Assembly (NCBI RefSeq): GCF_963675165.1
Contig: NC_087386.1
Span: forward strand, 1,724,931 to 1,788,930
DNA length: 64,000 nt
Direction of reading: 5' to 3'
Origin: Halichondria panicea
Taxonomy: Eukaryota > Porifera > Demospongiae > Suberitida > Halichondriidae
Shown here one piece after another: positions 1 to 64,000 of this stretch. How positions within the stretch are numbered: the stretch's first letter is position 1; each line of letters opens with the position of its first letter. The position numbers and the translations under genes are program-made. Under the pieces are notes generated by a model. That model did no database searches and was not told the origin of the DNA. It saw only the letters and a list, made by a program, of their open reading frames with translations.

Positions 1-1935
1 GACCAACATGGTAGCAATGAAAGTTACCCAAACTGTTATGGAAACTATTCGAGACTGCTGCACTTGACACTCGTTCAGTAAGATGGTGGCAGCTGCTGCA
101 GTCTCGGGATCAGTGGTGAAGAGAGGAGGTCTCTCTGTCAAAGAACGAGTCGTTGTTTGAACATCTTGGAACACCGTGGAATCTATTGGCTCTGCAAGGG
201 AGTAATCAACAATAATTTAATCAGCTGATAATATTATTGTATGATATTATAGACGCAATTCTGCCCATATAAGGAGGCGTGTCCTTTGATGTGGTAGATA
301 GGTAACAACCATATCTTGTATTGTACAGGGGAGGGATATGTTGAACATGTTGTGGTATGTGACAATCAAACAAAACAATTATGTTGTCAAATAAAAAAAC
401 AAATTTAATCAATTGTGCATGTCCTCACTAACACTGTGCCGTGTGTAGTGTACGCATGGTTGGCTCACGATTAAGAAGACAAATACGCACTGTTAAGATA
501 ATCAAATATTGTTCATGTCACCAAACACAGGGTGTGTACACTGTACGCATGGTTGGCTCACCTCCAGTGGTTTGAATGGTAGTAGTGTCTTCCTCGACAG
601 ACAGTCTGACAACTGCAGACACGTCTTTGTTTCGAACTCTGCATACATATTCACCAGCATCAGCCAAAACAGAAGAGGAAATCTCCAGCATAGATACCCG
701 ACTAGCCACCGTTTTTGGACCTCCATTTTGTGCCGAGCCAGCAGTTCCATTTGAGTAAGATATGAAAAATCGATCTCTGTTGTGAATGACCATCTGATCT
801 TTGTACCATAAGAGGTCTTCGTCAGGGTGAATGTAGCCACTCATTTCACAGTGAAGAAAAGCGGTTGTTCCCACGGTGACCACTACCTCCTCCACAAAGG
901 CCTGCACATACACTACAGAGGGGAAACAAAGATAACATCAGTTCATCAGTACATCATGGTTCAAATGCAATATTATCCAACACTTAGTTCTTACATAGGG
1001 GAGAGAATGGAGGATATATAGTCTGGAATGGTGGGGAATAGAATCCAAAGCTTTATGTATGCTACTAACCCTACTAGAAGTAGGTCACCTTAACACCTAA
1101 GCCATCGGAGTCAGCAAACCGACCAATTTGTGTATCTTACGGTGGCACCCATCGTATTCTGTAGACACTACTTCCAACATTTATTTATATACTGAAGTGA
1201 ACCTGCTTAGGTTAAACTGTTACGACATGCGTTTGAATTATGAGTGTTCTTGCTTACCTTGCAGTATGAGCTCAACAGTTGCAGAAGTCGGAAATCCGTC
1301 ACAGTCACATGACAACACACTCCCTCCTCTCTCCACCACCTCACAAGTGTACGCCCCCGCATCTTCATACGACAGACTCTCCACTGCCAGGACAGTACCC
1401 ATGCCCTGAGAGGTCACCAGCCCTTGAATGAGACTGTATTGATCGATGGAACCGGTAATAATTTGCCCTCCAGGCGTAATCCACCGACTGCTAAACGACG
1501 CGTTGGATGGTTGAATGGAGCACGATAGAACAGCCAATGAGCTTACGGTTTCGACATTGGAACTAGGCTGTATTATAACTTCATTTTCAGCTTGCACTGA
1601 AATGACAACTGGATGGAAAAGAGTACAATCAATATAAGGAATTAATTTAATAGCTAGCTAAAATTAATGAGTCAGTAATGAATAATGAATCTATAGCATC
1701 CCACACAATGCTATATATAGCTAGGGGTGCTTGTCAACGAACAAGAGTTTGTAGTGGGTACAAGATTGGTTATAACCATGGATGCATGCAGACCGCTAGT
1801 AGCTACCTATAGCTGAAGTTAACACACATGCATGCGCAGTACACATGCACTGACGTACATACCTGCTTTAACTTGCAAGCTGCAGAGCTCAACCAAGAGC
1901 ATCAGAGCCAGGAAAAGGGTAGATTTCACAAGCAT
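1..1935 (-). CDS. Two-Ig-domain type I membrane receptor, probably a receptor tyrosine kinase; 3' part outside window
   Basis: Four exons were read on the minus strand: 1863-1935, 1258-1596, 562-912 and 1-191 (continuing out of the window). All junctions are GT-AG and phase 1, typical of Ig-domain exons. Exon 1 is a signal peptide (MLVKSTLFLALMLLVELCS). Exons 2 and 3 each encode one Ig-like domain; the second has the cysteine, tryptophan and DAGEYVCR hallmarks. Exon 4 is a Thr/Ser/Pro-rich stalk followed by the start of a membrane helix (ITVWVTFIATMLV). The cytoplasmic part is not visible. The second Ig domain is clearly paralogous to that of the divergent gene at 3580 (shared YI-H/R-P-D/E pattern and RVSML), so a kinase tail is likely but inferred. 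Start chosen as the ATG that opens the signal peptide. Confidence 0.82.
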
Positions 1936-3579
1936 TTCAACTGCTGCAGACTGTGTATATATAAATTAAGCACTTCAAAATTTTGAAAATGCACAACTAA
2001 AAGTTTGACAAAATGTCTCTTAAACTCTCCCTTTATGCAAATGTCAATTCTGCTAGACTAAGCTGCAGCTAAACTGGAAGCTTGCCAGATTTAATGGCAC
2101 CAAACATGGGAATGGGTCAGTGTGTGGAATGGAACCCAGACAGTTCAAACCACCACCACTTCCTGCCGGCATGCATTCCATAGCACTGCATGACTTGTAC
2201 AAGCCAGCTAACAACTATCACTAGTAGTACATGCAGTGAGCAGTTGAAGGACAGTCAAGAGAGAGATACTGTAAAAAGCAGCTGCATCATCGTCAGGATT
2301 TGAATTTAGAAAGACACGTGGAAGATACAAGAAGACCACCATATAACAGAAACGATTGCAACTGCTAGCTGACTGTGTACAAGAATCAGTATACGTGGTG
2401 AGTTACGCTTCATTAATTATACTACAAGTATTACTATGCTGAATAACAGCATAAGTTAACAGTGAAAGTTTGGGTAGAATGAAGGGGACACATTGTTATA
2501 GTGATAGCTACAGCAATCAAGTATAGCTATATATATATTATAGTGAGACAACTCCATTGAAATTTCCACAGCTAGTGCCACATGTATATACATACGTATA
2601 AGGTGCAGTCTTGCAACAACGAGACATTTTGCTTTAGTACATCACACACCCAACACTGCCAAACCCAATTAGGAGGACATTGCACGTACCACACCCTGGT
2701 TGGCTCCTCACACCTTCCACTAGAGGGAAAAAACAAATCCAACAAGAACTTGCATTGTAGTGCTTCCAACCGATTAATTTAAAGGACACTATGTGCATGC
2801 CGATAAAGCTATACATTAAGTTGACAAGGAGCCAATTATTGGTTAATACGTGAGGGAGGAAGGCTAATTGATGAGAGACGCCACAACCACAGAATGGAAC
2901 TGGTAGGCGGTTGTTTACCAGCCAGCCAAGAGTGTGGCTAGAGCCCACACACCCTAGTCTAAATCTTCACAATATTGCAGCTGACAAGCTGATGTTCAAG
3001 AGCAGACTCAAGACTCCTAAAAAGGAGATATCTTTAACTCTTAACTCGATAAAGAGGCAATTGTTTGCTCACACTTAGTGCTATAGACCACACACAGCTT
3101 CAATTGCAACTGCATGGTAGCATATGTATATACGATAACTAATAAACATTCAATGTGAATGTAGTTATTATTACGATAGCTATACATGGCGCAGTTGATC
3201 TTTCAATATTACCATGCACACTGAAAGGGATGCATCATTATAATTATCATTTAACAGCTAAATCTTCAGAACAAGGATGCAGTCCGGCTGTTAATTACCT
3301 CTGATAGCTACAACAAACATGCTGTCATAAGGCTAGCTAAATATTGAAGCCAAACACCTCGAAAACAGAAACCGTAAAGTGTCATTGTACTTTGCTCCAA
3401 TGCCAGTTAGCAGCCACCTTGTTTGGACGCATATTGGACCAACCCAAGGGTGTGGTGATTATTAGGTGCAATGAACACATTCTATGACCACTTGGACTGT
3501 TGATTTCCTACGTATATAAAGCACAATCCAACATATGCACACATTATTTGCAGGTCTCGCAATAGAGCTAAGCTACAAA
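1936..3579. other. Divergent intergenic region between two receptor genes
   Basis: Spacer between the minus-strand and plus-strand Ig-receptor genes, so both promoters should lie here. No convincing coding exon was seen. It is AT-rich with scattered TAGCTA-type short repeats. A TATA-like stretch near 1954-1961 sits very close to the minus-strand ATG. Confidence 0.6.
3513..3520 (+). promoter_or_regulatory. TATA-box-like element of the receptor kinase gene at 3580
   Basis: TATATAAA lies 60 nt upstream of the ATG at 3580. A start site about 30 nt downstream would give a short leader. Based on consensus and spacing only. Confidence 0.4.
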
Positions 3580-6380
3580 ATGAAGAGCCCAGCCATCTAC
3601 TCACTACTGTGTTTGCTACTTCTCCATGCAGTTTACAGCCGTAAGTAATTTATACTATACAACTAAATGATTACTTCGACTGTTAACTTTTTATCTCCCT
3701 GCAGAGATCTCATTCATTGGTCCAGTAGAAACATTGGAGACATTACCAACAAGTTTGGGTGGCATACAGGCATTAACACTTCTTGATTTCAATTTGCTAC
3801 CATTGACTCTACATCAAGAGAATTATACCTCAACATGGACTCTACCTAATGGGGAAATGGTATCTATGGAAAATCAAAGTCCAAATAATAATATTTTAGT
3901 CATACAAGGACGAATTCCTATAAATGCTACTACAAATGGGCCAAGCACATCTCTACTGGTTCATGGCCTGTCCTACACTGATGCTGGTGTGTACAGATGT
4001 AGTGTACAGGACGACCGCAACCCAGGCTCTCCACCAATAGAAGGAACAATAGAGCTAAGGCTGACACGTAAGTATAATTAAGCCGGTACTAGCAGATCCC
4101 ATTAACATACTCATCTCTTACTATGCAGTAACACTAACGGCTATAAACTCAAGTGTGACAATATTGGACAATGCTTCATTTGTGGAACTAAGATGTGATA
4201 TGAGCAACTACATTCGACCTGACGATCAACTGCAATGGTTCAGAGATGGAGAAATGATAACTTCAGGAAAAGATAGACGACAGATCACTTTCATGAATGG
4301 AAATGCCAATCAAGGACAGTTTGGAGATCTTTCAACCCAATCATCGAGAGTTTCGATGCTCACAATCTCAAACCCTATTTTAAGTGATACTGGAACGTAC
4401 AATTGCCGTGTCATAGGGACCACAGAATCTGTTGATATTGAACTACTTGTTCAGAGCTCAGGTGAGAATAATTATATGCATATACTGTATGCTATAATTA
4501 TTGGGTAGCTGCCAATTTACGGGCAATTTCCATTCAATGTTAATATAAAGAGTACAATAGTTTGTAGGTAATTACGGATTTGCTACTAAATTAATAAGGA
4601 ACTCATTACCCATTTTCTATAAACAACTATAGCTACAAACCCTACAACACAAGGAATAACTTCGTCTACACCTGTTACAGAATCGACGTTTCCCCTCCCC
4701 GCCCTAATCGGAGGAATAGCTGGAATATTGGCACTCATTGTCCTCATACTCGTCATAGTAATCGTGGTGGTTAGTATAAAACGAAGAAAGATGGGAAAAC
4801 TACCGTCACATGTGAACGATTTCGAAGAGAACGGAGCGTATGCTTCAACGAGCAACGGAGGCTCTCACAACGGTAGCATGGCGATTATCCCAAACTACGC
4901 CAAGATAGACAAGTTCTCACCCCCTCCCCTCCCAGCACGACCATCCACAAACTTAAGTATGAGTGGTGCCAACTCCGTCAACTCGTTCGAACCAGACCCC
5001 CCAGATTACGCAACCCCAGACCTCCCACACAGAACAGAAAACTACGATCCCTACTATGACGACCCACAACAACTCAAAGCAGAAGCAAGCAAAAAGTTTT
5101 TCGCTCCTAGTCCGAGGAAAAGCACCTCCAAAAAAACATACTATGACGATGTGGATATAGTTGTTGGACCATCTTCGGTTCCTGATCCTAATCCATACGA
5201 TATGTCCACCGTTCCCTCGCCAGCTGACATTCTCAACGGCTCCATGCCTCGGATTAACACTGCTTCGAATCGCAGCCCCGATTTCTCGTACCCAATTTAC
5301 AATGCTGGTATCCCGATTTCAGATTTAAACACAGACCACGATTACGATCAAATCTACAGCGAGCCAATTGATCCCACTCTGATTAGAAGTGATTTTGAAT
5401 TTGATGCCGGTAGCCAGGAAGCAATCCCTTACAGTGCAATATACGAGGACCCCCTACCCTTGCAAGAGGGTGTGGCTCCGCTATTGGTCACCCATGATAA
5501 CATACAAGAAGTGAAAAATCTCGGAATGGGCCAGTTTGGAAATGTGATTCTTTCCAGAACCATTGGTCTCAGTTTGAAAGACATGAAGTTGAGCGAGACT
5601 GACAATGATCGAAACATCAGCATTCTAGTCGCTACTAAAAGGCTAAAGCTAAATCCGGAAAACGGTATGACGGAGAATTTCAACAAGGAGGTCAAGTTCA
5701 TGGCCAGGCTTATGCACGACAATGTCATTCGTCTTCTGGGGGTGTGTCATGGGGCGGAGTCTTTCATAATGATGGAGTACATGGAGAACGGAGATCTGAA
5801 TCAGTTTCTGCAGAAACAGCAACTGATGCCCGACACAATCAGTGGCTTGCAAGAAAATGAGGTCACTCCAATTATCCTCCTCTATATTGGAGTCCAGATA
5901 GCTAGCGGGATGCACTACCTTGCCTCACACCGATTCGTGCACCGTGATCTAGCCACCCGAAACTGTCTCGTGGGAAAAGACTTTGTCGTCAAGATTTCAG
6001 ATTTCGGAATGAGTCGAAGCCTCTACGAGTCCGCTTATTATCGAGTACAAGGCACTCTTGTATTGCCTATTCGATGGATGGCATGTGAAACCTTTTATGG
6101 AAAGTTCTCGGTGAAATCAGATGCTTGGGCTTTCGGAGTGGTGCTATGGGAGATATACACGCTAGGTAAAGTCGACCCATATGATCACATGACTGATGAG
6201 GAGGTTATCGCTGACGCTATTCGAGGTCCAGATCGAGTGCTGCCCATACAGTCAAAGAGATGCCCCCAAGAGGTGTATGACATCATGCTGCGTTGCTGGG
6301 TCCACGAACCATCGATGAGAGCTGATTTTGGGGAAATCTACTCAAGACTATTTATGATCTACACTAGACAGGCTTTATAA
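3580..6380 (+). CDS. Receptor tyrosine kinase with two Ig domains and a DDR-like kinase
   Basis: Exons are 3580-3640, 3705-4067, 4129-4461 and 4633-6380, all joined in phase 1, giving 834 aa. Residues 1-20 are a signal peptide. Two Ig-like domains follow (about 22-141 and 142-252), then a Thr/Ser stalk, a membrane helix near 276-302 and a basic stop-transfer (KRRK). The long juxtamembrane region carries tyrosines in YxxP contexts (YATP, YDDP, YSEP, YEDP). The kinase, about 542-830, looks active: GMGQFG loop, VATK lysine near 588, HRDLATRN, DFG, and an activation loop with the YxxxYY pattern. MENGDLNQFL, YYRVQG and LPIRWMA match the DDR class best, yet there is no discoidin domain. Geodia sponge receptors with two Ig domains and a kinase are the closest known architecture. 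Ligand unknown. Confidence 0.93.
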
Positions 6381-7084
6381 AAAGCACTCTACTCTGTAAT
6401 GAATTCTGTACTTTATCTATAGACAATTTGTGTTTTATACCTAAATATGATGTCTATGTACCTATTATCATTCGTCAGGCAAAATACCATTAACTATTAC
6501 GCAAATCATTTCTTATTACAAGCTGAGCAATTTCTTTGTGTAAAAAAGTTATAAAGTCATGTTATGTCCAAACAGCGTATCAATATGTAGCATGTTCTGT
6601 TCTTACGTGGGTGTGTTGATATGGTTACTTGGCATTGTTTCAGCAAATAACAGGTGCTAATAGAGGGCAAATACACGTATAGTGTTGGACTAGAAAGGTG
6701 CCCATTTATAGGGTGTCTAGGAAACACTGACAATAACCACACATATGCTCGTAAACTTGATTAGCAGCCAACTCCAGAATCAACATGCACCCTTATTTGT
6801 AAACAGAGCAGCCACAAAATGCCCTCAGGGGAAGGGACAACCCTCACAACAGGAAGTTTGTCACAAACATTCTGCATGCAATACTACAACAACTCAGTCT
6901 GTCCATAGATATCTATGGTCTGTCCAAGTAGCTAGCTAAGACAAAGTGGATTCAGTATCTCAATTGTGGATGCTCACTAAAACTTCTTTAGACTAAAGTT
7001 TAGTGATAGCAACTATACAAAATCTTAGCAGTACATTGTACAGACAATAGAACTTATCTACAACTAATTGTTCTATTATATACA
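6381..7084 (+). other. 3' UTR and short spacer between tandem receptor kinase genes
   Basis: AT-rich sequence with no convincing exon. The frame of the next gene is open upstream from 7004. A TACAG at 7039-7043 would be a phase-1 acceptor in that frame, so additional 5' exons cannot be excluded. Confidence 0.5.
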
Positions 7085-8935
7085 ATGTCAATATCGAATT
7101 CTTCACTGTTTGAAACAATGGCTCCCATGATGAGCAACAATGACTCTCCCCCCACTGATGACTCTTCTCCAATTTCTGTGATCATCGTCTCGGCCATTGT
7201 CGGAGGTCTAGCTCTGATTATTCTCATTTTATCTTCTATAGTAGTTCTCTGCTTTATAAGTCAAAGAAGCAAAGACGAAAAAAAAAGATCAGCCCGAATT
7301 GAGAATGGACAACCAGTTAGCAGGCCCACTGTTCAAGCAAAACCACTTTACGCTCAAATCTTTAGAAGCTCAACTGTGAGAAATTCGACCAAGGAACCAA
7401 AGACAAGAAAGAACTCTGTCAAAGTAACTATTGTGGAGGCCCCAAAACCATCCCCTGTCAAAGACGAACGTAACCATCCACAACCAGCAGAGATATCGGC
7501 ATTTGCAATAGACGTTCCCAAAACATTTCGACCATTTGCACCTCCGCCAAGAATTACACCATTCTCTCGAAGAGATGAGGAAACACAAATTTACGATATA
7601 CCAATTGCTGCACAACACGATTTCCTGGATTCAATCGATGGTGATGAGAATAGATTCACTCAAAGCTTGCAAATCCACTCAAACCCCGGCAACACCAACC
7701 AATACAAAATAGAAAACAGGCACTACTCACAGAGAAGCTCGTATAAAGAACCACGTATCACTGCTTCAATCCGAGAAGAACGTCTAACCTCCTCTCTCAG
7801 CGCCCATCAATTTCTTGGGAAGAATCGGTCCGTGAGCTATCAGAATGACTATCAACAACCACGATCAGTTACCCTACCCAGAGGGGGGAAACAAGAGGAC
7901 AGTCTGATCTACAGTGAGAGTTTGACCCCTTCGATGTTCAACCGTTCTGGAAGCGTTAAAAGCCGAGTGCAGGCTCTCCCATACCCACCTATATACGACA
8001 GGCCGAAACCTATTATGCAAAATGACCGACCCACTGATGTAACGAGGAGAAATATTGTTGAGATTCAAGACCTCGGAATGGGACGGTTTGGGCGAGTTGT
8101 TCTGGCAGCAACTACCGGACTGAGCCTACAGGATCTAAAGCTTGGACAGAACAACGACAAATGCAGGAGTCTACTAGTGGCTATTAAACAGTTAAGGGAG
8201 GATGCTGACGTGCAACTAAGAGAAGATTTTCAGAACGAGATCAAATTCATGTCTAAATTGAAGCATGCGAATGTGGCACGGTTGCTAGGAGTTTGTGCTT
8301 GTGATAAGAGTTTCTTAATGATGGAGTATATGGAGAAAGGAGATTTGCACGAGTTTTTACAGAAGCAGACGTTGGTATCTGATTCTATTGATGCTTTGGG
8401 TGAAGAAGAAGTTACCCCACTTGTTCTGTTGTACATGGGGGTGCAGATGGCCAGTGGAATGCGTTATCTTGCCAAGAACAAATTTGTACATCGTGATTTG
8501 GCCACTCGAAACTGTCTTGTTGGAAGAGATTTCATTGTAAAGATCTCCGATTTTGGTATGAGTCGAAACTTGTATGATACATCATACTACCTTGTTCAAG
8601 GGAGGATCATCCTTCCGATTCGATGGATGGCCTATGAATCATTTTATGGCAAGTTCTCCACGAGATCTGACGCTTGGTCCTTTGCCATCACATTGTGGGA
8701 GCTGTTCACAATGGCTAAACTAGATCCTTACTACGAGCTTTCCGACGAAGATTACATATCTGATACAATGAAAGGGGCTGGAAGAAAGGTTTTACAAAAG
8801 CCGGATATTTGTCCTAGAGATGTGTACGATGTAATGATGCGTTGCTGGATTCACGAGCCAAATATGAGGGCTGATTTTGAAGAGATATATTCTCGACTTT
8901 TCTTAACCTACACTACACTCAGCAAGCAGAACTAA
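7085..8935 (+). CDS. Ectodomain-poor receptor tyrosine kinase, DDR-like kinase
   Basis: A single open frame of 616 aa starting at the first in-frame ATG. Only about 28 mostly polar residues precede the membrane helix (about 30-58, rich in I, V and L), and no signal peptide is visible. The cytoplasmic linker has tyrosines in YDIP, YSES, YDRP and YAQI contexts. The kinase, about 325-612, keeps GMGRFG, the VAIK lysine near 367, HRDLATRN, DFG and YxxxYY, so it should be active. It is a close paralogue of the kinase ending 705 nt upstream (shared MMEYME, GDL, VQG, LPIRWMA, FYGKFS, EIYSRL). Either this is a real membrane-anchored kinase without ligand domain, or unseen upstream exons, possibly those of the neighbour, supply the ectodomain. 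Confidence 0.9.
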   Translation: MSISNSSLFETMAPMMSNNDSPPTDDSSPISVIIVSAIVGGLALIILILSSIVVLCFISQRSKDEKKRSARIENGQPVSRPTVQAKPLYAQIFRSSTVRNSTKEPKTRKNSVKVTIVEAPKPSPVKDERNHPQPAEISAFAIDVPKTFRPFAPPPRITPFSRRDEETQIYDIPIAAQHDFLDSIDGDENRFTQSLQIHSNPGNTNQYKIENRHYSQRSSYKEPRITASIREERLTSSLSAHQFLGKNRSVSYQNDYQQPRSVTLPRGGKQEDSLIYSESLTPSMFNRSGSVKSRVQALPYPPIYDRPKPIMQNDRPTDVTRRNIVEIQDLGMGRFGRVVLAATTGLSLQDLKLGQNNDKCRSLLVAIKQLREDADVQLREDFQNEIKFMSKLKHANVARLLGVCACDKSFLMMEYMEKGDLHEFLQKQTLVSDSIDALGEEEVTPLVLLYMGVQMASGMRYLAKNKFVHRDLATRNCLVGRDFIVKISDFGMSRNLYDTSYYLVQGRIILPIRWMAYESFYGKFSTRSDAWSFAITLWELFTMAKLDPYYELSDEDYISDTMKGAGRKVLQKPDICPRDVYDVMMRCWIHEPNMRADFEEIYSRLFLTYTTLSKQN

Positions 8936-10051
8936 CTATATTATATGAACAACAAGTCATATGAGAGATCACACAGAAATAGGATTCTCTTTCAAAGCAA
9001 TAATATATACAGTTACACATTCACACAGTAATATGTCATTGTTAACATACCTTGCATTCACTTTTGTTTACTATTCATCTTGGCAACTCCAGCTTGTATT
9101 TTGTATTTTTTCCCGGCATTTTAAGATTCAATTAGACAAATGCCAAAGTCTAAACCTTGTAACCAGTGACAAAAACAGATTTTTATACTTTTAAGTGGCT
9201 GGGTAATGGTTCAGCAGATAGACACAAACATAATCGACGTAGTATTGCTATCTCCTATTTCCTATTAAACACCTGAGTGTTTATCGTGCAGTTACTAGGT
9301 TTCAGCTAGGACATGACGACAAAGCATTAATCGAGAGACTGACATTTGAACCCCTGTGGTGCTTAATCGAGATCAGGTGTTGATTGCAGCTTGGCATTGA
9401 ATCGAGGAAATACAGTACACAATTAAAACAATTTGTAGAATCAAAAATTAGTGTACTGCACAGGTGGTGGAGACATGAAATTGAACAATTGGATTTACCA
9501 CCCAGCAACTATAGCACTACGGTGAAAATGCAATATCTATTGCACTATATGGGATGCAATATTGGGATCCAAGACCTTTAGACACAATTCGTAGAAGTGC
9601 ATCATAGTTGCCAAATACTCACACTCACTTAGACGCTACAGCATAGCACCTAGGCAATAACCATTGGAAAATTCTGTTCCACCCGCTAGCCAGCCAGTCT
9701 AGTCTAACCAGTCTAAACAGCGTCTTGGAAAATCCTAAAGGGAAAAATGGAGTGAGCTTATCATAACCAATAATACACACCTAATTCTGTATTTAGTCCA
9801 TGTGGCCATCCTTCTGCGCATGCGCCAAAGCATGGCTATTATGGCTTTCATTCCAGGCCGCGGTCTAAATTTTCGGAAAAATTGGTCTGGGAAGTGGGCG
9901 TGGGGATAAGGCTAGGATTCTTAATCTTAGGGTCAAAGGTTATGAAAGACCACGCCTCCTCCTTGTGTGCACAGCGCTAGCGCAGCCAAGTGAGATTTCG
10001 GTAGCTAGCTAACCATCCATCAGAGGAATCCAAGGCTATAAGGTGCTCAGA
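8936..10051. other. Intergenic region before ATG5
   Basis: Contains the 3' end of the kinase gene and the upstream region of ATG5. No supported exon. The last 200 nt are richer in GC and include GGGCGTGG and CCACGCC in inverted orientation, possibly promoter-related. Confidence 0.5.
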
Positions 10052-12753
<2,702 letters not shown>

Positions 12754-13226
12754 GCTTTGTGCTGCTGCATGACTCTCTTGATTTTGTGTGTGTCTTTTAA
12801 TTTGTCTGTTTGTGTGAGTGTAATTATAGCTTTATATTAGCTTTGTATAGGGCTCACATAATTATTATAATAATTGTCTCAATTATTTACCGGCACAAGG
12901 CTTATTCACATGTAGTCTCGTTACGAGGTGACCTAGCGTTAAATTGGAGAACAATAGGCCTGGGAACGAGGCTATTTCACATGCAGTGTGACTTCATGCT
13001 TGACCTATTAAACCGTGGGATAATAAATAAACACTGACAAATCTAGCTAGATTCAATATCAATATTTTATTCATCAGCCTGCACATAAATATGTAAATTC
13101 ACAGATGAGCAAAAACATAATAAATCACATAATTATATATTGTGTAGTATAAAATAATCATTCAACAAGTACCTGTAAATCCACAAAATAAAGCTCCATC
13201 AAAAAATAAAAGCTGTTATATACACC
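12754..13226. other. Convergent 3' ends of ATG5 and ADK with poly(A) signals
   Basis: AATAAA for ATG5 lies at 13022-13027 with an overlapping second copy. For the minus-strand ADK gene an AATAAA (read as TTTATT on plus) lies at 13066-13071. The two transcripts therefore end within a few tens of bases of each other or overlap. An imperfect inverted repeat (GTCTCGTTACGAGG, AACGAGGC) at about 12913-12975 resembles a small foldback element. Confidence 0.6.
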
Positions 13227-14675
<1,449 letters not shown>

Positions 14676-14914
14676 ATGTCATTACAGCGTCAATCGAGGA
14701 GAACCAACTCTAAAAAGCTACCTGTTAGTGAAAGAAGGTCTCTCACATCTTGGTACTGTCCACCAGTACCTGCCTCTCCAGGTAGTGACACAAGCACTGA
14801 ACAGTTTGCTGTGCCATCACCATCATCGTTAGTGGTTACTCCAAGACTAGTACGAGTGCCAGGGCCTACCAGTGACAGGCCTACCAGTGACAGCAGTGCA
14901 AGATCCAAGCCAAG
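14676..14914 (+). CDS. Possible first coding exon, Ser/Pro-rich, unknown
   Basis: An ATG-initiated stretch of 79 codons ends at a good donor (CAAG/GTGAGC). It is basic and Ser/Thr/Pro-rich, with a short tandem duplication (PTSDRPTSD). It could be an alternative 5' exon of the RapGAP gene that begins at 18410, but its end phase (2) does not fit that ATG directly. It could also be the start of an unseen gene. No domain recognised. Confidence 0.35.
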
Positions 14915-15051
14915 GTGAGCCAGCCGTTGGTTTGTGATGGCTTCTCTCTAGCTAGCTTTTGTTGTGGTTTAATAGTTTAAGCTGACAATGAGATCTGATT
15001 TGGATCCATTAGTGTATGTACATGTTGCATACTGTATAGTGGAGCCTGCAA

Positions 15052-15118
15052 GTGAGGAGGTCATGTAACCCCAGGCAGTTAGTTGTGAGGAGGTCATGTA
15101 ACCCCAGGCAGTTAGTTG
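15052..15118. repeat. 33-nt tandem duplication
   Basis: The unit GTGAGGAGGTCATGTAACCC... (about 33 nt) occurs twice back to back without visible change. Confidence 0.85.
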
Positions 15119-17415
15119 TATGTTGTATCAGTATTTCGTCCGTGTAAAATGTGTTGGGGTGTGAAAAATATGCCCTGTTCAATTTGGTTGGAATGTTCAT
15201 CTCCACGAGCACGAGAAGGACAGTTTCCTATTTTATCCCTTGTCCTTGTACAGCTAGGAGTGTTACACTAAAAATAATTATGTGAGAAGAACCAGTTTAC
15301 AATGATTATTTTATCCCTTGTCCCTATGCAAGAGTGCTAGCATTGTGTGTATAAAGTACATTATTGCCATTGTAGATGTGTTACAGTGCATGGCAGTTAT
15401 TATGTGCTGTGATGATAGAACGAACATTTTGGTGTATGCATAGCTTTGTGAATATCGTGTGTATCAATATCCCGTCACTATAAAATATTTAGTCGAGCAT
15501 ATGATTGATCCTCAATTAGCCAAGTATGTATTTCGCATGCATGCATTCTAACCCATGGATGGTCGCTATAGGAGCACAATAATCGACAGCCAATGGGAGG
15601 GGGTGTGGGTTCAATGTGGTGACGATATTGGCTGCCATATCGTTGGTCATGTAGTGTGTTGGCTTTGTCCCTTTGTTTGTCGTCTGCTGGTTTACTTTGT
15701 TCCTATTGGAGGAGTTTGTATTTCAGCCCAAAACAATAACCAACTTTTTCGATACATTGCCCAAATATAGTACTAGCTATTAAAGTACGTCAAGTATCTA
15801 CGTTGTTATTGTCACCTTATAAGCAGACTCTACCATTGTGTTAGCAGGCCATTTCTAAAATACGATCACACGCAGTAGCTAATGAGGATTAGTTAGGCAA
15901 TGTCTCTATTAGGCAGATTTTAATTAATCACTAAAGGAAGACAGAACAGGTATGGTCAATTTGTCTTCCCCCCCCCCCCGTGTTACTACTGTTCATGCTT
16001 GAGCAATCCCCTCTGCGTTTAAGTGCTCTGTGGTAACCCCCCTCCCCCTCTGCAGACACAACTCAGCTTTTATTTGAACCATTCAGTGCATTGTCATTGT
16101 TAGCTCTAGAGATAAACCTCATTCATTATTGCCCACACTGGTGTAGATTCCATTTTTGGAATATTCATTTTCAACAGCGCGGCTGTTTAAATGATTGACA
16201 TTTACATGAGATACATTCACAGCGTACAAAAAAGGTGTATGCTTAATGTTATGTACTGAGAGTAGGCAGGGTGGTCATTACAAATGCCTTTCCACTGGGT
16301 CACTGTACACCACCCACCAGTATAGGTAACAGCATTTCCTTAGTTGGCTCTTTCATGTCTTTCAAGATAAAATGTAGAAATAATTGAGGTCATTATATTG
16401 GATGTAAACAATTTTGAAATTGTTTTTTCAAGTATTCACTCTAAGATAGCTGTTTATAACATTCCAATAGTGTGTCTTTGTGTACACTGTAAATACTGAG
16501 AATGCACAACCTTCATCTCATGTTACGCATAAGCATTTCCCCAACGTGTAGGCTCTCTAATAATAATGTACCCTTCATAATAAATTATGGGGGTTGGTAC
16601 TATTAGCTTAATTATTCTACGTACTTGCGAACATTTAATTGCTCAGGAATTCTTAAATAACTTAATTAGGTCCGGTCCTACTCTTTTGAATACTTACAGT
16701 CATGTGACACTTTTCGCTACTAGCGTTGTATTAGAAGCTCTAGCTCTTGCCGTGTGTGTTGTTGATGTACGCCTTGTGTACGTACATTGGTATGATAATA
16801 ATATTACAGTCATTCACTGGCTGGGATCACTAGCTCAGGGATCATGTCGAGTGCTCAAAACTCAAACTCAAACTTAAATGTTTCCTCCATTTTGGTAAAC
16901 ACCATTTAGCTTGTGCAGCGGTGGCTTATGAGTTGGTGTTGTGGCAATTAAACCTAGCCGAAGATCTTTTGGCCCTCTTTTTTCCAACTATTTTTCACGT
17001 TTCCATGACAGTTAATACTTATAATTTTAGTGCTATAGTTTTCCTTACCTGGCTATAGCCATCCTTATCACAAGTAGCCTATCTGTATAATGTATGTGAA
17101 CAAGACCACCTAATACCATTAATCCAATTAGCTCCAATTACAATGCAACCTAATGCCAACCATCGCCATAGCGGCATGTGAGCATTCGATATACTGCCAA
17201 TTAATGCATGTCCATTTTGGTTGCCCTTGTATGTCCATACTCCATAGTTTCTGTGCCAATAGCCTGACTATGTGGCGGCAAGTAGGCGTACACAATTATG
17301 TAATCATTATATAAAAAAACCCGTTTTCAGCAAATGTAGTAGCTAAAATGATGTAATTTGTTGTTAAGGATTAAAGTGTTATCCTTAGAACTGGAGGATT
17401 GTTTCCATTGCGCAT

Positions 17416-17547
17416 CAGAGGAGGTACGACACGGGTACCTCGATTAGGTTGATTATAGGCTTGGTCACGTGCAAAATTCAACATTAAAGTCATTGTTGCA
17501 TGTGACAATTTTAGCTTAATCAAAGTACTCGTGTCGGACCTCCTCTG
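17416..17547. mobile_element. Foldback (MITE-like) element with 22-nt inverted ends
   Basis: CAGAGGAGGTACGACACGGG at the left end and its reverse complement at 17526-17547 match at 20 of 22 positions. A third arm in direct orientation starts at about 17552, and CCTCCTCTG recurs at about 17686, suggesting a second or nested copy. Confidence 0.6.
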
Positions 17548-18409
17548 GACTCAGAGGAGGTCCGTAAACTTTGTTTATGCTCTGAACGTCAGTTTCCCTG
17601 TCTAGTTTTCACTTTCTGTCATATGTGACAATATGAAGGGCCGGGAACAGAGCACTAATGTAGTGATGCATGCATGCCCTGTTGAACCTCCTCTGATCAT
17701 ACGGTCGCTTATTATTGAATATTTATCGTATTATTTTGTGTACTGTCCATTAGTACTTAGCTATATATCAGATGGTATTTATGGCTCATTCATGATAAAC
17801 TGATTGCCTCTTTATTTGGTCATCTCATTACTCAAGCTGCTACGTGAATGCGATATTCGACAAAAACATGACCACACTGCCAAAAACGTTCATTGTCTGA
17901 AAATGTGCCACTTATGCCTATAAGCCAGCTGCTTTAGAAGGTTGCTATAATTCTGCTTTGCCTACGTAGCTTAAACAGAGTATTTAGCTCAAGTCTTTAA
18001 TTGTGCATAGTTTTAGATAAGCCTAAAGATTAGCATTACTTGTCTGATTATCGCCGAAAGATTGAAGCTGAAAAGTGTTAACGGTGAGAATGTCAGAGAT
18101 GTACAAAGGTTGCTTTGAGATCTAGTGTGGAGCTGCTTAACACCAGAAGGTGAGGTTGCTTACGTCGTGTTTTATCACACCTTCTCCCCTCAGTTGCATA
18201 TTTGACACACTCAGTTATCTACTTGCTAGCTCAGAGGATAAATAGCCAGCTAGCTAGCTTTACATACTATTGGAGATTTTATGAGTCAAGGTTATTATAC
18301 AGCTGGCTACTTTTGAGTTAATCCGTAGACTGACATAGTTTAAACAACTGTTTCCAAGTCTGGCTTAGCTTTTCAACTCTACGCTATAAAAAGTGATCTA
18401 CACGTAGCT

Positions 18410-21400
18410 ATGGAAGAAAGTGGATTACTGAAAAGTGTGTGTTTGAGAAAGAATGGCCGAGTGGTCACGATCACTCCCTCCCATGGTCTGAGCACGAGCT
18501 GTCCGGAACTTGATAAGAAAGTGGATCTTCCTCATGATCAGATGGTCCTATCGTTCCCACGGAAGTACAGCGCTCCAGTTGTAGGGGAGACGAAGAACCT
18601 CTTACTGTCTAGCTGCACATCTCTCACTAATCTACGAACCCCGTGCCCTGAGGCAACACCATCACCTCCACCGCCTCGCATCAATCAACCACCTCGCGAG
18701 AAGCTGAGGAAACATGTGACCAAATCTCTCCTTCCCAATAAACCACTATTCCACATGAAGAAACAGAAAGCACCACCACGTTTGAACGCAAAGGAAGTTG
18801 AAAAGCTCACTCCAATGAAATCTAGACGACCCCCAGAACTTGATCTGTCTGTCTCGAATCTTGAAGAAATGAAAAAGCCACCTCGAAATAGAAAGCTTAG
18901 TTGCGATCTTCCTTCACTTTCACCTAGTCCAAACAAAAACAGAGGTCGAAAACTTAGCTGTGATTTAACAACCCCTTACTCGCAAAGCACGAAGCAAAGC
19001 CACAAATCGTTTCTGTTTTCATTTAGCAAAATATTTAGCGGTGGTAGGCGTGGCAGTAAGCCCGTCATTGTCAAGGAGGGTGGCTATATGAGTGATGAGA
19101 GTGCTGATTCAGCAGGGGCTTCCCCTGTGTGTGTTGTTGTCAGCTCTACAGGTGACGGGCGACGAAGAAAGGGCGTGATCGAATTGGAGACTGTGGACGG
19201 ACCCTCGGGTGGCAAGAACAAGCTGTCGCCATACAACAAGCTGCTGGCAAAGTCAATGGAACTGGTGAGTGATGTGTGTGTGGGTGGGTGGGTGGAGTTG
19301 TGTGTGTGTGTGTGAGTGGGTGGGTGGGTGGAACTGTACATGTGTGTGTGTGTGTGTGGGTGGGTGTGTGGGGTGGGTAGGGTGTGCGTGCATGTATACA
19401 CATACGTTATTATTGCCAAATTGCATAAAAGAGGTCGCTATTGCGTTTTTTGTCCTTTAGCTAATTATGTATTTCATTCCCCACTTGGTTATAATAAAGG
19501 CCTGCATGCATGGATACTCTTGTACTCGTGGTTATTTCTCATGCATGCGTGATCGACTCATAGCCTGTTTTTCCTAGACTAAGTGTTACTCACTTTGATC
19601 ATCTTTCATCAGAGCATTCTCATCATTTCTACCCAACCGCTACAAATAAATTCATGCATGACATTAAAACCTGATGCTATGTAGTTTATAAACAGTTTGT
19701 GAAATACTTATTATTTATTAACTTGATTGGCTAACGAGAATGTTATTACCCGACTACCAAGTTTACTATTAGGTTGGCACTTTAGCATTTAATTACTTGA
19801 TGCAAATTAATTGTATAATTAACTTGTACATTACATGGAAGCGTGTATCGTGTAGTCACGGCAGCTATATATGGCCCAAGATTTGAAAAGCTGGGCCAAA
19901 TTTATTGATTATAAAATCAAATCTGTCTATACCAGTGCATTAAAAAGATGTCATACTTAGCCAAGCCTGTCTTAGCCTTATATAATAGTTGCATTACAGT
20001 GTAGACACAGCAGCTGCCTGTAATGAAGCAATGTAAATAAAGCCATTTAAAGGTTGAGTCATCCATTGGGAATAATCATCCCATTCTACACCCACACACA
20101 CTTGCAGTTACACTGTCGTTAGTGCAAGCAGCTGCTTACTTAGTGTGTGCAATTATCCTGCATGTATGGATTCTGTTTCACATCCTCCTTCTAAACTTTT
20201 GATAGTGTTCAGATCGATTTCTAAGTGCCTAGCTAATAGTGATATGAAACTCTACATGTACTTAGATCGCTTGAAATATAAACTGAATGTACATGTGCTT
20301 TGTGTGTGCAACTAACCTCTGTATTTATTCTGCTCTGGCGTGTTTATTTCAATGTTGTTTTTCTTAACTTTCCTATACCACGTACTGGTTGTCATAATCC
20401 AAACTAAAGTTATGGGCAATCAAGGATAGTTGCCAAAACACCTCATTTTGAACAAGCCCTTAGCCTTTGTTTTGATCAAAATTGATGCATTTTGATTATA
20501 CGATAGTCTCATGTCTTTATTTCAGTCATGCATGGTTTATTAGGCACGCCACCATGCATATATAGATATCCCCTAGACCTACTGAATACATTATTAATGG
20601 CTGGATCAGCAGAGCCTTGCAGCTCTCTTCTCACTCTTGCAGCTACCAATAGCTAGCGTTCTAGTGCACAGCTAACTACTAAGTAGAGTAGCAATACTCT
20701 ATGGACAAGTTTTAGCTTTGAAATTGGAAACATAATAATAAAAACACACTACCGTATACCTCGCTTGTGCATGCGCACCGAGGCATAAAAATCATTTTCA
20801 TTAACCAATAGCTAGCTAGCGTTCTAGTGCAGCTACTCTACTTAGTAGTTAGCTCTGCACTAGAATGCTAGCTATTGGTAGCTGCAAGAGTGAGAAGAGA
20901 GCTGCAAGGCTCTGCTGACTTGCAGCCATTAATTTTAGGCTTGAACATTTGGCATCGATCGTTTTTAACAACAATCATGGTCGATCATTACCCACTCCTT
21001 GAGTTCCCTGGATTTTGCATGTAAAAATGTTCACCATGATAATTATAATCAATGTGTGTAGCTTAGTAGCTTTATATTATGTAGCTTTGGCACCTCCACC
21101 GAGGCATCAGCACCTGCGGTGCTTTCATTATAAAAGGCCTCATTTTCATTTTGAGTAAAAAGTCTTACTGATGTTTATAATTTGATAGGACGTGGTGTTC
21201 ACAAAGCACACAACACATTTCCAACCATGAATGTCTCCTTAAAAATGCAAAATTGCCCCTGTCTCCTGTTGTTATGTCTTTCTAAGAAATGCCACCTACA
21301 TGCAGCTAGCTGATATGGCCATCTGTGGTGAATGGGGGTGATTATGTGGTGGTAATGTGATTCACTAGTGGTCTCCTGAGATTACCTTCCTGTGCAAGTT

Positions 21401-24400
21401 CAAGTGGCCCTTTGATCTCACCACAAGACACTGACCTTCTACATGTTGATCACACATCAAAGGCTGGGGATTCAGCACAGTAACCATAGGTACTAGCCAG
21501 GAAACCAGGTGTCTATAAAAGGTTGCTTCTGTTTTCCCAGTGCAGTGCAGTGTTAATAGTTGCAAGCAGTGATGTTATTATGCTCAAACTTTTAGCTAGC
21601 TAGCTACTCTTACAGTTTACAGTTGTGCACAGCAAGTTTGTTTCCCAGATAGATAGATAGATAGCTTTCAAGATTATTGCAAGCTATTCCAACAGTTGCT
21701 TTTTCCAAGAATTCAATGAGTGTTGAAGTACTTACAATGCCGACTCATGCACTGTCTCCATCACCACCGCCTCCTGACAGCTCCTCCCACACTTGTCACG
21801 CCTCTACACCTCCACCCTCCACTCATCACACACGTACACCCTCACGTACACCCTCACCACCTCCGTTCACTCGTCATCGGTCCACACCTCTTCCCAGGAC
21901 CACCTCCCCCTCCCCTCTCACCTCCCCCTCCCCGTCACCCTTCACAACACATGCACACTACTCCAAGCTATGGGCTGTCAAGGTGGGAGAAGTCACTGTG
22001 TAGATTGGTTTAGCATTGCTCACTCCAATAGTGCTTTTCTCTAGTCTTTGGGTTTAACTTAATAGAAGTTAAATTAACTGCATGTACATGTAGAAGTGGT
22101 TCCTATAATTATTATATTATAGCTGCAGTGCTGGCTAGAACTATAGTAGTGTAGTTACGTCCAGTGTATATAGCTAGCTACGTATGTTGGTGAGGAGATT
22201 TCTCCGTTATGAGATCATAGCTTGTACGTACATGTACATCTCATGTACATCTCATGTACATGATATGTATATTGCTTGTACACGTACATCACGTTGTAGT
22301 CATATACATGTAAACTCCCTTTGTGCCGTCCACGTATTACAAATTACTTCCCTTGCTGTGAATGAGCAGCGGGTGTTTCAATGAATACATTCAATTAGTT
22401 CCCATTAGGTCAACCCTTCCGTGCATCATTAAGCCCTCAGATGTGCATAGTCTCTGATCTTGTGTCTATCGTCATTCAATTTTGTCTGCCTCTAAACAGA
22501 ACTGTTGTTTTAAACTAGTGTAGGAGGTCTTGTGTGTGTGTGGGTTAGGCACAGCTGCATGTACTAAGTAGTTGTTGTAGCTATTAGAACATAAATTATT
22601 TCTATACTGGATTCTTTCCTTCCCTAAAATTGTTTGAAGATCCATGTAGTCGCTTTATCCTGCCCACAGTGCAGATTTGTGGTCCAATGTGAGGAAGTGG
22701 TGGTCTGCACTGTATACATTGTGGCTCTTTCATTCTGAGAAATTTTAACCACAAATTAAAACTTTTTTCTGTAGCTTCCTACCAGTAGTACGGCGTTAAC
22801 CTCTGATATTGGACCCTTCAGACAGGAGACAGGGGAAGATGAAGAGTCGTGCTACCTACTGCAACATGCCTTACTCGAGAACCCGGAGAGTGAAACAAGA
22901 TGGTACTTCAAATATTTCCTAGGGAAAGGTACGATTTCCTTTGTGTTCTATCAACTAGGATTTCTACTAAGCTAGCTAGGGATATATCCCGCTTTCCCCT
23001 GTATGACACCCTGACTTGTTTACATGTGTATCACCCCTCCTCCCTTTGAAGCAAGCGTTCCTTACCTGTGGCACCTGAACACACTGCAAACAAAATGTCC
23101 ATACACTGTACTTTATATATGTTGTTAACTGAACCACACACACATCCTGGCACATATGATCCTTAATTCTTTGCACATTATTCTATGTATTATGGTTGCA
23201 ATTAAAACTGTTATATCCTAGCATCAACACACAAACCCACGTGACTATTCATACCCCCTCCATCTCTGCAGTCCACTATAACTACCTCTGCTATGATAAC
23301 TCCAAGAGTCCACTCTTCCTCTCTGTGATGAGGTCAGAGTCAGCTGCCAGCACGTACAGATGCATACTCTGGAAGAAGACAGTGAGTGACTGCACTTCGT
23401 ATTTCATGATGGGTGAACTTTATTTTGCCTCAAGGGTATACTTTATTTTGCCTCAAGGCATAGCCACAGGAGGTATACATACGTTAAGCTTACCGTGTGT
23501 GTGTGTGTGTGTCAGTTGTAACTGCTCATGCATTGTTATACTTGCAGGGAAACAAGAGGCTGTACATAGAGCCTGGGGCAGGAGGGAAAGTCCCTTCTCC
23601 GAGATACATTTTAGAGTGAGTTTGCGTGCATAGTGAGCAGTGTAATCGTGAGCAGTGTGTCAATAGTACATTGTTGTTATCATATGGTATTGTGACTCCG
23701 CCCATACAGGAAGTTCTCTGGCTCCAAGTACGAGCGTTCCATCAAGGAGCTATCAATCGCCTCGATACAGAAAGACCTGCTCACACTGGAAGAACAAGAA
23801 GTAATAATTACAAACCTTTGCCGATTTGACCTGTAGTGTACGTATGACTGCTAATTGGCGATTGATCATTATTTTCGTCTTTTCATTATTTTTATTTTTT
23901 CTATTTTGTAGGGCTCAGTGAATTTCAAGTTTGGAGTGCTTTACGCAAAAGCTGGACAGAAAACGGACAATGAAATGTTCAGCAATGGTAAGAAGATCAT
24001 TGGGTATTATTATTGTCATCTCATTGGTTTGTTCTAGTCATGCATGTACAAGTACAGCAACTTGTAATCTTTAAAACTTATTACAGAAAACGGGAGTGAG
24101 AGATTTCAGAAGTTTGTCGAGTTGCTCGGTGAAGAAGTCGGACTAGAGGGCTGGCCGCAGTTTAAAGGAGGTCTTGATAACAAAAGTAAGCTACAAGCCC
24201 CATAAAATGTTTGCTATAGGCTTTGTGCCAATACTTATAACACTTAGACACAGTTCCATGCAGTTGGAAGTGAATATTGCAAACATGTGTTACCAAATGT
24301 CCAACTGGCACTTTAATTCAGAATGATGTATGTATATTACATGTAAAAAATATCCAGCTTACTGTTGTGTAAGTGCTGTTAAGAGGAGGTGTTCACTGGT

Positions 24401-27400
24401 TATGTTTCCATGCAGACAACTCCACGGGTAAGACGTCCGTGTACACTGTGTTTGAGGGTCACGAGATCATGTTCCACGTGTCCACTCTGTTACCCTACTC
24501 CACCGGGAATGAACAGCAGGTGATTAGTCAGTAATGATGGCAGCTGCTCGCAGTCGTATCAGCCTCTCTACATTATTAGTTGTATTTTAATAATTGTGTG
24601 GGATTAACTATTGTTTTGAAGTGTAGAAAATTAGTGAAACATGCTCTGTAGACTATGTTCAAAGCTGTTGCTACATTTGCTAGACTAAACCTGCAAGGAC
24701 TGCCACTGGGCTACAGTGAAAACATGCAGTATCCCATAAAAATAGCATACCTACATTAAGTAACGTAATTCCACTCTCCATACAGTTCCCTAGAATTATA
24801 CTAAGTATGTATATATAATCTTCAAAAGTGTCATATTGATTGTAGACACTGCAACTTATTGCTACATATATACATTAATTCCACACAGCTCGAGAGGAAA
24901 CGTCACATTGGGAACGACATTGTGGTCATCATCTTCGTTGACTACGACACAAACCCCGAGGAAGCCATACAGGCAGCCATGAACTTTAACCCCCAGTACA
25001 TGCACTCTCACTTCAACCACATCTTTGCTCTCGTGACGTACGACGGAATAGCCAATCGATATCGAGTCAATGTGTGCTCAGCTGAGAGTGTGCCATTCTT
25101 TGGACCACCCCTTCCCTGTTTCGGAGAGTTTAACGACCACATCTCCTTCAGGGACTTCCTCTTGGCCAAGTGTAAGTGGTGGGGTGTGTGTGTGTGTTGT
25201 GTGAGGGGAAGTGTGAGTGTGTGTGGGGGGGGGGAGTGTGTGAGTGAGGTTTGTGTGTGGGGGGGGTGATATTTGAAACCTCATAACTTTAAGATTGGCT
25301 TACATAACTAATGATGCTTGTAGTGTACAGTACATGCCTCCCCCTATTGTAACGACCAATTAGCAGTTAGTAGAAACCAATAGACATTTGTAAAGTTCAT
25401 ATTGAGTTACAAAGGTTCATGATCAACCCCCCTCCCCCCCTGTAGTGATCAATGGGGAGAAGGCAGCCTACTGTACTCCGACCTTTGCCGAGAAGAGACA
25501 GAGAACGTTGGACCTCCTCCTCAAATCTGTGGAGCAGAAATGCACTCACGAGGTAATTTAGTGACAGTCTTAAGATACCTCCTCTTAATGTGATTATCTT
25601 TCTCTTGACACCGATACCGGTACCTACTAGCTAGTCTTAATTTGAGTGCAAGGATATGCGAGTAGCATTAAAATTAAAAACAATAGAGCTGAAACGGTAC
25701 TACAAGGATTTTTGCAGACAGTTTATTATAAAACCCCACACACACACACACAGTATCGACGTGCGGTCTCCTCGCCCAGCCTCCACCATGTACCACAGTC
25801 ACCCCTCACACCCGCAAACAAGAAACTGTTTGAGAGAGAGCAAATCTTCGCCGACTTTGGCCAGAGGTTAAAAGTCGAGAAGATTATCCGGGGCCACCAT
25901 CCCACGAGCCAGAGGACCACCGTCGCCACCAAGAAAGATGTGAGTGGGTGGGGAATTCCCCTCTGTATACATTATACACATTGTTACAATGACTCTCCTT
26001 GTTTTTCTGTAGCCATGGCGAACCGAGTGCATAGTGAACAACTTTCCATACCAGATCACTTACGGAGATGTCTGTGGTGAGTATGGCTACTAATACCCCC
26101 CCTGATGATTGTTAACATATCTACCCTCACATAGATGATGGCACACTGATTGTAACCACACAGAATGATGGCACATACTTCATCTATAGAGGTGAGCGTA
26201 CGTTGGTGTCTTTAGCGTGACGATATCAATTTATATTTCATAGCTAGCTACAGAATGAGACTCGCTAACCACCTCCCACACAATACACCCACACCCACAC
26301 ACACACATACACACACAGACGGTAGCTACAGTCTCATCATTGACAAGTCAGTGCCTATTGCTCAACTGGTGGTGGCTCATCGACACCAAATGCTTCTCCT
26401 GAGAACAGGTGAGAGGAGAACTGCTGAGAGAGAGAGTAGCTATATCAGAGCATCAGATTTTGCAGAGAAAGACTATAGATAACTTAAAGCTAAGAAAAAT
26501 TATTATAAGATTATACACTGTAGTCTATAAATCTGGCTATTGCTCAATACCAATATCTGCTCCAATACGGCCCTTTTCCCAAAACCTGTCACAGATAGCT
26601 CTTTCTTTATGTGACGGGTGGTATTATGATTGTGGTGCATGTAGTTTGTAACAGATACTGCATGTACACACGGACACTGTAGTAGCAACTGTCGTCAGTT
26701 TGGAAGATCCGATTTCAAAATATATGTATACTGTAACTAGGATGCTTTTGTCCTAGACTCAAGCTGATTTTCAGCAAAAACCACTATTTTAATAGCCCCA
26801 TGCATAATTATGGTGAATGGGCATTTTTAAAAATTCGAAAATTATTACGATGCTACTGTAACACAATTATTTCTGACTGCCCAAATTTAAACTATTGGCC
26901 CAAAAAGTTGAACAGTCAGTCAGTTTTTAAGACAGCCATTAACCACCTACCCCTCCCTCCAGCCTACTCCAAGGAGAGTAACTACCTGTACGTGATCCCC
27001 CTCAAGGAGTTCTACACAGAGAAGATCACTGTCGGAGTGCGGTCCTCCTTGAACCTGTATCACATCCCCTACACCAAGGGGTGCCATCTCTTCTGTACTG
27101 CTCCACTAGATGGACAGTTCCTGAGACTAGCCGTAGCCGTCAAGACCAAGATCATCATGATGGCATACAAGTACCCAGCTACTCTGACTGTCAATGGCTC
27201 ACCTTTGACCCCGCTACGATCGCCCAACCCAATGGACAGCTTCATCAAACACAGAGTGAGTTGAAATTACATCTAGTGTCTACCGAGGCCTGAAATGTGT
27301 TCTTAGTTGTTCTCGCTTAAAATTTATTTTTAAATTGATATTAAATACGTTAAGCTGCTGTTGTGTGGTATGACTATAAACCCCGCCCCTAACCACACCC

Positions 27401-29378
27401 CCAGGAACTGACGCTGGTGGATGTTCCAATGCACATGGCTCTCCCTGACGAGCGCCCTGGCAAGTTGTGTGTGAGCTACAACAAGCAGACAGCTGTGGAC
27501 GCCATTGACGAGGTTATGGGCGGAGTCCAGAAGATACCCAATCTGGACACTGCCAAGGTATGGGAGGGAGGGGGTGTGTCCTTGTTATTAGTTTGTATAT
27601 TTGATCGAGTGGCGTTTTTAGTTCAGACGACGATTACGATACTTATACTTTTTCTTCATGAATGTACGTACTTTTGTCTCTGCAGGCAAAGCTAACTACA
27701 CTGACTGGTACCTGTACTAACGGCAAGAGCGAGCTTCTCATTGGTTACAATTGTAAGTCATTAAAGTCAATATATCCATGCAGTGTAATACAAGAAAATT
27801 ATGTCACATGTGTTTAGCAGTTAAACTATTCTCGAAGCTTTTTTAGGCTTCCTGTTTGATGTTATTACAGTTCACCTTCTCTTTTATTGATCTCCTTTGA
27901 GTATCTATTCTGCTTTGTTGTTAGCTATACTCTTGCCAAGTTGTACCCCCTCTCATGCAACACTAGCCTCGTAGCGTGCCCACACACATCATAACAACCA
28001 CACACCCTCTCACCCACACACATACTAACAACTACACCCCCTCACTCTCCAGTGACTTGCCAGCTGATCACAATTAACGACAGCTCTGCATACAACTCAG
28101 TGGAGATAGTCTGGAATGCTGAGCCCCGTAACCTGGTCTATATGCCCCCATACCTCCTGGCCTTCACTGCCAGCACCATCGAGATCAGGATGGCCTCCAA
28201 TGGTTCCCTCATGCAGACCATCCCCACTCCTGACCTCAAGCTCATCTCTATGAAGGTGGGTCTTCAACTTTTGTATTCCGATTCCAGCTAACTTCAAGCA
28301 AGGGCCCATGTCTAAAGTGCCTGATTCCCATACGTGTTAACAACACACTATATATATAATAAGCCACCACTGAATTTGTATTAATCTATGGGTGCTGTTT
28401 CATGAGCATCCACACACTCTCCCACCAATTATCCGCCCACACACATGCACTCCACCAATTACCCGCCCACTCCCCCACACACACACACACTCTCAGGAAG
28501 ACGTCTATTTCTCCTCCTCTTCGTCAATGATACAGAACCCAATCTCTAAAACCCACTCTTCAAGCGTCACCAACCTCCCGGCAAAATTCCCCAAGAATAT
28601 CGACAAGAAAGATTTTCTCACCTCGGGCACTTACGACCACAAGAACATGACGTTTATCTACAAGATTAGTTTCGAAGATATGACAGGACGAAGAGAATCG
28701 ATGACAGAGACACCGCTTAGAAACAGCGTTAGCTACGATTCCATGTCGACAGGCTACAGCATCACGGAGGATGAGAGAAGGGGAGTGTATCCCTCGGCAC
28801 TGGATGATGTCCATCCTATAATGGAGGACGAGGAACAAGGATTGATAAGTAGCTTCGGAGACAAGAGTAAAGACGAATTAAGTGCCCTAGAAGACGATGG
28901 ACCTGATTACGATCATCTCGATAGTCCAATCTCGTTGAAAAGCTTGCAGGGGTTTCAAACTAACAGCCCCGAGCATTCGCCATTCTCTCCCGTCGATTCT
29001 GAATCTGACTACGACCACATTGCCCCCCTAGAGAGCCCCATCGACTTGAAGTCCTCGCCACAGAGTTTCAGAGATTATCAGAAGCTGAGCAGCTCTCCCC
29101 CTACCAACAGAGAGCCAGGCTCCAGAGCAATTCGACGACGGGGGATAGTCACCGGGAAACGACCGGGCTATACTAAGACTCCGGGTGATCAGAGCCCTGG
29201 GCGCAACAGAGGAGGGGGCGTATTCAATACAACCCCGGAAACACTTCCCTTCCAAAGCTCCTCCCCCGATAGCGGTGTACAGGACGATTTTGCAGCCACG
29301 GCAAACAATTTTAATAGCTCGATTGCCAATCACCCGTTTCTCAGTAATAGACGAACGAATGTACGTCATCACTCTTAG
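18410..29378 (+). CDS. GARNL3: RapGAP and citron-homology (CNH) domain protein, GARNL3-like
   Basis: Twenty exons: 18410-19264, 21710-21982, 22775-22928, 23272-23381, 23548-23615, 23710-23800, 23912-23987, 24087-24185, 24416-24519, 24889-25171, 25446-25552, 25754-25939, 26013-26076, 26135-26191, 26319-26408, 26963-27255, 27405-27557, 27686-27752, 28053-28255, 28497-29378. Frame closes to about 1404 aa. The GAP domain lies near 518-735 ([68 protein letters not shown]). Asn619 of HIGND is the expected asparagine thumb that stimulates GTP hydrolysis on Rap. A CNH domain spans about 803-1111. [10 protein letters not shown] and the domain order place it with GARNL3, not Rap1GAP. Unusual: a 376-residue basic Ser/Pro N-terminal extension and an acidic Tyr/Ser/Pro tail. 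Confidence 0.93.
19282..19382 (+). other. G-rich, potential G-quadruplex tract just after a 5' splice site
   Basis: GGGTGGGTGGGTGG occurs at 19282-19295 and 19318-19331, followed by five G-runs at 19358-19382, on the coding strand, starting 18 nt inside the first intron of the RapGAP gene. Embedded in (GT)n. Confidence 0.6.
20593..20933. mobile_element. Foldback element with about 100-nt inverted arms
   Basis: Arms 20593-20692 and 20832-20933 are near-perfect reverse complements, starting ATTAATGGCTG and ending CAGCCATTAAT. The 140-nt centre contains a further inverted copy of part of the arm and a TACCGTATA. No coding capacity; lies in the first intron of the RapGAP gene. Confidence 0.8.
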
Positions 29379-29783
29379 AAGATTCATGTTCTTGTTTTTA
29401 TAGCTCATTTTGTGTGTTTGATCATCATGCCTCCAAAGCTCATCACATCCCAGTGTGTGTGTAATATTTTCACAGCTATATTTCAATTTTTCTTTTCAAC
29501 AGACAAACTTCATGTTGCACTTCTAACTTTTTGTACGTGTGTCAATTAAAATATAACGATGTGAATAATTAATATTTTGCCTTATAAATGCACCTGGGAC
29601 AAGTATAATTATAATAACTTTTCTAATAATACATGTAGGTTCATTATAACTATAACGCTACAAAATTATATAATCTTGATCGGCATGATATAAAAGACAA
29701 ATGTTCATAGCCATACACAATAATTTGGTATAAGGGTAGTAACGCAAAAACAGATAGTTCAGTTGGACTCGTTATATAGCTAG
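29379..29783. other. Convergent 3' region of the RapGAP gene and ACADM
   Basis: About 400 nt between two stop codons on opposite strands, AT-rich. ATTAAA near 29546 could be the poly(A) signal of the plus-strand gene. Confidence 0.45.
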
Positions 29784-32700
29784 CTAGGCCTGCATTTTCT
29801 TGGCAGCCTCAGCAATGAATCGTGAGATGACAATTCGCTGGGTCTGGGACGTACCCTCGTAGATCTGGGGGTGAAAGTACAGAGGTTAATAATACCAAGC
29901 TAGGCACACACAGCAAACATTCACGATACTATAGCTAGCTGCTAAGTTATATATACCATTATAGGAAATTATGGCCCGTTACAAATTTGAGAGTTGAGCA
30001 TACCATCTGAACGGGGTTTTTCTAAGCTTTCAGAAAAAATCAGAAAATTGTTGGATTTGGACTATCAGAACTCTAGTTACAGAGCCGATTCTAGCTCTTT
30101 CAAAATTAAGGGGACGTAACTACATGTACACTGTACACAGGGGCATATCACACGATACGTGTGGCTAGCTATATACACATCACAATAGATACTAACGAAC
30201 ACTAGCTGTATACTGACCATGAATATCTTGGCATCTCTCATGAGCTTCTCCACGGGGTACTCTCTGTTGTACCCGTTCCCTCCAAATATCTGCACAGGGA
30301 AGTGTGTATGTGAACAACGCACCACACAGAATATGCACATAACATTTAATCAGCCAATATTCACAAGGCACTAGAGACACTGTACTGTAGACAGAAATAC
30401 ACAAATATGATTCCCACAGAACACAAAACAAGACACTTTGATAAACAGTTTCCTAGCATTGAAAGGTTTGATAAATATAAATATCTGGGCCACAAGAAGG
30501 GTGGTTGTGTCAATGGAGTGGGCACTGGGTTGTGATGGCAACACCAGTTACACAACACACTGCACATCAAGGCACTTCAACATCACCAACTAATACAATG
30601 TAGCTACTACGTACGTATACCACATTGTGTGTGACTGATCCATTAGATACGTACTTTAAAGGGCTACCAAATGGATGTTTTAGATAGTCTGGTACTCGAT
30701 CGTAACTCAAGTTATGAGGACTACAAGTTAGCCATAAAAACACGCTCATTTCGAAAACGCATCAAGATTAGGCCATACCTTTTCTTCAAGAATGAAACTT
30801 TCATTCCAAAAGCTATCACTGATCTAAACACATCATTAGATACGTACTTCAAAGGGCTACCAAATGGATGTTTTAATTAGTCTGGTACTCGATCGTAACT
30901 CAAGTTATGAGGACTACAAGTTAGCAATCAAAACAGGCTAGTCTCACATCAGCCCCGATGAAAAATTGAGCAAAACAAAATAGGAATCCTTCAAAGTTGG
31001 CATCGTTGTTAGCATCAATAGCCAAAGAAAACGTAGTGTTTTCAAAGCTAATTAACGCATCATGCTGGAGCACTGCAGTGCATGTGAACACTCGTTAATA
31101 CGATACTTACGATACTCTAAAGCCTCAAAAATAGACGCACACACTCACCTGTACAGCATCAGCAGCTGACTTATTGGCCACCTCGGATGCGTAGGCCTTG
31201 GCAATGGAGGCGTAGTAAGTGTTCCTTCGTCCCTCGTCAATCTCCAGGGCAGACTTATACGTTATGAGCCGAGAAGTTTCTAGGCCGATTGCCATGTCAG
31301 CAAGCATGAATCCCACGGCTTGATGGTTGATAATGGGCGTGTCAAAAGTTTTACGCTCGAGTGAATATTTAGTGGATTCATCCAATGCCCTCTTAGCCAA
31401 CCCCACCGCTCCTGCCGCTACCTGTGTGGGTGTGTGAGGCGTGGGGGTGGGGGGAGGGGCTATGTGTATGGAACCAAGATACATACAGTGCGTGGGCTAC
31501 CAGAACTCTATTGAAAATTATTATAGGCACACGTACGATAAAATTATATTCAAATTCTGTACCATTATGACTATATGTTTTTAGTGAAGTGTGCAATATA
31601 CACAATGTGTGCATCACTAGTTACCCCGGGGCGTGTCCTGTCGAAGGCAGCCATTGCATAGAGGAAGCCCTTCCCTGGCTCACCAAGTACATTCTGTAGT
31701 AGGAGAGGGAGATACGGTAAAGATCAACACATTTACTTATCATAGAATGCTCTAAATAGTGAATGCTATATACACCACTTACAACCTCAAGATAGTGTAG
31801 TTGGGGTATAGTAGCATCCACTCCTTACGCCCCCTCCACACACACACACACGCCCCCTCACCTCTTGTGGTACCACGACGTCCTCGAAAGTAACACCGAC
31901 CGTGTTGGATGCCCGCTGTCCCATCATCCATTCCTTACGCCCTGGAGTCACTCCCGGCAAGTCAGCGTCCACAATGAACCCAGTGAAGGCCTGGCTGGCA
32001 GGTACACCAGCCTCAGCTGTCCTGGCCAGCACAAAGTACCTGTGCACGGAGGGGGGTATCACATATACAGTATAGCGGGTAAATTTGGCGATTTGGCGAA
32101 TCAAGGTACATGAGGGTTACCAAACTTAAAAATCGCCAATGTTTTTAGCTTGATACTCAGTCCCATTATATTGCACAAGTTAATACAATGCCATACTGCC
32201 CCATATAGTATGATAGAATAGCCAATAATACTTTAATCGCCTCATTAGTTAAAATTTACCCGCTATACGGTATATTGTGTAGTTCAAACATCAGAGATAA
32301 GATCAACGGGATTAGTGTGTGGGTGTGTACTCACGTACCAGTTAGCCACTCCTCCATTGGTGATCCACATCTTGTTGCCATTGATCACCCACTGCAGGGG
32401 GTTGTGTGTGTAGGGGGCAGTGTGTGCAGGGGGTAGTGTGTGCAGGGGGCAGTGTGTGCAGGGGGCAGTGTGTGCAGGGGGTAGTGTACAGGGGGTAGAG
32501 TGTGCAGGGGGTAGTGTGTGTGCAGGGGGCGGTGTGTGCAGGGGGTAGAGAAGTATACTATAGCAAGCCGTGTAAAAAATTGGCTTTCTTAAGGGAGCAC
32601 AAACCACTTTTTGTAAGAAACTACTACTTCTAAGAATTACAACGACTCCTAGTGCTCACAAGGAGTCGTTAAGGATTATAATGTGACATATCCTCAAACA

Positions 32701-34174
32701 ATGACATACAATACACATTGTAGAAGTAAGCTTTTTCAAACAGCCACTGATATTTAGGCAACACTCTGAAGAGCTAAAGAGGAATTGGTTTATGACTGCA
32801 GTGTGCATGTACTCACGTCGTTTCCTTTCTTTACTGCCTTTGTTTTAAGGCCGTTCACATCAGACCCTGCCCCTGGCTCAGTCACACAGTACGCCTGTTA
32901 CACAATAATAACGAATCACTCAGTACAACACTTGTAAGATCAGACTGGTAACAGTGCTACCTACTCTACTCGAGGACTTCCTTGGGAGGAGCTAAGGTCA
33001 TTTTTTCAAAATTATTTATTATAGGTTGATGTTGTTAGACAACTTACAGCCATGATGGGTGCCTCCGTTAGTCTGCCAAAATACTTCTTTTTCTGTTTCG
33101 TATTTCCTGCTACAGAAACTGGAGCACACTGAAGAAATAAAATAGAATTGAATAATTATACAGTCTCTAGCTTTCTATGAAATATATGGAGGCAATTATT
33201 CTACCCCCCCCCCACACACACACACGCCCACTCACTGCAAGGCCATTGGCCGACATAGCTGTCATAATTCCAGTGCAGCCATAGGCCAGTTCCTCAGCGA
33301 TGATGCAATCGTCTAGTATCCCGAGACCGAGCCCCCCACACTCGGGGGACACGCCTGTGTTCATCAGCCCCAGCTCCCACGCCTGCTTCACAATATCCCA
33401 CGGGTACTGGTGGGAATGAGGGAAGAGGTTATATAAGGTTGTATGTACATACAATGTAAGGAAGGATGGGTTGTGTGTGGATAAGACCAGCCCAATTCTA
33501 ACTGTGGATCGAATCACACAGCAAAACTGCACTGGAGGTACGTAGCTTGACCGTATAGAAACGTTTCAAGCAACACTGAAAGACAGTAATTGTCACATGT
33601 ACAAAATTTGAATACTCGTGAAATTTTGTAACGCCATACATATACACAAGGTTGCGTCGTGTTATGAGTGTGGTGTGTGTGAGGTATGTGTGTGTGTGTG
33701 TGTGGTGTGTGTGAGATGTGTACCTCTCCAGTCTGATCATAGTGGGGGGCTGCCGGGATTATGACTTCTTTTGCAAACTTTCGAGCCATCTGCTGGTACT
33801 CATTCTGTTCTGGAGTCAGCTCTGGTAATTAGAAAAAGTAAAATTGAGGTGTTAAGCACCTGTACGTACGTACACGTAACGTATGTAGATGGACATTTCA
33901 ACAACTAGTTATTATTAATTTAGCACTGAAAAACTCACCAAAACTTAATCCCGAGGACACTCCAGGAGAAGTAGAGAAGAGCTGCAGGTGAGAGAAATAC
34001 AAACCATGACAACACCCCTGACAACTCAAAAATTAACCACTGTCATGTCCAATGTCATAGACATAGTCCTCCATTTAACAGTAGGCTGTGAGCTTCCAAT
34101 GGAGGGGCACTCACCCTGGTGATGGAGGCCTGCCTCTGTAGTCCAAGACAAGCAATCCTTGTGAGAGCAGCCAT
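29784..34174 (-). CDS. ACADM: Medium-chain acyl-CoA dehydrogenase, mitochondrial
   Basis: Twelve exons, 5' to 3' on the minus strand: 34115-34174, 33939-33981, 33724-33821, 33236-33406, 33048-33128, 32817-32894, 32339-32391, 31862-32039, 31625-31693, 31149-31421, 30218-30289, 29784-29864. Frame closes to 418 aa (human 421). The N-terminus ([16 protein letters not shown]) is a likely mitochondrial presequence. The enzyme is an FAD flavoprotein that does the first dehydrogenation of C4-C12 acyl-CoAs in beta-oxidation and passes electrons to ETF. Marks include [68 protein letters not shown] and [10 protein letters not shown]. Glu395 of YEGTSQ is the expected catalytic base. The C-terminal motifs fit ACADM, not isovaleryl- or short-chain enzymes. 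Confidence 0.96.
29964..30092 (+). repeat. Dispersed repeat, copy 1
   Basis: About 129 nt in the last ACADM intron are recognisably the reverse complement of 56121-56249. Shared blocks include TGGCCCGTT, AAATTTGAGA, TTGAGCATACCATCTGA, AAGCTTTCAGAAAA and CAGAACTC.TTACAGAGCCGA. Confidence 0.75.
30641..30932. repeat. Pair of about 95-nt direct repeats, 193 nt apart
   Basis: The segment at 30641-30740 recurs at 30834-30932 with few changes (GGGCTACCAAATGGATGTTT, TCTGGTACTCGATCGTAACT, GAGGACTACAAGTTAGC). Both lie in an ACADM intron. Confidence 0.85.
32063..32275. mobile_element. MITE with 24-nt terminal inverted repeats
   Basis: ATATACAGTATAGCGGGTAA at 32063 matches, inverted, 32252-32275 (23 of 24 positions). 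No coding capacity. Lies in the ACADM intron between 32039 and 32339. Confidence 0.7.
32395..32545. repeat. G-rich minisatellite
   Basis: About nine units of roughly 16 nt (GCAGGGGGYAGTGTGT with variants) directly beside ACADM exon 7, on its intron side. Confidence 0.85.
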
Positions 34175-37100
34175 TTTTCAGTCTTTTTGTTTGCAAAAAT
34201 GTGACCTCTGATCTTTAGCTGCAGCTAGTAGCCCCACCCCCTTTTCAAGCTGCAGCTAGCTAACTAACTGATTGCATGAGCCTAACTGCTATGGCTGGCT
34301 AGCTATGGCTGTACAGTTTGCTATTGCAGTGAGGCTCATAAAAAAATGTAGCAGAGTTTGCAACAGGTAGGCTAGAAATAAGATAGCTGCATGTGCTGCT
34401 TGATAGTATAATGTAGACTGCATGTATAGCTCAGAGTTGTATCTGTAGCTATAGAGACTGCACTGATGACCTGATAGTTGCTACTTAACTTGTAAAGGAA
34501 ATGTGATCTCATTCTATCAACACATGTGACAGAGAACATGTTGTTAGGGGAGCATATGAAGGAGACACATGGAGTGAGTCTTGCTGCCTGAAACTAGAGG
34601 TGAGTTGGTTAAACCAGCTATGTAGACCATAACTTTAATAGATGAGCTACATTTATTGCTAAAGATTATTTGTATCATCTATTGTGTTGTTTTTTACCTA
34701 TAGAGATGATGTGACTGTACTCACCTTGGACCAACGATCTGGCATTTGCAAGTTAATCGACAATTAAAAAAACAGGATAATCTTCAAAATTCCTGGAAAG
34801 ATGAACAATCAATACACTGGTAAGTAAGAGCGCTTACGGCTGACCATAGCTTACAAATGTTTGAGAGTGTACACAGTGTCTTGACTTTCGCCTTCATTAT
34901 AATATGAGCTGTTACAAACCCTGTAAAATCTCTAGTAAACTGATAAAATCCCAACACATGTGTGAACCTCCTTGCCCCTATAATTAACAGTCCCTCACCC
35001 ACGGGCATTAGTGTCTAGCTTCTTCTCACAATTAAATTCCGATCATGTGATGGTGTGTCACCTGATAAGAAGTAATTAGTTGTGTAGCTAGAAAGATAGG
35101 TGACAAGTGTGATTGTGTAGAGTCAAGAATCGAAAACCCACAGCATTCGTGTATGTGTATATAATTATAGTATGGTCGGAGTTTCATGGAATTCTACTAC
35201 TTCTCTGGAAATCCCTGGCCGGCAATTCATTGGTTCACTGGATTTCAATTTTATTTCTAGTTGTTGTTCTATCTGGCGAGGTATTTTGTCTACCATAGCG
35301 AATAGTGGAATAGCCGTAACTTAGTGAGAGCATGAATAGCAGTAATACAGCTAATGAGTTGTGTACATAGTTTGGTCACCCTAAACTGATTTGAGGTCTA
35401 CCAAAAACAAGCAAACTCAAGAGCTGGTTTTGTTTCTGTGTAAATGTTTCCTCTCTGGCAATGAGTAACCTAATCAATTAGCTAAACCACGAAGCTGCCG
35501 TACATGGTTTAGGTTAAAGTATTGTGTCCACTGCAAATCTCCTGTTTTAAAAGTGAGTTTCTCCTATGCATATGTTCTTATATTGCCTGTATAGTTCACT
35601 AACATGGCCATGGTCTATCCTATACATGTAGCAGTTGTATGTAGAACTGCATGACCATTGTGTGTAAGGTAATTAGGTTTTAATTGACCATTTTTTTCCT
35701 GTGTAAAAAATATATCATGCAGTGCAGAGTTTTTCAGTTTTGCCTACTTCCCCATGTGATCCTGTTTCCAGCTCTCTATATTATAAACTATAAACATGTG
35801 CGTAACACTGAGTGTATATACTGCAGCATACCGCTTACACTAGCCGCTAATGGCTAATCTAATTCAGCTCATTAGCCTCATTATCATTTGGTCAGTAAGT
35901 CTGCAGAGATAGTGAGACCATGGAGTGTGTACTCCCTTGTTCCCAGGGTACTGGCTCTAATTGAATTATAAGTAATGTGATTATCTGAAGAGATGGGATA
36001 CCATGCAGGAAGGAAAGAGTTGGATTTTCTGGCAGTATTTTTACCTAGTCCTATATTTGCACCCTTCTACACTTCAGATTAATGCATATTATATGCAGGG
36101 CTATTTCCCTCTAAAACAATGATCCTATTTAAGCATAGAGTTTCTATTCCACTTTAGGCCGACTGACTCTTTAGGCTGACTGATTAATGCACAACAACCC
36201 AATCAAAATAATGGGAAAAGGTGTGCTTATGTACAGGTGATATGTGATATTGGATTGGAATCTGGTAAAGGGTAGTTGTATTAATAAGCTGAAATGAGCT
36301 TATAAGCCGTCTAATTTCATGTTTCTATTTTGTCTCCAGGAATTGATGACAAGAAGAGTGCCACTTCAGATTATCAGTTGCTTGAAATCATGATGCATGT
36401 CAATATATAATAGTCACGTATCAATAATTGTTGCATGCATGCATGTGTGTGTGTACACCCAATGCCCTGTGCGTGCGTGTAATACCCTAATATATATAGG
36501 TATATGATTATAGCAAACGCATGTATATACGTAGAGCACATGCATTCAATATCACACAAAAGCATGCTATATACAAACTATAGTCAGCATAATTCAAGAT
36601 ATTAATGTGTGTATGTAATAATTTCAGATTTTATAAGTATAATGTAATTTACTAAATTTGATTATAGCTGGCGTTGTACAACAACTAAAATAAATCATAA
36701 AACATGACCACTACAAGTTTCCTGACGTGTAGAATATAAGCACAGTAAATAACCGAAAACGAGAAGTGAAAAAACCTAATTGAAAGAATATAGGTGAAAC
36801 ATAATTAAATCTACATGATTGGGGGGGGGGGTGACGTTGATTTAGGGTGCAAAAGGTCAAGAGGAAGTGTTATGTAACAGTGACGCACCAGGTTATTTAA
36901 TTGGACAGGAGGGGATAACATTATCACATGACGTGATTATGATGGTGGTCATAGTTTCGTATATACACAACGAAGAAAAAAAGTAAGCTACACAAAGTCC
37001 TGTACACAAATCAAAACTAGAAATGAAGTACATAGAAGGAAGAGAGAAAAAAATGGATGGATGGGGAAAAAGATGGCCAGCAGAACAGTACATGTAATCG

Positions 37101-37205
37101 TTACGTCTAAATTTCAAGGGGTCTTGATTTTGTTCTGTATACGTGTTTGTGTTTGAGGTATAGCTCTAGAGAATAATAAGTTATCGTCCTACAGTCAGGG
37201 AGACA
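34175..37205. other. Intergenic region, ACADM promoter side and Lhx 3' side
   Basis: No certain gene. Two plus-strand segments look weakly exon-like. At 34690-34763 a CTATAG acceptor precedes an open frame reading DDVTVLTLDQRSGICKL and ends in TAA. At 36342-36409 a TCTCCAG acceptor precedes IDDKKSATSDYQLLEIMM and a TAA. They could be 3' exons of a small gene or non-coding transcript driven from the ACADM promoter; support is thin. Confidence 0.3.
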
Positions 37206-40200
37206 TCATGCACTTGTGGTTTGTGAAAAGGAGCCATCTCCTCCACAGTAGACAACACCTACAGAGGGAGGGGAGAGGGGGTCAGTAGTGAAGGTATAGG
37301 AGATATAATTAATGCACACACACAGGCCCATGCAATTGACACAAGCTTTGATTGACATCAGAGGATGTTGTACAAAGGGCAGAATTAAGAAGACAACAGG
37401 CAAGTGTTAATTGTAATCTAATAGTGAAGTGGGCAGTAACGGGATATATTATATGCAGGGTGTAGTTATATAGAAACTTGACCAGAGATATATATTCAGG
37501 GGTAATTAGCTTAGATATATACAGGAGGGCTATAATTATCCATTGCCAGTCTGATACACATGCATGCACAGCCAAAATGAAAGCAAATTTGTTCTGCTGC
37601 TATAGCTACTAGTGTATAGATATGAACAACAGCATGTGACTTTTCTTTCAAGTAACAGTTTATGTTGGCAGATTTATCTAGTGAGAAATTGCAGCAAAGA
37701 AATTTGTTCTGCTGCTATAGCTACTAGTGTAGATATGAACAACAGCATGTGACTTTTCTTTCAAGTAACAGTTTATGTTGGCAGACTTTATCCAGTGAGA
37801 AATTGCAGCAAAGAAAACACAAAACAAGCAGATACATTGAAAGCTTATTTGTCTATACACGCTGAACATCAGAGCAGTCTAAACCCAACAAAGCACAAAA
37901 AAAACAATCACAATAAAAGATAACAACTAGAGCAAGACATGCAGACTCTATAAGGTTGACGCATGAAGAAATAAGAACATACTCACCCAAGTCTACAAAC
38001 AAACATGCATCAGGTCCTATCCATTCTATAAGCTCCATCTATCTATAAGCTCTGCAGCATGTTTGATGTTAAACTGGAGTCCTTTCTGTTGCTTGGAAGT
38101 GATTCTGAGGTTCGCATTTAAAGAACACAACTGCATGCATGTATACATAAGATCACCAAACCGTATACTGCTGTACAGATGGAACTCAAATTGGAGGTAA
38201 ACCTACTATCACATGCATGAAGCTTTAATACAAAGAACTGTAAACCAACCTATTACATGTACATGCATGCACTTTACAAAAAACTGCACCGCTGTACTAC
38301 ACACTATAGAAAAATCACAATGCCATTAAGTAGTATGAGCTCAGTGTGTACACTACTGCAAGGGATGGGGTGCATAGCAACAACAAATGTTTGCAAAAAT
38401 AAATACAGAGAACCCACTATACTCTGCACACACATACACAGCGCTACACTAGAGTCCACTATATATTGTACCTAATGAGGGGGCACCATCTGCTGTGGGA
38501 CTGCTGCTCAGCGTGGGGCTACCCGCTTCGTCCCCTTTACCCCCTCGCTTGTCTTTGGCTCGTCTGTTCTGGAACCACACTTGAACCACACGGACCTCCA
38601 GTCCCGTCTCATTGGCCAGTTGTTCCCGTACAGCGCGGGATGGCTTTGGGCTCACAGAATAGGCAGCCTTGAGGGTGTCCAGCTGCTTGGAAGTGATAGT
38701 CGTACGAGGCCTCTTCTGGTTGCCATCTGGAGAGGAGAAAGGTGACAGCAAGGGTCTGTTATAGTACATGTGATCATAGTTATAAAGCATGAATTAAGAG
38801 GTAAAATTTCTATCTCTCTAAGTCACTCTCCATTGTGTTGGAGCTGACTATATAAATGATAAATGTTAATTTGTCATTTCCTAGTTATTCAAGACCAGTG
38901 CATGTATTATGATTCACTACATAAAGTCATGCATGGATACTGCTATACGGCCTATTACAGTATAATTATGCATTGGCTGTATTTACAGGGTGCACATTAT
39001 CAGCATGTGAACTGGAGGGAATTACACAGCACCCAGTGAGACAAAATTCTCCACAACTAAGAATGACTTTTCAAGACAGACACAGCGCCACACAACACAG
39101 TAGTGCTTTCTCAACTATGGTCTATACACCAGCGGTCAATAGTAGCCCTTCAATGCACTGTATACATGGGTGATAGGATTGTCACAGGATCTGAAACCCC
39201 AAAAAACTATCTCTGAACCTATATGCGGTTGTCAGGGAGCCTGATTATGAAGTTATTCTAAGGGAACATTAGTGCCTTTGATTTGGGTATCAAGTACAGA
39301 TTAAGCTGATTAATCAAAGGCAAGAGTGACTACAGCAGACATTAGTGTTGTGGTTGTTTTTCCCATAATAGAAACTATGTCTACCAATTTATAGCAGGCC
39401 AACCAGATAAAAGGGTTCCACAGAAATTTTAGCCACTGTCAAACCAGCGAAAATTCATTTAACTACCAAGAGATTTCCTTTAACAGTAATATACACACAA
39501 AGCTGATCATACAAACCCCCACCCCAAGACCCCCCCCTAAACTACAATTCCTCCCTCCTCTCCCCAAATATACCCTCCCTAGCCACAGTTGACAAAGCTC
39601 CTGAACTAAAGAATTTATCACATTTCTGAACCACTTAGCATGAAAAGGAGTGAATCCCTTCACTCAGCATCCCCCTGGTAACTCTATAGTGTGCCACATT
39701 CATCCCTTTAGCCACCAACTACAATGTACATGCAAACTAAATTAATCATCTATGTGCTACAGTAACATTTCAGGCACACTAGGACCACCCCTCCTAACTT
39801 TTTGCTTATGAACAAAGAAATTATCACTTGTACATAAAAATGCGTGAGAATGGATGCATGCACACGTAGAAGCTGCTGCTAACACCTTGTCTTCCTGCAA
39901 CTCAACACATGCAGTTAGCCTGCTGTCACAAAGGATATCATGTCAAACATTCTAGGCAGCAAAGTACTAATTAGAAAGGCTTGCTTAGAAGTGCAGGTTC
40001 ACAATAGAAATGCATGGTCATATAATGTAGTTACTCCTGGATACTACAGCACACCCGCTGCCAGGGTAGGCACTAGAGGCAAACAATATTAGCGTGCACA
40101 AATACAGTCCCTAGGTAAAGCTACAAGAGAGGGTAGCCAAGAGAGACTAGCCAAATTGAACCTGGCAGACATTTTGAGCTAGTGCAGACATCTGAGGTAT

Positions 40201-43200
40201 TGCCCTGCCCTGTATGGAGATATTATAGAATGTGAAAGGCAATGCCAGGGAAGGGCTCACACTTGGTTGATAATCCATTTGTGTTGAGTACTCTATTCAC
40301 CAATGCACACACACCCAACCATTAGAAAAGAATGGAGACCACAAAATCTCATAAACACTATTTCTAGCGGCCAGGCCAGCACAGCAAAACTTCCTACACA
40401 TGCCACCACTGTGGGAAAGGTCAGTCTATATAACCGCCCAACTGGAAGGTCACTCCATTCACTCACTAGCTATTCATGGCTACACATCAAAGGGTTATCT
40501 CACTCTAATTCAAAGGTGTAATGAGTAGGTGAAGCTTGATACAACCACCATACAACCACAGCTGGCGCAGGCACACAGTGTGTGAGATTTTGATTTTTGG
40601 GGCATGAAGAAACACACTAATCACTGTTACTTGCAAAGAAAGTAAGAGACTAACAGCTATAGTGAAGGAGCCCACCTTATTAACCAGGGACAATCTTACA
40701 TAACTGAATGCTTACTCATTTGATGAAAACTCACATAGAAAAAAAAATGCACAGATGACCAAACTATCCCCCTACAACTACTGATACAGAGCTAATGTTT
40801 TGTGGTAGTCCACTTGGAACTGTATTGATTAACACAATAAATTATCATAACCCTCAGTTTTATAACTATGTTGTAGAGCTGCAACGTGTGCACTCACCTT
40901 TTGCTCTTGCAGCTTCATAGTCGGCTTTACACACGAGCTTTTTGTCGTCCATGAGGTAGAACTCATCGCCAGTGGAGAGCTGCCGTGAGCAGATGAAGCA
41001 GGCAAAGCACTGGAGGTGATATACGTTCTCTTGGGCTCTTCGCACAACTTGAGTGGGAGGGATGGGCTGATTACAACCTGCACACCGGGTGCCAAATCGT
41101 CTGTAGGGGGGTTGGAAAATGTGAGGGGTATAGGTAGGTATGGGGGGTTAAAATGTGAGGGGTTAGTGAATGGGGGTAGCTGTGTGGGGGTACAAATCTT
41201 GAGTGAGTTTGGGGGGTGTTAAAATATGAGGGGCAGGGGCAGTGGTAGCTGGTAAGTGATAAGGTTACACAAGACACGCAAGGGGGAGAGAAAAACTTGC
41301 ACTATCATTGCTTGCTACCCACAAAACAACATCAAAGGAACTATATTCAATTAAACACATTCTCCAATTATCATAACACCTTTTTGTTACATAACACAGT
41401 ACATTGTACCTCCAAACAAGGGAAGCCAGCCTCAAGTTGCTACCCAACACTAAGAGCAAATCTCCTAGTCTTCCTTATGCCTTGGTACCCAACACTAAGA
41501 ACAAATCTCCTAGTCTTCCTTCTGCCTTGCTACCCAACACTAAGAGCAAATCTCCTAGTCTTTCTTATGCCTTGCTACCCAACACTAAGAGCAAATCTCC
41601 TAGTCTTCCTTCTGCCTTGCTACCCAACACTAAGAGCAAATCTCCTAGTCTTCCTTATGTCTTCCTTATGCCTTGGTACCCAACACTAAGAGCAAATCTC
41701 CTAGTCTTCCTTATGCCTTGGTACCCAACGCTAAGAGCAAATCTCCTAGTCTTCCTTATGCCTTCCTTATGCTTTGGTACCCAATACTAAGAGCAAATCT
41801 CCTAGTCTTCCTTATGCCTTCCTTATGCTAAGAACACCCTAGCATAAATTGGGTTTCAAGTAAAGCTTTGAAGTGCCTGAGGCCACAAGGAAGCAAACCA
41901 AGTAATACCACACAACACATATTCCAGCTATATAGTAACACAGGTGGTGCACTGAAACCTATAGGGTACAAAGGGCAACAATCCTGAATAATTGACCTCT
42001 ATAGGGGACAACAATATTATTATAGCTCCCAGGCTCTAACACATCAAACCCATTAGGAGCAGGCTATTACATAATCAGCTAAGTGGAGATACACCCCTTA
42101 TATCAACTAGGTTAACTAGGTGCCTACAGTAGCAATTCAATTTGCAGCCTGGCATATTTCAGAGGGTCCTAGTGATTCTAGTCTGAGAGATTTTACTAGC
42201 ATAGAGGCCACAAAAAGGACCACAAAAACCTAGTACTGCTTTAAACGGATAAATGTGGTTGGAGCAGGGCTATACAAGTAGGTCATAGGTCATAACTATT
42301 TGCGCTACCTAGTATTATTGGGTGTTACATTCCAACAGGTTTTCTAGTCAACCACAGCAGAGGTCATTATCAACATGACAAAAGAATATTAACAGCCAGC
42401 GCAGCTTCAACAAAATGTGCCTTCAGTGGGCCTGGTCTTAAGATAATTATACCTCACAGCATACAAGCAGCAAATAAACACACTGTTGAGGACACAAAGA
42501 CTAAGAGTTCACTTATGTACCTTAACACAAAATAACACACCTGAATTAATAGTGCGCGGCGCACGCGTGTGTGTGTGTGTGTAGTTACACAAAATGCAGG
42601 GCATTTGGGAATTGGTCTATTATTTAAAACAAGCCATTTAAGTATAATAGGGAATGACCTAAATAAAAAAATGTAATTATCCCTTGTCTAAGGAAATGTC
42701 ATATCCACAACGTAGCATGTGCTTTTCAACTTGAGCGAATTGAAACATACACAAAGAGATATCTTAGTGCCAACATTAGGATGCATCAGGATAAACAAAG
42801 TAAGGCCTCCTCCCACAAAACAAGGTTCGCTTCCGGTAAAAGGTTCCTAAAGTTCCTACAATGTACGCCTAAAACACAGTATAAATACATACTTATATAA
42901 CCATTGACATAATTTATTATAAGCCATCTATAATTATTCTGTATACTGACACTGTAACACATCAACAGTTACAGTATATATTATCTATAAAATCAGAGTT
43001 TTCTCAAGAGATGGGAAATACCAACAAGTCACGTTTGAACATCTCTTGGGACTCTTGGGGCCACCGATTACAGCCGTGCAACATGCACACAAGTATGGGG
43101 GAGGGACCACCATTCATACATGAGGTAACCTTACAATATGAAAATGATCTAGCTACTATTATGGATGATGCGCAAAATGAAAGGTAAACAACACTTGCAA

Positions 43201-46148
43201 TACAGACTAGACAAAAAAGCTGACCTACACAGGGTGTCATACAGGGGGGGAAGGGGGATATCCCCCCCTAGCTCCAATCCCCCCCCCCCTTCAAGTACTA
43301 GCTGTATAACTGAGTGTCCATAGCTGGGTATTGAAATAACAGTTGACCTTTTTTTAGCAACATTTTCTGGTTTATTTTCTCACTTTTCACCCTTCTACTT
43401 CAAAATCCTGTATGATACCCTACTTCACGTGAACTAAAGTGTTGGTAAACTAGCTCTCCCAAGTTGAGTTAGCCAGTGTGTGCAGTACAGCGTTATTTCA
43501 GTTTACCGTGTATGCTTGATCAGAGGCCGCTCTCAAATAGTAGCCTCAGTGAACTTTGACTCTAGCATTTCTGCACGTGGCAGCGAGAAAAATTATTAAT
43601 ACTAGCAGCTAGCTGCATGTACGTAGCTAATAGGTACAGGTAGCAACTTGTTAGTGCTTCACAAAGAATTTCTCATGGCAGAGTTCAAGTTTATGCAGAT
43701 GAAAATAATTTTTGATGACAAACTAAAGGTATTAAATTAGCTGGAGCTCACAGTGGCCTCTCAGGAATTGTAGCCTCCTCTTCCAGCAAAATGAAACATT
43801 TAGTAGCTGCGGCTCCTGATCAAGCATATACGGTATCTAGCTCTCTCAAGTTGAACTAGCCAGTGTTTGCAGTGCAGTATTACTTCAGTTATAATCAAAA
43901 TGACGGCTTAGGTAATACTATCAACTTGGCTGTACACGTAAGTCCAAAGCATAATAATTACATATTTATAAAATTGCTAGAGACACTACAATTTTAGCCT
44001 AGCATACATACAACACCATAACTGGCTATTATTTACATATAACATTTAATAGTGAAACCAAAATAATAATACAAGAAAAAAATGTCCCCAAGCTTTAACG
44101 AGTCTACTGTACGTAAGTACCAACTTTGCCTGACCTTGAGAAGTCTGCCTTACAGAAGACCTCGCCATCACGGGAGTAGCATTTGTCTGTGAGCAGCATG
44201 TCGCAGTCCACACAGCGAAGACATTTAGAGTGCCACGGCTTGTCAAGAACTTTAAGGATGAATCTGTCGACTATTGGGTGATGACAACCAGCACAGCAGG
44301 GGATGTTGCCGCTATCTGTGTGAGGGGAGGGGGCGGATTTGTGAGGGTGTGGGAATAGTGAAGGTGTGTGGAAAGGAACTTCAATGCGTGTGCAGATTGT
44401 GTGTGTGTGTGTGTGGCTGGGTTTTTTGAATAGAGACAATTATCTGATCAACATTTTTAAAGAGATTGAGTAGGTGGTCCCCACTCAGGATAAAAGAGAG
44501 GTAAGTTTATCTATGGCAGACCCCACTCATCACACAAATAATGCTTAACATTAGTTTGATGTTTTAACAAGATGGAATTGAAAAACATAGCCAATTTAGT
44601 CAGCATGCCTAGAAATACAAATCTGATGGGACCCGAAAATAAGCATCACTAAAAAAGGCAAAAGAGAGGGCTTTTGAAACTATACAACCGTGGCCTCAAT
44701 TAGTCCAACTATTCCGCTAGCATTCACACCTTCAACCTGTTAATTCCCCACATTACTCATCACACCTGGCTAGAGATAAGCAGCAGCGGGCAGTCAAAGA
44801 GACAGAATAATGGAAGAGTAATATACTAGGTGAGTAGACTCACATACTACAAACAAACCAACATACTATATTAGAGCTGGAGTAATGGGGGACATGGACC
44901 TTTACTAGCAGAATATGAGATGAAGCATGGGTGGTCTCTATTGGGAACCATCAAAAACTATAAAAAAAAATTCATGTCAGAACAGATATGAATTTGGTCA
45001 TTGGATCTAGCTATAGTCACTAGTATCTGTCAGATCTATAAAAACAGGAGATATGAATTTCCGCGTCTTTGAAGATATGCATTGCAAGAATAGTAAGATA
45101 TAAATTTGGCTTCAACAGGTGGACACTACTATGGTAGGGGCATATCCAAACACAAAACCAGAAAAAAATAACAACTGGATTAGCGTGTTCTTTTGATGTC
45201 TACAATATGACCAATTTATAAAACCACAATTTGTATAACATTGTATCTCTTGAGCTTAGACCTACACATGCAGCCCATAAATGTGGGATGACCCATGCAG
45301 CTATTACAATGTATACCATTGTGCAAGCTATTATTACGCTTTTAGTCTCAGTAAATAAAATCATAGCAGAGCAACACAAACCACTATATAGTACGCCCCC
45401 ACAGAATTATAATAAATGAATTTCAAAGAACAGTTGGATGCAGTCACTAATCCTGTTTAACTACTTCCTGGCAGCATAGATCACCAGACACAAACCTGCC
45501 CCAGGCTAGACAGGACCAATAAATAATTTAATATCTAGGGTTGCTGCTGGATGACCAATTATGTAATAGTTATAGGCTGAGTCCAAGGTCTCCATGGGGT
45601 TTTGAGAAAGAAGGCCTGAGGCTGTAGGAAGGCCTGAGGCTGTAGGAAGGCCTGAGGCTGTAGGAAGGCCTGAGGCTGTAGCAGAGCATAGGAGGGTGCT
45701 ACTAAGGGCCTAAAGGTAAATAAAGAAATGCAATCCTACATACAATAGCCAGCAGCTAGTCACATGATATTGACACTATGGATGGACATACACAAGCAGT
45801 AAATATTTTTGTGCACCAGAACATGGCTACTGCACAGTACACACCATCCTTAAACTTACTCGCTCCCGAGTGATGGTCTGGTTGCTGCTCCTGGATGGTG
45901 TTGAAGGAAAAGTCTTGAGATATTACCTGCTGGGGGTCTAGGGGGGACTGTTGCGTGGGCGTCTGTACGAGGGACAGACCCCCCACCTGGTTGGATACCT
46001 GCGAGGGGGCGGGTATAAGCGTTAGCCCCTGCGGCTGGTTGTGAGGAGCTTGTACTTGAAGAGTTAATCCTCCAGACGATTGAACTGGTGATTGTATGAG
46101 GGTGATGCCTTGAGAGGGGGTGGGGTACGACCCTGAACCAAACTCCAT
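37206..46148 (-). CDS. LIM-homeodomain transcription factor, Lhx3/4 class
   Basis: Exons on the minus strand: 45860-46148, 44135-44315, 40898-41100, 38472-38726 and a tentative last exon 37206-37258. Phases agree and give 326 aa. Exon 1 (96 aa) is Gln/Pro-rich with four imperfect G-I/L-T/S-L repeats. Exons 2 and 3 each encode one zinc-binding LIM domain ([33 protein letters not shown]). Exon 4 holds the homeodomain ([44 protein letters not shown]). [18 protein letters not shown] and RPRTTIT-KQL point to Lhx3/4 over Lhx1/5. Such factors bind AT-rich DNA and, through the LIM domains, LDB cofactors. The last exon is the weak point: the exon after the homeodomain could instead read on to a TAG at 38449. 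The 5' UTR probably continues upstream, because an acceptor-like CCAG lies just before the ATG. Confidence 0.9.
37584..37818. repeat. Tandem duplication of about 116 nt
   Basis: AAATTTGTTCTGCTGCTATA ... GAGAAATTGCAGCAAAG occurs twice in a row with small indels, in the last Lhx intron. Confidence 0.9.
41438..41830. repeat. 45-nt minisatellite in a Lhx intron
   Basis: Roughly nine copies of a 45-nt unit containing ACACTAAGAGCAAATCTCCT and CTTCCTTATGCCTTG, some with 9-nt internal duplications. The period is a multiple of three, so long open frames exist, but the location is inside the intron between the LIM-domain exons. Confidence 0.93.
43231..43421. mobile_element. Foldback element with poly-G/poly-C core
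   Basis: AGGGTGTCATACAGG at the left and CCTGTATGATACCCT at the right are inverted repeats with one mismatch. The interior contains long G and C runs around a GATATC centre. Confidence 0.55.
43504..43835. mobile_element. MITE with TACCGTATA-type ends
   Basis: TACCGTGTATGCTTGATCAG at the left is matched inverted by CTGATCAAGCATATACGGTA at the right, and the similarity continues inward (AGGCCGC / GCGGCTCC). A related ACTAGCTCTCCCAAGTTGAG sequence lies outside both ends, suggesting the insertion split or duplicated flanking DNA. Confidence 0.65.
45611..45680. repeat. 18-nt tandem repeat, four copies
   Basis: AAGGCCTGAGGCTGTAGG repeats four times in the first Lhx intron. Confidence 0.9.
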
Positions 46149-49100
46149 TACACCTGGCCGTGCATGCGTGTGTGGGGGAGAGAGGTAAGGGCAATGGAAC
46201 AAATAAGGAAGTAAAATTGAAATATTGATTATAGAGTGATGAAGGGAAAGACAATACAGAGTTGGACTCCATAACAATAACTATAAAACAAAGAGTACCA
46301 ATGCATATGGTGGTGGTGACATTACTAGTAGCCTTCTGACACAATTGATATTTAGTTTATTAGGGTGCATGACCACAAGTGTATGATAAGGTGCACCATG
46401 TTCCAGACAACTGAGCGCTAAATACAGTCTCAAAGAATTGATAAGAACAGATGCTCAAACCTCTCTTATTGGGGTGTGTAAGGCGCCAGGTAGAGATAAA
46501 ACCTACTCTAGGCCACATCTATGGGCCACAGGCAGAGGTGTTGATTGCCCAGGCTGCCACCTATGGCCGCTAAAGCCAAGGTGTAAATTGGCGAGACAGT
46601 CACAGCTATAGAAGCATTAATAAGGACGCTAGCTACAGGCTGAAAAATGCATTTAACACATCTAACGTTCACTAGATCATTTTACAAGTGTCTTCAGGTC
46701 CCAATCAACCACTATACAGACATTATACAACAGCTACTGACACACAACATACCCTATACTGATTCTCAGGACCTACAAACAGCTCTTGTCTCTGCACTGC
46801 ACTAGCTCTTCCAAATTCTTTTCACTCAACTGAGCCCCTAAACAAATTGGTGAATTTTAATTTTCTCCGCTTGTTTGAAACTAGATCTAGAATGCCTGAT
46901 GAATTCACGCCTCCCAATTAATATGCTATAAGAGCAGCGAGGGTTGGGTCTCAATGTAGATTCACTGAACACGAAAAACTGGGGGTTACAAGCTGATCAA
47001 TTTTAATGATAGGGGCAGGGGGCGGAAAATAGTTTCCGGGATTTCTTTTCATGTCTCAGAAGTTACAAATTTCTCATGTTATACACAATAGCCCTAGCTA
47101 CAAGCAAAATACATGATATCTCTTTGCAGAAACTTTGCAATGTATTATTGCCACGAGTTCAAATGCATTGCCTACAGTTAAGTGGTTGTATATATAGATC
47201 TATATATCTACACAGATTTATACTGTTATATACAAGCCAGTTATATCTCTTGTTGGAGCTAGCTATAATAAAATTCCAGGCAGCCAGGCCCGCCTACTAT
47301 CAGTAGTGGTACAAAGTATGTAATAATCTCAGCTTGAAAAACCACCCTTATTAGCTAGTAAAATTCCTGTCAAATTCTATCCTAATGCAACCAAACGTGC
47401 AGTCTACATACCTCCTCGAATGGTCTCCTGCAGAATTAGACTTCACAAACTAGTATGTTCTAAGAGCTCTCTGATCTTCAGTGGTATTGATTTATAAGAG
47501 CCGGGGCCTCTGCTAATTCACTCTCAATCGACTCAATCAATCCTGTTCAGTAAGTTTTACAAGGCGGTCACCACGCCCCCCTCTTAGTCAAGCAGGAAGC
47601 AGCATGGACTAAGCTAAGAGGCAGCTGCCTTGTTGATAGTACCCTCGGCCTCAAAGAGATGCTTTGTACAGTAATGGAGTCCTGCTACACCCTGGAATTG
47701 AAGTGTTTTGCAAGCTACAGCACTTGGATACGGTGAATTATGTAATGCATGCTGTCTGAGTCTCCATTGATATTACATTGTACAGTACATTATTAAATTT
47801 TATAATACTGCCAGTCTTGCAATTATTTTTCAACATGTAATAATTATGTCCAAATGTGTGTGTCTTGTGGAAGAGGCATTACTTCCATTCTCTAAATGCA
47901 ACCGTTGTTATCCCTCAATAGTCGTTACGTCATGTAGAGATGATATCACCAAATGTTTATATCTATTCTGAATTTCTGCCGGCTCTCTGTATTTTCCTGC
48001 TCATTGAACTCTGCTGGGTGAACTCAGCACTAATCAATAACCTCTTGGTGAGTTCATGTGTTTATGGTTCCTGTACATATCATTTTCTGTGTGTAAGGTA
48101 CTCAATATGATATCTCTGTGTAGGTCAGACCTTACTCTCAGGTGAACATGATTGCATGAACATGGGTACCCCGGTTACTATACAAGGTTCTAGGCTCACA
48201 GGTTACTACAAGAACCTATACCTCCCTATAATGATAAATTTAAGTGGTAAATTATTTATTGGGGCTATAGGTCACTGGCTTTGTATAATGAAATTCCATG
48301 GTTGTTAGTCTGCCTCTGTGAGAAAGAAATCCTCTCCCATTCAGATATAGTCTTTGATGGTGATTAATCCAATATCCACTGATCCTAATGTAATATTCAA
48401 ACCCACCTTCCCATTATTGCGCTGGGTCATCCTTCTAATGTGGTCATGTGGTCTTGTCCTAGATAGATAGCTAGGCATGTGACTAGCCAGGGGAGCGGAT
48501 AATTATGGCATATGGGATATGGTGGAACTGACCTCTTCAAGCTATTGGGTTTTTGCAGTGTTTTTACTGTACGCCCACTCACTGGAGCATTTTAATTCTG
48601 CTGAAATACCTGTTTTTAACTAGCTACCTATGTGACTATCTTCTTAGAAACCATGGCCTAGGAGGTATACAAATGTATACCTTTCTTAGTGAGTGTGTTG
48701 GGTTTTCTTGGGAAATGTCATTAGGAAGTTAAAACCCTGTGATCTGTGGATCTGTGACACATATCGCGTGTACAGGTTGAGTTGTCCTACTATTTTATAC
48801 TCTGGAATAGCAGCTACTTGTATACTATTGTGTTGTATAGATAGGCTTAAAGCTAGGATGATGTGTGGGATGTCATTTTAGGGTGAATATTTCACAGAAA
48901 CATTTATATCAGAAATTCCACTGGATATTGATTATGCAATGATTGTGTATGTAGTAATCTGTTTCCCATAGGAATCATCAGTAAGATCATTTGGGTGGAT
49001 TAAAAATACCGTTTTTGAGGTACACCACAAGCCTCCAATGTTCAAGTGCAGTCTTCATTTAATTTATAAGGCCATCAGCCCCCCCCCCCCCTCATTAATG

Positions 49101-50737
49101 TAATGGCCTGCCGCCCTAGCCTCTCTAGCTTAATTGTACATAGAGGGATAGTACAAAAAGCCAGCTCCTTTGTTACTGCATTAATTTTTGTGATTTTGCA
49201 GCACAAACAATTTCTATGAGTTCTACTATAACACTGTTTTCTGGCCACAATTTGTCTGGGTCAGATATCACTAGGCCTTGATGTTATCAGTGAACATATC
49301 TTAGCAAATAAATTACGCTGCTTACTCAAGCCACATCCTTCCTCACCTAATCCGTTCATTTGTCTCCTCTTGTTCTTCTTCAACAACAATACAAACTTAG
49401 CCACTTGCTTGAATACTAAAATTGGGCTCCCCCCAGTAGAAGTACATCAATTACTAAGATGCCCCCAATCTTGAAATTCCAATCATTCTATTTCCCCTTT
49501 GTTCTTGTGCATAGCCAACAGTGCTCTGTAAACATTCTTTGAATTGGCATACTATCAAATTTGCATTGTGAGTATTTAGCTGTGTGTACTAATATTTCTT
49601 ACTTGCGGTGTTTCACTACCAATTTTTCGTTTATTTTTATCTCATGATCCACACAGGTTTCTGGTCACGCATGCGCACAATATATACTTACTGGACTATG
49701 ACTGCATGAGAGATAGACTTGCAGAGTTTAGTGATACAGGCAGAGGATGCTTCTAAAGGAGCTAAAGAGCTTATTTCCTAGAGTGTGTTGGGTGTCATTC
49801 AATACAACAACAACTGCATTGTACATCTATGATGCCTAGCTCCACAGCATATAGGTAGAAGCGCTTTTTAACAAGGAATCCAATGGTATATGAAACTTTA
49901 AATTTCAGTGAAGTATGACAAAGTTATGAAACTTTATGAAGGTCAAACTCAACACAAATAGACTGCCGAATTTAGTAGTTGGGGTTGAATTATAGCTACA
50001 TATAATATTTCCATGTACATTCTGGCGCTATCTCTAGGAAACCAGTTGAAACTGGCTTAGAAGGCTTAAGCTAGGAAAGGCTGGGAAAGTATGTGTCTGG
50101 TGTGTGGAATTTTTTTAGTCTGGATCATGACATAATTATATAGATCATCACAGCATGATAATGTTGCTAAGCTAGCTAGTTGCCACAGGTGATTGAGTGA
50201 TTGGGTTGAGGTAACTAGGCAAGATCCTGTTTGTACAAAGCTATCCCACTAGGGGCTGATCTCATGAAGCCAAAATTGGGGGTTTCAGCTGGACTAGTTG
50301 GGGGCATATAGAGGTTCTTTCTTTGTTGTAGTTTAATATAAGTATCCTGAACGCTAGCCATGGAAACATGTGGTTGCTATGGTAACGTGAGATCATTGTG
50401 TCCTAAGTTGTACCTTATGTAAGTCTCTCATTGCTACAATGTTTTGCGAGCATCAAACATTGCGATTTTAATGCCTTCTCAACAATAATGACGCCAAAAC
50501 CTATTATCGGTACTTGATGGATATGTACACACTTTCTGCTGATTTGGCTCGATCGCTACACTCGCAAATTACACGTATGGAATTAGAATGCTATTTTTCT
50601 GTCCAATTTCAGCAATTATTGTTGGATAAGTCAGATAACCACCATGTGCTTGCCACTACATTCGTATGTTGTCAAGGGACCTTCTCTAATAATATATATA
50701 CCAATAATAAGAAAATGTGGATTTAAAGGCATAATTA

Positions 50738-50956
50738 TACCATATAGCGCGACATTTTCAAGGGGCTTAATTTTCGCTGTTTTCGAGGGTTAGCAATTCT
50801 ACACGAAAATTGTTCTAATTATATGCTGTAACGTGCAATTAAAGATTAAAGGCATGACCTGGGAATGCTTCAGGTAAGCAGTCAACCCGCGAAATTTATT
50901 CAATTAGGGCCATTCCACAAAATTTAAATGCCTCGAAAATTTCGCACTATACGGTA
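50738..50956. mobile_element. MITE with 26-nt imperfect terminal inverted repeats
   Basis: TACCATATAGCGCGACATTT at the left and the inverted TACCGTATAGTGCGAAATTT at the right match at 22 of 26 positions. Its TACCGTATA end resembles the elements at 43504 and 32063. Confidence 0.65.
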
Positions 50957-50957
50957 G

Positions 50958-51137
50958 TACAGTGGAACCTCTGCTAACAACCACCTCCGAATAAAGGCCA
51001 GTAGCTATAAATGGCCAGGCACCCAGGTCCCAAATGAACAGTTTGTGTACAAAACAACCTCTCAACAAAGGCCACCTCTGTATAAAGGCCAAAACATTGT
51101 TCCCCAAAGGTGTCCGTTATAGAGGGGTTCCACTGTA
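50958..51137. mobile_element. Tc1/mariner- or pogo-like MITE with TA target duplication
   Basis: The ends read TA-CAGTGGAACCTCT and AGAGGGGTTCCACTG-TA: a 15-nt inverted repeat with one mismatch, bounded by TA on both sides. TA duplication and CAGTGGAACC ends fit Tc1/mariner-pogo relatives. No transposase. It starts 2 nt after the previous element ends. Confidence 0.75.
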
Positions 51138-52319
51138 CATATTCATTTATGAGTTAGCGTATTACTAGAATATTTTGCCAAACATTTGCTAACTTTGCAA
51201 GCGTTGATCACTTTGCAAAAGTAAAGTTGGGTTTCATCTAGTGGGGGGGGGGGCACCCTCCCCCCAAAATGTTGTAGAATATGATATCATCACATTAGTA
51301 CTGTCTATGATGTGCAATATGTAAACTAGATCTACTGTGATGCTTAGCATGTAATATGGGTGTGGTCAACAAATGTGGGAGTGGCTAAACATTTTGCGAC
51401 GTGCATCAACACCCCCCCCCCCCCCCCCAAAACCTTTAATCCTAAATGAAACCTTGCTAGTACTGGTGATAACACACAATCCTTGCCAGATGCAATAGTT
51501 AGATTGCAAATTTCTGCTGACTTGGCTCCAGCGACGTATTCTAGTAATATGGTGTATAGCACTTTGATTTAAAAAAATCGAATGATTTATATTCGCCCCC
51601 CTCTCTGGCAGCATTTTACGTAGAGGGAAACATTTTTCTTCGAAAAAAATTCCCTCTGCTAGCTATTAAATTCCCATGTAGTCCAAACACCTTCTTTTCC
51701 ATTGAGTTGATCGTTGTGTTATAGTAGCCAATGTTCTATAACTAGTATTCTCATGGCAACCCAAATACTAAACGTATAATTATACTGGTTGTTAGGTGTT
51801 AGAATGATGGTGACTTTCAAATCATTAAGTCGTAACATGGCTGTTGAATAACAATTAGGTGATCTTCTCAGATCTTTTGTAGCTTAGTACGTTTGTAGGA
51901 AACTGCCTGCGTGATTATATCTCTCCATTCTGTGCTATGTGTTGCTGGGACCTTCACATTGCTAATCAGTAATCTAATAAAGTGCACTCCCTGTTATTTA
52001 TTGTACAGACCATATGCTAATTGGTTAATTAGATTAGCGATGCAGGTGTGAGAGAAATTGCAGCCAGTGGTAGATATTTGACTCTCCACGTACCCCTGCA
52101 ATAATTACCGAATACGTGTCAATATAATCATTACGTCATTTCCAACAATTCATAAGTTACAGCTTTAAAGTTAATTTCTGTCACCTGTATGTACGTAATG
52201 CCCCTCCCCTCGTTTGTGGTCACGTAACGTTGTAAGTTCACCGAGTACCTCTGGTTAGTACCACTCGTAATTGCTCTAGAGCTATATAGCTATATAATTT
52301 ATTAGACTCACAGGAAGCG

Positions 52320-54279
52320 ATGACTTGTGTGCTAGCTAGTATATTCGTCAGCATAACTATAACCTTGTCTAGAGCTTGTGTCTTCTCACCCGTCGCCATT
52401 ACCGTAGGTGGTCCTATTAGTGACTAGCTATCTCTCTCAGCACAAACTACATCCTGGTCTCTGTCAAATGAGTGCAACTGTTGTTTCCTTGAGTCCACTC
52501 ATCAACTAAGTTATAACTATGTAACTCTGTACAAGTAAACTTTATATTGCTAGCTAGCTCGATCTTTTACATCTTACGTCGGAGATAGATAGCTCTACCT
52601 TTTGCCGGAAGTAATTGAAGATGTCTATCTTTGGCTGGTTTTCCTTTTCTTGGCGGGTTATGTGGTGAGGTACTGAGGTCGAGTACAATGCTTGTGGTGG
52701 TACTCCATGGTACTCTTGCCATAATCAGATTATCTATCATGGGATGCTCTTAGTTAATATCTGGGCATATTCTTCACAACGTAGTCTATAAACCCATTGT
52801 CTTGTGTTGTATTGTGTGTTGGTGCTATAAACCCATTGTCTTGTGTTGTATTGTGTGTTGGTGCTATAAACCCATTGTCTTGTGTTGTATTGTGTGTTGG
52901 TGCTATAAACCCATTGTCTTGTGTTGTATTGTGTGTTGGTGTCGAGCTTGTGTGCCACGCTATGTCTTGATAAATGGGGTTAGAATTTCTTAGCAGTTTT
53001 AGTAAAATGTGTGTACACAGCGTAGGAAATAGAACTGCACCCGCCAGTGGACATGCTGTGGTTTTAAGTATATTTAGTCTATTGCTGTTTGTGGTTGCTA
53101 ATTTCCATTATCCGGTAATTGTGGGTGTAATTAGTACCCAGGGGTTCAGTTCTTAAAGCCCCCCAGACACTCACAAAATTCCCCTTCCCCCCATTTCACA
53201 ATGTATTGGATACTGTAACAGCTGTAAACATGTCACTGGTGATGTTTGGTGGCTTGTCCCTGAACTTACAGTAGGAAAGCTGTGGTCACTATAATAGTGA
53301 ATGTTGTGTATGTGACAGGAGGGACACAATCGCTTCCCTTTGCAGCATTTAATTGCATCTCTTTCCTGCAGCCACTACCAAGTGTCAGTTATTACAAGCA
53401 CCAGGCTAATTCATTGGAGGAGACACTGCAAGTACACGCTACGTGAGTTCTCATACATGTTAGTTCAAAATTCCTGAGCTTAACTCGACCTGTTACCTTT
53501 AATTAAGTGTACTTAAGTGCACTCTCTGATGTGTTGTTATACAAGCCTACGATTAATTTCCTATAGCCGCACTAATTCCACAGGCCATTTGATTCTTACC
53601 ACAGAATCATCATAACTGTCCTAATCTAGCGGATCAGTTTTCATAGATGAAACAGATAGTGTTATGTGTATCATGTAACAAGTGGGGGGGGGGGAGAGAA
53701 GGGTTGTATAAACTAATTGGAGATAAGATAAGGTTGTCATTGTTACGTATAGTTGTTTGTGTCCGCCACAGGCGATGAAGAATGTTCTAATTATGTGCTC
53801 GTCATTTCAACCTCCCTGACATCTGTTTGTAGGTATGTCACCTATTGAACTGTGAATACCTCTTGTGTATGCTATGCACCGATAATTGGTACGTCATAAT
53901 TTGGTTGCCTGGAGGATGATTTATTGCCCTGGGGTAGAGCCCTCTTTATCTGAAGAATGCATACTTTAAAAGACCTTCTAAACACCAGGTATTGTGTGGG
54001 GACCCTTATATTTGTACGTTTGATTGTGAGCGGAAATAATATTTGGTAAAGGGTAGTGTTAAGTACAATTGAATTATGAATAGCTGTTACGTATAGAACT
54101 AAAGTGAACTAGTGTGTATCTATGTGCTCACCCACTAACCACACCCACTCCCCCTGCGCAGCACGCAAGTACCCGTAGGAGAGAGCCTTGCAGTAAAGAA
54201 CCATACAGTGCCTACTACAGTCAAGGGCCGTTGCTTAGAGACAAATATACATACGTACGTACAAAGCAAATCTGACTAA
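52320..54279 (+). CDS. Candidate small secreted protein, three exons
   Basis: Predicted from splice logic only. Exon 52320-52407 encodes a good signal peptide (MTCVLASIFVSITITLSRA). It joins in phase 1 to 53772-53832 and in phase 2 to 54162-54279, which ends in TAA. The product would be 88 aa with four cysteines after the predicted cleavage site. All junctions are GT-AG and every frame is open, but the exons are short and no family is recognised. The signal-peptide exon could instead belong to another receptor whose later exons were missed. Confidence 0.3.
52786..52941. repeat. 39-nt tandem repeat, four copies
   Basis: CTATAAACCCATTGTCTTGT... repeats exactly four times. The period is divisible by three, so frames stay open on both strands. 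Confidence 0.95.
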
Positions 54280-54498
54280 AACTTACTTTACGAACAATTT
54301 AATTTTCGAGTACTTTATGTTTGGGAGTGGGTGTGTGATAATTTTTGTGTGATATTTGTTTGTTACAGGCAATGCTGACACACGTAAAATACACAATAAC
54401 ATAATGCTTAATTGGATTAATTGGCAGTCTCTGCTCGTGGACAGTGTGTTAAGCCAAGGGTGTGGTATGTACATGTATACACAAGCTAGTCAATTCAT

Positions 54499-55730
54499 TT
54501 ACCGAGTAGCCAACATTTGTTCGACTAGAGAGTTCTCGCTATTAGTGCTTGAGGGGCGTGGCATTTGGTGTGGCGGTAACGGGTTCCTCTCTGTTTCTTC
54601 GTCCAATTTACAATACGATCCCACTCGACTTTCGGCCGCAAAGTGGCCAGGTGTGAGTTCGTTGTTGACGTGCACCTGTACTTGTACGTGAGGTAGGTAG
54701 AGTTGCTGGTTGGGTTTGAAAGTAGAGCAGTTTAAAGTCGGTGTATGTGTCGACATTGGTCTCAAGCTGCCCTTGCTAAACCATAGACCAAGCTTACTAC
54801 TGCGTCGATCTAAACTGTCTGTATAATTCTTCGCCGATTTGTGCCTTATAACGACGTCAGTTCTATTCACAATACTCATTTGGTGACCACTGATGCTTGA
54901 ATGCGACGAGCCACTGCTATTGGTCCGTTCGAGGTTACATAATGACACTCTCTCGCTGTCCCGTCTTCTCCTCCTTACTTTCTTTCTTCGCTGCCTCCCT
55001 CTTAGACAGAGCATGTACAACAGTAGTGTGATGATCACTAGGCAGAGGGTAGCCCCCACACTAGCTATGATTATGATATAGAATAATGGTAGCAGTAGTT
55101 CCTTTTCTTGAGCTGCTGTAGTTGTGACGTCCGTTGTAAAAATGGCTACTGTAGGGGGCATTGTTGATACGTTAGCAAACGACGATACTAGGGTTATACT
55201 TGTTACTGATAGTGTTGTTGATACAGTTAATGGCGTTGTTGTAGTGTTCATAGGTTCTTGTGAGATTAACTTTGTTTGATAAGTAGACAATCCTTGAGGC
55301 GTACTTGTATCACTCGTGTACACTGATGTTGGTCTTATTACCATAGTGGAGTTCATGGTAGCCTTGCCCAAAGGTGCTTGAGATGTAGCTTTAGTTACTG
55401 ATAAATCTACCGAACTCCGTGTAATTGTTCCTGTGGTAGACACTGTATTATAAGAAGAAGTCTCACTTGGGTTCCTCGTGAAGCCTTGTGTGTTTTCAGC
55501 TGTACTAGCCTTTGATGTTGGAGTCATAGTAGTCACAGGGCTAACATCTGTGCATGTACTATATGTAGTAACAGTAGCTGTATTGTATGTCTGTGTGTAA
55601 AATAAGCATTAAACACTCATGCAGGTATTATTTTATTGAACTGGCTATGTTTTGTGTAACTCACTGTGTTCTGTCCTTGAGCATATTGGATACTTAGTAG
55701 CACAGCCACAAACAAGTGTGTTCTTGGCAT
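54499..55730 (-). CDS. Mucin-like single-pass membrane protein
   Basis: Two exons, 55665-55730 and 54499-55590, joined in phase 0, give 385 aa. Exon 1 is a signal peptide (MPRTHLFVAVLLSIQYAQG). The ectodomain (about 23-185) is dominated by Thr and Ser and contains one cysteine, so it is likely heavily O-glycosylated. A membrane helix follows (about 187-217), then a strongly basic stretch (RRKKVRRRRR) and a Ser-rich tail of about 165 aa with an NYTDSLD tyrosine site. No enzymatic or binding domain recognised. It lies head-to-head with the membrane gene at 56738. Confidence 0.82.
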
Positions 55731-56120
55731 TACGACAGCTATTGACTAACGACTTGGATTGTTCACTATTATACATGTAGTTGTTCTATTGATGTCGCTA
55801 GCTGCATAGTAGTGAAAGTAACTCTCCGTAGATAGATCAACTAACTAGACATGTGTTTGTGTGACAAAGTAAACAATAACGACACGAGCACACATAAACT
55901 GATGGTTGACAATATCTGTGAATTGCAGCAACAGGTTTACACATTAGAGAGATAGTGCAGTACGTCTTTTGTCTTTGTGTGTCGTAGTGTAAAGCTAAAC
56001 CATTCTCTAAATGTTTGGAGAATGGTATGGCACAAACAATTGTTTCTGAAGTGAAAGTGAAAGTTTACGTCTATTTTGTATACATTAGTAATACATTCGT
56101 AGATTGTTGTACAATTGGGA

Positions 56121-56249
56121 CTAGAGTCGGCTCTGTAACAAGAGTTCTGGTGATCAAAATTCAACGCTTTTATGATTTTCTGAAAGCTTATAAGGAGCTT
56201 ATCAGATGGTATGCTCAATTCTCAAATTTGGAACGGGCCACAATTTCCC
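56121..56249 (-). repeat. Dispersed repeat, copy 2
   Basis: Reverse-complement relative of 29964-30092, about 129 nt with scattered substitutions, indicating an old interspersed family. Confidence 0.75.
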
Positions 56250-56266
56250 ATTTTCGGAAATGACCA

Positions 56267-56398
56267 TATAACCCATGGTATTTTATTATATAACCCATGG
56301 TATTTTATTATATAACCCATGGTATTTTATTATATAACCCATGGTATTTTATTATATAACCCATGGTATTTTATTATATAACCCATGGTATTTTATTA
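56267..56398. repeat. 22-nt satellite, six copies
   Basis: TATAACCCATGGTATTTTAT... repeats six times almost without change. Confidence 0.95.
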
Positions 56399-56737
56399 GA
56401 CTTGAAATACATCTTAACGAGCTCATTCTAAGTTTTCATGAATTATCGTTTGTACCAACGGAACAAAGTTATGGCCGTTCAAAGATGCTTTATTGAACGC
56501 TGGGTATATTTGGGCATAATTTATTGCATAATAATGGGGGCCGGTACACTACCTGAGTGCATATACTTTAGCTATGTATAATTTATGTTGAAACAGCTAC
56601 TAATGGACACAGTGTGTGTTCAAGGCGTGTACACATGTGGGTTGAATAAACATACAGGTTTAAGAAAGCACACACGCACTTATTAACGAAAAGTACCTGC
56701 ACTCACTCACAATCACTGAGTAAGAGTTCGTTAAGAA

Positions 56738-57577
56738 ATGGATATTATTGTAGTCAGTGCTGTCGCAGTTGGGGTAGTGCTAACTCTAATTCTACTAGTT
56801 ACTATTGCTATTGCTGTTGTCCTGGCAATGTACAACCATCGGCAGAAGAATTCCTTCGATATAGTCCAAAGAGAAGATTTTCCACTCAGCTATGGTGTTA
56901 TGAGAGATGGTACAAATGAGTATGATGATGCAACTTCGATAATGAATAAGATGCATGAAGAGAAAGACCGGGAATCCAATGTGGAAGTGGAAAATGAATT
57001 CTGTATCAAGAACATGTCAACTGGACAGAGCCATACGAGCGGTTACGAAGATGCAAGTACTGAGCTAACTTCCACATTCCAAGTGAATGTCTCCCTGGAA
57101 ACTGAAGAGCCTCCAGTCATTGATAAAACAACAGCCAGCCCTGTGAAATCGCTCAAATCGAAACCCCTCGCCCCTCCAAAACCTTGCAAACCACCCCCCA
57201 CAACTGATGAGAGTCACGTTTATGTTAATAGTGCTTCAGTCATTGATAAAACAACAGCCAGCCCTGAGAAATCGCTCAAATGGAAACCCCCTGCCCCTCC
57301 AAAACCATGCAAACCACCCCCCACAACTGATGACAGTCACATTTATGTTAATAGCGCTCCAGTTATTGATAAAACAACAGCCAGCCCTGAGAAATCGCTC
57401 AAATCGAAACCCCCTGCCCCTCCAAAACCATGCAAACCATCCCCCACGACTGATGAGAGTCACATTTATGTTAATAGCGAAGCAATGCACACAGTCGTGC
57501 AAAACAGTCCCAAACGACCTCCCAAACCCCCCAAACCACCCAAACCATCCAAACCCAGTGCAGCTGTCTTACACTGA
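56738..57577 (+). CDS. Membrane-anchored proline-rich scaffold with three SH3/SH2-ligand repeats
   Basis: A 279-aa single-exon frame. The membrane helix starts almost at the ATG (residues about 3-31), so there is no ectodomain unless 5' exons are missing. The tail carries three 41-residue repeats (123 nt each, 57116-57484), each with PPAPPKPCKPP (SH3-ligand type) and YVNS (Y-x-N, the GRB2 SH2 consensus). A lysine/proline C-terminus (RPPKPPKPPKPSKPS) follows. Other tyrosines sit in SGYEDAS and LSYGVM. By motif logic it would recruit GRB2- or NCK-like adaptors to the membrane after phosphorylation. Neighbours on both sides are also single-pass membrane genes. No homologous family recognised. 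Confidence 0.8.
   Translation: MDIIVVSAVAVGVVLTLILLVTIAIAVVLAMYNHRQKNSFDIVQREDFPLSYGVMRDGTNEYDDATSIMNKMHEEKDRESNVEVENEFCIKNMSTGQSHTSGYEDASTELTSTFQVNVSLETEEPPVIDKTTASPVKSLKSKPLAPPKPCKPPPTTDESHVYVNSASVIDKTTASPEKSLKWKPPAPPKPCKPPPTTDDSHIYVNSAPVIDKTTASPEKSLKSKPPAPPKPCKPSPTTDESHIYVNSEAMHTVVQNSPKRPPKPPKPPKPSKPSAAVLH
57116..57484 (+). repeat. Three in-frame 123-nt coding repeats
   Basis: Units start at 57116, 57239 and 57362. Differences among them are few and mostly conservative, so the duplication is recent or homogenised. Confidence 0.95.
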
Positions 57578-58630
<1,053 letters not shown>

Positions 58631-59389
58631 ATGGAGAAACATTCGAGCATCATCCAGGCCGAAGCCGTTGCCGTGATAGTAGGTCTCATCCTTCTCGCAC
58701 TGGTCATCACAATCGTTATCCTTCTAGTGATTATCTACATAACGAAGCAAAAGATGAAAGAGAGATCACAATTTACAATCCACGTCTCTCGCAACTTCAA
58801 GAACTCGTTTCGAGACAAAGAGACTCCAGTAAGTGATTACGACAGACAATCTCTCAACAATCGACCATTCGATGTGCCAGATCCTCTGACTGAGAGTTTG
58901 GACAATCCACTATACCAGCACACCACCTCATTCACAGGTGCTACTAACGAAGTAGCTATAGCTAGTGCTACTAATGAAGTAGCTACAGCTGGTATTACTA
59001 ATCCACGCAACGAGCAAGGCAACTCTGCTGGTAGTGACGTCTCCATTCCAAGTTTGAAAGAAGTAACTGATTCCGGATCCGTATCGAAACAAGACCTGAC
59101 AGGAAATGATTACCAGGTACCACTACCATCATCTCCTGCCAAACCTGTTGCCCTCCCACGAGGATCAGCCCAACTCGTATCCCCTCGAAGACCCCCTCCC
59201 ATGCTGCCAGTAATAATTAAACCAAAGCCGTACAATGGTTCGTCTGTAAATAAACCACCAGTTCCTGGGAAACCCACAATAGCAACGAAGCCGTCCAAAC
59301 AGCCAGTTCTACCCCCCATTGGGAGACCCCCTGTGGAGAATAAGCCCAATGTCAAACCAAAGCCTAAAGCCTTGCCTCGAAAAATCTAA
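58631..59389 (+). CDS. Single-pass membrane protein with NPxY and proline-rich tail
   Basis: 252 aa from the ATG at 58631. A short polar N-terminus is followed by a long hydrophobic helix (about 10-37) and a basic stop (KQKMKERS). The tail has NPLYQ (NPxY, PTB-domain type), an acidic-neutral linker with an ATNEVA duplication, YQVPLP, and a Pro-rich end (PPVPGKPTIA, QPVLPPIGRPPV, KALPRKI). The exon starts at an acceptor that allows phase 1, the phase used by all Ig exons nearby, so upstream ectodomain exons are possible, though none was found before the (TG)n tract. The 3' coding and flanking sequence is homologous to decayed sequence after the two next copies, showing shared ancestry with the array downstream. 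Confidence 0.78.
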   Translation: MEKHSSIIQAEAVAVIVGLILLALVITIVILLVIIYITKQKMKERSQFTIHVSRNFKNSFRDKETPVSDYDRQSLNNRPFDVPDPLTESLDNPLYQHTTSFTGATNEVAIASATNEVATAGITNPRNEQGNSAGSDVSIPSLKEVTDSGSVSKQDLTGNDYQVPLPSSPAKPVALPRGSAQLVSPRRPPPMLPVIIKPKPYNGSSVNKPPVPGKPTIATKPSKQPVLPPIGRPPVENKPNVKPKPKALPRKI

Positions 59390-59759
59390 CTATCAAACTT
59401 GCGAACATGTTACAATAACATTCTGTATAGTATCTAGTAGCTAAGTTTTTAGAAGTTATGAGAATTGAGCAAACAGAGATTTGATATTAATTTTGTGAGT
59501 TTGTCAAACATTGTGTAAAGTTGTCAAATTAGTGAGGCAGATAATTATGTAAAATGTAAATTATAGCTATCTACCTCAGTACATGCATTGCTGACGTAAA
59601 TCATTCAATTTGTCAATTTGTCAATTCATGCGTACTTTCTATTTTGCATGTCCCATATTGTTTATCTATAATTATAAAAATTCCACTCCCTCTATACCCG
59701 CCTCTCATATACACATGCATGCGCACATTACTAATTCATAATTATGCTGAAGTTGGACT
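59390..59759 (+). other. 3' UTR and spacer of the first array member
   Basis: Related to 60961-61150 and 63300-63560: shared TCGAAATATC, ACAATAACAT, and GCATGTCCCAT blocks. This marks the boundaries of tandem duplication units. Confidence 0.55.
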
Positions 59760-59782
59760 AACAAACTCTAACTGAACAATCG

Positions 59783-60284
59783 CAGAAGGGACAGCCCCTC
59801 TCACTACACCACCCCTCTCACTACACCACCCCCTCCCACTACACCACCCCTTCTCACTACACCACCCCCTCTCACTACACTTACACCACCCCTCTCACTA
59901 CACCACCCCCTCCCACTACACCACCCCTCTCACTACACCACCCCCTCTCACTACACCACCCCCTCTCACTACACCACCCCTCTCACTACACCACCCCTCT
60001 CACTATACCTACACCACCCCTCTCACTACACCACCCCTCTCACTACACCACCCCCTCTCACTACACCACCCCTCCCACTACACCACCCCCTCTCACTACA
60101 CCACCCCTCTCACTACACCACCCCCTCTCACTACACCTACACCACCCCTCTCACTACACCACCCCCTCTCACTACACCACCCCTCTCACTACACCACCCC
60201 CTCCCACTACACCACCCCTCTCACTACACCACCCCTCTCACTACACCACCCCCTCTCACTACACCACCCCCTCTCACTACACTA
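59783..60284 (+). repeat. Thr/Pro minisatellite in the receptor stalk
   Basis: About 28 units of CCCCTCTCACTACACCA type, 17 or 18 nt each depending on the number of C residues, with occasional TACACC insertions. In one frame it reads [10 protein letters not shown]. Because 17-nt units shift frame, the reading frame drifts along the array, but none of the frames appears to gain a stop inside the unit. Confidence 0.92.
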
Positions 60285-60823
60285 CCTGTGACTACTTCTA
60301 ATAATGTTTTGCTACCAACAGTGCATGGATTAGTATCCGTAGTAACTATCCTAGTGATTGTATTACTTCTCCTCATTATCTTCATCGTTTACCTACTGAG
60401 GAATAAGATTAGCAAGATAATACATGTCTTAATATGCTCGACTGAAGCTGTACAAGTACCTAATTCTCTCTCCATACAAGAAAGGGAAGACACCTCAATT
60501 TCTGTACAGGATGTGATATATGAAGATATCGCTGAAAGACGCGACATGTTATTGACAAAGAACGAAGCCTACATGTGTGTGTCGACTTCTAGAAAAATAG
60601 ACAGCCAAAAAATTTACCTTTTACTGAGCAGACCTTTAACATTATCCTGGACTAAATTTGTCGATGTCTTTGTTTACTATTGTATGTATCATTGCTTCGT
60701 ATACGGAAATTTGTTGTGCATTTGTTACATTTACCCTGACACTTTAATTTGTCTATATAGCATTGTGCAACAGCATTTTGAGTTGCTTAGAAATCTCTAT
60801 CAATCTGGGAAATCAATGCTGTT

Positions 60824-60957
60824 TAATAAGCCACCTGTTCTTGGGAAACCCACAATAGGCAGCAATAGAGACGTCCAACAGTTTTACCTCCCTTTGGGAG
60901 ATCCCCTGTGGAGAGTAAGCCCAATGTTAAACCAAAGCCTTGCCTCGAAATATCTCA
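60824..60957 (+). pseudogene. Relic of the proline-rich tail, copy A
   Basis: AATAAGCCACCTGTTCTTGG to CTTGCCTCGAAATATCTCAC aligns with 59247-59390, the coding end of the gene at 58631, with indels that break the frame. Confidence 0.75.
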
Positions 60958-61211
60958 CTATCGGACTTTTCTTGGTATAGCGAAAATGTTATAATAACAT
61001 CCTGTTGTAAACTTCTCACTGTTGACGTCCCTTTGTCCAGATCACTCGATATTCAATATGTCATGCAATTCATAAGTATACCTTCCACTAATAATTCCAT
61101 TCTGCATGTCCCATTCTATAATGAGTATAGCTCTACTTTTAAGTAATACCTCCTCTTGTACTTAGCTAAAGTTGATCTAACAAACTAGCTCTTGTCTTTA
61201 AATGAACAATC

Positions 61212-62960
61212 ATGATTCTATTTCTAACTGCTCTGCTCATCAGTGGCTATTGTGATGCTCTCACTTGTACTCAAACAGGTAACTATAAGTTTAAGTAGCA
61301 TCGAATTATTTTCATACTGTATTCCAACCAATTAGTCCTTCCTACACTGTATCGAGGTCTGTGGTTAGATGGTGATCCTATTACATACAACGATATTCTG
61401 ATCACCTATCCATCAAATTGTACACGGCCAAACGTTCTTGTTAGATTCAGTGTTTGTGAATACAGTGTTGCACTGGGTGACGGGCAATCATTCCATCTCC
61501 TCCTGATCTCAATAGTGCAAGTTATTTCAGACATTTCATTGCTTGGAACAGAGACTCATTGAATAGTTTTATTGACTTTGACCTCACTACAGCAATGGCT
61601 GGGATTACTGCTATAGAGCTCAGTTTCTTGAACAGTCCTGCCAATGGAATCAGTTTACCAGAACCTAGACTATTTGTTATTGAATATGCCCCAGGCTATA
61701 GAGATCGAAACGAAACAAGTATTTCAACCTGGATATTTGATAATCAAGATCTGGCTCAGACAGACAACCAAATCAGAACTATTAGCATTCAGCCATTCCC
61801 ACCACTTAGTGCTACGAACCTCAGAATTAGGTTCCAATTCACAGTGCTTCATGATTTTGATTGGGTCTTTCTGAGTGAAATACGATTTTGCACACAGCCT
61901 CAACCTCCTTTTCAACTTATCAAGGCTGTCATCCTTCAAACACCATCACATATTATTGTTCAGCCGAGCGCAGACGATTTGAGAAGAGGATCAACAGAGT
62001 TAATGTGCACTATTTCCAGTGGAGGTTTGTACACATGGCAGTGGAAGAGCGATAAAAATACAATAGAAATAGAAAAGAAAGGCCACTACACAGTCACCAT
62101 TGGAGACGGAAGTAGAACAACTAAGTTGAGGATAAACAAACTGGACTTCAGTAATGCTGCTAATTATGAATGTATAGCAACAACAACACACGATGTGGAT
62201 TTAAAGAACTCAACAACGTATTTAGTGGAGTTTCCAGGTACGTAAGTATCATACTCACATACTCACCTATTACTGTCCATCCTTTCTAGAGCATGTCGTT
62301 TCCACATCTGGTGTGTGTGGATATCGACACACAGAAGAGGTTACCTTGACCTGTGAACTCCATGGTTACCAGTCATCACTCTCTCCTCCTGTGTGGCTAA
62401 ACACAAATGGCAGTGAAATAACCACCACTACAAAATCAAAATACACCATCACTTCTGGTGAAGGGTTGAACGTAATTGTCTCTGAGAATGGAATTACTAA
62501 CCCGAGTGTGATTGTCATGCTTAGAATTCGAGATCTATCGTTAGCTGATGGAGGTACCTACACGTGTCGTGGTGTCAGAGGAGGGAAAGGTGTCACTCAC
62601 CTTGCCATTTTAGAAGGAATAGCCCCTCCCAGTACACCACCTTTGACCTCGTTAGCACTCAGTAATGTTTTGCTACCTATAGTGTACGGATTAGTATCTA
62701 TAGTAACTCTCCTAGTGATTGCATTACTTCTCCTCATTATCTTCATCGTTTACCTACTGAGGAAGATCAACAAAACAAAGAATTCCTTAATACGCTCGAC
62801 TGAAGCTTTACAAGTACCTAATTCTCTCTCCATACAAGAAAGGGAAGACACCTCAATTTCTGTGCAGGATGTAATATATGAAGAGATTTCCGAAAGACGC
62901 GTCGTGTCATTGACAAAGAATGAAGCCTACGTATGTGTGTCGACTCCTCTAGAAAAATAG
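61212..62960 (+). CDS. Two-Ig receptor with ITIM-like tail; carries a 1-nt frameshift
   Basis: Exons 61212-61278 (signal peptide MILFLTALLISGYCDA), 61336-62237 and 62290-62960. Exon 2 is 902 nt where 903 would keep phase 1-1. Compared with the copy at 63603, one base is missing near 61481-61484, and the frame then meets TGA at 61558-61560. Past that point everything is open. Order: a beta-rich domain of about 185 aa that I do not recognise (possibly galactose-binding-like: LRIRFQFTVLHDFDWVFLSE), an Ig domain (NAANYEC), a second Ig domain (GGTYTCRG), a Pro/Thr stalk, a membrane helix, then a 58-aa tail. The tail has VIYEEI, matching the ITIM consensus, and NEAYVCV 13 residues later. The tail stops at LEK; a decayed proline-rich relic follows. 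The frameshift may be real or an assembly error. Confidence 0.8.
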
Positions 62961-63602
62961 ACAACCAAAAAGTAACTTTTTTTACTTCGTCAATGTGTCT
63001 GTGTTTACTATAGTTTGCATTTATGCAAATCCATTTACCCTTAGACTTTATAGCTGTAAACACCCTGTGTGTTACGTTGTGTGTGTGTATGCACGTACAA
63101 TTGTAGTTTCATTTGAGTTGCTTACAGAAATTCTAGAATGCTGTTAATAAACTACCTGTTCCTGGGAAACCCACAATAGCGACGAAGACGTCCAAATAGC
63201 CAGTTCTACCCCCTGTTAGGAAATCCCCTGTGCATGGAGATTAAGCCCAATGTCATCCCAAAGCCTTTCCTTGCCTCGAAATATATAAGTTGCTTGGTAT
63301 AGCAAACACTTGTTACTCCTTTGAGGTAATGTGATATGTATAGTAGCTAAAAGTTTCCATGCAGAAGAGATCTCATTCATGTACACTGATATTTGTTTTT
63401 AGTTGACGTTATTAGTTCAGTACACGTTGACATCCCATGTGCAGGTCATTCGATTGTCATTTGTCACTCCATTATCTGTCCCATATTTGCTTATCTAATG
63501 TTAGTTCCACCTCATTCTATATCCACCTCTTCTATGTACATGTAGGTCTACATAGCTAATTTGCAAAAGTTGGACTAACAAACTATTGTCTCTTGAACAA
63601 TC
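62961..63602 (+). other. 3' region of the receptor and leader of the next copy
   Basis: Holds a decayed proline-rich tail (63145-63290), then sequence shared with the spacer after the other array members. It ends with the conserved leader AAGTTGGACTAACAAACTAT ... GAACAATC directly before the next ATG. Confidence 0.6.
63145..63290 (+). pseudogene. Relic of the proline-rich tail, copy B
   Basis: AATAAACTACCTGTTCCTGG to CTTGCCTCGAAATATATAAG aligns with 59247-59390. In-frame stops and indels are present (for example CCAAATAGCC for CCAAACAGCC), so it is not coding. Confidence 0.75.
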
Positions 63603-64000
63603 ATGATTCTATTTCTAACTGCTCTGCTCATCAGTGGCTATTGTGATGCTCTCACTTGTAATCAAACTGGTAAGCTTAAGCAGACATTTGAAGACTTATT
63701 TTCATGTTATATTTCAACCGATTAGCCCTTCCTACACTGTATCGAGGTCTGTGGTTAGATGGTGATCCAATTGCATACAACGATGTTCTGATCACCTATC
63801 CATCAAATTGTACACAGCCTAACATTCTTGCTAGATTCACTGTCTGTGATTACAGTGTTGTACTGGGTGATGGAGCAATCATTCCATCTCCTCCTGATCT
63901 CAATAGCTCGAGTTATTTCAGACACTTCATTACTTGGAACAGAGACTCATTGAATAGTTTTATTGACTTTGACCTCACTACAGCAACGGCTGGGATTACT
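63603..64000 (+). CDS. Third copy of the two-Ig receptor, truncated by the window end
   Basis: Exon 1 63603-63669 encodes the same signal peptide. Exon 2 begins at 63726 after CGATTAG and is open to the window end. It encodes the first part of the unrecognised domain (ALPTLYRGLWLDGDPI, SPPDLNSSSYFRHFITW). Unlike the copy at 61212 it has the extra base in GGTGATGGAGCAATC and keeps its frame. Ig domains, membrane helix and tail would lie beyond the window. Confidence 0.8.

Follow-up and report, generated by a model that had tools for sequence, protein, structure and literature searches.

A tandem array of immunoglobulin-superfamily receptors with two-tyrosine tails and kinase-fused relatives: a candidate paired-receptor-type recognition cluster

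In vertebrate paired receptors (LILR, KIR, FcR-like), members with opposed signalling ends share an ectodomain lineage, and they are encoded in tandem arrays in which chimeras and pseudogenes occur. Among invertebrates, the Alr family of Hydractinia has 41 genes according to the accessible text of PMC11999971, and the Botryllus fester co-receptors (FcoR) are described, in the accessible part of a review (PMC12065747), as immunoglobulin-superfamily (IgSF) proteins of one locus whose tails bear ITIM, hemITAM or core YxxI/L/V motifs. The same part of that review holds that the proteins proposed to mediate allorecognition in sponges, cnidarians and ascidians are neither conserved nor related to those of mammalian immunity. 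An Ig-domain receptor tyrosine kinase (RTK) has been described from a sponge, Geodia cydonium (Schaecke 1994, cited by PMC12018476), and a survey table (PMC8662651) assigns the DDR kinase class to Bilateria. We found no report of the cluster described here in literature searched by title and abstract opening, a search for which subscription papers were mostly beyond reach.

The DNA analysed, referred to below as the window, is a stretch of 64,000 nucleotides (C10:1724931-1788930) from a 131-Mb animal assembly, and its 3' end falls within a tandem receptor array. The animal is probably a sponge: ten matches to the Wnt profile, which we group into about four loci, agree with this, as does a search for the Cys-loop ligand-binding domain that gave no match, though such a negative falls short of proof. 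Using a splice-aware alignment written for this analysis, we examined 180 kb from C10:1784001 on and modelled 36 short receptors at C10:1785-1872 kb and eight kinase-fused copies at 1911-1940 kb, giving 44 units of one ectodomain design. The short receptors consist of a leader, a first domain (D1), two Ig domains, a stalk, a transmembrane (TM) helix and a tyrosine tail; the kinase-fused copies have the same ectodomain joined to a DDR-class receptor tyrosine kinase. The Ig fold is present as two stretches in the intact copy S13 (Pfam Ig_3, 2.4e-12). An earlier note on this DNA had counted at least three copies and proposed extending the count beyond 64 kb; the extension shows that the array continues, and the original count is exceeded. 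In the models, 11 of the 36 short copies and five of the eight kinase copies are intact, with open frames in K1, K2, K3, K5 and K8, while the other 25 short copies, including all three in the window, are disrupted or truncated. Turnover by block duplication is visible as blocks of 6.6 and 4.4 kb at 97.4-97.6% identity and an inverted block of 2.8 kb at 95%. On balance, we favour the view that the array is a paired-receptor-type recognition cluster, in which a single ectodomain design is combined with either of two signalling ends.

The three copies that the earlier note placed in the window, at about 59760 (S01), 61212 (S02) and 63603 (S03, which crosses the window end), all exist, with similarity far above chance. 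It described them as sharing leader, stalk, helix and tail; S02 indeed matches S03 in the leader and D1 region (88.0% over 457 bp) and S01 in the end of the stalk, the TM helix and the tail (85.5% over 352 bp), but no pair within the window has all four. Each is disabled in this assembly, S01 as an ectodomain-less remnant and S02 and S03 by frameshifts. S02 has three exons separated by two phase-1 introns, all on the plus strand, as are the other window features given here: exon 1 (61212-61278) encodes the leader MILFLTALLISGYCDALTC, exon 2 (61336-62237) encodes D1 and the first Ig domain, the latter recognised by Pfam in the intact S13, and exon 3 (62290-62960) encodes the second Ig domain, stalk, TM helix, two-tyrosine tail and stop. 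One base is missing near 61485, within D1. The S02 tail carries VIYEEI (62871-62888), which fits the ITIM consensus, and NEAYVCV (62919-62939). The model of S03 begins with exon 1 at 63603-63669 and exon 2 from 63726, occupies 63603-64000 of the window and extends to C10:1790414; its frameshift lies beyond the window, in the second Ig domain. In S01, local alignments identify a 5' flank (59551-59781) homologous to those of S02 and S03 that ends exactly at their ATG position, and because this flank is joined to an expanded stalk of 27 copies of a PT-rich 18-bp unit (59795-60286, by TRF), the copy is without leader, D1 and both Ig domains. The splice-aware model of its remaining stalk end, TM helix and tail spans 60228-60587, with VIYEDI at 60513-60530 and a second tyrosine codon at 60570-60572. 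Both first-tyrosine motifs had been read correctly in the earlier note, as had the second, NEAY[VM]CV; the spacing between the tyrosines is 17 residues, not 13.

The region starting at 58631, previously taken as part of the Ig receptor array, is not an Ig receptor; it holds a separate open reading frame (58631-59389) that encodes a TM helix and a proline-rich tail without an ectodomain. Decayed remnants of the 3' end of this frame follow 22 of the 36 short receptors (E<=1e-3), and the window contains two such remnants: behind S01 at 60825-61005 (75.6% identity, 193 aligned columns) and behind S02 at 63141-63288 (84% identity, 150 aligned columns). Members of the same DDR-class kinase cluster also lie in the window. 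Reading frames at 3671-6377 (kinase at C10:1730417) encode Ig-Ig-TM-tyrosine kinase, for which Pfam places the second Ig domain and the kinase above cut-off and the first Ig just below; a frame at 7010-8932 (kinase at C10:1732978) encodes a TM helix and, by Pfam, a tyrosine kinase, without a matched ectodomain domain. Their kinases match that of K8 with E values of 2.7e-100 and 2.8e-97, respectively.

All eight kinase-copy models contain HRDLA.RN, DFGMSR and VAVKK, the chief catalytic motifs. Compared with solved structures, the K8 kinase is nearest to DDR2 (4e-84) and DDR1 (4e-80), followed by EGFR entry 9p9u (9e-73) and TrkB (7e-68). The juxtamembrane region of the kinase copies is rich in NPxY, a motif which DDR1 also carries. 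The cluster differs from DDR1 and DDR2 in that two Ig domains separate D1 from the membrane and in having kinase-less tandem relatives; D1 itself matches the Pfam DDR DS-like model PF21114 only weakly (E 0.07-0.14, in one of eight members), and its predicted fold is a low-confidence model. Should the genome be confirmed as non-bilaterian, the cluster would also inform how old the DDR kinase class is.

We found that kinase-fused and short copies do not form two separate ectodomain lineages. In the D1 tree, K1 groups inside S10, S15, S16, S27 and S29 (SH-aLRT 100), and the kinase label needs six changes against a mean of 7.5 when shuffled, two being forced by the starred branches alone. Topology tests reject the grouping of all eight kinase ectodomains in a single clade (p-AU 5e-7 for D1 and 2e-8 for D1+Ig1), a result driven by K1. 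When K1 is set aside, they do not reject a clade of the remaining seven (p-AU 0.10 and 0.09), and exchange between endings is therefore firm for one lineage plus the chimeras. For 15 of the 36 short copies the best template is a chimeric type B, with a front resembling the kinase receptors up to mid-TM. Chimeric make-up was compared in detail for two short copies. S21 aligns with K8 at 86% over 1,701 columns, unbroken to mid-TM; S26, another short copy, matches S21 at 82% in the ectodomain; the match is lost through the stalk and the front half of the TM helix and returns in the tail, at 83%. S10 and K5 compare in a similar way. D1 trees, topology tests and chimera alignments place the same ectodomain lineage on different signalling ends, which is one feature of paired receptors; the other would be opposing signals from a shared ligand.

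As to ligand, phosphorylation, SH2 partner, signal direction and biological role, we infer the following scheme for a paired-receptor-type cluster. The leader-D1-Ig-Ig design, mounted either on the DDR-class kinase (eight copies) or on a tail with YEEI and NEAYVCV (36 copies), would bind a shared or similar ligand; judging from sequence, it may be the same ligand for both forms. Kinase forms would be activated through clustering by that ligand, and co-engaged short forms would be tyrosine-phosphorylated by the kinase forms or by Src-family kinases and would then recruit SH2 proteins. Recruitment of SHP2 would make the short forms inhibitory, and recruitment of Src-family members co-activating.

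The tail is constrained at its tyrosines. Over the 36 copies, pN/pS is 0.04 for YEEI and 0.07 for NEAYVCV, against 1.23 for the spacer and 0.86 upstream, values that are descriptive since the copies are not independent. In a divergent paralogue at C10:1668 kb the motifs are still recognisable as VTYEEIAER and NESYV (none of 2000 shuffles was as good), and a deep paralogue on C6 keeps YEVI with a tyrosine at +17 (1 of 2000). With 25 of the 36 short copies not intact, three of them in the window, the array could be decaying, its short copies being kinase-less by-products of the RTK cluster and decoys at most. This is improbable: the tyrosine motifs show very low pN/pS next to values of about 1, they persist in a paralogue with 48% identity in the tail, and 11 short copies are intact.

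The earlier note's tandem IgSF array with a conserved ITIM-consensus motif holds across the short copies, as 32 of the 36 tails match [VILS]xYxx[VIL]; the exceptions are S04, S20 and S32, with A at -2, and S35, with a stop at the tyrosine. V stands at -2 in 33 tails, and YEEI is present in 34. It is possible, though short of probable, that the short forms are inhibitory receptors that recruit SHP2 via V-x-Y-E-E-I and damp the kinase forms. The consensus and the V at -2 agree with this, the genome encodes an SHP2-type SH2-SH2-phosphatase gene, and ITIM-pattern matches past residue 480 in the eight kinase copies all fall, on our reading, in the kinase domain and none in the juxtamembrane region. 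However, glutamate at +1 is unusual in SHP ligands, three tails have A at -2, and the -2 residue is not conserved across the wider family, the 1668-kb paralogue reading VTYEEI and the C6 paralogue, whose tail exon is assigned by position, DDYEVI, with D in place of V, I, L or S while Y-E-x-I is kept. The inhibitory reading made in the earlier note keeps its consensus fit, the low pN/pS at the tyrosines and an SHP2-type gene, but is not unique, because YEEI is also the classic Src-family SH2 ligand and the C6 paralogue has D at -2. We give about the same weight to the activating counterpart, in which pYEEI would recruit a Src-family kinase and the short forms would amplify signalling by the kinase forms. 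YEEI in nearly all tails, Y-E-x-I in both aligned paralogues, a Src-type SH2-kinase gene in the genome and YYEEI in the juxtamembrane region of K3, K5, K7 and K8 are consistent with such co-receptors; the V at -2, which ITIM readers require, argues the other way, but common descent may account for it.

Domain-wise dN/dS (NG86; D1, Ig1, Ig2) is 0.46-0.69 in four sets, comprising 33 of the 36 short copies (S01, S25 and S35 dropped), the 11 intact ones among them, the 22 others, and the eight kinase copies. In sliding windows over 41 copies (residue numbering of S13), dN/dS is 0.7-1.2 in the two most variable stretches of D1 (residues 49-66 and 133-156), 1.9-2.4 at residues 169-186, where pS is only about 0.05, 1.0-1.3 at residues 295-318 in Ig1, and 1.2 at residues 343-354, where pS is 0.02. 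These few short stretches at or above 1 are not taken as evidence of diversifying selection in the ectodomain, because the windows carry no significance test and recombination is evident. This bears on whether the array could be a polymorphic locus for self/non-self recognition (allorecognition), with a function like that of Hydractinia Alr or Botryllus fuhc, a reading we think unlikely. Copy-number turnover by block duplication in a large tandem IgSF array, disrupted copies and variable D1 stretches are in its favour, as are tyrosine motifs of the class that the accessible part of PMC12065747 reports for Botryllus and Hydractinia receptors. Against it, there is no firm signal of diversifying selection, and innate immune, symbiont-sensing or collagen/matrix receptors would fit the same pattern. 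A bolder reading, to which we give a small chance, is that an early-branching animal here has a locus for recognition, perhaps for histocompatibility, whose paired receptors arose by placing a variable ectodomain on an RTK or an SH2-docking tail, independently of vertebrate ITAM/ITIM pairing. The locus offers a concrete place to test whether such an animal uses it to recognise self and non-self or microbes.

Among known systems, Hydractinia Alr resembles this array as an invertebrate gene complex of IgSF receptors with tyrosine motifs, and to that extent the earlier note's comparison with Alr stands. The family differs in its D1-Ig-Ig ectodomain and in sharing a cluster of DDR-class receptor tyrosine kinases with a counterpart that bears a kinase, a setting not known from any Alr report; filing it as canonical Alr was weighed and not adopted. 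The Geodia cydonium RTK is alike, by description only, in having Ig-like domains outside and a tyrosine kinase inside, and we know of no tandem short-tailed partners for it. The Botryllus fester co-receptors are likewise invertebrate IgSF receptors in one locus with tyrosine tails; what sets them apart from the receptors here is their sushi domain and their pairing with fester proteins, and the accessible part of PMC12065747 describes no kinase forms. With LILR, KIR and FcR-like receptors the array has in common a shared ectodomain lineage on different ends, a tandem arrangement, chimeras and disrupted copies, but here a receptor tyrosine kinase in cis takes the place of the ITAM-adaptor-coupled receptor as the counterpart arm. 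Our favoured reading, if true, would show that a DDR-class receptor tyrosine kinase can serve as the basis for paired-receptor logic.

A survey of 180 kb from C10:1,784,001 on, in which domain queries were placed along the one haplotype read (assembly of 131.5 Mb in 39 contigs; C10 is the contig that carries the window, at 1724931-1788930), identified 36 short receptor units at C10:1785-1872 kb, one of them inverted, and eight kinase-fused units at C10:1911-1940 kb. In the splice-aware models built for this analysis, 11 of the 36 short units (S01-S36) and five of the eight kinase units (K1-K8) are intact: no frameshift or stop interrupts them across almost the full template. The S01 unit, which is open but spans only stalk to tail, was left out of this count. 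The 16 intact ectodomains share 65-89% amino-acid identity (median 78%). Duplicated blocks of 6.6 kb and 4.4 kb are 97.6% and 97.4% identical, and an inverted block of 2.8 kb is 95% identical. Assembly artefact could account for part of these near-identical blocks; it is hardly a source of ectodomains with a median identity of 78%. One unit, S04 (C10:1791-1793 kb), is a hybrid of two duplicated blocks with two Ig1-Ig2 sets.

Three copies of this design lie within the window, at 59.5-64.0 kb, as the earlier note had proposed; all are damaged in the present assembly. S02 (61212-62960) was modelled with splice awareness as a leader exon, an exon for the first ectodomain domain (D1) and Ig1, and an exon for Ig2, stalk, transmembrane (TM) helix and tail, separated by two short phase-1 introns, with a frameshift near 61485. 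S03 begins at 63603 and runs past the window end; its Ig2 is frameshifted. S01 lacks leader, D1, Ig1 and Ig2, and its 5' flank (end 59781) is joined to a stalk in which an 18-bp unit has expanded to 27 copies. The small changes in these copies may be assembly errors.

The tail is conserved at its tyrosine motifs. Counting from the YEEI tyrosine as 0, the tyrosine is present in 35 of 36 tails (S35 has a stop there), and E at +1, I at +3 and N-E-A-Y at +14 to +17 are present in all 36; synonymous changes occur at +3, +14, +15 and +17. Across the 36 copies, pN/pS is 0.04 in YEEI and 0.07 in NEAYVCV, compared with 1.23 in the spacer and 0.86 upstream; these values are descriptive because the copies are non-independent through duplication and conversion. 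A paralogue at C10:1668 kb (48% tail identity) keeps both motifs and their spacing of 17, and one on C6 (TM-tail exon assigned by position only) retains Y-E-x-I and the +17 tyrosine but reads D at -2. On this evidence, the deepest conservation is that of pY-E-x-I and the second tyrosine, and it does not extend to the full ITIM consensus.

The kinase-fused units join the same leader-D1-Ig-Ig ectodomain to a TM, an NPxY-rich juxtamembrane region and a tyrosine kinase, for which, in K8, DDR2 and DDR1 are the nearest matches among solved structures. Within its own genome (133 of 1028 first-look candidates scored), the K8 kinase has at least 14 matches better than 1e-80, all at C10 1.70-1.94 Mb. 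K4, whose match is split in two, brings the total to at least 15 genes, two of them within the window. The best match elsewhere among the scored candidates is 2.6e-49, on C9. Open frames with exons assigned by position add further relatives: upstream, short forms at about C10 1666, 1676 and 1680 kb, a kinase form at C10:1711 kb, more distant D1-like kinase receptors at C10:1699 and 1705 kb, and one short form each on C6 and at C10:197 kb. Together, the receptor genes look like one DDR-class neighbourhood. In its upstream part, two adjoining ORFs (C10:1670299-1671453) resemble an integrase-type transposase by eye.

One ectodomain lineage is shared by short and kinase-fused units in quick trees. 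The D1 tree needs six changes of kinase label (shuffled mean 7.5), two of them forced by well-supported branches alone, and places K1 inside a clade with five short copies (SH-aLRT 100). A single clade of all eight kinase ectodomains is rejected (AU test, 5e-7 for D1 and 2e-8 for D1+Ig1); a single clade of the seven without K1 is not rejected by the same test (0.10 and 0.09). DNA-level matches were compared in three pairs. S21 and K8 align at 86% identity across 1,701 columns, a match that reaches mid-TM, and S10 and K5 give a similar picture; S26 and S21 match at 82% in the ectodomain, lose the match through the stalk and the first TM half, and regain it in the tail (83%). A chimeric template of this kind is the best fit for 15 of 36 short copies in the splice-aware models. 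Short receptors of one class thus combine a front resembling that of the kinase receptors with a short tail.

Several further features were noted in the window. A TM ORF without ectodomain (56750-57577, plus strand) has three repeats with YVNS, a Grb2-type pYxN motif, and proline-rich PAPPKPCKP stretches; it has no Pfam match above cut-off and, from its sequence, looks like a transmembrane adaptor beside the receptor cluster. Another ORF, with a TM and proline-rich tail (58631-59389), lies directly 3' of a (TG)n microsatellite that exceeds 500 bp (about 58020-58594). Decayed copies of the 3' end of this ORF occur downstream of 22 of the 36 short receptors, two of them in the window (60825-61005 and 63141-63288); the array repeat unit therefore holds the fossil of another tail. 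A serine/threonine-rich ORF (54502-55608, minus strand) has a single TM-like segment with a basic stretch behind it and no Pfam match above cut-off, and an inverted repeat pair (29961-30094 and 56121-56251; 82% identity, 26 kb between) is possibly a small mobile element.

Candidate readers of both SHP2 and Src type are present in the genome, as judged from profile and sequence matches. On the C3 minus strand, SH2, SH2 and phosphatase profile matches follow in that order, the piece read there matching PTPN11/SHP2 at 4e-58, and an SH2-kinase on C2 matches Frk (6e-37) and Src (7e-36). The genome also has a large number of tyrosine-phosphatase matches, at least 176 (150 of 361 candidates scored); most of those listed are on C4, in several tandem groups. 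YEEI is a Src-SH2 ligand, and SHP SH2 domains have a preference at +1 of their ligand. Most likely, the kinase forms would signal upon clustering and the short forms would modulate them via SH2 recruitment, with an inhibitory effect if SHP2 is recruited and a co-activating one if Src is. The two most variable D1 stretches, residues 49-66 and 133-156 in S13 numbering, are the first place to look for ligand sites.

Published work offers points of comparison: Botryllus FcoR tails bear ITIM, hemITAM and core YxxI/L/V motifs, and Hydractinia candidates likewise bear such tyrosine motifs (PMC12065747); Hydractinia Alr comprises 41 genes (PMC11999971); the sponge Geodia has an Ig-domain receptor tyrosine kinase (PMC12018476); and DDR is listed as having emerged in bilaterians (PMC8662651). 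The small, compact genome, with Wnt genes and no Cys-loop match, is consistent with a sponge, though no proof of one. The array is at most a candidate member of Alr or of the ITIM receptors proper, and in its anatomy it resembles a paired-receptor system.
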